A DNA stretch of 64,000 nt from Rhizopus arrhizus (Eukaryota > Mucoromycota > Mucoromycetes > Mucorales > Rhizopodaceae), in assembly GCA_024220505.1 (NCBI GenBank), contig JAKZZE010000001.1, positions 2,356,001-2,420,000 of the forward strand. The letters are read 5' to 3'. Positions 1 to 64,000 of the stretch are shown piece after piece (position 1 is the stretch's first letter; each line of letters opens with the position of its first letter). The position numbers were made by a program, and so were the translations under genes. Under the pieces are notes generated by a model, which saw only the letters and a program-made list of their open reading frames with translations, had not been told where the DNA came from and ran no database searches.

Positions 1-2
1 TG

Positions 3-425
3 ACCTACTCGGAAAAAGAAGACGTTGCCTCCCCCTCAGTCAGATCCACAACAGTAGCAAGTTGGATAAAATCAGCAATGCAAGCAGCAGAAATCGATAC
101 GACATAATTTCAAGCCTATTCAATTAGATTCGCATCAAGTACCGAAGCAGTTGAGCTAGGATATTTTGTTCAAAACATAAAAAAGCATGTAAACAGGAGC
201 TTGAATTCCAACGCATTTGAAAAATTCTACTACAAACGATCATTACAAGTACCATCCAGTGCAGCCATTAACCATTCAATTTTTTCTTCTACGGACAACA
301 GTATCATATTGGTGATCGGAGTGGATCCAACTAGGATTTGTTTAGGTACAACAAGCAATACCATTGTTGACGAAACAAAGACCGAAAATGTGATACATAC
401 CCGTCCATGGTACCATTCATCCTAG
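3..425 (+). pseudogene. DIRS-like tyrosine recombinase, C-terminal fragment
   Basis: Frame 3 reads as the C-terminal part of a tyrosine recombinase of DIRS-type retrotransposons. Visible pieces are SWIKSAMQAAEID, then QAYSIRFASSTEAVELG and finally SLNSNAFEKFYYKR. In this family the block around H-x-x-R and the terminal tyrosine form the active site. Here the first residue of the H-x-x-R box reads Y (AYSIR), and the tyrosine region FEKFYYK is retained. A stop codon (TAA, near 112-114) sits in frame before the HxxR block. The start lies outside the window. The copy is therefore a dead remnant. The assignment rests on remembered family features and was not tested by a search. Confidence 0.65.
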
Positions 426-640
426 TGATACAACTTTGGATTACTGTTAGTATTATTTTATAATTTTCACTAATTATATACATCCCTCCCAAAAAAAAAA
501 ATTTGAATTTATGTTTAGCTTACATTAAAAAGATAGGAGGGAAAAGAAGATTTTATTATTACTATTGCTTATATATATGTAAAATAAAATGTGGCTCATA
601 GAGCATGTATCACATTGGAGATCTTCGTTTCGTCAACATT
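367..640. repeat. Imperfect inverted repeat downstream of the recombinase
   Basis: About 34 bp at 367-400 (containing GACGAAACAAAGACC and ATGTGATACAT) is repeated in inverted, imperfect form at 604-640 (ATGTATCACAT and TTCGTTTCGTC). Inverted terminal or internal complementary repeats are characteristic of DIRS elements, so this fits the recombinase fragment just upstream. The loop between them is AT-rich and carries no gene. Confidence 0.5.
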
Positions 641-702
641 GGTATTCTCAGATTATTTGCACCATGAGCATTGTAAATTCTTAATTTAATACCAGATTAT
701 AT

Positions 703-741
703 CTGTACGCCTTGCGGCACCTGAATCAAATCCTATAAAAA
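703..741 (+). mobile_element. LINE-C 3' tail remnant
   Basis: The string GTACGCCTTGCGGCACC followed by AATCAAATCCT is nearly the same as the 3' tails of the two LINE-C copies at 34058-34888 (GTACGCCTTGCGGCACC then AATAAAATCCT). It is a decayed 3' end of that family. A 27-base T tract follows at 764-790. The rest of 426-834 shows no gene. Confidence 0.5.
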
Positions 742-758
742 GAAACCGTCAGATTATG

Positions 759-790
<32 letters not shown>

Positions 791-834
791 GCTACTACTG
801 TAGGAGGCGTTACTGTTTAAAAACATATTTTGAT

Positions 835-1200
835 ACGAAAATCTCATTGTTGTTGACAACCCTTTCATTACTCTATGTGGTTAACGCTGATCCTGCATGC
901 AGTAAGAATGCGATTGTAGAAATATGGCCTGGGCGCAAGTCTGGCATTACTATTTATGGTACAATGAAAATAACAGGTGGCAAAGACGCATGGCAAATCT
1001 CTGAACCAGCTTTGAATGATGCCTTTAATAACTGCTTCTTCGAAGGTGGAAGATGTATCGTAAGGGATCAGCTCACGTTTAGTTGTGTCACAACATATGA
1101 ATGGCAGAGCGTTAATTGGATTGGAAGAGGTAATATTGAATTCGATTGTCATAATGGTATATTGAATCATTGCTATGATGTTCATTGGACTAGAACTTGA
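835..1200 (+). pseudogene. Small secreted cysteine-containing protein with ACG in place of ATG
   Basis: An open frame of about 120 codons ends at 1200. Its N-terminus reads T-K-ISLLLTTLSLLYVVNA before DPACSKN, a clear signal peptide with a hydrophobic core and an A-x-A-like cleavage site (VNA|DP). The codon exactly where methionine is expected, 835-837, is ACG. No in-frame ATG lies upstream before the T tract. The mature part is about 100 residues with cysteines in ACSK, NNCFFEGGRC, FSC, FDC and NHC, so several disulfides are likely. I do not recognise the family. Either the start was lost by an ATG to ACG change, ACG is used as a start, or a short upstream exon supplies the ATG. I favour a recently disabled gene. 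Confidence 0.5.
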
Positions 1201-1381
1201 TTTTTAAAATAATATATAAAAATGAATGTCAGATTATATTTAGGGGAGCTTGCTTGTTCCACTATAATTTCTCGCTTTTCCTTTCCTTATTTTATTGACT
1301 AAAAATGAATTTAATTCTTTTTTTTTAGTCTAATTTTTTTCCCAATTTTTTTCATTTTCTTTATTTCTTTTTTCGTTGTGT

Positions 1382-4300
1382 ATGGCAAGCAATATCAAAA
1401 GAACAAATACCACTTCCTCCATCACATTTGATTATAGTGGTGGGCCTATACCTGAAGTCGTGAAAAAGTCATATGTACAACAACAGTTACCTGTTAGAAA
1501 GCAAAGCTTAGCAGCTTATGGAAAACCTATAAGAAAAAGAAATTTTCGGCCTTTAGCTACAACCCCTCGTCCTCCTGGAGGTTGGACTCAAGAAGAGGAC
1601 GAGTTTGATTTTAAGGATAGACCACCTTCTTCAATTGTCTGTACTGAACCCATTGATCCTTCTCAGGTGATTCAAGAAGAAGAAGAGGATAATCCAACTT
1701 ATTTAAATACGAATTTCAGTGAAGAAATGTTGATTGACGACGTTGATATTGATGATGATCATTACCGAGAATGGCGTAAGGGTAAATAAGGAGTTTTATT
1801 ACCGAAGGAAACGCTCTTTTTTGCATAATAACCAATTTTCTTTCTTTTTTTTTTTTTTTAAAAAAAAAGCGAGTTTATCAAGCGATACTGCAACAATAAT
1901 CCAATTGGATTATTCAGAGGATACTTCTACTCTTTTGAGAATGCAGCAAAAAAGACAAGAGCAGCAAAAATCGATTGATGCTTACTACAATAAATCAATA
2001 CAAAATGCTTTATTATCGCAGGTTGCAAGCGAATTTTATAGAAGAATACCACTAGTTACATTAACTAAAGATGATATTGAATATCGAAATGCATTCAGTG
2101 GAGAAGAAGCAATTGTATATATACATATATGGCATACGAAATGGTTACTTGTCTATTCACTAATCATTCTCCCTTTTTTCTTTATTTAGAATTGCTTGCT
2201 TTCTGTACTTTGCATCATAGATCGTAAGCAAGCTTTATCCATTGGACGCGCCTTAGGCAACCAACAATTTTTTCATGATGTCAATTACGAACATAGTTTA
2301 ATGGATTCTGTAGATGAGCTATATGTATTTCGCTACAAAAAGGAACATGACATATCTACAGACAATGGTAAACGTATACTGTGCTTTTTACTGTAAGCTA
2401 ATACATATGTAAAATTAGAACCACAAAACATAGAATTACCTAATGGTGTATATACACCTTTCACTGATTGTTATTCACCTACTTGTAAAGATGAAGCTCC
2501 CTGTTATAGCTTTGGTTGTCCAAAAAAAAAGGTAAATCAACATATATTTATCTAATTGTGAATCTAACTCTATATAATCAGAGTTTAAAAAGAAGTCCAA
2601 GCCAATCATCTCTTCAAGAAAAGGTTTGTATCACCAAAATGATAATTGTGGCGTGTAGTTGATTACTTCATACAGGAAGAGGAAACGAGTAGTTTATGGA
2701 TACATTCCGTACCTGGAAATGTTGTTGAAGCAACTTCACCACAAGAAATCAAACGCCAAGAGTGCATTTACGAATTAATTTATACAGAACGGGATTTTGT
2801 AAAAGACCTTCAATACATGGATCATGTAAAGCCGTGTACTTTTTCTTTTATATGCGTATACATTACTAATCCCTTTATACACTACTAGTTTTGGATTAAA
2901 CCACTGTTAACACAAGATATTATTGCGGAAGAAAACCGAGAAACCTTTGTAGACCTCGTATTCTCCAATCTTGCAGAGATAGAATCAATCAATTCAGAGC
3001 TTTCTAGGGCACTTGATCAGAGACAATCAGAAGCTTATCTTGTACCCAATATTGGAGATATTATGCTGCAACATGTAGGCAACTTTGAGCCTTTTGTACG
3101 ATATGGTGCAAATCAGGTTATTGGTAAATTTTATTTTGAGCTCGAAAAAAAGAGAAATCCGCGATTTGCAAAATTTGTAGAAGTAAGAAACAATTTGGCT
3201 TTTACAAGTATAGGAGATAAAAATTTCTTTAATTAAATAGGAAACAGAAAGGAAACCTCAATCGCGCAGATTGGAATTAAATGGCTATCTCACAAAACCA
3301 ACAACTCGATTGGGTCGATATAATCTTTTGCTAAGAGAGATACTCAAAAGAACGCCAGATGATAATTCAGACAAAGAACTGATTCCACAAGTCATGGAAA
3401 ACATCACCCAATATTTGATCCAAGTTAATGCCGATACTGGCAAAAGTGAAAATAAATTTAACCTTGAACAGATCCAAACAAGACTTTCATTCAAGACATC
3501 GGCCGAATTTGATGTGAGTTATTTGTTTTAAATTATTTTTTATATTTTGGTATGCTTACTAGCTTTCATGTATGATTAGTGCCTTCAGCTACAAGATCCT
3601 GAAAGACAGTTGCTTATGAAGGGTAGACTGAAAAGGAAAGGAAATACATCTTCTGAATCAGCAGATGTTCAAGTGTTTTTATTCGATAACTATTTAGTTA
3701 TTGCTAAGATTAAATATGTAGACTACCTTGAGACCTATCGAGCACTTAGAAAGGTATTAGCTTTTTAAAAGTATATTTTACTGTTCATTTACACATACAA
3801 TATATACTATAGCCTATACCACTTGAGTTGTTATCAGTTCACGTCAGTTCAATTAGCAAGCGTGAAAAGCGAGCGAGTTCACTGTTACCTTACAGCAAAT
3901 CTCCAAATTCCTTAAACAATGCTATACCTAAACCATCTACTTCTGATAATTTTCAGTCAACCAAATCAAATAATTTGTCCATCATATTTACTCATCACGG
4001 CCGTCGTGGTGCCTCACCCATCACGCTCTATGCCACCTCTGCCTCTAATCAACAACTATGGGTGAAAACAATCAAAGGCCAGCAAGAGTCCCTGGCCAAA
4101 AAACGATGCGTCTTTTCAATCATACCTCTTATTAAGAGTCATTTTACAACTTCTAATCGCGTTAACAGTACTGTGACTTTAGATACTAATCATAAAAGGT
4201 TTTTAATTGGTACTGATCAGGGCGTGTATGTGACCAACAAAGATCCAGAGACTAAAAAGTTAGCTGTTTCTCGCGTTATTCACCTCGACAAGGTCTCTCA

Positions 4301-5325
4301 AATTGAGGCTATGCCTGAATCCCAAATCCTGGTGCTTGCCGACAAGACTCTTTGGTCTTTCCCACTCGATGTCTTATCACCCAGCTCCTCATCACAGGTA
4401 AAGAGGGGGCGATCTGTTAGTCAGAATACAGCCTTTTTTCACGTAGGAGAGTGCCTATCAAAGACATTAGTATGCGTCGTCAGGATAAATACTCTCTCAG
4501 CTACAACCATTCGTGTATTTGAGCCTGTTGTCATGGATGAAAGCAAAAAGACAAAACCTATGTTTAGTATAAGAAGACTTGTTAGAGGTGGGCCCGTTGG
4601 ATTGAAAGCTTATAAAGATTTATATTTGCCAGGTGAAGCTTCTTCGATCAGCTTGCTTAAATCTAAGATGTGTATATCTTCGGCCAAGGAGATTGGTGTC
4701 GTTGACATGAAAACCTTTGGGGTACAAGGTATATCGTGATTACAATCAAAAGCATTCATTGGGGCTCATTTTTCTCTTTGATAGCTCTACTCGATCCAGA
4801 AGACGAAAACCTTTCTTTTGTTTTCTCACGGACAGACATTAAGCCAGTTACAATTTATAGAATTAAATTCGCAGAATATTTGGTTTGCTATAATGGTAGA
4901 AAATGAACACATAGAAAACAAGAGCTTGAATTAACACTGTTGATGAATAGAATTTGCATTTTTAGTTGACCAAAGAGGACGATTCATCCAATCAAGCGTA
5001 CGAATTGACTGGGAGGGTGCTCCAGATTCATTTGCTTTATCTTATCCATACCTACTTGCATTTGAACCTGATTTCATTGAAGTCAGACATGTTTATACAG
5101 TAATAAGAAACATATATATGAAATATATAGACATTTTCTAATGTTAGCTTACAGGGAAACTTGGAGCAAATCATACGAGGCAAAAATATTCGTTGTACTA
5201 GTAATAATACTCATAATTCCATCCTGCAGTGCTCAATGAATGATCCTGAAGATGATGGACATCAAATTGTATACCAGTTAGAAAGAACAGTTGAAATTAA
5301 CTCTTCACCTTTATCCCCTCATTAA
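1382..5325 (+). CDS. Rho1 guanine nucleotide exchange factor, Rom2/Rgf type (DEP-RhoGEF-PH-CNH)
   Basis: Thirteen exons can be placed: 1382-1775, 1870-2114, 2190-2367, 2419-2531, 2582-2623, 2676-2825, 2889-3182, 3241-3513, 3580-3753, 3813-4728, 4785-4895, 4966-5099 and 5155-5325. All introns are short and GT-AG. Order of domains: a disordered acidic N-terminus; a DEP-like segment (FSGEEAINCLLSVL to ELYVFR); the LPNGVYTPFTDCYSPTC block typical of Rom2-like proteins; a Dbl-homology domain starting at EIKRQECIYELIYTERDFV and continuing FWIKPL; a PH domain (KGRLKRKG to LPYSKS); and a C-terminal citron/NIK homology domain (SRVIHLDKVSQIE, FCYN, WEGAP). Family members activate Rho1 in the cell-wall integrity pathway at sites of polarised growth. 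The first ATG, after a pyrimidine-rich leader, gives a continuous spliced reading frame. The exon map is from sequence; the role is from the family. Confidence 0.88.
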
Positions 5326-6178
5326 AAGTTCTTATAATAGCTATTATTAATATTTTATCATCACTTCTACTAATAATAATTATAATAATAATGCCAAATT
5401 ATAAATTGTTGGCTATAAACTAATGCTTATAAATTTCTGTTTGGCATTTTAAAGTAATGTACAATCCTTTTTTACTTCAATCCCCAATTCCTACTTTTGT
5501 TTATTGTATCATTGATTGCATTGTTATTTTCTGCTTTTACTGTACCCAAAGACAGTGTTGTCTCCATTAGCGATACGATTGAGGAGTGCTTAGCATGCAT
5601 GAATGAATACATTTAAGTACAAATTATATAAACTCATAATAACTAGCTACTAATCTTACAAATCGGAAACTTGCAAAAAAAAAAAAGGTATTATTTTTAA
5701 TAAACTATTTTATTATTATTTAAGCTTTCTTTTAACCAGTGAAGCTTAAATCTAAGTTTGTGAACTGTCTTTTTCTTCTGCCTTAGTCACAGGATGACCA
5801 TAAAATATCTATTGTCCCACATCAGGGCATTCGTTACTAATTCTCCTTATGTAGTGGCGCTGATAAAGCATGATATTACCCAGATTGTAGATGAATAGAG
5901 CAGTGATTGCAAAACAGAAAACTCTTTCACATCCTACATACTAAAATTTTTGGCACATATATTTTTTCATTGTAATGGCAAAATTGGATAGTGAGACTTA
6001 TTCAATCACAAAGCTTTTTATACAACATTCGATCATTACAATTAGAGCAATTAAACTACCACAGTAGACACTTGAAACACTTTTTACTAAAAATACATTT
6101 TATTGTTTTCAATAAACAAAGATTAAACTTGTATTTATTAATGCTTCTATTATACTGTTTCTATAAAATACAATAACG
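5326..6178. other. Intergenic, tail-to-tail between the Rho GEF and PPR genes
   Basis: AT-rich 3' flanks of two convergent genes. On the minus strand, 5940-5809 is an open stretch of 43 codons after a possible acceptor (TTTTAG), with a hydrophobic run VFCFAITALFIYNLGNIML and then a basic segment QRHYIRRI. This resembles the last exon of a small one-helix membrane protein, but I found no convincing upstream exon, so I do not call a gene. Otherwise nothing is seen. Confidence 0.3.
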
Positions 6179-9100
6179 TCACACCCGTTCCTCTCTTAAG
6201 AACTTTTTAATTCTTTCAATTACAGCAGATCTTAATCGAAGAACACCCATGTTCTCTGCTCCTGGGATTCTGAATCTTGTAGCGAATGCAAAACATGTGC
6301 GATCATGAAGCTGATTGCTTGCATCTATATCTAATTTATCTCTACTACGCTCAACTTTATCTAATAGTCGACTGTCTTGTTCATTTTCATCTTCTTCATC
6401 TACTGAATCAGAAGCAAGGAATTGTTCAGATACTATTTGACATGCTTTATCCAATTTGTTGTTCCCCAGTAAGGATACAATATAACGATTCCAGTTTTGC
6501 TCATCAAATTGATAATTCTTACTTTCTAGCTGGCTCCAAAGGTTTTCAATTTCTTCACTGCGATCTTGTTGTACAAGTGAATCAATGTAAATTGATAATG
6601 CAAAGTATGAAGCCTGTTCGGGTATAGATTCTTCAGTAGGCTCGATAACTTGGATATTTTGTTCACTGGTGATTTCTAATAATTGCAAATGATCATAATA
6701 TTTTTCAGGGATTGGTATACGACTTATGTTTGGATCAATATTCTCCACAAATTCTTGGTGTTTTGCTGGTTCTTGTAAAGCTTGCCACATTGTCTCAACG
6801 GCGTCATAACGCTTTTCATTTTGAAACATGCTCATCAAAGTAACATAGACCGGCACTGTAACAGGTACATGAAGTTCGACCATTTTGTTGAATAGCTCTT
6901 TTGCTCGATTAAAGTTACCATTCTTACTGTATGCATCAATCAAGGGATTGAATAAGTAGGATGAAAGAACGCTTTTGCCCGCCATCAGTAATTCATCTGC
7001 CTTATCAAGTAAATCTTCAATTGTTTGGGGTACAACAGTTTCGTATGGTGCTATGTTCCGAGTGTATTGAACATTGACATTTCTTAAAACATTCTTTTGG
7101 TGCAGTGGGGAATTTTTTGATCTTTCAATAGCTTCTTGCAGGATGGATTCAGCAAAGTCTAATTCGTTTGCTTTCGCACATCCATTAACTAATATACTCC
7201 AAGTGTAAGGTGAAGGCTTCAAGCCAGCTTGAAGCATTTGATCCATAATCGACCTTGCCTCTGATGTTCTATGAGCTTCAAAGTACGTTTGCATTAAAAT
7301 CGTTTTACAAATAGGTCCTGGTAAAATGCCGTTGGTTGTCATTGTATCCATAATGGCTTCAACTGCTTGTACATCTTTACGCCTGGAATAAAAGTACATG
7401 AGGATGCCGTACGTCTTTTCATTCGGCTCTACTTTCACACTATTCATTAGTCGGTAGGTCTCAAATACCTTTTCCATCTCATTATTCTTTGCATAAGCGT
7501 ACAGCAAGGTGTTGTAAATAGATATATCCGGACTCCATCTCTTTTTATAAGCTTCAAAAAGGCGTTCAGTGCCTGCTATATCACGCGCTTTTGCATGCGA
7601 CTTTAGTAAAGCAGCATAAACATGAGAGGTTGCTGGTAAATTTGCTTCGATCAACAAGGACGCTATTCGATGAGCGCTTTGCGGGTCGCCTTTATTTGCA
7701 TAGTAACCTAGTAGCGGTAAAAATGTTTTTGTGCTAGGACCTACGCTGCTATCAATTGCTTTTAATAATGAAAAGGCCTCTGAGAGCTTCCCATTGTTGA
7801 TATAGCCTTTGAAAATCAGATCTAACACTACTGTCGTTTTTGAGCCTCGTCCTCTAAGAAACTTCAACGCTTGAAGTGCTGAATCCATGTCACCGAGTTT
7901 TATGAAACATTCGACGATAGATGAAGCAATGTAATCGTTTGGCCGTATGTTTTTGCGGCGACACATATAACGATACACCCTTCGCAACATTGGCAAATCG
8001 CCTTTCTTTGCAAACATGTCTATCAGTGTAGCAAAGGTGTAGATATCTGGGTTCAAACCAGCTTCACGTAACATATCATAGGCTCTATTTGCTCCTTCTA
8101 CATCTGGTTCTGGCTTTTTATGAGCGTGTACGTCAATCAAGGCATTGAAAGTAACAATGCTTGGTTCAATGCCTTCCTTATGCACCATTTCATCCAATAA
8201 CTCCATAGCTTTATCTGTATTACCAGCCCTTCCAACTTTGTGTATAAGTGCTGTCATCATTGGAAGTGTCCGAGGTATATTTCTATTTGCCATAAAATCG
8301 TTTATGCTTAAAGCATAATCTGGTCGGCCTGCATTTGAAAAATAAAAGACCAAGCTTTGGTAAATCACTGGATCCAGTTCCATCATATCTACATCTGCTG
8401 CAATCTTTGGTTGAATCCAGGTGCATACTTTTTCCACCATATCATCAGAGTATCCTGCTTTTCTAATAGCATCCAGAAGTGTAGTAGTAGCTGTGTTTGC
8501 TGGTCTCACACGGTGCTCCAGCATGTATCCATATATTCTCATCATATTCTCTGCTGCTACTTCATACCCAATAGACTTCTTCCTTTCTTCGTATGCTCCC
8601 ATCATAATGTTAAATGCTTTTCTTGTTTCCGATTCATCCGGTACGATTAATAAATTATCATTTCTTAAATCTTCAAATACTCTTTCCATTTCTTTTAACT
8701 TTCCATTCTGCCCGAGTAATTTCATCACCAAGAGTCTTTCCCTTCTGCCTACTCGGTATCCCAATAGTTTCATATCTTCTACAAGTGTCAATACAGATTC
8801 GAGGCCCAAGACACTATTATTTTGGCGGTAAAAGGATCGAACAAGACGATTATACTGATCGCGGGATATGTATTTTTGAATATGTTGAGAGGCCAAGTCT
8901 TGATAACAGTCCCATGCAAATTCTGGATTTCCTTGCCTTAATAACTTAAAAGTGTTCTCTGTTAACGATTGTGCAATGACTGCATTCGATTGATCCAAAG
9001 CAGCGGAAAGAACAGAGTCGTAACTATAATCCTCTTTTCCGGAATCTCGGTTAGTTGTCGTAGTGGATATTGATTGTGCAATTGGAATATATTGTGGGGT

Positions 9101-9205
9101 ATTCCAGTGTCTCATATGAGTTTTGCTGTAGGTTACAGAGTTACCAAGCCTGTTTCTATTCATGGTGAAAAATGGACGTTTGGAATGCCCTCGCAAACGA
9201 TTCAT
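6179..9205 (-). CDS. Pentatricopeptide repeat protein, probably mitochondrial
   Basis: A single uninterrupted frame of 1008 residues. The N-terminus is rich in Arg, Ser and Thr with few acidic residues (MNRLRGHSKRPFFTMNRNR), as expected for a mitochondrial presequence. From about residue 130 to 850 the protein is made of tandem 35-residue helical repeats. Clear ones include PSIVTFNALIDVHAHKK, DIYTFATLIDMFAKKGD, DISIYNTLLYAYAKNNEMEK, NEKTYGILMYFYSRRKDV and SPYTWSILVNGCAKANELDF. The N-x-L/Y and D positions are those of PPR motifs. Such proteins bind organellar RNA and control its processing, stability or translation. No catalytic tail is evident after the repeats. It is convergent with the Rho GEF and divergent from the acyltransferase. 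I cannot name the yeast orthologue. Confidence 0.88.
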   Translation of the reverse strand: MNRLRGHSKRPFFTMNRNRLGNSVTYSKTHMRHWNTPQYIPIAQSISTTTTNRDSGKEDYSYDSVLSAALDQSNAVIAQSLTENTFKLLRQGNPEFAWDCYQDLASQHIQKYISRDQYNRLVRSFYRQNNSVLGLESVLTLVEDMKLLGYRVGRRERLLVMKLLGQNGKLKEMERVFEDLRNDNLLIVPDESETRKAFNIMMGAYEERKKSIGYEVAAENMMRIYGYMLEHRVRPANTATTTLLDAIRKAGYSDDMVEKVCTWIQPKIAADVDMMELDPVIYQSLVFYFSNAGRPDYALSINDFMANRNIPRTLPMMTALIHKVGRAGNTDKAMELLDEMVHKEGIEPSIVTFNALIDVHAHKKPEPDVEGANRAYDMLREAGLNPDIYTFATLIDMFAKKGDLPMLRRVYRYMCRRKNIRPNDYIASSIVECFIKLGDMDSALQALKFLRGRGSKTTVVLDLIFKGYINNGKLSEAFSLLKAIDSSVGPSTKTFLPLLGYYANKGDPQSAHRIASLLIEANLPATSHVYAALLKSHAKARDIAGTERLFEAYKKRWSPDISIYNTLLYAYAKNNEMEKVFETYRLMNSVKVEPNEKTYGILMYFYSRRKDVQAVEAIMDTMTTNGILPGPICKTILMQTYFEAHRTSEARSIMDQMLQAGLKPSPYTWSILVNGCAKANELDFAESILQEAIERSKNSPLHQKNVLRNVNVQYTRNIAPYETVVPQTIEDLLDKADELLMAGKSVLSSYLFNPLIDAYSKNGNFNRAKELFNKMVELHVPVTVPVYVTLMSMFQNEKRYDAVETMWQALQEPAKHQEFVENIDPNISRIPIPEKYYDHLQLLEITSEQNIQVIEPTEESIPEQASYFALSIYIDSLVQQDRSEEIENLWSQLESKNYQFDEQNWNRYIVSLLGNNKLDKACQIVSEQFLASDSVDEEDENEQDSRLLDKVERSRDKLDIDASNQLHDRTCFAFATRFRIPGAENMGVLRLRSAVIERIKKFLREERV

Positions 9206-9957
9206 CCAAGAAGCGTTGCAAGAAGTGATATTTGTGCGTTTAAGGCTGCAAGCATTTCTCTAAAATACAAAAGATATCAGCTACTGTTTTCTAGCAAAAG
9301 GCTATAAGTTCTTACTTGGCATTGCTTACAAGTCGCAGCAGCTGTAAGAGAAAGCATTATTTTCAAAAGGACAAATTCAGGATAATAAAAATTAAGCAGT
9401 TTTTGTATTATTGACAAATTTAGAATGGCTTACAATGTTGTCCCTTCTCTATTATTTTTTATACAGTTGATGAGCTGCTGTCCCTTGTTTTACTCTAAAA
9501 AAAAATTGAAAAATGGCAAGATCTTTTTTGCTGGTCCTTAATGAAAGTCACAAATGATATTTAAATTACCGCATTTGACAAGGGACACTATCTGCAATGC
9601 ATTTTGCTATTACATGTATTCCCATGCTGCAAAGTTTTTTTTTTTAATAAAAACATAATGATTAATTTGTTGTCTAAAATTTAAACATAAAAAAAAAAAT
9701 TTAGCCACGTCTTTAACTTATCAATATGGCAGCTTCCTTAATAGAACATCTTTCGAAGCAGACAATAATCCCAGGAAATGATTTTTGTTTAAATGCAAAG
9801 GAAATAGTCAAAAGAGATTGTAAATACCCATCACGCGTTTAATCGTGTACATTTTGTGTGGATCTGTGTCACAACCAATCATATTCAGCATTGCTCTTCT
9901 TTTTTACTGCTTTAAGCTATCTTTTTTTTTATTCAATCTTTTTTTTTATATATAATA
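9206..9957. promoter_or_regulatory. Divergent intergenic region between the PPR and GPAT genes
   Basis: About 750 bp separates two genes transcribed away from each other, so it should hold both promoters. It contains several A or T homopolymers of 7-10 bases (for example near 9637 and 9690) and a pyrimidine-rich run directly upstream of the GPAT ATG (about 9897-9947). No further gene is seen. An upstream in-frame leucine-rich stretch before the PPR ATG (9206-9245) is also open, so a slightly longer N-terminus cannot be excluded. Confidence 0.5.
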
Positions 9958-12261
9958 ATGAAAAGTAAATACAGAAGAGCAGACTTACTTTATGACTGTG
10001 TTGTTTGGCTGTTTAATATTATGCTTGATATTTTCTTTCGAGAAATCAGACCAAGAGGATCGCATAAAGTTCCTTTAGAAGGTCCACTGATATTTGTAGC
10101 CGCCCCTCACGCTAATCAAGTAAATAATAAGAAAACAGGATCTTTTCTTTTTTTTCTTTTTCGATTTTTACTTACTTTTGCAACGTGTAGTTTGTCGATC
10201 CGTTGATTGTCATGAGAGAATGTAATAGAAGAGTTTCTTTTTTAATTGCAGCAAAGTCAATGAGACAAAAAGCCATTCGATTTCTTGCAAGTTTAGTGCA
10301 TCCAAGTAAGAATAAAAAGAAAGGCAGCTTCTTTTGGTGTATATCTTTTAAGTTTTGAAACTAACATCCTGTGTTAGTTCCAGTTGAAAGACCACAAGAT
10401 ATAGCTGAAGCGGGCAAAGGCCGTATTCAGCTACTAAACTCTAAAACGGAGCCATTGAGGATCACTGGTGTTGACACAAAATTTACTCAGCAGTTAAAGC
10501 CTACAGACATAATCACTTTACCTAGAAACTCTGGGAAACTTCAAGTGAGTCGGATTATTTCAGACACAGAACTCTTGATCAGCTCAGAAATAAAAGACAG
10601 GCACACATTAGAGCATCTTACAAAAGAAGATGGTACATCCTTCAAATGCTTACCACATATTGATCAAGATGCTGTATATGAACGTGTATATTCTGAATTG
10701 AATCATGGACGATGTATTACCATTTTTCCTGAAGGTGGTAGTCATGACCGTGCAGAAATGCTTCCACTAAAAGGTAAACACTACTCATGTGATCTATACC
10801 AACATTTGACCTTTTTGTAGCTGGTGTGACGATCATGGCGCTTGGTGCAATGGCGGCATATCCTGGATTAAATGTGAAGATCGTTCCTTGTGGCTTAAAT
10901 TACTTCCATGCACACAGATTTAGATCGAGAGCAGTAATCGAGTTTGGTAAGCCTATCACAATCTCCCATGAACTTGTCGAACAGTTTAAGAAAGGTGGCC
11001 AAGAGAAGCGAGAAGCCTGCTCTTATTTGTTGGATACAATTTATTATGCCTTAAAAAGCGTGACAGTGAATACAGCTAATGATCAAACTTTGATGGTCAT
11101 CCAAGCTGCTCGTCGATTGTACAAACCAGCCCATCGTCGATTGCATATCGCTCAAGTAGTTGATCTTAATCGTCGATTTGTTATTGGATATAATCTTTAC
11201 AAGGACGACCCAAGAGTAATTGATCTTCAACAGAAAGTGTTGGCATACAACCAGCTGTTAAAATATCACGGCTTAAAGGATCATCAAGTACCGGAAGTTA
11301 ATTTGAGAGGCTGGCGAACTTTCTTCTTATTGTGCTACCGCGTCATGATCTTTATTGTCTGGGGGTTACTATCGTTTCCTGGGTAAATCTCTTTTTGTAT
11401 ATGTGTATATATGAAACTAATGACGATAGCTTAGATCGATATTGAATCTTCCAATTGTCATTACTGCAAAATTTATTAGCATGAAAAAGGCAAAAGAAGC
11501 ATTAGAATCATCGTCTGTGAAAATAAGAGGCCGAGACGTTTTGGCCACTTGGAAGTTCTTGGTAGGCCTTGTACTGATACCATCACTATATGGGATGTAT
11601 ACCCTCATTGTATTTTGGCTTTGCTTAAAATCAAATCAAATGAGTTGGTTTCAGAAGCTTTTGATGCCTATAATCACTTGGACTTGTTTACCCTTCATTA
11701 GTTATGCATCTATGCGATTTGCAGAAAATGGTATTGATGTATTTAAGTAAGCTCAGTTAGACGCGTAAAGAAGATTGTCTTATTCAATACTTACATAGAT
11801 CATTGAAACCACTTTACGTTGCACTTTATGATCCTGATAGCACAGCTAATTTGCGTGAGATCAGAGAAAAATTATCACAAGATATCACAAAAGTTATCAA
11901 TGAAATTGGACCAAGTGTATTTAGTGATTTTGATCCTGACAACGTATTCAGGAATGATTCAACGAGTAAAGAATCTGTATCAGAATTAGCGTCAGGAGGA
12001 AGAACATTTTCTCAAGTTGCGAATGAATTTTTGACAGGAACAGCAAAAACGCTTTTAGATGATAGCAGTATATTTAATTGGACTAGACAAGAAGAAGAAG
12101 ATTTTGAATCTAATTCTGATGAAGAGCTACTTTATCTTTTGGATAAAGAAGGAACTGTCAGTACAGCATCTGCAAGTGATACAGAATATTATCCTATAGA
12201 AAGGAAAAGAAAAGGGTTAAGAAAAAGAAATAATCAAAGCCATCAGTTATTCAGGAAATAA
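9958..12261 (+). CDS. Glycerol-3-phosphate/dihydroxyacetone-phosphate acyltransferase, Sct1/Gpt2 type
   Basis: Six exons are supported: 9958-10119, 10191-10305, 10378-10773, 10821-11382, 11435-11746 and 11799-12261. Splicing exon 1 to exon 2 creates the acyltransferase motif HANQFVD (H-x4-D), and FPEGGSHDR further on is the substrate-binding block with the conserved glutamate and glycines. The next exon carries IVPCGLNYFHAHRFRSRA. Two hydrophobic helices follow (MIFIVWGLLSF and VLIPSLYGMYTLIVFWLCL), with a third at MPIITWTCLPFISYA, matching an endoplasmic reticulum membrane enzyme. The C-terminal tail is acidic and Ser/Asp-rich, a typical site of phosphorylation in yeast homologues. The enzyme makes lysophosphatidate, the first step of phospholipid and triacylglycerol synthesis. 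The assignment is firm; which of the two yeast paralogues is closer is not. Confidence 0.9.
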
Positions 12262-12366
12262 AGAATGCTTATTGTATGATACATAGTGACGCCCTTGCTC
12301 TGCCATTGTAAAGACTTTTAAATTAAAATACCGCCTTTATAACCCTTTTGCTTTTTTTTTTGACGC

Positions 12367-13873
12367 ATGCCTTCAAAAACATTAATCATTGACAATGGCG
12401 CCTATTCAATAAAAGCTGGCATCTCCTTTCTTGATGCAGAACCAAGGTATGATTTCATATCATATAGCTTAAATAACGTATTTTAATCCTGATAAAGAAA
12501 AGTGCCCAACGCAATCGTTCGAAGTAAGACAAACAAGCAAAATTACATTGGCGATCAATTTGAAGAATGTAATGATTTTTCTTCCCTTTATTATCGACTC
12601 CCTTTTGAAAAAGTAAATAAAAGAGAGAGAGAGAGAGTAGATTTCAAGATATTAATAAGTATTAGGGATATTTAGTTAACTGGGAAATAGAAAAGCCTAT
12701 ATGGGATCGAGTATTTAAGAATGTGACAAAGATCAACCCAAAAGAAACACAGTTATTGATAACAGAACCCTGTTTTAATTTGCCAGTGATTCAGGAAAGT
12801 TATGACCAAATCATATTTGAAGAATACGAGTTTGCTTCTTGTTATAGAACAATGTCACCACAGTTGTGTTTATTTAATGAACTTGGCGGATTATTTGGCG
12901 ATAAGATTGGATCAATCCCTGACTGTACTTTGATTGTTGATTCAGGATATTCATTTACCCATATTATACCTTTTCTAAAAGGAAAACCAATAATCAAAGG
13001 AATACGAAGGATCAATGTTGGTGGCAAATTATTGACGAATCATTTAAAAGAAGTAGTTTCATTTAGACATTATGATATGATGGAAGAAACTTATATTATA
13101 AATGATATTAAAGAAAAGTGTTGCTTTATATCCAAAGATGTCTATAAAGACTTAGACATTTGCAGGTACAAAGCTATTAAAAGTGGACTTTAGTTGATTT
13201 TGTTATATAGAAAACACTATTCAGAGAATACAATTATACAAGAGTATGTTTTACCTGACTTTCTAAATAATAACCAAGGACGTGTTCGATCAATAAGAGA
13301 AGGCGACAAAAATGAACAAGTATTATTAATGAATAATGAAAGATTCATGATACCCGAAATATTAATGCGTCCATCCGATATTGGTCTAGACCAAGCAGGG
13401 ATAGCAGAAGCAATTGTACAAGGTGTGAATGCTTGTGACTCTGGTAAATATAAAAATAGAAATAAAACAACATCTACTTACATATTATAGTCATTCATGG
13501 ATTACTCTATGCCAACATTATTTTGGTAGGAGGCAATGCAAATATTCCAGGCTATTTGGATCGCATGTAATATTCTAATGTTTGAAGCCAAAATAATGCG
13601 CTAACAGTTATTATAAAGAGAACAAGACCTTAGACAATTAGTGCCAATTGAATATGATATTAGAATTGTAGTGCCTTCAAAGTAAGTTGTGATAATAAGG
13701 AAATAGGTTTTACTAAAAGAATCAACAGTCCAGAGACATTTGCTTGGCAAGGTGGTAATAGCTTTGTTTCATTAAGTTCGAAAAGTGAACTACAAAAGAG
13801 TTTTGTAACAAGAAAAGAATACTTGGAATACGGAAGTGAAGCTTGTAAAAGAAAGTTTGGCGTTTTACAATAA
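12367..13873 (+). CDS. arp6: Actin-related protein 6 (SWR1 chromatin-remodelling subunit)
   Basis: Seven exons give a full-length actin fold: 12367-12446, 12498-12613, 12666-13165, 13211-13443, 13491-13566, 13619-13681 and 13729-13873. Landmarks are TLIIDNGAYSIKAGI (phosphate loop 1), PNAIVRSKTNKQNYIGDQ, GYLVNWEIEKPIWDR, LLITEPCFNLP, DCTLIVDSGYSFTHIIPF (phosphate loop 2), GGKLLTNHLKEVVSFRHYD, and near the end ILVGGNANIPGYLDR and ETFAWQGGNSF. These fit Arp6 better than actin or other Arps. Arp6 is a core part of the SWR1 complex that deposits H2A.Z. The gene starts only 105 bp after the GPAT stop on the same strand. A GA microsatellite (about 12623-12636) lies in the intron after exon 2. Confidence 0.88.
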
Positions 13874-14767
13874 GGAGATGAATTGACAATTGATGGCTTT
13901 TTGACTGTACGACACGCACATAAGATATACATACATCCATATACTGAAGATCAAATTAAGGCGTTTATCATAGGAATGATATCATTCAAAAATAAAATCT
14001 TAAAGTATATACTATGCTTAATTATGATTTCATTATTATGTTTTGACTTATAAAATACGGGTCAAGGAACAAATATAGAAAAAGACAAAAAGTATGAATT
14101 TTCTCTTGGCATGGTAAAGATAAAAAAAAAAAATCTGAGACATCAATCATAAAGGGACATGTTAACAAAATCTTAACTATAATATCCAGATTCATTTTCA
14201 GCTAAACAATGAATAAATATACTTTTGAGATTATCTTTTTTTCTTTATTTTATATCAGTAATATAGATTTAGATCAATCACTGTTATAAAAAAGAAAACG
14301 CAAGCAAAAGTATAATAAAATGACGGTCAGTTAAAAAAGAATCTATTTTTGGGACAAATAGTGAACCAAGTAAGCAATTGTGCACAAGGAAATTGAATCT
14401 TTTTGTGAACATTGAAAAATCACCATTCACCCTTTACTTATGAATAGCCTTTTGTATTCTTTTCATCCATTTTCTTTTTCTTTTATTTCCCTCTCAAACC
14501 CCTTGTTCCTTTAATAAAAGATTTTTTTTTATAAATGAGAAATACGGAAATATTATTTTCATTGTAATTATCTGAGATTAAAATGTAACTGCGAGCTAAA
14601 GCAAAACGTTACACGTAAATTAGGAGAAAGTATCACGAATTAAAACTACACTGTCATCCAGGCACCAAAATTAGAACACAAATAATTAAAAATGTCCTAT
14701 CATTCAAACATTAAGCTCTTCTTTAAAACTCCCTCAATTCACATTTCCCTTTTAGTTTGTAATCTTT

Positions 14768-14800
<33 letters not shown>

Positions 14801-15047
14801 CCTTTTCTTTTTCTTCTTTTTTTTTTTAGTTCTCTTTATAAAGTATATTTTTCTTTATTTCTTTTTTTTCTCTCTTTTATTGAAGAAGAAAATAACTCTT
14901 GTACCAACTATACAGACATAAATAGATCAACAAAAGGAAAACTATATTTTATATATTTTTGAATAGTCGAATTCAATCATTTACAACCTTTTATTGATTA
15001 TCAACAATCCTTTCAAATCTCTATTTACAAACAAACAATAAAAGATA
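13874..15047. promoter_or_regulatory. Intergenic with long pyrimidine tracts upstream of the protease-like gene
   Basis: The first part is the 3' flank of arp6 with no open frame I can support. From about 14440 the plus strand becomes strongly pyrimidine-rich, with a 32-base T tract near 14768-14799 and more T runs to 14870, followed by an A-rich leader up to the ATG at 15048. T-rich tracts of this kind are common in promoters of strongly expressed fungal secreted proteins. No gene is visible. Confidence 0.45.
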
Positions 15048-16719
15048 ATGCGTGTCGCTTTCCTTTGTCTCGCAGCTCTTGCTCAATTCGCTCTCAACGC
15101 TGCTGCAGAACCAATTAGTATTCCTCTTTACAAACGTACTGAAGATGGTGACATCTATAAGGCTGCCGGTAAAGCCCTTGACAACGGTGTGGTATGAAAG
15201 CATTTATATGAAATAATTTAATATTTTATATTAATTATTATATATTTATATAGCTTGCTGGTAAGGTCAAGATTGGTTCCCCTGCACAAGAATTTGTCTT
15301 CGCTTTTGATACAAGTAACAATCTAAAAAAAATTTAATTTTCTTGGTTGTACTTAATTTCTTTGTTTTTTAATTAGCGACCGGTTATTCTTGGGTTCGTG
15401 GTTCCAACGTAATGTTCCAGAATCTTGTATAAATTTACAATTGTTATTAATTACAATTATTTTTATTAGTGTAAAACTAAGAACTGCCGTGGACGTTGTA
15501 CCTATTATTCTACAAAGTCTAAGGATGCTTCTTCCACTGGAAAGAAGTTTTCTGTCAATTATGGTGACTCTTGCGTTGACACCCATATTTACACTGATAC
15601 TTTTGAATTCGCTGGTCTCAAAGTAACTGATTTCCCTTTTGGTGGTGCTTACAGAATGTCTGGTTTTGGCACTGGCTTTGGTATATTGTTATTATTATTT
15701 TTATTATAATTTATTCATTCTTTACTTTCTTTTAGATGGTTATCTTGGTCTTGGTCGTAGCGTTGACTTCAATGATACTAAGGTTTCCTCTTCTTCTGCT
15801 GGCAGTAAGTTCTGTTCAACTCAACATTTTAAAAATATTTACATTATTATTGGTAGGTTTATCTAAGCGTGATACTCTTTCTGACTCCGCCTTCGTCTCT
15901 ACTGCTTTCCAACAGGGCAGTGGTATTTCCAGTTCTCAATTTGGTATGTACACCACTTCCACTAGCAGCGGTTTCGACCAATCTGGATCAACCAGTAGTA
16001 GTACCACAAGCTCCACTGTCAGCACCAATTCTACAACTGCTGGCACTACTTCTGGTGCTAGTACTTCTACCACCACCACCACCACCACCAGCACTGTTGC
16101 TTCTGGTGGTTTTGGTACCTTCACCAAGCGTACTACCACTGAAAATGATGATGAGGAAGAAGTCGCCGGCTACCTTGTTATTGGTGGTGTTGATACTAGC
16201 GTTATCGAAGGCGATGTCAGCTACATTCGTTTAGCTGATGATCCTGACGCTTCAGCTAAGAATTGGGATCTTTGCATCCGTCATGCAAGCTTTGGTTCCT
16301 TAAAATTAGAACAAAAGGAAAAGGCCGTTGCTTCTGTCAGTACTTCTACTAGTGTTATCGCCATGCCACCCAAGCAGGCTGATGAATTCCATGCCAAGTT
16401 TGGTGGCTACTATGATGAATCCACTAAAGTTTACAATATCAAATGTTCCGAAGCCAAGAAACTTCCCGCTCTTAAGATGACCCTTGAAGACCACATTGTT
16501 GAACTCCCCGCTAAATACTGGACCAGTGTTGTTGATGCTGATCGTGATTGTTGTGCTACAAAGATTACCCGTGGTTCCTCTAAGCGTGACTGGGTCCTTG
16601 GTACAAGTCTCACCAACGCCTTCTACACTACATTTAACCCTGATGATGAAACTATTGGTTTGGCTATCAAGAAGGGACATAGTAGTGATGGTCTCAGAGT
16701 TTACAAGAAATCACATTAG
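15048..16719 (+). CDS. Secreted pepsin-like protein with altered catalytic motifs
   Basis: Six exons: 15048-15191, 15254-15314, 15377-15408, 15470-15680, 15736-15804 and 15856-16719. The product starts with a signal peptide (MRVAFLCLAALAQFALNAAA), then a short propeptide ending in a KR site (PLYKR). The A1-fold landmarks are present: KIGSPAQEFVFAFDT, TGYSWVRGSN, NYGDSC, DGYLGLGR. However, the first active-site triplet DTG reads D-T-T once the intron is removed, and the second, normally DTG in a V-D-T-G-T-S context, reads S-T-S in ASVSTSTSVIAMP. The second catalytic aspartate is therefore replaced by serine. A Ser/Thr-rich low-complexity insert of about 70 residues, with a further KR site, separates the lobes. 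I infer a catalytically dead, secreted or wall-bound aspartic-protease homologue. Paired cysteines (NCKTKNCRGRC) suggest an extracellular fold. Confidence 0.8.
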
Positions 16720-16946
16720 ATACTGAATTAGCAAGAAATAAAATGCGAAAAACATTTTATTTTATATACTTTTAAACTTCAAATCCACTCTCACTCACAT
16801 TCTCTCACTCAAACACTTTTCCTTTCTATTAAATTTTTATTATTATTAACATATTAAACATAAGTTTTGTTGAATCTCTTGCTAAAAAAGATCACCTTTT
16901 ATGGAAATGTTAGTATTATAAATTTCCTTTTCGAAACTAATCTTGA

Positions 16947-17062
16947 ATACACCTTTTGCCAAAATGATGTCGCAAAAAAACAAAATTAATGTGTCGCATT
17001 TTTAAAAAAGAGTGTCGTATATTTTTAGAGAAGAGTGTCGCACCTTTTAAAATAACAGCGTA
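16947..17062 (+). repeat. Transposon B terminus with GTGTCGCA subterminal repeats
   Basis: TA followed by CACCTTTTGCC and GATGTCGCA, then further copies of (A/G)TGTCG(C/T)A spaced about 22-26 bp, each after an A/T-rich spacer. The same block occurs in inverted orientation at 33872-34032. The form (TA plus a short end plus iterated motif) suggests the terminus of a TA-targeting DNA transposon, here called transposon B, cut on the inside by LINE insertions. Confidence 0.6.
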
Positions 17063-17072
17063 CACGCGCATT

Positions 17073-17410
17073 TGTTTCCTCTAGTATTGCTTTGTCCTGG
17101 ACCTGGCGATGGCCCGTTATATGTTCTATCCTCCATGAATTAGATCAACTACAACACTATACAGCCATTCCATGCAAGACACCTCATGGCCAAAATCTAA
17201 TTGAATGGCTGAGACAATTCAACTAGCTTTGTATGTCTCTATGCATCCTACTTTCCTTTCTCATTTTTTACCCTTGTTCCCATAAGGGGTTTTTTTCTTA
17301 GCACTCACTTCCAAACGGATTGAGCTGGTCCGGGCGGACACTTATTTGTTGTATATTTTAGCGCTCAAATGGACCATAAATAAATAAAATATCATGTTTA
17401 AACAAAAAAA
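17073..17410 (+). mobile_element. LINE-A 3' end, 5'-truncated copy
   Basis: The segment matches the last 300 bases of LINE-A at 26384-26690, including the block CACTTCCAAACGGATTGA, GGTCCGGGCGGACA and the end ATCATGTTTAAACAAA. It is a short 5'-truncated copy placed head-to-tail directly upstream of the longer LINE-A, with no spacer except the target-like AAAAGATGTC. Enough divergence exists to show it is a separate, older copy. Confidence 0.75.
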
Positions 17411-17411
17411 G

Positions 17412-18458
17412 ATGTCTAGCTGCAATGGCTGTGGAGTCAGCTATCGAGCAGCTACTATGAAATCTATCGTCCTTTCTTGCCTTCCTGCTTCCTCTCACAT
17501 GTCTCCCATTGAGGAGAATACCGAAACTTCCAGACACAATAATGAAACTTCGACTAGCTCACCGAACTCACCCAGTGAAGATATCCACACTCTGTTAAGC
17601 ATGATCCAACGCCTCACCAACGAGCTTGCCGCTGCCAGATCCGAAATCGAACAACTTCGTGCAACTACCGTACAGCTACAAAATCAGTTAAATCAGGTAC
17701 ACCCAACCACCAATCAGCCTACAAGCACCTTAACAGCAAACGTTCAATCTTCACTTGATTTTCCAGAACTCACCACATTTTCCACACCTTGGCGTAACCC
17801 CGAACAGATCAGTCGACTCAAAGAGGGTTTGCTACAGAAACAGAAACAAAGACGTCAACAACGCCAGGAAGCTGCTGCAAGACTTCTACAACCACTATCA
17901 AAGAACCAGGGCTTTCAGTATCTCTACCTTCCGACCAAGGCGCGAGTTCCTGTTGGACAACTACGATCTTGACTGCGTAAACTTGACATCAATAACAACC
18001 GCATCCTCGATATACACTATCCTGATCGAAATGTCGTCGCTCTCTTGGTACACAATGACTATGCAGATGAACTTAGATCCCACCTCAGGAAATTCAAGGT
18101 TACCTTGAAAGACGACTTTGATCCCTGCGATCCTATGATCCTACGTGACCCTAGATACTCTGATTCTACAACTGAGGAACGAACTAACATTGTATTCATG
18201 CACCATTGTAACCGTATGGAACGCGCACTCAGATTTGTCCGTGCTCCAGTCAAATTTGCTGTAGCACGCTATTTCCATACTAAAGGCTGGATCAGTACAC
18301 AGACCTTGCAGGAGATCCTTTCCTTTAATCATCGTGTTAATCACACGCAACCTGAATCCATTTTCTTCGAAGTTGATAATATGAGTACTGTGGAAGACCA
18401 TAATGACACCCAGTCACACCTCACAGTATCCCATATGGAAGATGATCCTTCCTTATGA
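17412..18458 (+). pseudogene. LINE-A ORF1 (coiled-coil protein, frameshifted)
   Basis: The first frame (17412-17972) encodes a Ser/Thr-rich N-terminus with CNGCGVSY, then a clear coiled coil (IHTLLSMIQRLTNELAAA continuing to QLQNQLNQV), then a basic Gln/Arg stretch. The reading continues in another frame from about 17970 to 18458 (LDINNNRILDIHYPDRNVVA to EDDPSL), so one frameshift near 17970 breaks the protein. ORF1 proteins of LINEs bind RNA and trimerise through coiled coils; that role is inferred. The ATG coincides with the GATGTC of the flanking target motif, so the element carries essentially no 5' UTR. The stop TGA overlaps the start of ORF2 as ATGA. Confidence 0.7.
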
Positions 18459-20306
18459 GTACCATTAAGATTTCTCTTTTCAACGCTACCGGCTTGGCTC
18501 GCCAATCCCTCAGTCCAATCCTTAATATAGTTCAATCCTCCTCTGTTCTCCTTGTAACGGAGACATGGCTCTTAAGCCCGCTTAAATACCCTACGCATTG
18601 GAAACAATTTCACACTTATGATGTTAAAACACAACCTCTAGCCACGAAGGGACATCAAGGCATTTGTCTCCTAGTTAACCCTAACTGCAACTACCATGTC
18701 CATCATCTTGCCCAACAAGAATCACCGCTCAGCCAATATAAGTTATCCTTTACAATCGCAAATATATTGGTACACTGCCTATATCTCCCACCTCACCTGA
18801 GTAATCAGACTGTCAAGTTCATCCTGGACTCTTTGCCAACAACAAATGCACATACCAACCAAACGATTCTCTGTGGCGACTTCAACGCTCGACTGGGAAC
18901 CCACACAGGAGACCACCTTACAAATTCTAGGGGTAACCTGCTAACCAGTTGGATACAGCAAAATAATATCATCATATGGAATCAGAGTCTGGCTTTCGGA
19001 CAACCTACTTACTTGTCACACCGGGGAAGTAGCATTATTGACCTGTTTATGAGCAACACTGAGCTTATTGAACCTTCAATGACAATTCATCATGATCTAT
19101 CCTTAGATTCAAATCATAAATTAGTTTCCTTTTCGTTTCAGGCTACGGCTGATGTTTCTCGACTTACGAGGCATCCTCAATATACTTGGCATCTCGGTAA
19201 GCTCAGAGATCCCAACAAATGCAAGACCTACGTCGAGCGCTTTCGTGAACTTTCAGAGTCATTGCTACACTTTGACGGCACGCATATTCCCTAACGAATC
19301 CACTTGCCGCAATTGCTTACATTGAACAATTTAACAACGACCTCTGTCAAGCAATACACACTGCCCTAGATGAGACTTGCGGTAGAGTAACAAACCCCGG
19401 GGATCTCATACGTGATTTTTGGACAAATGAGCTACAAGCTGCCATTGACTTTAGGGAACTCTGCTACAGAAAATGGCGTAAGGCACAGGGTCTCAACAAG
19501 CTACACTACTGGTTACAACACCAAGAAGCTCGTGCTACTGTCAGGCGACTAATCACCCAACGTCGAAGAGCTACTTGGAAGGATTTCTGTAAGCGACTTG
19601 CATCCTACGACTATACCAAAGCAATTTCGAAGATCAGCCGTATTCGCAAAAACCGTACGCTGAAACCTACCTTCTCGACACTGGAAGGCCCGCAGCATGC
19701 TGCTGACACAATGGCAAGTCACTTAGAGAAAATCTTCTCAGGTGCCCATCAAAGGACAGTGCAGTGCAACGAAATTACTACTCCAGCTTTACCTTTCGCT
19801 GTAGAATGTCCCATCACTGCGGACGACATATCCTCAGCTATTCGATCACTGCCTGTTAAGAAGGCCCCCGAGGTAGATCACTTGCGCATTGAAATGCTAC
19901 ACCCTATACAGCATCTCTTACAGCCGCTTCTTCTCCACCTGTTTCAATTGAATTGGGCCTGGTCCTATGTCCCTCAGCCTTGACATGTCGCACAGGCCGT
20001 CCCAATCCATAAAAAGGGCTCTCCATCAGACCCAGGTAACTACCGTCCAATTAGCTTAACTACAATTTTTAGAAAAATCCTGGAACGTTGTATACAACAT
20101 ACATTGAGAAGCGAAGGACCACCACTGGATATAGCGCAAGGAGGTTTTCGTGAATCTCGTAGTGCCTTGGACCAAGCTATATGTCTTTCTGAAATCTGTC
20201 AAATACTACGCTCACAATTTCGCATCACTCCGGTCTTAGCATTTCAAGATATCAAATCTGCCTATGCTACGGTTAACCGCAACTTTATTTGGAAAACTCT
20301 TAGTTA

Positions 20307-21807
20307 CAGTTAGCGCAACACTAAAGGGCGGTTTTAAAATTCTCAATAGGCGGATTGTTTTTTTTCCAAAGGGCGGTTTTTGTTTTCTCAAAGGGCGATT
20401 ACAATTTTCTCAAAGGGCGGTCCCTTCGATCCTCAGTAGATATTTTTTACAGTTGTTTGTGACATTTTATTAGATAGGATTGCCTTTTAAGCAATCTTCA
20501 AATATGTTTACCGAATGTTGTACAAATGCTCGAAGATGTTCTGGAGGAACATTATTGCAAGCCTCACTTATTCTTGTTGATAAATCCTCTTTAGTTTGAA
20601 ATTGACTACGTTTGACCTTATTTTTAACTATGGACCAAAATTGCTCAATAGGATTAAGTTCAGGCGAGTAAGGAGGGAGATAAATGCACTTATATCCTCT
20701 CTCTGTCACCATAGTATCAATCTCGTTAGGTATATGGATTGGTGCATTATCCATAACTATATAATATCCTTTCATTTCCGGAATGCAATCCATTTCATCC
20801 ATTGTTTTCTGAATAAAATTCATATAATGGCCAGTGACAGTTCCTTTGGAGGCAGGCTTCTTTGGTTTTGATGGTGCTTTTCTTTTGCGATTACCAGAAT
20901 CGATTTTTAGCCTTTTGAATGTGTGTTCCTGAGGATTTCGAAGCTCCATTGACACGACATACTTCGCCGAGATTGCACCCAAAACTGTGTGTGATACTGC
21001 TCTGGTGGTAGGAGTGATTACAATAGCTGGTGTGCCCTTAATAGACCATCCTCCTGGAGGTCTCATATTGATATCGAAAGCTGATTCATCAACAAAAACA
21101 CAATTTTCAAGGTAATCCATATCTGTTTTGCTCCACTTCTCAACCCACGCTATGCGGTTTGTAATTTTGATTGGATCGTTTCTGGGAGCTGGATGACGAG
21201 TGATTTTTTTGAATGAAAGGTTGCATTCTGTTTTGAGGAAACTTCTCACACTTGATTCTTTCAGTGTGAATGATTCGAATTTTTCAGTAAGTGAACAAAC
21301 TGCATCCACAACCCTGGCTTGAGGATTACTGTCATAAAATTTAAAAGGTGAATCTTATGCTTCTCATCAAGCTGGACTGCTGATTTATTGATTTTATTGG
21401 TTTGTTTTTCGAAGATATTCCAATCTTTATCCTCTTTCAGTCTCCTAGCCCATTTCTGTGCAGTTCTTTCAGCAACACCGCCTGCTAATCTACCAGATTT
21501 GGCAGCATTGAACAACTTAATCCTATTGTAGTAGACAAAAAGCAGTTTCTGATCATTGGTGTAGTTGTTATAACTCCTACCACTATTGATCTTTACGTTA
21601 GTGGCAATCTCCTCCATCTCGGCATCTAAGGCTTCCATCTCAGTGTCCTTCTGCTCTGTATTTTGCTTCTCGCAGTAAAGTCGAAGACGAGTTAATGTTT
21701 TTAGATGGAAGGGGTTAATCTCTTCTTCACATTCCATCGCATCGCGCCCATTTTCATCACAAATGTTTCCCTGGTCATCTTCATAAAAAAGTATGTACTC
21801 ATTTAAC

Positions 21808-21884
<77 letters not shown>

Positions 21885-21892
21885 ATATACCG
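20307..21892 (-). repeat. Left arm of the composite transposon
   Basis: Inverted copy of 23470-25079. Compared with the right arm it lacks one 22-bp subterminal repeat unit and two single bases (one in an A run near 21785-21790, one in a run near 21340), which fully accounts for the 24 bp length difference. The 70-base A tract at 21813-21882 has exactly the same length as the 70-base T tract of the other arm. Confidence 0.85.
20470..21802 (-). pseudogene. DD34E transposase, frameshifted copy
   Basis: Same gene as the intact one at 23560-24894, on the opposite strand. The C-terminal 279 residues, including FVDESAF, the DNAPIH block and YSPELNPIEQFW, are unchanged. Two one-base deletions break it: one in the A run six codons after the ATG (six A instead of seven), and one in the run near 21340 that in the other copy encodes LLNFYDS. 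The protein is therefore not made full length from this arm. Identity elsewhere shows the duplication is very young. Confidence 0.85.
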
Positions 21893-22905
21893 TGTTTTTG
21901 GGGAACAAGTGCTCAAGGATTTGTTAGTGTCAAATTCAAACGCTACTCAGCAAAGTGCCACACGATACCCCGAATTTTACCAATAATGACTTTATGGAAA
22001 TGGTGAATGTTGTATCCGCTGTTGACGAGGAGGATATGTCTCCAAAAAGTGCCAAGCTCCGCCTCTTGACTCTGGCCACTAGCATGAATCAATTCAAGTC
22101 TAATATTGTCGAAGGCATTGCTGATTTGTAAATATTGTAGTGTGGTAAAGAAAAGTGCGTCTAAGTACTAATATCCTTCCTCATCTATTTTCATTGTAGG
22201 TTGGTGTAACTACCGTTTGACCCCATCGCAGACAAGAACCAATTTGGAGAAGTAGACATACAAACCAGGTATTGTGATCCATTGCTGTCGTCCATTGTGG
22301 CAGATACTACGAGGAAGGTTATATTACGATGGCCGAACAAGGAGGACACAATGACCACTGGCATTTGTCCGGACGCCATTGTATCCACCTTGGTCCAACG
22401 TGCATTTGGGCAATCCCTTGGTTTTGGAGAAGTCAAGCTTGGCGGTGACAACACCACCAATCATTCCCTTTGCTTGGACACGCTCAAGCTCGCCGTCTTG
22501 TCGCGCAACAGCGTCTTGAAGTATGGCCATCCTATTCTCACTTTTCAAGTTAATGATAAGAAGGAAAATATTGCTACAGTGTTTATGGATCATAACCATT
22601 TCACAATGCTTTGTAGGATTTCAATTAGTTTTTTATATGACACAAATGATACATAGCAGTTTCTTTACCATGACAGAAATTGGCCGCATCACCCTTTTAT
22701 TTTGGCATTGCTGTTACCAAGCAGATTCATCACCATCTGTCGTTGCACCTGTCAGCACGCCATCCCCCACATCCCCCAAAGTTGCATATCCAATCGACAC
22801 CTCAACATTTTCTCCCTCTGCAAGTTCCCATACCACACAATTATTCCAGATGATTAACAATACCACCTCGAGGTATCGTGACTGTAGCATCCAATATAAA
22901 TAAAA
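21893..22905 (+). pseudogene. Cargo gene fragment with a possible PD-(D/E)xK nuclease motif
   Basis: Between the arms lies sequence with coding character in plus frames: EQVLKDLLVSNSNATQQSA, then in a shifted frame NDFMEMVNVVSAVDEEDMSP, then from about 22215 DPIADKNQFGEVDIQTRYCD onward to about 22550, and a last exon-like piece GFQLVFYMTQMIHSSFF with TEIGRI. A segment reads CPDAIVST, then about 14 residues later LGFGEVKLGG. The order P-D, spacer, E-x-K is the signature of PD-(D/E)xK nuclease folds. It resembles an expanded hypothetical family I associate with Mucorales genomes, also seen at 29386-31583. Frameshifts and missing splice sites suggest a pseudogene. The function is an inference. 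Confidence 0.45.
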
Positions 22906-22935
22906 TTCATGCTATCAAATACATTTTTACGACTA

Positions 22936-23345
22936 AAAGTATTTGGACAAAGTGACCAAATAAAAAAAAACCGATTTAGCATGACTTAAATTTGTGCCTT
23001 GCATTTCTTCTCTCTGTCATTTCTTCATCAGAAGTAGTATATTCATCTACATATTGTATACTTGCTGGTTTGGTTGATATGAAATAAATGACGTTGCTTG
23101 TTAAATCGAAACTATTTAGTAAAATTGTAAATGAAAGAAAAATAGTCTTAGATAGTTGTGGATCTCAAATGGTTTTAAAATAGTCTTGAAACTTTACTAA
23201 TCTGTCTTGTGCCTGTTCCTAAAACGTACCAACATTTTCTTAACTTGTCCCAGCGAAGCTTTTATTCATCTCAAACTAATTCAAAATCGTCTCACTAAAA
23301 AATTTACCCGTCCCAGCAGAAAAAAAGTGCGTCCAAATATTTATT
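22936..23345. mobile_element. Possible MITE or decayed Tc1 remnant inside the cargo
   Basis: AAAAGTATTTGGACAAAGTG at about 22936 is mirrored imperfectly by GTGCGTCCAAATATTTATT near 23325-23345. Ends of this kind (AAAGTATTTGGAC) are common on Tc1-like elements. The 400 bp between them are AT-rich and have no gene. It may be an old non-autonomous element carried inside the composite. Confidence 0.35.
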
Positions 23346-23477
23346 CAAAACCCAGTACATAAAGAAAGTGTCATACTGAATTTGTGCCGATTGAATTGAA
23401 AGAAAGGGTGTATTACGTGACTGTAAGAGTCCCATTTTTCTCAAAAGGCGGATTTTTCAAATTGTAGGGCGGTATAT

Positions 23478-23554
<77 letters not shown>

Positions 23555-23559
23555 GTTAA

Positions 23560-24894
23560 ATGAGTACATACTTTTTTTATGAAGATGACCAGGGAAACAT
23601 TTGTGATGAAAATGGGCGCGATGCGATGGAATGTGAAGAAGAGATTAACCCCTTCCATCTAAAAACATTAACTCGTCTTCGACTTTACTGCGAGAAGCAA
23701 AATACAGAGCAGAAGGACACTGAGATGGAAGCCTTAGATGCCGAGATGGAGGAGATTGCCACTAACGTAAAGATCAATAGTGGTAGGAGTTATAACAACT
23801 ACACCAATGATCAGAAACTGCTTTTTGTCTACTACAATAGGATTAAGTTGTTCAATGCTGCCAAATCTGGTAGATTAGCAGGCGGTGTTGCTGAAAGAAC
23901 TGCACAGAAATGGGCTAGGAGACTGAAAGAGGATAAAGATTGGAATATCTTCGAAAAACAAACCAATAAAATCAATAAATCAGCAGTCCAGCTTGATGAG
24001 AAGCATAAGATTCACCTTTTAAATTTTTATGACAGTAATCCTCAAGCCAGGGTTGTGGATGCAGTTTGTTCACTTACTGAAAAATTCGAATCATTCACAC
24101 TGAAAGAATCAAGTGTGAGAAGTTTCCTCAAAACAGAATGCAACCTTTCATTCAAAAAAATCACTCGTCATCCAGCTCCCAGAAACGATCCAATCAAAAT
24201 TACAAACCGCATAGCGTGGGTTGAGAAGTGGAGCAAAACAGATATGGATTACCTTGAAAATTGTGTTTTTGTTGATGAATCAGCTTTCGATATCAATATG
24301 AGACCTCCAGGAGGATGGTCTATTAAGGGCACACCAGCTATTGTAATCACTCCTACCACCAGAGCAGTATCACACACAGTTTTGGGTGCAATCTCGGCGA
24401 AGTATGTCGTGTCAATGGAGCTTCGAAATCCTCAGGAACACACATTCAAAAGGCTAAAAATCGATTCTGGTAATCGCAAAAGAAAAGCACCATCAAAACC
24501 AAAGAAGCCTGCCTCCAAAGGAACTGTCACTGGCCATTATATGAATTTTATTCAGAAAACAATGGATGAAATGGATTGCATTCCGGAAATGAAAGGATAT
24601 TATATAGTTATGGATAATGCACCAATCCATATACCTAACGAGATTGATACTATGGTGACAGAGAGAGGATATAAGTGCATTTATCTCCCTCCTTACTCGC
24701 CTGAACTTAATCCTATTGAGCAATTTTGGTCCATAGTTAAAAATAAGGTCAAACGTAGTCAATTTCAAACTAAAGAGGATTTATCAACAAGAATAAGTGA
24801 GGCTTGCAATAATGTTCCTCCAGAACATCTTCGAGCATTTGTACAACATTCGGTAAACATATTTGAAGATTGCTTAAAAGGCAATCCTATCTAA
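23560..24894 (+). CDS. DD34E transposase (IS630-Tc1-mariner group), intact
   Basis: A 444-residue protein with no interruption. The N-terminal third is acidic, followed by a helix-turn-helix-like region (SGRLAGGVAERTAQKWARRL), then the catalytic core. The three acidic residues are in FVDESAFDINMRPPGGWS (first D), IVMDNAPIHIPNEI (second D) and YSPELNPIEQFWSIVKN (E); 34 residues separate the second D from the E. The basic segment GNRKRKAPSKPKKPAS sits between the first and second D. The ATG at 23560 lies 10 bp after the 70-base T tract, which would act as the 5' flank. Transposases of this group cut both strands at TA target sites. Because both outer ends of the composite match this gene's own 3' flank, it could mobilise the entire unit. 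Confidence 0.88.
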   Translation: MSTYFFYEDDQGNICDENGRDAMECEEEINPFHLKTLTRLRLYCEKQNTEQKDTEMEALDAEMEEIATNVKINSGRSYNNYTNDQKLLFVYYNRIKLFNAAKSGRLAGGVAERTAQKWARRLKEDKDWNIFEKQTNKINKSAVQLDEKHKIHLLNFYDSNPQARVVDAVCSLTEKFESFTLKESSVRSFLKTECNLSFKKITRHPAPRNDPIKITNRIAWVEKWSKTDMDYLENCVFVDESAFDINMRPPGGWSIKGTPAIVITPTTRAVSHTVLGAISAKYVVSMELRNPQEHTFKRLKIDSGNRKRKAPSKPKKPASKGTVTGHYMNFIQKTMDEMDCIPEMKGYYIVMDNAPIHIPNEIDTMVTERGYKCIYLPPYSPELNPIEQFWSIVKNKVKRSQFQTKEDLSTRISEACNNVPPEHLRAFVQHSVNIFEDCLKGNPI

Positions 24895-24942
24895 TAAAAT
24901 GTCACAAACAACTGTAAAAAATATCTACTGAGGATCGAAGGG

Positions 24943-25066
24943 ACCGCCCTTTGAGAAAATTGTAACCGCCCTTTGAGAAAATTGTAATCGCCCTTTGAGA
25001 AAACAAAAACCGCCCTTTGGAAAAAAAACAATCCGCCTATTGAGAATTTTAAAACCGCCCTTTAGT
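24943..25066 (+). repeat. Subterminal direct repeats of the composite ends
   Basis: Copies of a motif that reads, on the minus strand, TTCTCAAAGGGCGG, spaced about 22 bp: three near-perfect units, then diverged ones (CCAAAGGGCGG, CTCAATAGGCGG, CTAAAGGGCGG) towards the end. The left arm at 20321-20425 has one unit fewer. Arrays of this sort are usually transposase-binding sites. Confidence 0.7.
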
Positions 25067-26693
25067 GTTGCGCTAACTGTAATATATCTCGCCTCCTTTA
25101 TTAGGCCTATTACGTAATCTTTTCGATGATGTCCAAATCGAAGTACTACTCTCTAATGCCACTTCTCGTCGATTCCGTCCAAATACAGGAGTTTTACAGG
25201 GATCCATACTCTCACCATATCTTTATTCGGTATACATTAACCAACTACCAGCTCAAATACGGCCCCAAGCATTTCCCTCAAGCTCGTTACCGTTGGAAAT
25301 GATACCGTCCCTGAACTGCTTACTCTATGCCGACGACGTAGTTCTCATCGCCGAACGCTCAAATCTGGTTGATCTATTGCGAAAATGCGAAAACCACAGT
25401 ATATAAATGGGATACAAATGGAACTCATCCAAATGCGTGATTTTGGACAGTAGCACAGATCCAATTACATACACCCTTTATGATCAGCCATTATCAAGAG
25501 AAACCACTTTTGCGTATCTTGGCGTGCCCTTCAAGCCTGGTGTGCGTCTCGATCCAGAGGAACTAATTCAACAGAATACCCAGAAGGCTCTTGCAACGAT
25601 GAACATACTATCATCCGTGGGCGTGAACCCTTCCGGTTTCTCCAAGCTTCTCTGCACCAGGTTTTACGTTCACATCGTTCGACCTCAGCTTGAGTACGGC
25701 TTAGCTATCAATCGCTTCACGGTCTCTCAAATTCACGCTCTAGAGGAAGCCCAAAATAATTACATCAAGAAAATATACGGTGCTCGAGGCAAAGCGTCCA
25801 CTAAGGTTATGCTCCACATGTCCAAGCTACCCCTCCTGTCGGAACAAGTCGGTATATTACAAGCACATTTCCTCTTTCGTTCTTTATATTTACCAGAAGA
25901 TGCACTGCTTGCTTGCCTGTTACCTTATATTCGCAGTACCAGAGGAAGCCAGTGATACGCCCTCTCTCGTACACCGCTTTGAAAAACGGTGCTGTCTACT
26001 ACTGACGAATCCGGCACCCGCTCATTCAAGACTGCTAAACGACGCTTCCTACAACAGAATCTAGAGATCTGCCAACGATGCCGAAACTCCAAGCTACTTT
26101 CTAACTGCCGTCGATCGATCTCTCTGGATCCTATACTCTGATTGCCCATGTCAAAGTCAGAACGTAGTCGCTGTATACGCTGGAGGCTAAGCTGGCTTCC
26201 TGGTGGCAAACCTCGGCCATGTCCCAAGCACCCAACACAATAACTCTCTAAGAACCATGTCACCAATTGCCTTGATATGCACCGACGTCTGTTTATGCCC
26301 GAAACTATACGAGATTCGTTGTCATTCCTTCTGAATATGCTTCCTCTTCGTCCTTCGGTCCCCCCCCAAACTTAGCCCTCACCTGGTCTCAGCGATGGCC
26401 GATTATACGTTCCATACTGTATGAATTAGATCAACTACACCATGACAAACTGATTCCTATTAAGTATCCCCATGGCCAAAAGCTTCTTGTATGGTTAAAT
26501 CGATTCATTTAGCTTTCCATCGATAACTATACTCAATACTTTCCTTTTACATTTTTTACCCTTGTTCCCATAAGGGGTTTTTCTTAGCATTCACTTCCAA
26601 ACGGATTGAACGGGTCCGGGCGGACATTCATTATATTATTTTATCTTTTGCGCTCATTTGGACCATAAATAAAATATCATGTTTAAACAAAGA

Positions 26694-27390
26694 AAAGATG
26701 TCGCATATAATTGTTTATTAAATAGGATGGACTGCAAATCAGTCATCAAAATGTCTAGTGGAATAGCGCGCAAATCCTTCAAAAGATGACTCGGCAGCTT
26801 GGCTGCTAGCATCTGCAATTATTTGAGGTGAATAGTATCTTTTTTGAATATAAACTCTCTTTTTATACTACTCTTAACAACAGATCAAAATTGTTCTATT
26901 GGGTTGAGTTCTAGAGAGTAATATGGCAAGTAAATTCACTTGTAGCCATGCTTTTTGATCATCTCATCAATTATTTTACCTGTATGTATGGGTGCATTAT
27001 ATATGATCAGATAATGTCCCTTCACTTCAAGAAATTTGTCCATATCAGCAAGAACGTCTTTAATTAATTGACATAGTGATTGGTTATCGTGTCCTTTGTT
27101 TGCTGCTTTTTGCCACCGGCTAGTTTTCTTTTCTTTGTAAGTGGCATGGGCTTTCTCAAGCTCATTTTAATCAAGCCTTTAGCAGAAATGGCACTCAAGA
27201 TGGAAATTGAATTGGCTCTAGCCGTAAGTACTTTGACTTTGGCAGCCTCCTCTTTTGGTGCCCAGCCCTGAGTTCTTCTCAGGTTTGCATTAAACCTGAC
27301 TCGTCGATAAAAACGCTGTTACTCATATAGTCAACGCCCATCTCTTTCACCATTTCCACCCATTGCTTTCTCGCTTGTATTCTTTCTGGA
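26694..27390 (-). pseudogene. Transposon B transposase, 3' part, broken
   Basis: Read on the minus strand from 27390 down: ARKQWVEMVKEMGVDYMSNS, then VFIDESGFNANLRRTQGW, a basic linker KKRKLAGGKK, NHYVN, HPYIQ and eventually ELNPIEQF-type sequence, ending at LTDLQSILFNKQL-like sequence near the LINE-A tail. It is a DDE transposase related to, but clearly different from, that of the composite arms (VFIDESGF versus VFVDESAF). Many stops and frameshifts. The 5' part is replaced by a LINE-B-type fragment at about 27390, and the 3' end is followed by GATGTCGCA, the subterminal motif of transposon B. Confidence 0.7.
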
Positions 27391-29208
27391 ATGTTTCTTT
27401 CTACCATGCTTTGGAACACCTTTTGCTCTCAATACTACAAGATACCCAAATGCTTGGTTTTACCTTTCAAGGGCCTTCTTTTACGGCGGGGGTTCGTACT
27501 GATTCACCAACACTCAAACTCCTAGCTTATGCTGATGATGTATGCCTTCTCTTACAAGATCAAAACGACTTTTCTCGGGCTCAACATCACATGCTACAAT
27601 ATATTTTTGTATCAAATACCAAGTTTAATATTGATAAAACTGAAACCTTCTCCTTAAACGGTAACCGTGATACTTCTTGGAACTCACTATTAACCGTGCA
27701 TAACATACCCACGTATTATTATGCTGGATCCGTACAAGCGTTTTGATACCTAGTATTTTACCTCCCTTACTGTACTATATAGCGCTAAATACTAGAAAAC
27801 CAGCTGTTATTAAAAGTAACCGCTCAATGCCAAATATATTCGCAGCGACAGGTATCAATTTTAGGACGGGTAACTATTATAAATATATTGATACTTTCTA
27901 AAATATGGTATTCTTTAAGACTACTTAGGCCGAATAAATGGTTCTTACAGCGCCTCCGGTTTGTGATATATCAATTCATTTGGCAAAAAAAGCATCCGCT
28001 CCTCAAAAAAGAAGTGATTTTTCTCTCATGGTGTCATGGTGGTTTAAAAGTGTTGGATTCAACTATACAACATCACATTCTCCAAAAACGATGGCTAAAT
28101 TACATCTTTAACTCGAATCACTATCCATCTTTTGTACATCAACTTGCTCTCAACCATCTGTCTTTGTTTCTCAACTCTTCACTTTGCTCACTAGTCCCTT
28201 TCTACTTCCCTGAATATCGTAAGAGTTACGTGTGTGACAACAACCTCCCTGTCTGACATGCTATCTTTGATGTATATGACGCTATCCATACTGATTCTAC
28301 AATTGAATTCCCAGAGTTTCCGCTAGACACTTTATTGGCCTTAACTCTCCACAAGCTTATTATACCACTTGATAGCAATCACTGGACACTCAAACATAAA
28401 ACCTTTCTCAGTGGTCAGTTTTTTGTTTATGATATTGTTCAAAAACGCCTTCATTTCCGGATTACCGGTAAATACACTCGATATCCTCGCTTGCGCCGAC
28501 AATTATATAGCGATATTTTGCAGACTCGTATCGTTAAACTACAATCTAATGTCTGACCGTATATTCTTGAAGAATTACCCTCTCCAGTTGATTGGTCTGA
28601 CCATTCTATGGTTACTAATATTATTAGTTCCACTGCATGGAAGTACTATAGCTCTCGATACTTGCGACAGATTATCCAATCCTCCTCTCCTATTACTCTG
28701 AAATACCCCTCATCGGTAGTTAAGGTCCTCTGGTCATGTTCGATATATCCAAACGCTCGTACACTATATTTTCAATGCTTCTCAAACTGTATTCCTACTA
28801 AGAAGATTCTCCTTCGCTATGGTATAGTCTCCTCCTCCGATTGTTCATTGTGTGGCAAAAGTACAGATAGTAGACGTCATTTTCTGGTTGAATGCGAAAT
28901 TAAATGGAAAATCTGGAAACAAATATTAAAGCAGTATTTTCCCACTACTAGCTTCACTTCTGAAGACATATACAAGTCAATAAGATATCTAAAAGCTCCC
29001 CCTGGTATTCCCAAAGCCAAACAATACTTCTCAGTCCTCTCTACTACCTTATACCAACTGTGGATTATTTATTGGCAACATGGAAATGATAACCCGTACC
29101 CTTATCCTCTGTCACAAATTGAAACCTGTCTCCAACGGATAGTTACTCATATTGACAACTTCCTTCCAAAAATGATTAATTTTTTCCGCCTTTTTAAATA
29201 AAAATTAC

Positions 29209-29238
<30 letters not shown>
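27391..29238 (+). mobile_element. LINE-B-type retrotransposon, 5'-truncated, with poly(A)
   Basis: Begins inside the reverse transcriptase (ALEHLLLSILQDTQ, then LAYADDVCLLLQDQNDF, closely matching TIAYADDVCVILKTQDDF of LINE-B at 57250) and runs through the C-terminal region (NKWFLQRLRFVIYQFIWQKK, CSLCGKSTDSRRHFLVECEIKWKIW) to a stop near 29201. An A tract at about 29210-29238 marks the 3' end. Several frameshifts and stops (near 27745, 28256, 28556) make it inactive. It is related to LINE-B but is a different, older copy. No target-site duplication was found. Confidence 0.75.
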
Positions 29239-29241
<3 letters not shown>

Positions 29242-29385
29242 TTTATAACAAAATGCTTAACTTACATAATAAAATCTCGCTACCAAAAAACAAAGAATGA
29301 CTTTTTCAGGAACAAAAATTTATCTGATTGGACGATTAATTGCTTCAAGTAACACCAATTAAACAATGCACGCATCAAACCAAAT

Positions 29386-31583
29386 ATGAATGTAATAATC
29401 AATCAGTACAAGCAGCGCCTTGTTGACATAAGCGGTGCTGTAAAAGATGAAGATGTTAAGAAATACATCGCAAGCTTGCTGGAAGATGTTGGTAACAAGG
29501 TAAAAATTAAAAGACTGAAAGTTTGATGTAGTAAAGATATTAATGCCCAAAAATAGTCGACTGAAGAGCAATCAGGTCTCACTCTCAGTAATTGTAGCAA
29601 CGTCAATATTGCTTCCGTTAGCTATGGAACTCAAGTAATGAGTACTGACCACAGTAACAAGAAAAGGAAAATATTTGAAGAACCTGCTTCGCTTTTGTCG
29701 TCAACACCTTTGGCATCATCACCTTTGCAAACATCACCAGCCGATTTGGCACAAACTACAAATTCCTATGAATCTTTATACTATGATACAGACGACGAAT
29801 TTGTAAGTACCTAGCAATCTACCAGAAGAAAGAAAAGAAAAAACATCAGAATTCTTATTTTATAATTGTCAATAGGAAAGCGAGGAAGAAACAGAAATAG
29901 TCGTAGAAGAAGATGTATAGTTAGGTATTTGGGAGTTTTGGAAGAAAGTCTTGGAGAATATGCAAACACAGAACGACATAGACAAATAGACGAAACTTTA
30001 TATTTTATTGGTCATATATGCAGGCGACATATGTGTCATTAATTGCTTTGACCACAGAACGAATTGGGGAAGCATACAAACTGTAATGGGGGAAGGGAAG
30101 GGAGGGTAAGCAGGGCAATTATTTGGCTGAAGCGACAGACGAAGACTTGGAACAGAGAGAGAGAGACATGCTTCATTAAGCCCGAGGTGGGCATCCTTGC
30201 AACGCTGATAATGCTGCTCACCAAACAGCACACAACGCAGACCGACCAGAACAGCAGCGGCGTCAAAACCCAGGTAGGAAAGAGAGAGCAGAAGAGAATG
30301 CCCACGGGGACACCGAAAGGAAGGGAAGGTGGACCAGATACCCAACTGGCACGCAACGCAACGCACATGCGGGACACACCGATGGCCAGAAACGACGCAC
30401 GTTAGGGAAGTCATGAGACCGTGCAGGGAAGAGATGGTGTGAGGAAGGCAGGATTCGAACCTGCATGTCCTGAGGACACTCAACCCATATAGACAAATAC
30501 AGGTATCCACAAATTTTGTCTGGTGTTGTTATTTAGTAAATTGATATTTTGTTATAGCTTAGAGAACTTGAATGTTATCCAACTTGGAAACAAGATCGGC
30601 TCTGAATCAACAAGAAAATATTATCCTAAAGATTTGATTGACAAGACAGAAATGATTATCAAAGAAATCCCTGACTCCTTTGTGAAAGACCAAGATTTTT
30701 ATAACAGAATTTTCGATACGATAGTAAGTAATACTTTTAGTGTATGGAACAAATTCTTTTTATATAGATCTTTAACATTATAATTACTTAAATTATAGAC
30801 ACTCGCCGATGAACAGTCTTCAAATGAGTTACTAGCGGAAGTATACTTCTCAGTTTTCAAGTCAAGTAAGCCTTTCATGAAATTCTTTCATGTTGTTGTT
30901 CAATCTTTGTGAGTATTTGAATTAATAATTGGAACTTATCACGTCCGTATAGCTTACTTTTGTTATGGTGTTTCTGGATTGTTTATTGAAGACAGTGATG
31001 TTTACGAGCTTGAAACAAACTATAATTATCGGATTATATGGCCGATAATCGATCGTTTGTCAAAAATGATTGAAACAACAAGATTTCAGCCTGGAGGAGT
31101 TCGATTGCAGGCCATTTGTGATGAATTGAAGTTGGTGCACAAAGATAATAGCTCCTACTACAATGCTGATGGCGTCATTATTAACAATAAACACAATATA
31201 GAAATTGCCGCTGTTGAAACTACAGGTCCTTTTCACCTTTCAAACAATTCAAAGGAGACACAGGATTACATTAAGGCTGGCTATGGACTAATATCAATAC
31301 TTCATTGCATTGACCGAAAGCTTCCCTACGGAAACTTTGACACCTTCAAAAGAATTGGTGTATTTTTTATTCAAGTAACACGTATGTATCTTCTTCAATT
31401 TTTTAATTTTGCATATGTAACAAACTTTTTAATACTCGTTTTATAGCCACCAAGTTGAGAATTTGGCGAGTATTGATGCCACACAGCAAGTTGTACATCA
31501 AAAATTGTATAGGCTCGGTTGAAGTGCCAACAGCAGCGAGAACCAGTGAGGAAAATTTGAGAAAATTAGTCAATTTACTTTGA
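29386..31583 (+). pseudogene. Mucoralean hypothetical gene with nuclease-like core, broken by a SINE-like insert
   Basis: Exon-like segments start at ATG 29386 (MNVIINQYKQRLVDISGAVK), continue through a Ser/Thr-rich, basic region (NKKRKIFEEPASLLSS) and an acidic stretch to an in-frame stop at 29918-29920 unless spliced around, and are cut at 29989-30488 by a 500 bp insert. Beyond it come LENLNVIQLGNKIGSESTRK, a segment from 30979 with VYELETNYNYRIIWPIIDRL, YYNADGVIINNKHNIEIAA and VETTGPF, and a last exon ending at 31583 with LRIWRVLMPHSKLYIKN. The arrangement E-x..Y, then D-G-V, then E-I-A resembles the family I associate with an expanded mucoralean group and weakly resembles PD-(D/E)xK cores. 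Function is unknown. The insert and the stop argue for a pseudogene. Confidence 0.5.
29989..30488 (-). mobile_element. SINE-like retroposon with the 3' half of a tRNA
   Basis: Exactly 500 bp lie between two perfect copies of ATAGACAAATA (29978-29988 and 30489-30499), an 11 bp target-site duplication. On the minus strand the insert begins with a sequence that forms the variable region and T arm of a tRNA, with a perfect B box GGTTCGAATCC in TGCAGGTTCGAATCCTGC, followed by CTTCCTCACACCA, which looks like the 3' acceptor strand plus CCA. The 5' half of the tRNA, with the A box, is absent, so the copy is 5'-truncated at about the anticodon arm or derives from a tRNA 3' fragment. The remaining 420 bp are much more GC-rich than the surroundings. 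The minus-strand 3' end is AT-rich (AATAAAATATAAAG). Confidence 0.75.
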
Positions 31584-32259
31584 TTCATGAAAGTATGTTA
31601 TTTATTTTTATTATAGAACGCTTTGATGTCATGTTTATAACCAATGCTTTTATTAGAAAATGATAATAGAAACGTATGAAGCAATAGACGCTTTAGAAAA
31701 TTCCCATATCAGCAACATGAAGATAAAGACTAGAAAAGCACCTGGTTATGAAGACATTAGTGAAATCCAGAATAATTTCAAAAAAAAAATACTATTATTA
31801 AGCTTCATAATGTTTATATCCAAAAGACAGGCAGGCTTAACATGAATAGTTCACCTATTAGGCCTGTTGATTAATCATCATTCTTTATGAATAAAATAAC
31901 AAATGTATAACCTTTACTTTCTGAATAAATAGTACAGTCGCCATAGTGAATCTTATTAACATGATCACCACAAGTCACTGTTCACATATATCTCGCTCGC
32001 TTGTCTCCACATAAATACAAGGACTATTATTGAGTTTACTTTTTTAAAATACTTAGAATACATTTATCATGTGCTGGCATTTGCACAAGCAATAAATGCT
32101 TCTCCTAATTTGTGGAAAAGTTTATTGAACTTGGTGATAATATTTTCTGTCACCAGAAAAGTACCAAATTGCCCTTAACCAAAGGATGGTAGCCTTGCGT
32201 CGTCAAGCAAAAAAAAAAAAATAGCTCTATTGAGCTTTAGCTCCAACTCATCGGAGAAT
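31584..32259. other. Intergenic between the broken host gene and the transposon B fragment
   Basis: AT-rich. A 61-codon frame at 31660-31845 (MIIETYEAIDALENSHISNM) may be a remnant of a further exon of the preceding gene, since related proteins continue with a helical C-terminus. From about 31930 a stretch beginning TACAGTCGCCATAG could be an old Tc1-type end, and a short A tract lies near 32208-32220. No gene is supported. Confidence 0.35.
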
Positions 32260-32520
32260 GCTTCTTCGAATTTCGCGTTTTCTTACTTGCCATATTACTC
32301 TCTAGAACTCAACCCAATAGAACAATTTTGATCTGTTGTTAAGAGTAGTATAAAAAGAGAGTTTATATTCAAAAAAGATACTATTCACCTCAAATAATTG
32401 CAGATGCTAGCAGCCAAGCTGCCGAGTCATCTTTTGAAGGATTTGCGCGCTATTCCACTAGACATTTTGATGACTGATTTGCAGTCCATCCTATTTAATA
32501 AACAATTATATGCGACATCT
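32260..32520 (+). pseudogene. Transposon B transposase C-terminus, inverted partner of 26694-26950
   Basis: Reads PYYSLELNPIEQF, a stop, SVVKSSIKREFIFKKDTIH, then LPSHLLKDLRAIPLDILMTD. The last 200 bases and the junction to the LINE-A tail (TTATATGCGACATCTTTTC) are the inverted equivalent of 26694-26900 with no difference I could see. The glutamate of the DDE triad (NPIE) is present; the rest of the gene is missing. Confidence 0.7.
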
Positions 32521-32524
32521 TTTC

Positions 32525-33868
32525 TTTGTTTAAACATGATATTTTATTTATGGTCCAAATGAGCGCAAAAGATAAAATAATATAATGAATGTCCGCCCGG
32601 ACCCGTTCAATCCGTTTGGAAGTGAATGCTAAGAAAAAACCCCTTTGAGATCAAGGGTAAAAAAAGTAAAAGAAAAAGGAAAGTATGGGATTGAGTAAGC
32701 TAAAGGAATTGTTTGATCCATTCAAGAAGCTTATGGCCATGTGGATGAGTAGCTGGGATTGTTGTAGCGTGATGAAGTTGGTCGAGTTCATGTAATATTG
32801 AGCAAATAATTGGCCAACGTTGTAATCAAGAGAATGCCAGGCCTGAAGGTACTGAGGGACGAGATGGAAGCATATTCAGAAGGAACGACAGGGGATCCGG
32901 AATTGTTTCAGGCATAAAGAGACGCCTATGCATGTTTAAGCAATTGATTGCATGCTTCTTCGAGAGATGGTGAGCAGGATGTCTGGGACATGGCTTCGGC
33001 TTGCCACCGGGTAGCCAGACTAACCTCCAGCGTATACAGCGACTACGTTCCGAATTTGACATGGGCAGCCACAGGATGGGGTCCAGAGACACAGAACGAC
33101 GGCAATGAGAAAGCAGTTTAGAATTACGATTCGTAAGGCGCTTATCCAGGTTTTGCTGTAGGAATTGCCGTTTGAAAGCTTTGAATGTACGAGTGTCCAA
33201 ATCATCATTGGAGGCGGGTATCATTTTCCAAAGTGGGGTTTTGGAAAGAAGGTACCATTGATGGCTTCTAGTGCGTCGTATGTATGGTAGTAGACAACTG
33301 AGCAGTGAGTCTTCCGGCAAAAGTAGAGAACGAAATAGGAACTGTGCTTGTAGGATATTGACCCGCTCGGACATGAGAGGTAATTTGGACAGATGGAGCA
33401 TCACTTTGGTAGAAGCTTTACCACGAGCACCGTATATCCTTCTGATACATGTATCTTGCGCTTCTTCTAGTGTGTGAAGTTGAGAGCTTGTGAAGCGATT
33501 GATGGCCACTCCGTACTCGAGCTGTGGGCGAATAATATGTGCATAGAATCTAGTTGAGAGAAGCTTGGAAAAACCAGAGGGATTTACACCAATAGATGAC
33601 AACAGATTCATTGTGGCAAGGGCTTTTCGAGTGTTGTGCTGAATTAGTTCTTCTGGGTCGAGGTATCCACCTTGTTTGAATGGAACGCCAAGGTATGCAA
33701 ATGTGGTCTTCTGAGGAAGCGGTTGACCATACATTATGTATGAGATAGGATCAGTGTGGCTGTCTAGGACCACACACTTTGATGGGTTCCATCTGTATCC
33801 CATTTGCATACTGTGGTATTCACATTTCTTAAGTAGATCAATCATTTTTGAGCGTTCGGCAATTAGGA
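32525..33868 (-). mobile_element. LINE-A copy, 5'-truncated
   Basis: Runs from CCTAATTGCCGAACGCTC (33868, inside the reverse transcriptase just after YADD) to the tail ATCATGTTTAAACAAAG at 32525 on the minus strand. It is flanked by AAAAGATGT on both sides (5' side near 33869-33878, 3' side near 32510-32521), which looks like a target-site duplication. The body differs visibly from the LINE-A at 25380-26690 while the last 130 bases are almost the same. Confidence 0.8.
32826..33845 (-). pseudogene. LINE-A ORF2 C-terminal fragment, open frame
   Basis: A 339-codon open stretch that starts inside ORF2. It contains the post-catalytic part of the reverse transcriptase (MGYRWNPSKCVVLDSHTDPI, TTFAYLGVPFKQGG), a thumb-like region (FYAHIIRPQLEYGVAINRF, IRRIYGARGKASTKVMLHLS) and a C-terminal Cys/His cluster CPRHPAHHLSKKHAINCLNM. 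It has no stops, unlike the longer copy, so it is a younger insertion or under less decay. No start of its own; a gene product is not expected. Confidence 0.7.
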
Positions 33869-33871
33869 CAC

Positions 33872-34032
33872 ATCTTTTTTTTTAAGAAGCAAGACACTCT
33901 TTCTTTGAATTGTGCGACACTATTACTTTAAAATTTGCGACACTTTTTTCTAAAAATATACAACACTTTTTTTTAAAAATGCAACGTTTGAATTGTTTTT
34001 TGCGACATCATTTTGGCAAAAGGTGTAAACCT
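33872..34032 (-). repeat. Transposon B terminus, inverted copy
   Basis: Minus-strand reading: TA, CACCTTTTGCC, AAAATGATGTCGCA, then GTTGCA, GTGTTGTA, GTGTCGCA, GTGTCGCAC and GTGTCTTGC units about 22-26 bp apart. It is the same end as 16947-17062 with partly different repeats. LINE-A lies immediately inside. Confidence 0.6.
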
Positions 34033-34057
34033 TCAAAAAATAACGCTGTTAAAATTG

Positions 34058-34500
34058 TTCTCGCTTCTTCGTTGACCCTGCCAGGTTGACTTACAGCCTC
34101 ATTCAACTCCCTTCTTCCTCTGGCATTGAAGTTGCTCCTTCACTTTCGGTGACCTACTTGGATATCATAGCTTCTGTGCTGCTCTCTTTATGGCAACTCC
34201 ACTGGAAATTTATTTTTGATGAACATCAATTCTGGCCTCAAGAAGTAGTAGCAAATGCCACTAGACAAATCCTCAAGATTCACAAAGAAAACAGTAGTCG
34301 ATCACTAAACAGCTAATCCATACGTTTCTGCTTAGTTCTCTACCTCAGATCTTGTTGCCAGTATCAAATTTCGCAGGGATTACAAAACAAAATAACAAAA
34401 ATGAACAAACCTCCCTCGATTATAATTTATTTAATGCTTACAATGGTGTACGCCTTGCGGCACCGGAATAAAATCCTCCTTTTACAAAAAAAAAAAAAAA
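34058..34500 (+). mobile_element. LINE-C 3' end, copy 1
   Basis: A 5'-truncated retroelement end. The open frame 34086-34316 encodes the C-terminus of its protein (VTYLDIIASVLLSLWQLHWK, then FDEHQFWPQEVV). The tail is GTACGCCTTGCGGCACCGG, AATAAAATCC and a 17-base A run ending near 34502. It is flanked by CGCTGTTAAAATTG at 34044-34057 and again at 34504-34517. Confidence 0.7.
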
Positions 34501-34517
34501 AACCGCTGTTAAAATTG

Positions 34518-34888
34518 GCATTGAAGTCGCTCCTTCACTTTCGGTGACCTACTTGGATATCATAGCTTCTGTGCTGCTCTCTTTATGGCAACTCCACTGG
34601 AAATTTATTTTTGATGAGCATCAATTTTGGCCTCAGGAAGTAGTAGCAAGAGCCACTAGGCAAATTTTCAAGATTCACAAAGAAAACAGTAGTCGATCAC
34701 TAAACAGCTAATCCATACGTTTCTGCACAGTTCTCTACCTCGGACTTTGTTGCCAGTATCAAGTTTCGCAGGGATTACAAAACAAAATAACAAAAACGAA
34801 CAAATCCCCCTCGATTATAATTTATTTAATGCTTACAATGGTGTACGCCTTGCGGCACCGGAATAAAATCCTCTTACAAAAAAAAAAT
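34518..34888 (+). mobile_element. LINE-C 3' end, copy 2
   Basis: A second, more strongly 5'-truncated copy that begins at GCATTGAAG, about 65 bases further into the element than copy 1. It has the same tail and a 10-base A run, and is followed by GCTGTTAAAATT at 34889-34900. It starts exactly after the duplicated target site that ends copy 1. Confidence 0.7.
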
Positions 34889-34900
34889 GCTGTTAAAATT

Positions 34901-37371
34901 CCACTAATCCTCGTTCAGTCTTATAAATGTGAAAAATGCCAAATATCAGCACAATATTGACGCTAGAGGCTATTTGTATTCCTTTGAATTTTTATGATCG
35001 AATTTTTATAGCTTTTTTTAAACGCTTGACCTTGAATATTTTTTCAAAAAATAAAATAAAATACCTGAAAGCGTAGAGAAAATTTAAAAAAAATCAAGCG
35101 GGTATTAGAAGGCATACATTATCATTCTATGCAGCAAAATAGCTTAAACGAAATTACAAATTTTTTCATAACATAATTGATCAAAAATAACCTGAATATC
35201 TTAAAAGTAGATACAAAAATTCTGCTTTATTTTTCTCAATTAGTAAAAATAAAAACAATATTAGCAAATAATCAAGGGTAACAGCTTCAAAGAAAATAAA
35301 TTAAAGCAATGATTAATGATAATATGAAAGTGATGAGTGTATACATAGATAAATAAAATAGCAAGCGCATTGTAGTATAAACTATTTTATGTGCAATGAA
35401 GCAAGTACAATTCAAACAGGAGATTATGTAAGCAAACATTAATAATTTTTTTAATCTCTTGCAAGCAAAATCATCACTGGTAAAATAAATTTTCCTTTCT
35501 ATAACTACTCAATTCATTGTAATCATCTTTGGGAGAGGTTCGTGATTCTTTTTTTACTAAATTTTTCAAAACAGCCCTTTATTCAAGCAATATTACACAT
35601 TCCATTGTATCGCTGCCAGTATCATGCTAGAAATAACTTTTATATGAGGAGCAATAAAACATTCAAGTATTTTTATTAATAAAGGAAAGAAAGAAGGTCC
35701 CCTCCACCAAAGTGATATACAATAAATTCTAATAAAATATCATAATATTCAAAGTATAAACCACTTCTATTGAATACAATGTAAATTTAGCAAATCATAC
35801 AGCCGATAGTGTATAGATCATCCAAGCAATTGCTCTTTTAGCAGGCTTTATCAACTTAATGAATCTTTATCTTATTAGTTTGATCACTAGTACTAAGCTT
35901 TCAATACATTTGCTGCATAATTCTGGATTCAAGATTTCTTCTAGCGAGACTAGTCTGCTGTAAGCTTTAAAAAGATAACAGCATTATGTAGTCGATGGTA
36001 TTTTTTTTGAAGTATCAATGATTTAATTGGTGATTAACTAAGCTTCTTACAAAAACGAATACCCACCTATAACACAATGTTTAAGACATTACTTGCACAC
36101 TATTGGCTTTTAGCATGGTATCGTGAGATAAAAATCAAATAGGTCTATTGCAATTAAATTATATACCTTAAACGAAATACAAAATTTTATAAAGCCATGT
36201 GAATACTGCGATGTTCTACATGTGACATAGAAGTTAACGGAGTGAATATTCAGTATATGGAATGGATGGCTTTAGCACTAAGCTTTTAGTCACGGAGAAT
36301 AAGAAACAAAAGCGAGAAAATTTATTGCGAGAGATATAGTACTCCTTAAGTGTATAGCTTATTGTAAAAATTATATATTAAGTTTATGTAGAAGCTGTAT
36401 ATCAAAAGAAGAAATGTCTAGCATCATTTGTCTATTTAGATATCGTAATATGCAAAATAATAAAAAGCGGTTTCTCTGCTAGAGCATTCATTTATTAAGT
36501 GTATTTATATGTGTTATAACCCAATTTATATCTATTTATTTGGTTTAAAAAGTTGAGCCAAGATTTTTGAGACTTCAGTTCTCTTTTTGAGTCTTCCTCT
36601 GGATCTTTTATTCTTAGCATCAGCACGATTTGTTGTAGCAGTATCTATGGATTTTCTTGGCTTTTTGCAACTTTGTTTTTCAGACATATTATACAAATTA
36701 TTACTATCATTTTTTATTAGCTCTTGTTATTTTTGAGTTTCGATTAAAGACGACATAACCTTATTTTCTTTTATGGTTATCCAGCAACCTTTCTTATTCG
36801 CACTGTTATACTTACTTGTTTTGTCAAAAATCCTAAAAATCACATACTGCTTCCAAACAGAATAATATAATACATCTATTGAATACAATGAGCATTTTTC
36901 AATATTTTTTAATGAAAAATGTGCTCACTAGCTCCATATTAAAGGTGAAAAAAACATTTAAAACTTTATAAAAACCTATTGCACTTGCGAGTTTGAATTA
37001 TTCGACGGCACCCAAAGTATGCTATCGGTCTAAGCTTTAAAATCTTGGAAAAATTTGGTATATGAGAGATTCATAACATAGTCTGACTTACTTACATTGA
37101 GTAAAGCAACAGCTTGTAAGAAAAATTTTAAAAAAGGGAAAAATTTACAGCAGTAATAGATAAGCACCTTAAAAATCGAGAATCTATACTGTTCCGAAAA
37201 AAGGAGATACAAGCAAGCTTATGTTTGATGACAGGAAACTTTACTGTGTATGCACTTTAACAACGTGCGATTTTGTCGGAGTATGTATTTGTCACTTGTC
37301 AATTTCCTTCCTTTCTTCTTTTTAGCCCCAACCCCCTTTTTACTTCTTTTTTCCAGAGAAAAAAATATTAA
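34901..37371. other. AT-rich intergenic, largely featureless
   Basis: Roughly 2.5 kb of AT-rich DNA between the LINE-C pair and CCT2. There are many short frames on both strands, none with recognisable coding character apart from the small basic frame at 36532-36687, listed separately. The last 100 bases before the CCT2 ATG contain a C/T-rich stretch (37300-37350), a likely promoter element. Confidence 0.5.
36532..36687 (-). CDS. Possible 51-residue basic protein
   Basis: ATG to TAG frame of 51 codons reading MSEKQSCKKPRK, then KNKRSRGRLKKRTEVSK and ILAQLFKPNK. It is highly basic with a short C-terminal amphipathic helix. Lysine/arginine clusters suggest nucleic-acid binding or a nuclear signal. 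I recognise no family. It may be the last exon of a larger gene or chance; the length alone gives weak support. Confidence 0.2.
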   Translation of the reverse strand: MSEKQSCKKPRKSIDTATTNRADAKNKRSRGRLKKRTEVSKILAQLFKPNK

Positions 37372-39191
37372 ATGGTAATTAAAAAAAAAGGCAATATAGT
37401 TACAGAGGCAATTTGACTTACTGAAAAAATATTTTTCAAAAGTCTTTAGCTCCTGTTGACATCTTTCAAAATCAAGCCACTGAAGAAAGAGCTGAAAATG
37501 CGCGTTTGGTAAGGAGTAAAAAAAAAAGGGCTTATGCTCAATAAAAAAATAAATTAATATTGTTTTAGTCTTCTTTCATTGGTGCTATTGCTGTAGGTGA
37601 TTTGGTAAAAAGTACCCTTGGTCCTAAGGGTATGGTAAGTATAAAATCTCTTGTATGTGTACAATGTGCCAACTAAAAATCGACGATTAGGATAAAATTC
37701 TTCAATCTGCTTCAACAGGCGAAATCCTCGTAACAAATGACGGTGCCACGATTTTGAAATCAATTGCTCTTGATAATGCAGCTGCTAAAGTACTTGTAAA
37801 TATTTCTAAAGTTCAAGATGACGAAGTTGGTGATGGTACAACATCTGTTTGTGTTTTGGCAGCTGAACTTTTACGTCAAGCAGAATTCTTGGTGAACCAA
37901 CATATTCATCCACAAACAATTATTGAGGGTTATCGACTTGCTTCTTCCGCTGCTTACAAAGCGCTTGAAGCAAGTGCAATTGATCACAGTCAGGATAAGG
38001 AGTTATTTCGTCAAGATTTGATCAACATTGCCAAGACAACCCTTAGTTCTAAAGTGTTATCCCAAGACAAAGAATACTTCTCCGAGCTGGCTGTCGATGC
38101 TGTTCTGCGCTTAAAAGGATCTACTAATTTGGAAAACATTCAAATCATTAAGAAACCCGGAGGAAAATTAAGAGATTCTTATTTGGATGAAGGCTTCATT
38201 CTTGATAAATCAATTGGTGTTAACTGCCCTAAACGAATTGAAAATGCGAAGATTCTAATTGCTAATACATGTAAATAACTACACTACACGCTATAGGACT
38301 TCATTTTTTGACTTTTTTTGGATAGCTATGGATACTGACAAAATTAAAATTTTTGGTGCTCGTGTAAAGGTAGATGCCACAGGTAAATTGGCCGAATTAG
38401 AACGTGCAGAACGTGACAAAATGAAGGAAAAGGTTGAGAAAATCAAAGCTCACGGTATCAACTGTTTTGTAAACCGTCAGTTGATTTATAATTGGCCAGA
38501 ACAACTCTTTGCCGATTCAGGTATTGCTAGTATTGAGCATGCTGATTTCGAAGGTGTTGAAAGATTGGCCTTGGTGACAGGTGGTGAAATTGCCTCTACC
38601 TTTGATCATCCTGAATTAGTCAAATTGGGCCATTGTGACTTGATTGAAGAAGTTATCATTGGCGAAGATAAGTTAATCAAATTCTCTGGTGTAGCTGCTG
38701 GTGAAGCATGCACTGTTGTCTTGCGTGGTGCTACCCAACAACTATTGGATGAAGCCGAAAGATCTCTTCACGATGCTCTCTGTGTTTTGTCACAAACAGT
38801 GAAAGAACCTAGAACAGTACTGGGTGGTGGTTGCGCCGAAATGTTGATGTCGAAAGCTGCTGATGAAGTTGCTGCTAAAACAGCTGGTAAGCGTGCCATT
38901 GCTGCAGAATCCTTTGCAAAGGCTCTTCGTCAAATGCCCACTATTCTGGCAGATAATGCAGGTTTTGACTCTTCTGAATTGGTTTCTCAATTGAGGGCTG
39001 CACATTATGATGGAAGAAACACAGCCGGCTTAGATATGATCAAGGGTGAGGTTGGTGATGTGAGAGAGTTAGGTATCACCGAGTCATTTAAACTTAAGAA
39101 GCAAGTACTTTTGTCTGCTTCCGAAGCGGCTGAAATGGTTTTACGTGTAGATAATATTATTCGTTCTGCTCCTCGTCAAAGAACTGCATAA
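37372..39191 (+). CDS. cct2: CCT chaperonin subunit beta
   Basis: Five exons: 37372-37374, 37443-37508, 37569-37634, 37691-38270 and 38326-39191. The first coding exon is the ATG alone. The protein shows the group II chaperonin ATP site ([48 protein letters not shown]) and the second nucleotide block ([32 protein letters not shown]). The segment [19 protein letters not shown] is diagnostic for the beta subunit. Length, about 526 residues, is normal. It is one of eight subunits of the cytosolic ring that folds actin and tubulin. The next gene, on the same strand 185 bp away, encodes a prefoldin subunit that passes the same substrates to this ring. Confidence 0.93.
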
Positions 39192-39376
39192 ATAAAATAA
39201 TGAAGTTAGACCATGTTTTGTTATTTGTAAACTGATCTTGCTTAAATCGTATTCTACACCATCTTTGTGCTGCTAGGGACTATTCATCTCCGAATATGCT
39301 TAATGTGTGTTGCTTTTAAAAATTTTCGTCCTCAATTATTACAATTATTTTTTTCCCCTTTCTTAAACTAACAATT

Positions 39377-40115
39377 ATGAGTGAACAAAAGTTAACCTCT
39401 AACCCCCGTGGTATCCCAAGCTCTCCATTTGTGGTATGTACATTCTTATTTTTTCTCCCTTTTTTTTAAACAAGTAACGATGATGCTTTATAGGAACGCG
39501 TTGAAGATTATGTGTCTCCAGAAGAACCTGTCGAAATTGTCTTAAAGAAGTTTCAAGAAGCCATCAGGTAACAGATTTACATGCAGATAATTAAATGCAA
39601 AAGGTTTTAAAACAGACATTAGCAAATATAAGTTTATGGAAATCAACTTATTGCAACGTAGAAAAGTCTTAGAAGAAAAGATACCCGAGATTGAAAAGAC
39701 AATTGCTGTGGTAGACTTATTGACAGAAAAAAAGGAAACTCAGGAGCCTTTATATACAGATTTTGAATTGAATGATACATTATATGCTAAAGCAAAAATC
39801 GAAGCCTCTGACTCTGTTTATCTTTGGTTGGGTGTAAGTATTAATATAAAACGATAAAGAATGAAGAAGGAACAGTATTCTTATTAAAAGAGATAGGCCA
39901 ATGTCATGCTTGAGTATACTTGCGAAGAAGCTAAGGAATTACTGACTTCAAAGCTTGAAACAGCTAAAACATCTAGAAAGAATACTTTAGAAGATCTTGA
40001 ATTTTTGCGAAGTCAAATCACAACAATGGAAGTTAACACAGCTCGTGTATATAACTGGGATGTTAAGCAAAGAAGAATTCTTAGAGAACAACAAGCGTCT
40101 GGAGTGAAAGCTTAA
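39377..40115 (+). CDS. Prefoldin subunit 3
   Basis: Four exons: 39377-39433, 39494-39567, 39623-39833 and 39897-40115. The product is about 185 residues with the alpha-type prefoldin layout: N-terminal [18 protein letters not shown], a first coiled-coil helix ([20 protein letters not shown] to VVDLL), the central beta hairpins ([20 protein letters not shown] and [14 protein letters not shown]) and a second coiled-coil helix to the C-terminus, including [17 protein letters not shown]. These blocks match VBP1/Pac10/Gim2. Prefoldin captures nascent actin and tubulin and delivers them to CCT. Confidence 0.9.
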
Positions 40116-40240
40116 GTTTCTTCTCGTTTCGTCTGTTTTTAAGTTATATCTTCAATGTAATCGGAAATTCAATAAAAAGTGTACACGAAAGAAAAAGTAA
40201 ATTGATGTCTTTTATTACTTTTCATTTTTATTTTGAATCA

Positions 40241-40740
40241 ATGAGTGTTCAACAATTTGGAAGAGCATTAGGTATTCTGGGTGCTATATTTCTTGCTCAT
40301 TCCGCATATTCGACTTATGAGCGTAAAAAAATAATACTTGAAATTGCTTACATTCAACTTGAACTTAAAGCTTATAATGTAGATTTGGCATATGTGAAAG
40401 CAGTAGATGAAGCTGATACATCCGTTCCTATTGAAGTAAGTGTAACAAATAAAGACTTTCACTTTCACACTCTTACTAACAAGATCAACAAAAAAATAAC
40501 AATAGATAGCAATGGAATGTTTAACATCCGCGTTTGTAGCACTTTTAGGGGTTGTGTTATCAGCAGAAACATTTAGACAAATTGATATGAAATATGAAAT
40601 ACAGAAAATGTAAGCAGATAAAACGGAAAGCTGAAACTTCGATATAATTTTTTTTTGTTAGGACAATTGATACAATTGATACAAAACCATCTTTTGTTAC
40701 ATTCAACCATCGACATATCAAAACTGCTTCAAATAAATAA
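40241..40740 (+). CDS. emc5: ER membrane protein complex subunit 5
   Basis: Four exons: 40241-40322, 40383-40435, 40506-40609 and 40662-40740. Spliced, the protein has about 105 residues and two membrane helices: FGRALGILGAIFLAHSAYST near the N-terminus, and CLTSAFVALLGVVLSA in the middle. Between them is YEHLAYVKAVDEADTSVPIE, and after them ETFRQIDMKYEIQ. This layout (first helix ending H-S/A-A-Y-S-x-Y-E, acidic loop, P-x-D/E-I, second helix) fits EMC5/MMGT. The complex inserts tail-anchored and multi-pass proteins into the ER. Its stop is 17 bp from the stop of the convergent furry-like gene, so transcripts must overlap or terminate very tightly. Confidence 0.83.
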
Positions 40741-40757
40741 CTTTAAAAGTTTTATTG

Positions 40758-43700
40758 TTATTCGTAACGCGTGTTAGAATCTACCAATGGATTTTGTTGA
40801 ATTCTGCTGCCTTCAAAGAAATCTGTCGTGCTAGGAGAAAGAGGTTCACCCTCTTCATTAAAGAAATCGTCTAAATCTTTAAGGGCGTTCATTAAATCTT
40901 CTCCATACTGGCCAGCAGTATTTCTTGTTCCTCCAACTCCAAGCATGAGCTCATCTCTGAAAATACGCTCATTCTCTGTTGTTATGTTACTTTCTCCTCC
41001 TAAAGAGAAATCTTCTACTGAGAACTGAATGTTATGATCAATAGGCGCTTCGTTAGTAATAGAAGAGCATTCAAACACAACCGCGTGAATATTCTCTTTT
41101 GTCATTTTCGATGCTGCGGCAAAATTGTTAAATCCCCATGAAAATTCACCATCAGCGATTGTCAGCTTTTCACCTGTAACAGTAGGAATTCCAGAATTGA
41201 GGATGTCTAGAGCTCGATCGGCATATTCTGTAGACACTAGCTGTAAAAGGGGTTCTAGCGTCACAATATCGATGCCTAGTTCACTGTTGGTTTTACTTTC
41301 TGCATTCACATAAGGCAAAAGATTGCTAATTAGCATCAGCCCTTTGTCTCTATAGAAAGGGATTTTGTTTTTCACCAATAGCAGAGAAAATATTAATGCT
41401 TGTATACTGTGGTTGATCAAGAAAACCTCCCTAATGCTATCAAGCATTTGTTTCAAATAATCCTCTTGGAATTTTGATTTTTGAATAGGATATGTCATCA
41501 AGATCCGCTGTGTGTCTGGAAGACCATACCCTTCGAATAGTAGCACAAGTTTCTCTGCTAGCTCTACAGCTGCAGGATCAGCAGCTTTTTCATTATCTAA
41601 TCCATGAAGTAAACGAGGAAGACATCCCAGCAAAAGATACATAAGACGTGTTTCGGATGGATCAATTAAGGGGAGATTATCCTGCAGCGAAATGGAATTC
41701 AGTATATTAAATGTCTTCTCTTCTGTAGATGAAAATTGTAGTCCTTTCAGTAAGAGAGGTTGAAGACCATCGAATTCACTTGACCAGTCTTTAGGGAAAC
41801 TTTCAACCAGCTTAGAGATATTTTCATATTTTGAAAGAACCACTTCTAATAATAACAGAGCTTCACCATGTTCTGACTCATAGGGACTATAAAGACAAGC
41901 AACAGCTGCCCAAAAGAGTTGAGGAAACTGTCCTATTTGGCTTCTGTCCATAGCATTGGCCACTTCTGTTAAAGTCAAAATAATTTCTAATGCAAAACCA
42001 CGAATTTCTTCAGATTTGTCAGCGATAGTGTTTGATAGACGTGCGAGCATATCAGCCAACATGTGCTGATTGAAGGAAGGCATCAAAGCACGAAAACATT
42101 GAAAGGATCGGCAGGCAATATGTCTAACAGAGCAGCAAGTTGCCCACTTGAGCGCCGTTTCTCCCCATTTTTGACGTAAGCTATGATCTTCATAAGAAAA
42201 TACCTCCACTACTTGCTGAAGCAATTGCTTCAATTCAACAGCACTGGTAATACGTCTATTTGTAGGTGTAATATTTTCATATGCCCAGAGTCTTTTGCCC
42301 TCCTTATTGGAGAGCCATTGAATAATTTCGGATGCCCTTTTCGAAGCTTCAGAGTCTGCTGATTGTCTTACTACAATAGAATGGATCAGATTGATCAAGA
42401 AGCATCGAGATTGATCACAAATGATGCTTGTAAGGTGGTCCAGCTGTACAAAGATATTGTGCAAAAAGAGAGGCAAATGAGGTGCTAAGTCAGCACCTGC
42501 CTCAATAGCCAGATCAACTAAAAAAGTCATAGCCAATTGTCCACGAGAAAACATTGGTTTTTTGGGGTAGGGTGGCAGTACCCTTTCAGTATCCGCAACA
42601 AACAATAAAGGGAAGGCATGTGTGTGTCTGCTACTAACTTCTTTGACTTGAGGCACCATAGACCTTGGAGTGATTTCTGCAGTTACCTCTTCTATAATTG
42701 AGTTGAAGGCATGTGTTCGACCAAGAAAGACAAACACTCTTTTAGCATGAATCAGAAACCATGGGTTTCGTTTTTCTTGTCCCATATCAAGCAAATACAT
42801 AATAATAGCCCTGACATTACGGCTGTTATCAACTAATTGACTCCAAAGAGTAGCTATTTCTTTAACATAGACATCTCCAAATTTGATTGTAATGTAATAC
42901 AAATTGGAAAGGACCATGTACGCTGATGCGCTTAGTTCTGCATCATCAGTACCTACAGAAAGATCTAGTTTTCGATGCCAGGGCAGCATATATGTTAGCA
43001 CTTCCCTTTGAGAGTTGGGGCTAATATGTTCAAATCTTTGAGTGATCTCAGAAAGCATGGAATAAGTCTGTTCCGGATGGTCTAGAGCTAATCGAGCTGA
43101 TAAAAGTGTTTGTGTGTGCTTGTAAATAGCAGGCAAGCTACTAGTAATACCAATTTCATATTCCTTTGCACAAGAGTCTTCAAATACCCGTTCTTCAATA
43201 ACACGAAGTAATTGTATGGCTGTTTTTCTGATAACTTTTTTAGCATCTCCTGTTTTGAATAATGCTAAACTCATTATTTGGTGTATATGGTAAGGATAAT
43301 TCTCGAATTTGGTTACAATTTCCGATAAAGCTTGAAAATACCCTTGAGTGAATTCCAATTTAGGATTACCAGCATAGCATTGCTCAATAATATCATCTAA
43401 CAACATAGCTTGGTCTTGATTATAAATCATGACTGCTTCAAGCGCCCGCCTGAGTAAAAGTAATTAAAAGCTTATACTTTTTAACCGGATAATGTTTATG
43501 TACCTAGCGATTTTGTGATAGTTCGTATTACGACTTTCAAAGATCGCGTCGATCCACTTTAGGACGTTTAATGTGTCGAACTGTATGATTGCCTGGCGAG
43601 CTTTTTTCTGACCAAGATACGCATATAAGGGACCTCTCTACATAAAAAATGGAATTGGATATTAGTAAACTACGAATATATACCGTTCTTTGAAACAAGA

Positions 43701-46700
43701 AGTTGGTGTACTTACACAAAGCATAGCCATTGCATGTAGTGAAGCTGATTGAAGTAGTTTTCCTTCTTCCTCCATGAATTGTGTCATACTTGCTCTCTCC
43801 TTAGGCTCTTTACATTGTTCCAAAATATCTCGTATCATAGTAGCTTCACGCTGTTGCGCCGCTTTTGCAGCGACACCATAACCACACCATTCTTCAAACA
43901 TTTTATATAAGCTAAGTCGCGTTTCAAAAGACATGACGGTCGTAGGATCCTCGAGCTGCATTATATTATTGTACAATTTTTCAACTAATCCACAAAGATG
44001 GATTCTCAAACGCTGATATTCCCACCCAACTTGAGCTTCTGTATCAGCCAAAAAGGACTTAGTTTCTTTAATGCAACTTGTGAGCACGTTTGTCAAGTTT
44101 TTGTCAGATACAATTTCATAATCGGATAAGCTATCAGCCGTAAGATCAAGTACATTCATCACAGAAATTCTTAATCTGTCGTTCTTTTTGCTTCGTTTAT
44201 TTTGGTAAGGTTTTTGATTGTTTCTTTGTTTACCATCTTCTAAGATGATTCGGACGTATCCTTCAAGTTCAGCTATAAGAGTCTTGTATACATTTTTGTT
44301 GATATGACCGAGAGCTTCCATCACACTTTCTCTTATCTGGCGATGCTCGAATGTTAAGAATGGCAAAATCAAGCGGAAAAGATCGCGAGGATTTGATATT
44401 TTTTCAATATTTGAAGAGCCCTTGCGTCCAACGCTCGACCATATAGGTGCAGATACAGCGGTTTCTTCTACATGTGTAGCAGTGATACATGCAAATATTA
44501 AGTAACTACGCCATTGCTCAACCATTTCAAGGCTTGCTGTCTTCTGGTTGGAATTACTGCTTTTTGACATGCTCAAAGTGCCTGTAGCACTTGCTTTCAT
44601 CGTTTCCATCCAAGCCAAAACTGAGGGGTGAATTTGCAAGATTCGGGAGCATATCCCCATTCTGCATTGCGCTGTTGTTTGAGGATAATACAAAAAGCAT
44701 TTTTTAAGGATTTCTGGGAAGCAAATATTCCATAAGGATATATCAACAGCCTGGCCGCTTTCTGCAATCTGCATAATGATGTGGCTCGTGTTTTTCCTTT
44801 GATAATATGAGATTCTGCCACGAGCTTCTGTTGAAAGCTTGCTTCCAAATAATGTTCCGCTGTCTTTCTCCAATTGGAGTATTTCCTGATCCATAAAGTC
44901 TAGCATTTTGTAAATGCTTTCCGTATTTATATGTGTTTCATCGTCTCCTTCAACAACAGTATTGCTATTTTCATCATTGCTCAGAGTATTTCTCAGATTT
45001 TCGGTAATGGCCGCTGTTACTTTCAACACCTGGATGGCTAATTGACGGATGCAGGTTGACTGGTTGCATAAAAATAGCAATCCATTTGCTTCTATTTCTT
45101 GCACCATGTCCAATATTTCCCCAAAGTTTGCATTCAGATATTCTTCTCTATCAAAATCTCCATCTTTACCAACAAAATTTAAATTTAATTGGTCTGCCCA
45201 AATGGATAGTAGATCAACATAGAGCTTGATAATACCACCATTTTCGTTGGTATTTGTCCCAGATATTGGTCCGGTAGCGAGGGAATGAATAATTTCTGAA
45301 TACTTGTCTTCAATTTTGCATACAAACCGCGAAAAGACAACGGCAACTGTTTGGCTGTCTATTTGAGTAGCTATACGTATCAATGCTTTAGAAGCAGATT
45401 TGATGACTTCGGGATCGGTGTGTACCACATATCTTGCAAGAATTTCAACTAATCTAGGCAAAGCTATGCCAGCCGGCATAAGACGAGGCATGCAGTCAAT
45501 GATAGACTTTATGACATCAAAATATGGCTGCTTATCTTTAGTGTATGATACAAGAAAGCTAGGATATTGATGATGTATCTGTGGTCCGCTTTCGGATGGG
45601 CCACCACTATTGGTAAAAATTGGAACTGAATAATTTGTTGTAAGTGAGGTCGCTACATTATTGGGACTCGAGAATGGACGAAGGATGATATTTTTTTCAT
45701 CCAAAACCAATAATTTTCCAAATGTCTGATCTAAGCTTGTCAATGTTTTTGATATCGTTTCTTCTATTTTTCCTATCACTTCAGACTTTACAGCTCGGAT
45801 AGGATTTAAAAGGACATCAGCAGAGCATGATATTGAAATACCACATGCTACCATATCAACACCTGAAGGAAACGGAGGACGTTGTACGTTGTTTTCTAAA
45901 TCTGAAAGCATCAATCTAAAAGCATTAAGAGCAATAATCATTCGCTCAGGATTGATTGTTTCCCATGTATGAGAACTGCCAGTTGCTGAAGACGTATCTG
46001 TGTTAAGCAAATAATATAATATTTTCTTGGTGCCGGAGTCAACATCTCGCATCAATGAAAAATATGTAATTAATACAAAGTGATCTAGAGGGGTGTCTGA
46101 CGGGTATACAGCGCGTCGAAAAGGAGGAAATAGTGTCTTGATGATAGTATCTAATTTTTTATAGGCGATTGAAGTGCTTTCAGTACACCTAAATAAGTAT
46201 GTCCATATCAGTCTTGAGATACATCCCAGAACTAGTAATTTAGTATGCTTATCCTGCTGTTATATATTGGCTTATATCAATTATATCTGTTTAACTTGTT
46301 CTACTACGCTCTTACCTTATTGAGCTTTTGATAGCAGCTTTCTAGAACCGCTAACCAATTTGTGGCAAAAAAGTCCTTGCGGCTAACGCAGAGTAACGTA
46401 GTGATTAGGGGGTATCCGGCCTGACACAGATTTCAAATATAGTCAATACAGATCGAACATAATTTCACTAAAAAAAAACTCACAGAGGTATTTTTTGGTT
46501 TAAGTGTCATCTTTAAGGCACGAGGGTACATTAAATCTATAGCTTTTGACCATGATGGAAAATTCACTTCAGCGACGGCAACCTAAAAATATTTTTAAGC
46601 ATTGTATAAATCGACTTTATAATAATACTATGTATAGTAGTACCTCTGCTACTGGCAATAGTAGCTGGATAAATAAAGCTGCATAAGCATGTTTGACTTT

Positions 46701-47845
46701 AGCGCCATGAGCATCTTTAAAAAAGCCTGCACAACTGCATAAAAAATCAGCAGTTTCTTCTAAAGCATCAACAGGATAAAGCTAACACAACAGTTTTAGT
46801 TAATTTTGTTGCTATGTTTTTCTTTTGATTCTAACTTTAATTTTTAGGTATCGCATTCCTTTTATTAACATTTCCATATGACTCTGTCTTTCCTTCATTA
46901 TTGTCTGATTGTTATATTTTTCTAATTCAGCGATAAATCGGTCACTGACAGAAGCAAATCTTATGTTTGACAGTTCACCGATTAATTCAGCGAATAAGTC
47001 CATACTGGCAGTTCTATTTTTCGACCTTTTGATGGCCTCTCTATCAATAACTTATTAATAACACTACAGCGCTTTCTATTACTTTCTATCAAAACTATTA
47101 AAACTTACGGATCAGCTTTTTTCAGCTGATTAAATACTATTTCTTCTAAATTTTCCCCTAAATCATCAGGTAAAGAGCCAGGAACAAGTTTCTTAATGAT
47201 TTCGATTAAAGCACGACACAGTATAAAGACTGACGCAAGCTTCATATATGATTGGTTAAAATAGGTTGACGGTTGTTCTACATCTCTTCTTGTAAACTTA
47301 CAGACTGTCTTTCTTTTAAAACAGAATGGATCTGACGAGTTCGTGATAAAGGTGCGCTATCACTAAAAGTCCTAAGCATTAACATCTCTCCTTTTTTCTA
47401 TTTGACTTCTATATGAGGTATGTGTGCTTTACCTAACTCGTTTAATAATTGAAGGATCTAAAGGTTCTACCTTTGCTTTCCTCCATCGCATGACTGCATC
47501 TATAACTGCACTTTGTTGTGTTGCTGCCAATGAAGATAGTGAGTATATTACTTTGTCAAAACTCTCATCAACTCCTCGACCAAGTAGCTTTCGAAGATCA
47601 ATGTCACTATCCTAAAAAATAGAATTATATGGAGATGAGTAAATTCAAAATTTAAATTGTACCACTCCCAAATTCAATATGAGTGACATCTTTGCGTCTG
47701 CTGCATTTTCGAATTGACTGAATATAACATTCAATGAATAATCAGCACTTGAGATTGAAGTAGAATTATGTTCAGCTAGTGATGATGTTGAGTTCTTAGT
47801 AACAACGATGTTTTGATTATTCATGTGTTCATTATTAAAGTTCAT
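40758..47845 (-). CDS. Furry/Tao3/Mor2-type cell morphogenesis scaffold
   Basis: A very large gene, over 2,000 residues, in roughly ten or more exons. The two longest frames are 46055-43662 and 43430-40758 and the N-terminal exons lie between 47845 and 46080. Near the start the N-terminal region reads DYSLNVIFSQFENAADAKMS, followed by DSDIDLRKLLGRGVDESFDK and QQSAVIDAVMRWRKAKVEPL, a strong family signature. The rest is made of helical (HEAT/ARM-like) repeats, for example RQLAIQVLKVTAAI, FEHRQIRESVMEALGHI and LQALSEIVTKFENYPYHI. The C-terminus is acidic (LKDLDDFFNEEGEPLSPS). Furry proteins hold the NDR kinase (Cbk1/Orb6) and its partners at sites of polarised growth. Short AT-rich introns separate the exons; some small N-terminal exon borders are uncertain, and an open stretch at about 48009-47877 after an acceptor (TTTTTAAACAG) may be an extra 5' exon. 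Confidence 0.85.
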
Positions 47846-49309
47846 TGTAAAATGTTAGTCGCTTTATTATCTAATAAGAGTTAATTGCAGATATTTTCAG
47901 TCGAATTGTCTCTGCTAAGACTGAATCAAGTTCATCAATTGTCGAGAAAGCTGGTACTTGTAAAGAGTTTGCAACTTTGGGTGTATGTACTGGAGGATTA
48001 TGCGCTGTTTAAAAATTATTTGCCAATCAAGTTTTATTAAAAGCATTGCTGTACGTAAAAGCCTGACGTTAGTGTACTTTTCTAAAATTTATATGTTCTG
48101 CATTGAGTTTGCTTCTTTATCTTTTTTTTCCTATAAAAATACACTGTACATGTTTGGCTAGATGCTATGGATCTTTATTCTCTGCGTAAAATTGTCTTGT
48201 CGCTATACGTTGAGAAACTCAATATAAGCAATTTAATTATAATATTTTGTTCTTTCCTGGTTTATTATGTATGGTGTAAGATTAGTGTGCTCACAAGTAC
48301 TGGTATATGCTATGTAAGCATTTATTTTTGCTAGGAGAAGGAAACCTTCATTGTGATGATAGTTAATCTGCGAGATAATAAAGATCCAATGCATCTTAGC
48401 TTACTAATTATATCAGGCTGTTCAAAATCTTCTACCTTGTGGCTTTTGATTAAGATTGCTTGCTCTATTCACTCTGTTTTTCGAAATATACTCTTTGACT
48501 ATCTTTTAATAGCTTTTGCTTTTTATTTTTTGCACTGCTTAATTTGTATAGTTTGTCTGTATTATTTCTTTCTTTGCTATCTTCAAAAAGATTGGTAACA
48601 TTTAATAAAAGAGCACATCTATAGTATATTGTTTGTGCTTGTCTTTTTTACATAATATCTTTTTCAATGTGCATATTCACTAGTGCTCATGTTAAATATT
48701 TTGTAACTACTGAAGGGAAGGACAGAAAAAGGTACTAAAGTGAATAATTTTTGGGATAATATATAGAACTGATTTAATGTCATAAAAAGAAACGACTTTA
48801 ACCAGATATTATAGAATTTGCTTAAACAAACCCTTACATTAATATTACACACTAAAAATATATGAACATCACAGAAAGTTCTTTAATTCCTTTATAAACT
48901 AGTCTTCATCATTGCCTCAACATGGCTGTTAGAGGGAAGATACAGAGTATTGTATAACTATCCTTTGAGAGCCAAATTGGATTATAATCAAAAGCATAGC
49001 ATTTCAAAGCTCATACTGGTCATCGACTGACAAGTTTCTATGCTGTCTTTTAACTCCTAATTGTTTGTAAAGCTGGCAGCTATCTTAAATTGCTATCAAA
49101 TGCTGCCATGTACACTTTGATTCTTCTTATATTGCTTTGGGTGTGAAAGCATGAGCTGACCTTTGAGCTTCACATTTGAATACATTTTAGTTAGAATGAT
49201 ATTTTTTTTGGTTTTAACAGTACTTTTTGTTAATGTAAATTATGGATTTTTTTAAGCTTTCTATTATTTTTGTATTTTTTAAGAAGTAAAAAACAAAAGG
49301 AAACTAGCT
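47846..49309. other. Intergenic upstream of the furry-like gene
   Basis: Contains the possible 5' exon of the furry-like gene on the minus strand (about 48009-47877, reading NPPVHTPKVANSLQVPAFST). The rest, 48010-49309, is AT-rich with no frame I trust; the short plus frame 48353-48598 has a hydrophobic composition but no gene-like features. Confidence 0.4.
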
Positions 49310-49513
49310 ATTGTAATAAATGAAGATAAAAAGAAATAAGAAAGCATCAAAACGATAATTACTTTGATGGACTTTCTATTCTTGAGTACATCCAAGTTAA
49401 ATCTACTCTTTTTCAATGAGAATTTAGGCGGGATACCTGTTGTAGAACAGCGTCTGATGATAACGGACATTGAATAATCACAACTAAAAGAAGTATATTA
49501 AAATTGATAGAAG

Positions 49514-50017
49514 ATAATAATTTAAATCTTTATCAAATAAAATATATTCTTCTTCTTTTTTATATAAAACTATCACTATTAGATTCATCCTATAAAGTAA
49601 ACATGAACAATAAATAAGTCATGACCTTTACTATTCATCATTTCTGTAAATGAATAATAATGGATCAGGTACCTAGCCAACTTTGATCTGACTGGAGGCA
49701 TTTCATATAAATATATCTTTCCTCTCAATGAAGACGGGACATTTCTCCCAGATCAGTTAAAGAACAATAAGATCTATAAAAACAACGAATTAAAAATTTT
49801 CATAATCGATTCAGTGATCATTCTTCAATCAAACATGTCAATTATTGGATCTACGCTCATAACTACTCATTTACCCGCCAACTGATAGAAGAATATAAAT
49901 AGTAGACTTTGTAATGATTTCTTTTTAATAATTAAGATTGTCTTAAATAAAGTTCAGTCTCAAAAAGTATTCTTTGGTTTTATTGTTATTCCTTAATTAC
50001 TTTACCAGAATATAACA
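49514..50017 (-). mobile_element. Solo LTR
   Basis: On the minus strand it begins TGTTATATTCTGGTAAAG at 50017 and is the near-identical inverted counterpart of 63502-64000. Gag or pol sequence is absent on both sides, so it is most likely a solo LTR. Its exact 3' border is unknown because the partner runs off the window. A short hairpin-prone segment with TTGGATCTACGC lies inside. Confidence 0.65.
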
Positions 50018-50636
50018 AAACTAAAGATTATATATTGCTTTATTAATAAAAACATTTGAGGCTATTTATACTTTTTGGATGTCTGGATCTTTACCGCTAT
50101 TTCAATTGATCGGTTAAAAGAATAATGTGGGAAGGATGGGAAGATAAAGGAAAGATAGTGGATAATCAATAGCCGCTGTCTTCTTGACGAATCAAGGGAC
50201 AATGAAGTAGATAAATTATTGATCTAACGATAATTATCGAATAAGGTTGGATTGAACTGCCGTTGTTGTAATCAGGTTCCGATATAGTCGTGGGAACGCC
50301 GATAGGGACAACAGGGCAGAGTTGGCTATTGCGGAGATCTCTCGTTTATCCATGAATGTTCACTTTACTAGTTGTGTGGATACAACAAGTTTCACAACCA
50401 TTGTCTTTTTTAGTTTTTGTCTCTTATTTTAATACTTGGCAAAACAATAAGATTCCATGGAACAAGATATGACGGCAATGCTCCAATCCAGAATGAAACA
50501 TCAAGAAAGAACCAATTGATTTAACTCAATCATCCCCATGAAATATTCTTCAAAAGAATATAAATATCCCACCTAAATCCTCATTGAAAAAAGGATAACT
50601 TTAAACTTGGATATAATCAAGAATAAAAAGTATCTC
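50018..50636. other. Gene-free stretch between LTR and DIRS end
   Basis: Mixed-composition DNA, with a less AT-rich central part (about 50120-50370, for example GTCGTGGGAACGCCGATAGG). It may be internal sequence of a decayed retroelement. No frame of useful length and no recognisable motif were found. Confidence 0.35.
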
Positions 50637-50685
50637 AAAGTAATTATCGTTTTGGTGCTTTTTTATTTCTTTTTATCTTCGTTTA

Positions 50686-51755
50686 TTACAATAGGCTCAT
50701 ATTGAGCAGGAGAGGGAAGCACATCGCCGAGGTCCAATATGGTGTCACCATTGTCACCTGGGGTAGCTGTTCGTGGCGAATCTTCTCTAGACATCGAAGA
50801 ACAAGGTTCCATGGTGGGTGGATATACGGGTTGGACCACTGGGACCATGGGACACTGAATGCGTCGTTGAGAAGAGCCCCCGGATCTGGGTGCCAAGAGA
50901 CGTATTTTGGTAGGAGGTGGTTGGTTCTGTCGGCGAATAGGTCTATACAATGTGGGCCCCACTTCTGTTGAATGATTGTTTGGAACACATGAGGCTTGAT
51001 TTGCCAGCAGTTCTTGGTGAACGTGCGACGAGACTCGTAATCTGCTATCTGGTTCTGCGCCCCCGGAATGTGTCGCGCTATGATCGATATCCCTCGTTGA
51101 AGACACCATTTCCAAAGAGATGTTGCCAGTTCCATCAGAGCTAACGACCGAGTCCATCCTTGTTTGTTGATGTACGCCATTGACGTCGTATTGTCCGTTC
51201 TGATTAATACCGTCTTGTTCCGTAGGTTTGGATGCAGTTGAAGAGCTATCTGCGCTGCCTTGAGTTCTCTCCAATTGATGGACATTTGAGATTCTTCGTG
51301 ATTCCAGTACCCGTGTGCCGTTTTCAAGGATGTCTGAGGATCTGGAGAAATACTGCAACCCCAACCCGAGTTGCTCGCGTCCACAAAGATCGTCTCCTGA
51401 GGTGTTTGCGGCAGAATGCTGCGACCGTTCCAAAGACCGATGTCGGTCTTCCGCCAATTCAGTTCCTTCAAGCATTCCGGTGTCAACGGTTGAGGCAGGT
51501 CCCAGTCCTTCATTGTTTTTACCGTCTGATTCTTCAGTCGTAGCAGGTACTGTGTGTACATGCGGGCTGGTAGAATCGCAAACGTTGCTGCTTGAATGCG
51601 CATCGTTAAGCTGTGGATTGTCCTCGGAGATTGTACAGGTTTCTTCAGGATTTGTTGAATTGAACGCCGAATCTCCCAAAGTTTCTTGCCTGGCAAGTGA
51701 GCTGTCATCTCGATTGTATTCAAGGAGAAGCCGAGATGTGAGATATTTGGTACTC
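50686..51755 (-). pseudogene. DIRS-like reverse transcriptase/RNase H, 5'-truncated
   Basis: A 345-codon frame, plus some open sequence upstream, covers the connection and RNase H domains of DIRS retrotransposons: SHLGFSLNTIEMTAHLPGKK, then the RNase H residues in FVDASNSGWGCSI (first D), SINWRELKAAQIAL (E), LIRTDNTTSMAYINKQGW (second D) and HIPGAQNQIADYESR (last D). The tail CIDLFADRTNHLLPKYVSWH and DAFSVPWSQW is typical of the group. The catalytic part of the reverse transcriptase and the recombinase are absent. Another minus-strand frame (50663-51781, 372 codons) is open across the same DNA but has low-complexity composition and no family features; I take it as a shadow. Confidence 0.75.
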
Positions 51756-51781
51756 ATAATATAAAAACAGTAAGAAGTCAA

Positions 51782-52044
51782 TAGCTAACAACTACTATTT
51801 ATTAAGTAAAAAAAAAGGAGAGGAACTAATAATTTAGAATGAACCCTGGATTATATTGTCTGACTATTAATTATATAATCTGACGTAGGCTGGACTGAGA
51901 TCAATCATAAAATAATAAATAAAGACATCATTAATGACCAAACACGACATTTATATGTTTTTGGATTTTATAATTTTATGTTGTTTTTGGTTTTCAAGCA
52001 AGAGTTGATACTCCGTTTTCAAATAGATTGTTACGCAGAAGTTC
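51782..52044. other. Flank with a satellite-type fragment upstream of LINE-B
   Basis: Contains TTATATGTTTTTGGATTTTA near 51952, the same box that recurs in the tandem array at 60041, 60651 and 61069. LINE-B therefore entered the edge of that array and separated this unit from the rest. Confidence 0.5.
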
Positions 52045-52061
52045 ATTTTCTAACTGGCGTC

Positions 52062-53417
52062 ATGCTTTCTTCCGTACAAAAATCTAAGCATAAAACCTAT
52101 GCTGAGGCGACACGTCTAAAAAACGTGTCCCTCCTTCACACTGATATCACTCCTCATTCAGAAGAGAATCAAGATATTCACCGTGTACTGCAAACCAGAA
52201 TTTATCGCTCATCTCGTTCAGAAGGAGCGTACCTTTTTGATGTTACTGAGTGTAAAACACAGTATACCGATCGCCAATGTATGGTGGAGTTAAAAAAACA
52301 ACACCCTAAAGTACATGCTTGTATGGCTCTTAGTGATGCAGCGACTCGTTACCTTGAAGTTTATGTTACTAGTGCTAACGACATAAACGACATTTTTCGT
52401 ACTGGTATCAGTTTCAGTGAAACCAAGCTACAAGTACTCCCATGTAAAGCGATTACGGACCAATCACAGGTCATTACGTTAAAACTCACTCATCTGCCTA
52501 TGTTTACATCTGAGGAGGTGCTCAGCGGGCTGAATACTAGTTTGGCAATCTTTGGAAATATCTTAGATATTGGAATCACCACTGAAAAGACCACGGGTTT
52601 CTTTATGGGTAGCGGTTATGCTGTACTTGACGTCTATCAACCGGACAATACTCCCACTTCCATGAAGTTTCAAAAACCAAGCTATCAGATTAGTTGGATG
52701 GAATCGAACACTGAAGTATTTAGAGCCACGTGGAACAACATGCCAATGTGGTGCCGATACTGTCACCAAGACGGTCATACGAAATTTACCTGTGAAACTT
52801 CCAGAGCTCGCATTTTATGTTACTCCTGTCATGAACAAGGCCACCGATCATACGAATGTCCTCGAAAGAATTCGGCTAATATTCCCAACAAGAAACAAGA
52901 CAGAAAGACTAGTAAGATTTCTGAGCATAAGGATGTCAAGCACATCCCTTCGACCGACTCCCCATCACCTAAGGGAGACCAATCACCTGCTACTCAAAAG
53001 AAGAATGCGCAAGCGAACGAGCTACCAGAGAAAGATTGTCCAAGCGACGATGATATGCACATAGACGATGGAGGTGAGTCCACTGCGGACGAACATGAAC
53101 CTCGATACCTGGAGGAAATCCAAACCTATGTCAGAACATTAAATGAGTATAATGCTGACCAAGTCCAACAGGCTTTCGAGGAAGTCCACGCAGCCAATGA
53201 AAGTACCCCTTTCCATGCCAAAGGAAATGATGGCAATTTAACTATCATAGGATGGCGTCTTACCAAGGAAACTGCACGAGCAGAAGCCTTGATAACGTGG
53301 TTTAACAATCATACCAATTTCGATCAGCTGTCTAACTCCCCCAGCATTCATCCTCGTCGATCACCTCAACCACGGGCTGGGGATGGCCTCTCCAAGGAGG
53401 TCAATCAAAACAATTAG
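52062..53417 (+). CDS. LINE-B ORF1 protein (two zinc knuckles)
   Basis: Frame open from upstream, but the element starts at 52061, so the first ATG inside it, 52062, is taken as the start (MLSSVQKSKHKTYAEATRLK). About 451 residues. The middle carries an RRM-like region (VITLKLTHLPMFTSEEVLSG and FFMGSGYAVLDVY) and the C-terminal half two CCHC knuckles: CRYCHQDGHTKFTC and CYSCHEQGHRSYEC. The C-terminus is acidic. This is a nucleic-acid chaperone typical of Tx1/L1-like elements. Intact in this copy. ORF2 follows after a 7-base gap. Confidence 0.8.
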   Translation: MLSSVQKSKHKTYAEATRLKNVSLLHTDITPHSEENQDIHRVLQTRIYRSSRSEGAYLFDVTECKTQYTDRQCMVELKKQHPKVHACMALSDAATRYLEVYVTSANDINDIFRTGISFSETKLQVLPCKAITDQSQVITLKLTHLPMFTSEEVLSGLNTSLAIFGNILDIGITTEKTTGFFMGSGYAVLDVYQPDNTPTSMKFQKPSYQISWMESNTEVFRATWNNMPMWCRYCHQDGHTKFTCETSRARILCYSCHEQGHRSYECPRKNSANIPNKKQDRKTSKISEHKDVKHIPSTDSPSPKGDQSPATQKKNAQANELPEKDCPSDDDMHIDDGGESTADEHEPRYLEEIQTYVRTLNEYNADQVQQAFEEVHAANESTPFHAKGNDGNLTIIGWRLTKETARAEALITWFNNHTNFDQLSNSPSIHPRRSPQPRAGDGLSKEVNQNN

Positions 53418-54070
53418 TAATTAAATGAATATGTCGAAAGATATTATATGCCATTATGCATCACTCAATGCCAATAGTCTGGTTAAATCCAGATCACCAG
53501 AAACCCAATCCAATTATATTCGATTTCTGAAATCGACCAAAAAATATGATATTCTATGCTTTCAAGAAACCCAGGCTCGAACACCTGACCTCGTTCAATC
53601 ATTAAACGTTCACTTTCAACCACAGTACTCACACTGGACTAAACATGTCGGTATTGTCTCTTTATCTGCAAACTTTAAAATTACACTCATTAACACCGAC
53701 CATATTTATGCGGATGATCGTTTTCAACTATGTCGAATCGATCACCCTCAACAATTCTATGAAACCTTTTATATACTGAATATCTATGCTCCAGCTCACT
53801 CTCAACCAACACGACGGGAATTTTTTGATAATTTAACAACTATGTTATATGATCTACAAGATCGAATTAATTTCAATCGCCTGATTATATCTGGGGACTT
53901 TAACTACTCGCTACTACGACCACAAAGCCTTTCTAGTGCCACATCTTCAGAATGGCTTAATCTTTTAGACATCCACTTCTACAATGCTATGCAGATGAAT
54001 GATTTAACCGAAATACCAACTTTCCAAAGAACACTCCATCAATCGATGGTGACTTCAGTGATTGATTATA

Positions 54071-54284
54071 CAGTTGCCGTCAAAACTGGTCGCATGTTTT
54101 CATATTTTGCCTATACACGTTGCGGTCTACTTCATTTCTTAGTTTATAGCAATGTAGTATACACCATTCGAAAGAGCAAACTCTGGGTAGCTCAGTGGTA
54201 GTACAAGTATTGCAGTAGAGCCAGTGTATCGGTAATAACTGGCACTCAAAGTCCGACGGTACATGCGACCAGTTTTGACGGCGT
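54071..54284 (+). repeat. Left terminal arm, self-palindromic and tRNA-like
   Basis: The arm itself starts with GCCGTCAAAACTGGTCGC and ends with the exact inverse GCGACCAGTTTTGACGGC, so each arm resembles a small MITE. Inside, at 54186-54205, the sequence GGGTAGCTCAGTGGTAGTAC is a perfect match to the tRNA D-arm/A-box consensus (TRGCNNAGYNGG). A convincing B box is not found downstream. The right arm (55502-55715) is the inverted copy. Confidence 0.75.
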
Positions 54285-54303
54285 TTATAAGGGACATAAT
54301 ATA

Positions 54304-54319
54304 GTCACAAAAATGTGAC
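54304..54319. promoter_or_regulatory. 16 bp palindrome upstream of the Tc1 transposase
   Basis: GTCACAAAAATGTGAC: a 6 bp inverted repeat with a 4 base centre, about 125 bp upstream of the transposase ATG. A nearly identical site (15 of 16 bases) lies at the same place in the other Tc1-type element at 62640-62655. Probably a binding site for the transposase or a host factor. Confidence 0.5.
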
Positions 54320-54443
54320 TTAATTGTAAATTTTTATATTTTTTTCTTCTCTTTCTTCTATTATAATAATATTGTTTACATGTAAGTGTTTTTTTGCTAC
54401 ATTGCGACACCCCATTAAGAAATTGCACCATTGCAGATTCGAC

Positions 54444-55463
54444 ATGCGCGCAATTTCAACTGACAAAGTAAATAGCATTTCCTCATTGCTAAGATCCAAG
54501 AAGTCAAACAGCAAAATAGCAAAACAAGTTGGTGTTAGTCGTACTACTGTTCAGAAGTACCGCTCATCTCTGAAGATGAGTGGAAATGTTGATGAAGGTG
54601 GTCGTCCATCTCCAATTAGTCAACGCATGGTAAGCTACATCCGGAGATTAGTCACCTTGGGAAGAAAAAATAATGCTGTAGAGATCCAAAAAGCTCTAAA
54701 AGAAGAATTTGGAATGTCTGTAAGTGACAGTACCGTACGCCGCGTCCTTAAAAAAGCTGGCTTTATAGCATTTGTCAAGCCACAAAAACCATTGCTACGA
54801 ACGCAAAACATCATGAAACGCCTTCAATGGGCTAAATCGCACCAACATTGGACTGTGGACGACTGGAAACGTGTCATATTCTCAGATGAGACCAAAATAA
54901 ATCGTTTTGGATCCGACGGAAAGGCTTATACATGGAAACTACCCCATGAGGAGTTGAACTCGCGACATGTACAGCAAACCGTCAAGCATGGGGGTGGCAA
55001 TATTATGGTCTGGAGCTGCATTACATGGGAAGGCGTTGGGTGGATAGTTGATGTAGGTCATCGTATGAATAGCGAGGCCTATCTTGAGGTCTTAAAAGAT
55101 GACTTACTGAAGACAATGGAGAGTTATGGCTTGGATTCTTCCAAAATAGTGTATCAGCAGGATAATGATCCCAAGCATACATCGAAGGTAGTGAAAGAAT
55201 GGATTGACCAGCAGCCATTCGAAGCATTGCAATGGCCTCCTCAGTCCCCAGACCTAAATCCTATAGAGCATATGTGGGCACATTTAAAGAGAGAGCTATT
55301 TCATAGCTATGAGGCACCACCAAGTAGTATGCATGAGCTATGGGAGCGTATAGGTCAGACCTGGTATGCCATTTCTAAAGAGGAATGCCAAAAATACATC
55401 GAAAGTATGCCGAAAAGATGTGCTGCAGTTTTTAAAGCAAAAGGTCGCTGGACTAAGTATTGA
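54444..55463 (+). CDS. Tc1-type DD34E transposase, intact
   Basis: About 339 residues from ATG 54444 (MRAISTDKVNSISSLLRSKK). The 5' part shows a possible intron in the leader (donor GTAAGT at 54381, acceptor TTGCAG at 54436), which would place this ATG first in the mRNA. N-terminal DNA-binding region with two helix-turn-helix motifs: NSKIAKQVGVSRTTVQKYRS and, after GGRPSP, a second with SVSDSTVRRVLKKAGF. Catalytic residues: VIFSDETKINRFGSDG (D), IVYQQDNDPKHTS (D) and PQSPDLNPIEHMWAHLK (E), 34 residues between the last two. A classical Tc1 layout with all motifs present. The protein cuts and reinserts the element at TA. No interruption is seen, so an active source copy is likely. Confidence 0.9.
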   Translation: MRAISTDKVNSISSLLRSKKSNSKIAKQVGVSRTTVQKYRSSLKMSGNVDEGGRPSPISQRMVSYIRRLVTLGRKNNAVEIQKALKEEFGMSVSDSTVRRVLKKAGFIAFVKPQKPLLRTQNIMKRLQWAKSHQHWTVDDWKRVIFSDETKINRFGSDGKAYTWKLPHEELNSRHVQQTVKHGGGNIMVWSCITWEGVGWIVDVGHRMNSEAYLEVLKDDLLKTMESYGLDSSKIVYQQDNDPKHTSKVVKEWIDQQPFEALQWPPQSPDLNPIEHMWAHLKRELFHSYEAPPSSMHELWERIGQTWYAISKEECQKYIESMPKRCAAVFKAKGRWTKY

Positions 55464-58400
55464 TTTTTTTAAATAAAGTGTATCAAAACGTTTACTTATA
55501 TACGCCGTCAAAACTGGTCGCATGTACCGTCGGACTTTGAGTGCCAGTTATTACCGATACACTGGCTCTACTGCAATACTTGTACTACCACTGAGCTACC
55601 CAGAGTTTGCTCTTTCGAATGGTGTATACTACATTGCTATAAACTAAGAAATGAAGTAGACCGCAACGTGTATAGGCAAAATATGAAAACATGCGACCAG
55701 TTTTGACGGCAATTGTATCTACTTGGGACAATCATTTCATCATCATTTAAAAGACACTAGCATCACACGTTTAAATGCAGCATGGTCAGATCACTCGGTA
55801 TTGGATATTACTTTGATCGTAGGACAATCACCAACGGGACCTGGATTGTGGAGAGCAAACCCAGCCTATGCTACTCATCGGGAGTTACAGCAACAAACAT
55901 ATAGGAAAATATTTAATCTACTATCTTATTTTCGAAAAGTCGAACCCTCACTTTCACCAGCCGAAAAATGGGATAGAGTGAAAGCTTCTACCAAAAAAGT
56001 GATTAAACAATACAGTTACGAATATGTGAATTGGAGGAAGCAAGCGATTACACAATTGGAAAAGAAGCGCAACAGAATCCTAAGAGGAAAGCCGACACCC
56101 GCTTTACGATCTCAGTTAATTGGACCTATTGATACCAAGTTGGGTCAATTACAACACGAATTAGTGGAGATAGAACGACTTAAGTCTGGAATCAGATGGA
56201 GAGAAAGAGGAGAAAAGGATGCTGGATACTTGAAGAACCTATACCAACGACGATCAGCACAACAGTTCATGGCGTCTGTTCAGAGACCTACGATTCATGG
56301 CAGCAATACCATTACTGTTGAAATTGAGCTATCAGTGGAACGCACTTCGGATCCCATCGATATGCGTGAAGTGGTACGCCAATATTACCAACAGTTATAC
56401 ACTCTAGACCACGTTGAAGACAGTGAATTCGATCAGTATCTAGCTTCCGTGACTTTCGATAAAACAGTGAGGATTGACGAAAATGATCAACTTATGTCAC
56501 CTATCACCATTGAAGATCTTTTAGACCAAGTAAAACGATGCCCAAAACAAAGTAGTCCCGGTGATGATGGTTTAGGATATCAATTTCTAGAGATTTTATT
56601 TCAAATGCCAATTTTACAACCTTTAATTTTAGAGGTATATAACAACGCAATAACCACTGATTCTGCACCTGCTTCATGGAAAGACATCAGAGTACGACTG
56701 TTACCAAAAAAAGGGGATCTAACTGACCTAAGAAATTGGAGACCTATCTCGCTCATCAACTGTGATGCAAAAATCCTATCCCGGGTAATCAATTCTCGCT
56801 TGAATCCTATCATCAACAATATTATTCAGTGCTCACAGACGGGCTTTATGAAAGGTCGGTTTATAGGAGAAAACGGTCTTTTGTTACACTTACTGCTTAA
56901 CCATGCCCGATATCGCCAATATCCTGGTATAGGCCTTTTACTTGACCAAGAAAAAGCTTATGACCGAGTCAACCCACAATATCTGATGAAAGTTATGGAG
57001 GCCTTTGGTTTTCGCCGTCAATTCCTTACGTGTGTACACAATTTCTTCTTTGGCAACTTAATTGAAGTGAATGTAAACGGATACTTTACGTCGACGATCT
57101 TCCAGCAACGAGGATTACGACAGGGGGATCCACTATCTCCGCTCTTGTTCAATCTAGCCTTGGAACCTCTCCTACTTTCAATTCAACAAGATCGTACAAT
57201 TATCGGATATGGATACGAATCTGATGGGGTTCCTCAATCTGTCAAGACTATTGCCTACGCAGATGATGTTTGTGTCATACTAAAAACACAAGATGATTTC
57301 ACCAGGTTGCAATATCACCTCTCACAATATTCACAGGTCTCCAATGCGAAGTTCAACCAAGCCAAAACTGAAGCTTTTTCACTTAATGGAGATAAGGATG
57401 TGGACTGGGAACGCTATCTTCTTCATCATAACATCTCAACGTACCACACAAAATACTCTTCTGAACCATTTCGATATCTAGGGTTCTATATGGCTTACAC
57501 CATCAATCAAAGAAATTTTATTCAAGACACCCTTCTTCATAAGGTGAAGGACTAGGTTAAGTTGTATTCTTCCAGGCATTTATCTCTACGAGGCCGGGCA
57601 ACAGTCACCAATACCTTGATTATGACCAAGATATGGTACGCATTAAGGTTACTCCACCCAACACAAGCCTTCCTGAAAAAACTCAAAAGTATCATTTATG
57701 ATTATGTTTGGCAAAACAAGCGACCTCTTGTATCATATTCACAATTGAGTCTACCTCTTTCTCACGGCGGGGTTGGTCTATTACAACCAACAACGCAGCA
57801 TCTGGTATTGCAGATAAGACATCTTCACCATGTGTTTCGCCCGAACAATTCTTCATCACTTGTTCGACCTCTTTTCAAACACCATATGAATCTCATCACC
57901 CCAAGCCCACTGTCTCCTGAAATGTCCTTTTTTGTTCCTGAATGGCGCACTCATCCTCTCAATCACCCCACCTCCATTGTCAATGCGTGTTACCAAGCTT
58001 TTGACCACTTTGGTATAAACTTCGATTTCTCTCGGTGCCCGGTGGCTACTCTACTACAGCTACCTTTACATTACTTAATGATATCTTACCCGGCCGACCA
58101 CTGGTTGCACAGACATAAAAAATTCTTAGCAAGCAATTTTTTCACCTATGACTCTGGGCTCCGTCGTCTAAGACTGCAAGTTGACACTGGATACTCCCAA
58201 AAGCCAATACTCTGTCGAAAGTTAAAAAAGAAATCTTGGAATTACGAACAGTTAAATTACACTCCTACCTCTTTGACCATGTTATTGCTGACGTTGATGA
58301 AGATATCCAACTTGTTCCCAACATTACTACTCTCGTCAGCCAACTTCAACACAATCAATTATGGCACAGTTATACATCCCACTCTTTTCGCAATTTGAAA

Positions 58401-59229
58401 ATTACTGGAACCATATCGCTGTTCTCCCCCATTCCAGCAAAAGATTTCAAAACCTTTTGGTCACTCCCCCTCTTACTTCCGGCTCGAAACCACTGGTATA
58501 GGGTAATTTCCAAGAAATTGCCTACCGCCACATATCTTCATAAAATTGGAACTGTAGCTAGTACTCTATGCAGGCTGTGTGGCTCGGCAGCAGAAGACTT
58601 TGAACACTTTGTTGTTTCTTGTCCGAACAAGAACCTTATTTGGTCCATGGTACTCAAATATCATTTCCCCACTTACTTGTTCACCAACACCGACATTCTG
58701 AATGCGTTACACTCTATCAAGTCTCCTTTCCATCATCGATCCAATCTTTACCGACCTTTCTTTGTAATTGTCTCAACTACTCAATTTTATATCTGGAAAG
58801 CTTACTGGCAGCTCGTCATCGACAGTATCCCTTTTACTTCCGATGCAATTGTTACAACCATTAATCGACAAATCCATATTCTTCTGAATAGGATTTCCGA
58901 TTAATTTTATTTTGCTTATAATTTTCATTTTTTCTGTACCCTTTATTCTCTTCCGTTAAAAATCAAGTTCCACCTCTACGAGTATGTGTGACTAACAAGT
59001 TAATAAAAACTTAATTTACAAAAAAAAAAAATTTTCTAACTGGCGTGGTACAAAAAATATTTACTGTTTGTCTTCTTTCAATATATAGCCATTTGAGAGG
59101 CCAAAAAAAAGGAAGTTTAATGTTGTAATTTTTTGTTGCTTCAATGGCTTGTAAGAGTTAACGGCTTTGAAATAAAGTAAAGTTTATGAAAATGGATAAA
59201 AAAAATAAGAGTTGGGTAGAGTATTGATA

Positions 59230-61110
59230 TTAGGTTCGCTTGTAAGTGACCACCAGATCTTGTTAAGTAGATCAAACTTGTTTGTAATAAAGTAACTTGA
59301 TAAGAGTTTTAAAAATGTTTACAATGAAGATAATTGACTTCAAGGGACTTGTCTTGCTTGTGTTTTAAGAGTGTTATACCAAAAGATTCAGGGATAAAGA
59401 TACTTGATTTATTGGATAAAATATATTTAAGATAAGTAAAGAGAAGTTAAAATATATAAGTCAAGAGAAGTAAGTCAAGCGAAGTGTCGAAAAATAAAAA
59501 TAAAAACTTGTCTATTTTATAGACAAAGGAAAATAAAGTTTCATTTTGATATAAGGTTTGATTTCGATATAAAGTTCAAAAAAGAATAAGCTTCAAAATT
59601 AAAAAATCACAAACCGCAGCCATTGCTGGTGTTAATGTTGTAATAAATTTTTCTTTTACTAGTTCGCTTGAGTGTGTTGAGTTGAGGTTTAAATAAACAG
59701 ATTTAAGTTGTAATTGATATAATAATTGTTTTCATATGAGTTGGCTTTGACTTGATTCGCTTGTTATAGTGACCACCAGATCTTATAAAGTAGATCAAAC
59801 TGTTTTGGTTAAGGTAGAATAAAAAAAATAAAAAGATAAAATAAAAAAAAGGGGATTTACAATGAAGTATAATAGCTTCAAGGGACTTCTTGTTCTTGAT
59901 GTTAAATAAAATAAGAGATAGTTTGCCTCTTTAAAAGAATATTTATTTGATAAAAAGAAAAAGAAAAAGTAAAATAAGAAGTTGTGAAGTAGTTAAGAAG
60001 TTAAGAAGTGAAGTATTTTTTGAGATTATTATTTGGGGTTATTTATATGTTTTTGGATTTTATGTTTTGTTCTGTTTTTGGTATTTTGAATGGTTATTAT
60101 AACATAAGAGGCGGTTGTTGTATAGTGTAAGGTGGTTGTTGTAAACTGCAAGGCGTTCGTTATAAACTGCAACGATTTAAATTCCGCCGTTTTATTCTTG
60201 TGTGTTACATTACAATGTTGTAATCTTTGTTACAATGCAATGTGAGATTGGAGTTTGTAGGTTTTATATAGTATAAAATAGGTTTGTTTTATAAGATTCT
60301 TGATGTGAGACCAAAGTTTCGAATAGAGTTTGGTTCCAAAGTAGTAATAATTTGAATATAAGTTCGCTTGTAATAAGTGACCACCAGATCTTGTTAAGTA
60401 GATCAAACTGTTGTGAATAAAATAAAGTAAAAAGATAAAAAAAAAAAAGGGATTACAATGAAGTGTATTTGCTTCAAGGGACTTCTTGTTCTTGATATTA
60501 GATAAAATAAAAGAAAAACAAAAGAGATTTACTTTGTATGATATTTATTAAAATAATCAAAAAGTAAAGTAAATAAGTGAAGTAAAACAAAAGTTAAAAG
60601 TGAAGTAAGTAAGTCAAGAGTAAGTTAAAAGTATAAGAAATATTGAAGTTATTTATATGTTTTTGGCTTTTCTGATTATATGCTGCTTTTGATGATTTTG
60701 TGGTGTGAGATTGTTAGGCTTTCGGGTTTAAGTAGGTTTGATATAAGTTTTTGAGACAAAGTTTTGATAATTGAATAAGGTATCGGACAAAGTAATATCC
60801 AAAAAGAGTAGATAATTTGAGTTGTAAGTTCGCTTGAGTAGAGTGACCACCAGATCTTGTTAAGTAGATCAGTCTGAATTGAATAAAAGTAAAATAAAAA
60901 GATGAAAGATAAAAGATAAAATAAAAAAAGAGATTACAATGAAGTATATGATTCAAGGGATTATTAGTTCTTCCTATTTATAAAATAAAAGAAGTATTTT
61001 GTTTCAAAGGAGATTTATTTGGATAAGGTAAGATAATAATAATAATAATTCTTGATAAATTGTTGATATTTATATGTTTTTGGTTTTCTTGATTTTGTGA
61101 TGTTTTTAGA
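59230..61110 (+). repeat. Noncoding tandem array, about four units of 420-610 bp
   Basis: Four units start near 59232, 59757, 60362 and 60828. Each has GTTCGCTTG, then GTGACCACCAGATCTT, AAGTAGATCA, an A-rich run, TTACAATGAAG, TTCAAGGGACTT and GTTCTTGAT. Three units end with TTATATGTTTTTGG (60041, 60651, 61069), as does the fragment separated by LINE-B at 51952. Units have diverged in the AT-rich parts but the boxes are conserved. No coding potential in either strand. It could be a satellite or a family of small RNA genes. Confidence 0.7.
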
Positions 61111-61312
61111 TTTTTGTGTTTTCCTTTGAATTGTGAATTTAGTTGAGTTATTCAATTTCATTGAGTTTATCAAAAATATTGAGGACATGAACTTAGTTCA
61201 GGTCCGAACTTTCTTCGTCAAGTGGTACAGTTTGATTAAAAAAATTTCTATTTTCGTCACAGTGGATATTCTGTATTTTTTTGTATTTTTCTGGATTTAT
61301 CTGTATTCATAC
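61111..61312. other. Flank between the array and the MITE
   Basis: AT-rich. The plus frame 61133-61393 is open but hydrophobic and low in complexity. I see nothing supported here. Confidence 0.3.
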
Positions 61313-61533
61313 AGTACTCCACAAAACCCTTCAAGTGTTTTGCTTTTTTTCGTTTTTTGCTTGTCACGAAGCATTGAGTACTACAATTGGTAGCATGCTA
61401 TACCTTATTTGAAAGCTACGGTAACAGAGTACTTGGATAATCTTTAAACTCCGAGCTCCATGAAATGACCGCGGAGTAATGACATTTTAAAAACAGACAC
61501 ACACTTGAAGGGTTTTGTGGAATTTTTATTTAA
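61313..61533. mobile_element. MITE-like element sharing ends with the Tc1 remnant
   Basis: Starts after TA at 61311-61312 with CAGTACTCCACAAAACCC and TTCAAGTG, and ends with CACTTGAAGGGTTTTGTGGA near 61523, about 220 bp. These ends overlap the left inverted repeat of the Tc1 remnant at 61470-61525, so the two elements share one terminus. Confidence 0.45.
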
Positions 61534-61539
61534 CAGCAA

Positions 61540-62550
61540 TTAATATTTAGTATGTCCTCCTTTTGCATTGTAAACTGCTTTAATGCGTTTAGGCATACTT
61601 TCTATGAGTTTTTGACACTCATTTTGAGCAATTGACTCCCAAACGTTCTCTACTGTTGACCATAACTCGAGCATTCCGTCAGGCTGCTTTTCATATTGTA
61701 ATAAACGTCGTTTTAAGATTTACCATAGGTTCTCAATAGGATTTAAGTCAGGAGAGTGAGGAGGCCATCTTAATACAGTAATATTATTGTTTTCCAGCCA
61801 TTCAGAGACTTTTTTGGCAGTATGGATACTAGCATCGTCTTGCTGAAATATAATATCTTCTTTTTGAAGCTCATACCAATGAATTGTTTTCATTAATTCA
61901 TCCTCCAAAATACCAATATAAAAGTCAGAATTAATGCTTCCCTTGATATTCGATAGGTATCCAACGCCATACCATGTTAAACAGCCCCACAGCATCAAGG
62001 AACCTCCTCCATGCTTGATCATATGCTGAACCTGAAAGTCTTTTAACTTGTCACCATTTGTCCAAGTCCATTGTAAACCATCTGAACCAATTCTATTCAC
62101 TTTAGTTTCGTCGCTGAAAATGACCTTTTTCCAGTCCTCGATGGTCCATGATAGATGCGCACGTGCAAATTCATATCTTTCCTTCATACGGTGCTTAGTT
62201 AAAGGAAGGACTTTAAGCTTATAAATTGCTGCATAACCTGATTCTTTTAAAAAACGTCTTATAGTCTCAGCACTAATATTTTCACCATCTTCTAACAACT
62301 TTCTAGCAGCGTCTGAAGCATTTTTGTAATTGCCAGAGTTGAAATTTCGCAAGATTCGACGACCTAGTAATGTCGAGATTACGAATGGCCTGCCTCCATT
62401 AGTTTTCAAATCTCCCAAATCATGGTTTTTTCGAATTTTTGAAATAGTTCCAGCACTGACACCAGCCTTCCTCGATATTTCTTCTCCAGAAACTCCCTCT
62501 TTAAGAAGTTGAACGATCCTGTTCTGCATGTCATTGCTAATTGGTCGCAT
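61540..62550 (-). pseudogene. Tc1-type transposase with one nonsense codon
   Basis: Reads MRPISNDMQNRIVQLLKEGV with a helix-turn-helix (GEEISRKAGVSAGTISKIRK), GGRPFVIS, then VIFSDETKVNRIGSDGL (D), IIFQQDDASIHTAKK (D) and PPHSPDLNPIENLW (E). Directly after NPIENLW a TAA at 61718-61720 interrupts, and the frame then resumes (ILKRRLLQYEKQ) to a normal end (GGHTKY) at 61540. This is the only break found. It is related to the transposase at 54444 (shared start context GACATGCG, shared promoter palindrome) but the proteins differ widely. Confidence 0.8.
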
Positions 62551-62639
62551 GTCACTTAATTAGATTATGTTATAAAAAAAAGGCAAAAAAAGTATAGAAA
62601 GTTGTACATAATAAAAAATTTTACACAAAAAATTAATAA

Positions 62640-62655
62640 GTCACACTTTTGTGAC
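62640..62655. promoter_or_regulatory. 16 bp palindrome upstream of the second Tc1 transposase
   Basis: GTCACACTTTTGTGAC, which on the transposase strand reads GTCACAAAAGTGTGAC, one base different from the site at 54304-54319. It lies 90 bp upstream of the ATG. Same arrangement as in the other element. Confidence 0.5.
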
Positions 62656-62835
62656 GTTTAGAATGATTTTTACGACATTAACTTGAGATTTTTTAAATTC
62701 CACAAAACCCTTCAAGTGTGTGTCTGTTTTTAAAATGTCATTACTCCGCGCTCTATGCATGTTGAGATAAAATATGATCTGAATCTTAATCTGAATAAAA
62801 TTGCCTTTTTCTTTTATAATCAACTGTCACATAGC

Positions 62836-63501
62836 GTTCCTCAGTACATGGTGAGGCTACCCTACAAACATTTGTAACAATTAAGAGGTCAAATCATTTT
62901 ACATCCGTTTCACAAGCAAAACGCTACCGCAGATCATCTGTATCACAAGTACAGCAACCAACTTATCTTTCGAATTTCATTCATCCATACTTCGAAGAAT
63001 TTGAAGGAATTTTATCTTTCGAAGAACTAGCTACTTTATTATCCAAACGAAGAAAGTCTACTAGTTCTTTATCCACAACATCTACTTACTATACAGCACC
63101 TCTCAACTTTGAAGAACCTATGTCTGGCTCGTCAACTGCACCTTACACTCCAAGTTCAGATTTTGCAGAATATCTTTTACACGAACGAGCAAAATCAATT
63201 CCAATTGCTCACTATGAATTGAAGTCAAGCTTACGAATATGGCTTCGCAATTTCGAACAACAGGCCAAAATTCATGGTATTTTTAATATGAATTCGTGTG
63301 GTATTCACCTTACCCGGTACATGCCCACAATCATTCAACAGTGGATACCAACCTTGGCACCAAACATCGCAAGCAACTGGATAATGTTGACAGAAGCTCT
63401 TTTATCTCGCTTTGGTTTACCCGAGGAAGATGATAATAAACGACTTTTAAAAGAATTAAGAAATTGCAAACAACAATCTCGTGAATCTGTCAAGTTGCAT
63501 G
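62836..63501 (+). pseudogene. Ty3-like gag fragment joined to an LTR
   Basis: Open frame from a stop near 62833; first ATG at 63120. The N-terminal part is Ser-rich. The core reads LRIWLRNFEQQAKIHGIFNM, LTRYMPTIIQQWIPTLAP, LTEALLSRFGLPEEDDNKRL and ELRNCKQQSRESVKLH, which is the capsid-like domain of Ty3/gypsy gag proteins in fungi. At SVKLH the coding sequence stops making sense and an LTR starts immediately (TGTTATG at 63502), so nucleocapsid and pol are missing. The remaining frame to 63575 is LTR sequence. Confidence 0.7.
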
Positions 63502-64000
63502 TGTTATGTTCTGGTAAAGTAATTAAGGTAGCGATAAAAACCAAAGAATACTTTTTGAGACTGAACTTTATTTAAGACAATCTTAATCTTAAAAAGAAAT
63601 CATTACAAAGTCTACTATTTATATTCTTCTATCAGTTGGCGGGTAAATGAGTTGTTATGAGCGTAGATCCAATAATTGACATGTTTGATTGAAGAATGAT
63701 CACTGAATCGATTATGAAAATTTTTAATTCGTTGTTTTATAGATCTTATTGTTCTTTAACTGATCTGGGAGAATTGTCCCGTCTTCATTGAGAGGAAAGA
63801 TATATTTATATGAAATGCCTCCAGTCAGATCATAGTTGACTAGGTACCTGATCCATTATTATTCATTTACAGAAATGATGAATAATAAAGGTCATGACTT
63901 ATTCATTGTTCATGTTTACTTTATAGGATGAATCTAATAGTGATAGTTTTATATAAAAAAGAAGAAGAATATATTTTATTTGATAAAGATTTAAATTATT
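63502..64000 (+). mobile_element. LTR, running off the window
   Basis: Begins TGTTATGTTCTGGTAAAG and matches, in inverted orientation, the solo LTR at 49514-50017 over its whole visible length with few differences. Its 3' border and any following element lie outside the window, so it can be a 3' LTR after an internal deletion, a solo LTR, or the 5' LTR of a complete element inserted in gag. Confidence 0.7.

Follow-up and report, generated by a model that had tools for sequence, protein, structure and literature searches.

Tn5 and Tn10 are composite transposons of bacteria in which the IS copies are inverted. A 1995 paper cited in PMC3952818 reportedly concerns, to go by its title, the Ds ends of sister chromatids in maize. 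Composites of IS630 are mentioned in PMC9977792. The maize Ac/fAc Composite Insertions and Ac macrotransposons belong to the hAT elements, and the Ac Composite Insertions are described with an 8-bp duplication and the use of a 5′ end from one element and a 3′ end from another (PMC4270019, PMC9910405). The Mucoraceae and Rhizopodaceae carry Tc1-MP1, a group of DD34E Tc1 transposons of 434 residues (PMC9977792). No natural Tc1/mariner composite insertion was named in the titles and abstract starts of the literature searched, and no precedent for the use of like ends of sister Tc1-like copies was found in the literature examined.

Here, we analyzed 64,000 nucleotides of Rhizopus arrhizus DNA (the window, meaning this whole stretch), in which a LINE copy, LINE-A, is interrupted by a block bordered by TA dinucleotides:

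18455-20304, + strand: LINE-A, upstream part, with the endonuclease frame at 18455-19294 (Pfam Exo_endo_phos_2, E 2.2e-15)
20305-20306, strand not applicable: left TA of the target-site duplication
20307-25079: whole inserted block, 4,773 bp, within LINE-A
25080-25081, strand not applicable: right TA of the target-site duplication
25082-25955, + strand: LINE-A, downstream part, resuming after the block (compared with paralogs no further than 25282)

Paralogs at 95-96% of all or part of LINE-A 19200-20306 were found on contigs C3, C41 and C38. All three close paralogs (3/3) are contiguous across the insertion site with no gap. The outer termini of the block are flanked by one TA duplication with no loss of target, in agreement with the preliminary description, which had LINE-A interrupted and then resumed without loss. 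The TA borders that it reported also stood, at 20305-20306 and 25080-25081, together with the shared outer ends. The target TA itself is less direct: the insertion-site dinucleotide in the three close paralogs is CA, not TA, and for this reason we infer it from the two flanking TAs.

A Tc1-like element is present twice in the block, in inverted orientation, and this arrangement, proposed earlier, was borne out by alignment:

20307-21892, - strand: left arm, Tc1-like element with its 3′ end outward, transposase frameshifted and inner 54 bp missing
20307-20331, + strand: left arm outer terminal repeat, with 5 GGGCGG-type motifs within 150 bp
21813-21882, + strand: left arm 70-A tract
23414-23415, strand not applicable: inner TA, adjoining the right arm at its 5′ end
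23416-25079, + strand: right arm, full-length Tc1-like element with its 5′ end (CGTGACTG) inward and 3′ end outward
23480-23549, + strand: right arm 70-T tract, mirroring the 70-A tract of the left arm
23560-24894, + strand: DD34E transposase in the right arm, 444 residues, open (PF13358, E 6.3e-25)
25055-25079, - strand: right arm outer terminal repeat, with 6 GGGCGG-type motifs within 150 bp

The intact 444-residue transposase claimed for one arm was recovered as the open frame of the right arm; in the left arm the gene is broken into frames of 215 and 279 residues. Its DDE_3 catalytic domain carries the triad D239, D352 and E387, with 34 residues between the last two, and the triad is kept in 10/10 aligned homologs (chosen from the best 120 of 544). 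The homologs are mucoralean. With a DDE_3 domain and insertion at TA with TA duplication, the element is a DD34E member of Tc1/mariner (IS630-Tc1-mariner). It resembles Tc1-MP1 in being DD34E, in its length of about 440 residues and in its mucoralean relatives, a likeness that does not imply membership of that clade (PMC9977792). In the Tc1-MP1 reference each end carries an inverted repeat of 141 bp, whereas here the 5′ end is no copy of the 3′ end (PMC9977792).

A 25-bp terminal repeat, CAGTTAGCGCAACACTAAAGGGCGG, forms the outer end on each side of the block, and among the four ends of the two arms this canonical repeat is present at the outer two only. The right arm thus has no paired terminal inverted repeats: 3/25 positions of the repeat are shared by its 5′ end, against 25/25 for the 5′ end of a copy on C23. 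Other copies were sought by scoring the best 40 of 203 candidates, which covers distant or damaged copies in part. Terminal inverted repeats occur at both ends of the C23 copy (25/25 at each) and of a more distant copy at C37:1997739, the latter with a TA on one side only; the C23 copy and a copy on C29 have TA at both ends. The C29 copy has the 5′ end of the right arm, flanked by TA, in a different flank. A random break at the inner 5′ end was considered and dropped, as the C29 copy also ends there at a TA, and the position of that copy between TAs suggests that the non-canonical 5′ end can still be used. GGGCGG-type motifs number 6 and 5 at the outer ends and 2 and 0 at the inner ones. This contrast is not clear evidence that the inner ends are weak: the C29 3′ end and the C23 5′ end have just 1 such motif each, although they carry the canonical repeat. 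In addition, at three loci a family member has its 5′ end at a TA touching the terminal repeat of another element.

Between the arms there are 0 mismatches over 1,586 bases in the pairwise alignment (1 in a six-copy multiple alignment), which sets an upper 95% bound of 0.19% on their divergence. Three indels separate them, namely one 22-bp GGGCGG unit and two single bases in A-runs. The A tracts are 70 long in each arm; in the two further copies for which they were measured, they are 25 and 17. The arms stand 2.2-4.1% apart from four other near copies, and the remaining pairwise comparisons among the six copies (14 of 15) show 2.2-5.0% difference. The lack of mismatches and the equal 70-A tracts, set against 2.2-5.0% elsewhere, argue for a very recent single origin; judged by sequence, the arms either share such an origin or have been homogenized, and are not independent members of the family. 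Gene conversion between inverted arms could also give matching arms, and would void this evidence for recent sister origin.

The 1,521-bp spacer between the left arm and the inner TA has no counterpart in the three close LINE paralogs; its nearest relative lies on contig C34:

21892/21893: junction of left arm and spacer, ATATACCG joined to TGTTTTTGG, with no microhomology visible
21893-23183, + strand: spacer gene part, a decayed gene copy (relative at C34:729214-730579)
23178-23413, + strand: spacer 3′-flank part, contiguous with the gene-part end at C7 and C37 loci

The gene part differs from the C34 gene at 26 of 1,291 aligned positions (2.0%), with gaps of 2, 72 and 1 bases. A mosaic of the C34 gene and an unrelated repeat was considered for the spacer and dropped, since loci on C7 and C37 are contiguous across that point; given this contiguity, the spacer reads as one native stretch beside a donor element. 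The preliminary description had seen a nuclease-like fragment in this cargo. That proposal found no support in a Pfam search of the spacer frames and of the C34 gene stretches, which returned no family, and the spacer holds no intact cargo gene. Beyond the junction, the intact element continues with CCCTAC, and the C34 gene is preceded by GTGAC. The blunt junction at 21892/21893 points to break repair.

A search for the same spacer between the same arms at other loci had been proposed as a check. Comparison of the spacer with its own genome gave 26 matches, with 20/20 candidates scored, and in the 50.3-Mb genome the combination was found in this one place only. Allowing up to 3 mismatches, the terminal repeat was found at 10 sites. 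Apart from the outer ends of the block, two pairs occur among them, each bounding a single element (1,518 bp on C23 and 1,642 bp on C37), and no other pair is spaced as in a composite. Searches with parts of the cargo likewise gave no donor. Of the 8 matches to the 801 bp that lie upstream of the gene part on C34, only the one on C34 itself was full-length, the 3′-flank part had 14 matches in its own genome with no donor or donor scar, and the 9.9 kb examined at C34 contain neither the element nor the 3′ flank of the spacer. A donor locus with both spacer and element was not found in this genome; a donor since lost is possible. Other identical inverted pairs occur in the genome on C18 (893/893 bases) and C41 (3,427/3,427).

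Our best reading of these data is a single composite insertion event rather than a composite transposon that proliferates. The earlier proposal that the outer ends were used in one insertion is retained, and its standing composite transposon is not, the block being at a single locus with no second pair. One insertion is supported by the same 25-bp repeat at both outer ends, the TA outside them and the LINE contiguous in 3/3 paralogs. We put at just short of an even chance that a single TA received two identical 3′ ends in one joint integration, the ends being predicted to come from sister copies of the same donor element. That donor would have lain downstream of a C34 gene paralog, at a TA. 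The transposase would have paired the 3′ ends of two sister copies, the 3′ end being matched with that of its sister because the 5′ end has no canonical terminal repeat, and both 3′ ends would then have joined the LINE TA. DNA copying would have proceeded inward from both sides of the insertion, halting on the left-arm side 10 bases past the 70-A tract and continuing, on the right-arm side, through the complete element into its 5′ flank for about 1.5 kb, which would be the spacer. Finally, end-to-end joining of the two broken ends would have produced the junction at 21892/21893. The arms are unequal and the join at that position is blunt; the re-replication itself is not visible in the sequence. 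The full sequence of events, a one-step Tc1/mariner insertion with like 3′ ends joined to one TA, inward re-replication and fusion, by which an element with a decayed 5′ end gained two canonical outer ends and captured host DNA, is put forward more tentatively. The route to two matching arms is one that we infer, with the donor locus missing. Against a composite insertion stand this missing locus, the non-canonical 5′ end of the C29 copy between TAs and the CA in the LINE paralogs.

The same outer ends, the TA on both sides and the matching arms would also be expected if the inverted pair and spacer had existed at a donor site, formed beforehand by local inverted duplication, and the whole 4.77-kb unit had moved by cut-and-paste into the LINE as a classical composite transposon. 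The canonical repeat at only the outer two of four ends fits such a history, and the identical pairs on C18 and C41 indicate that inverted duplication occurs in this genome. However, two events are required, and neither the donor nor a second copy of the unit was found in the genome, so that we regard it as unlikely, though deserving of serious consideration. An assembly artefact, with the inverted pair or the spacer misjoined, is highly improbable: assembly is difficult where long inverted repeats contain 70-base homopolymers, two of the arm differences are single bases in A-runs and the assembly has other identical inverted pairs, but the precise TA borders and an exact element end at 23416 that recurs on C29 are not collapse-like, nor would collapse be expected to give a spacer-arm combination in a single place.

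Two independent head-to-head insertions at the same LINE TA, with the spacer as break filler, the left inner 54 bp lost and the arms later gene-converted, would account for a complete right arm with TA at both ends, and the three loci where a 5′ end of the family touches another terminal repeat lend this some plausibility. At those loci, however, the touched end is a terminal repeat, which the window elements have at the 3′ end only, and a 5′ end against a 3′ end gives direct, not inverted, copies. Moreover, the spacer stops exactly at the TA beside the right arm and is 2.0% from its nearest relative compared with 0 mismatches between the arms, and the equal 70-A tracts need conversion across both. 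This history is rather improbable. Slightly more doubtful still is aberrant gap repair at the LINE, in which a single element was excised and the break refilled by template switches from element copies and ectopic DNA. The internal blunt join and partial left arm do resemble repair synthesis, and symmetric ends usable by a switch exist in the C23 copy, but with a single element like that on C29 one outer border would be a 5′ end, and here both are 3′ ends, and a complete right inner end with TA beside the spacer is unexpected from a random switch.

Returning to the composite insertion, the asymmetry of a left arm truncated at a blunt join and a complete right arm with inner TA and flank, inside an outer target-site duplication, corresponds to what PMC4270019 reports for the Composite Insertions of maize Ac. 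The arrangement appears closer to this maize type than to a bacterial composite transposon because one arm is truncated and the internal blunt join suggests break repair. The block shares with bacterial composites the inverted copies with cargo between, one intact and one broken transposase, and the apparent use of the outer ends; unlike them, it has no second copy found, no intact cargo gene and no inner end on one arm. It differs from the maize Ac cases in being Tc1-like with TA and in having two like (3′) ends of matching copies, and no twin allele or donor was seen. The Sleeping Beauty 'sandwich' vector likewise moves cargo enclosed by two Tc1-like elements as one unit, but is engineered with two complete elements, while the block here is natural with one arm truncated (PMC2874221). 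The two copies likely landed in LINE-A in a single jump through their outer ends, a kind of event known from the hAT element Ac in maize and not found for the Tc1-like family in the literature searched. If true, elements with one worn-out end could in this way recover a canonical end on both sides and carry pieces of host genes along, and like-end pairs that have a blunt join and unequal inner flanks would be predicted to recur in Mucorales genomes.

The window spans 2356001-2420000 of contig C1 in a genome of 50.3 Mb. A 4,773-bp block, bordered by TA on each side, breaks the LINE copy, which carries an endonuclease domain (Pfam), between 20304 and 25082; both outer ends of the block read CAGTTAGCGCAACACTAAAGGGCGG inward, as the preliminary description had stated. 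This LINE has 35 matches in its own genome, and three besides the window's copy (on contigs C3, C41 and C38) are at least 95% alike. The site was compared at 15 loci, including the window's own and the three close paralogs (those entered twice). All three close paralogs continue through the site without a gap, in agreement with a LINE interrupted and then resumed without loss; at the more distant loci, the site was uncovered or poorly aligned. The close paralogs have CA at the position of the window's TA, so that a TA in this LINE copy prior to insertion is presumed. Downstream, at 27363-27746, another frame resembles a reverse transcriptase by its YADDV motif, as judged by eye; it is separate from the LINE-A frames.

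The block contains two inverted arms, with their 3' ends outward:

20307-21892, left arm, 1,586 bp, inner end lacking 54 bp relative to the right arm
23416-25079, right arm, 1,664 bp, with a TA of its own at the inner end (23414-23415)

Pairwise alignment of the arms gave no mismatch in 1,586 positions (upper 95% bound on divergence, 0.19%) and three indels (22, 1 and 1 bases), which bears out the near-identical inverted arms of about 1.6 kb reported earlier. The two single-base indels fall within A-runs, where they may reflect assembly errors; the transposase frame of the left arm is broken by one of them. In a multiple alignment of six copies (both arms and those on C37, C23, C29 and C5), the arms differed at 1 of 1,586 positions and the remaining 14 pairs by 2.2-5.0%. 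Both arms have an A tract of 70 bases; in two other copies its length is 25 and 17. On these comparisons, the arms would therefore derive very recently from one element, or gene conversion has made them alike. The named transposase relatives among the matches listed (120 of 544) are mucoralean (Rhizopus, Mucor, Circinella, Phycomyces and others), which makes a fungus of this order the likely host.

Other inverted repeats were observed. On C18, an inverted pair (561300-562200 and 569250-570150; 893/893 aligned bases identical) contains a transposase-related fragment; its centre is non-palindromic, and likeness is lost about 1.2 kb further out. On C41, an inverted LINE pair (1186321-1190285 and 1194931-1198895) is identical at 3,427/3,427 aligned bases, with an apparent 5' region of a relative of the present transposon, judged by eye, just inside one arm.

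On C23 the family has a complete element of 1,518 bp, flanked by TA on either side and carrying at each end the 25-bp terminal repeat seen at the block's outer ends. The C29 copy has this repeat at its 3' end, and its 5' end is CGTGACTG at a TA. This altered end, which shares 3 of 25 positions with the terminal repeat, was found twice in the genome, on C29 and at window position 23416; the right arm is thus a complete C29-type element and the left arm is truncated. The position of the C29 copy between two TAs argues against its non-canonical 5' end being dead. No 5' end was seen in the compared stretches of the copies at C37:2321820 and on C1. The C5 copy ends at an internal TA, the cut apparently made by another Tc1-like terminal repeat, TACAGTCCTACTGTCAACTG (locus L012, 3639). 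At the outer ends of the block there are 6 and 5 GGGCGG-type motifs, and at its inner ends 2 and 0; the 3' end of the C29 copy and the canonical 5' end of the C23 copy have 1 each.

Three loci hold a family member whose 5' end abuts, at a shared TA, the terminal repeat of a second abundant family, TACAGTGCTTCCACTCTCAA:

C23:401123 (L010, 3624)
C29:341892 (L011, 3393)
C32:103408 (L071, 129), the member being 67% alike

Chance contact seems unlikely, since TACAGTGCTTCCACTCTCAA has 68 sites at two or fewer mismatches in 50 Mb (site lists compared by eye). The pattern would be accounted for if the elements prefer to insert at a TA next to the end of a different element, or if the two move together.

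Between the arms, 21893-23183 aligns with C34:729214-730579 (26 mismatches over 1,291 aligned; the window copy has three gaps, of 2, 72 and 1 bases). The C34 gene has two open stretches flanking a presumed intron; its counterpart in the window carries, besides the 72-base loss, a frameshift and a stop, which makes the cargo a decayed gene. A Pfam search of both open stretches named no family and so does not confirm the label "nuclease-like"; a likeness to PD-(D/E)XK nucleases is suggested by motif shape only. The segment 23178-23382 matches C34 at a place apart from the gene part's match. On C7 and C37, however, the sequence runs on unbroken at 23178 (85% over 298 aligned bases; 91% over 98). 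The most plausible reading of the spacer is therefore a single native stretch that comprises the end of the gene and its 3' flank and runs up to the TA of the right arm. The 5' flank of a donor element would be expected to look this way. At C34, the 9.9 kb examined contain no element, and no other place in the genome gave a full-length match to the 801 bp that lie upstream of the shared part. The C34 copy (L046, 2215-7517) has a 3' flank unlike that of the window, C7 and C37 copies; a match to their flank lies at least 4.6 kb off on the gene's other side, with an apparent reverse-transcriptase element (by eye) in between.

Both outer borders are thus 3' ends of one family at one target site, and the complete right arm is followed by the spacer, whose far end is joined, with no microhomology visible, to a left arm cut inside the element. 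We give about an even chance to a one-event composite insertion, in which two identical 3' ends, probably of sister copies, integrated together. Its main rival, a rather unlikely one, is an inverted pair formed beforehand and moved into the LINE by ordinary cut-and-paste; this accounts for the same borders, and the C18 and C41 cases are further identical inverted pairs in the genome. Two separate insertions are improbable, for they require a common TA, facing orientation and the later gain of a spacer that stops precisely at the TA of the right arm. Gap repair after a single C29-type element, under which one border would keep a 5' end, is if anything less probable still. Of the proposal that the composite had moved as one unit, joint integration of the outer ends is retained as probable history, and recurrent mobility is not supported: a genome search for the same spacer between the same arms returned this locus only.

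The maize work describes Composite Insertion as ends cut in S phase joining an unreplicated site, with elements and flanks copied again until copying halts and the broken ends join, leaving the target-site duplication outside and the join inside (PMC4270019). This would be the simplest single-event route to the block, producing segments of 1,586 and 3,187 bp without microhomology, whereas the maize allele P1-rr-T22 has segments of 14,484 and 8,754 bp and 4-bp microhomology. The maize cases described there involve two nearby elements; the arms here, lacking any mismatch, suggest sister copies of one element. Macrotransposons are reported for Ac/Ds (PMC9910405 and PMC3260210); for Sleeping Beauty, a "sandwich" of two elements has been engineered (PMC2874221). 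A natural Tc1/mariner composite insertion is unnamed in the titles and abstract openings of the literature searched, mostly outside subscription journals.

In the composite insertion, pairing of like ends could be explained by the altered 5' end, an account that the motif counts fit only in part; these counts and the TA-flanked 5' end of the C29 copy slightly lower our confidence in this reading and in the one-step case below. The left arm halts 10 bases beyond the 70-A tract, and our guess is that this tract stalled copying. Tentatively, and with somewhat less assurance than for the composite insertion itself, the block may be a one-step case in Tc1/mariner, in which like 3' ends of sister copies joined a single TA, followed by re-replication inward and fusion.
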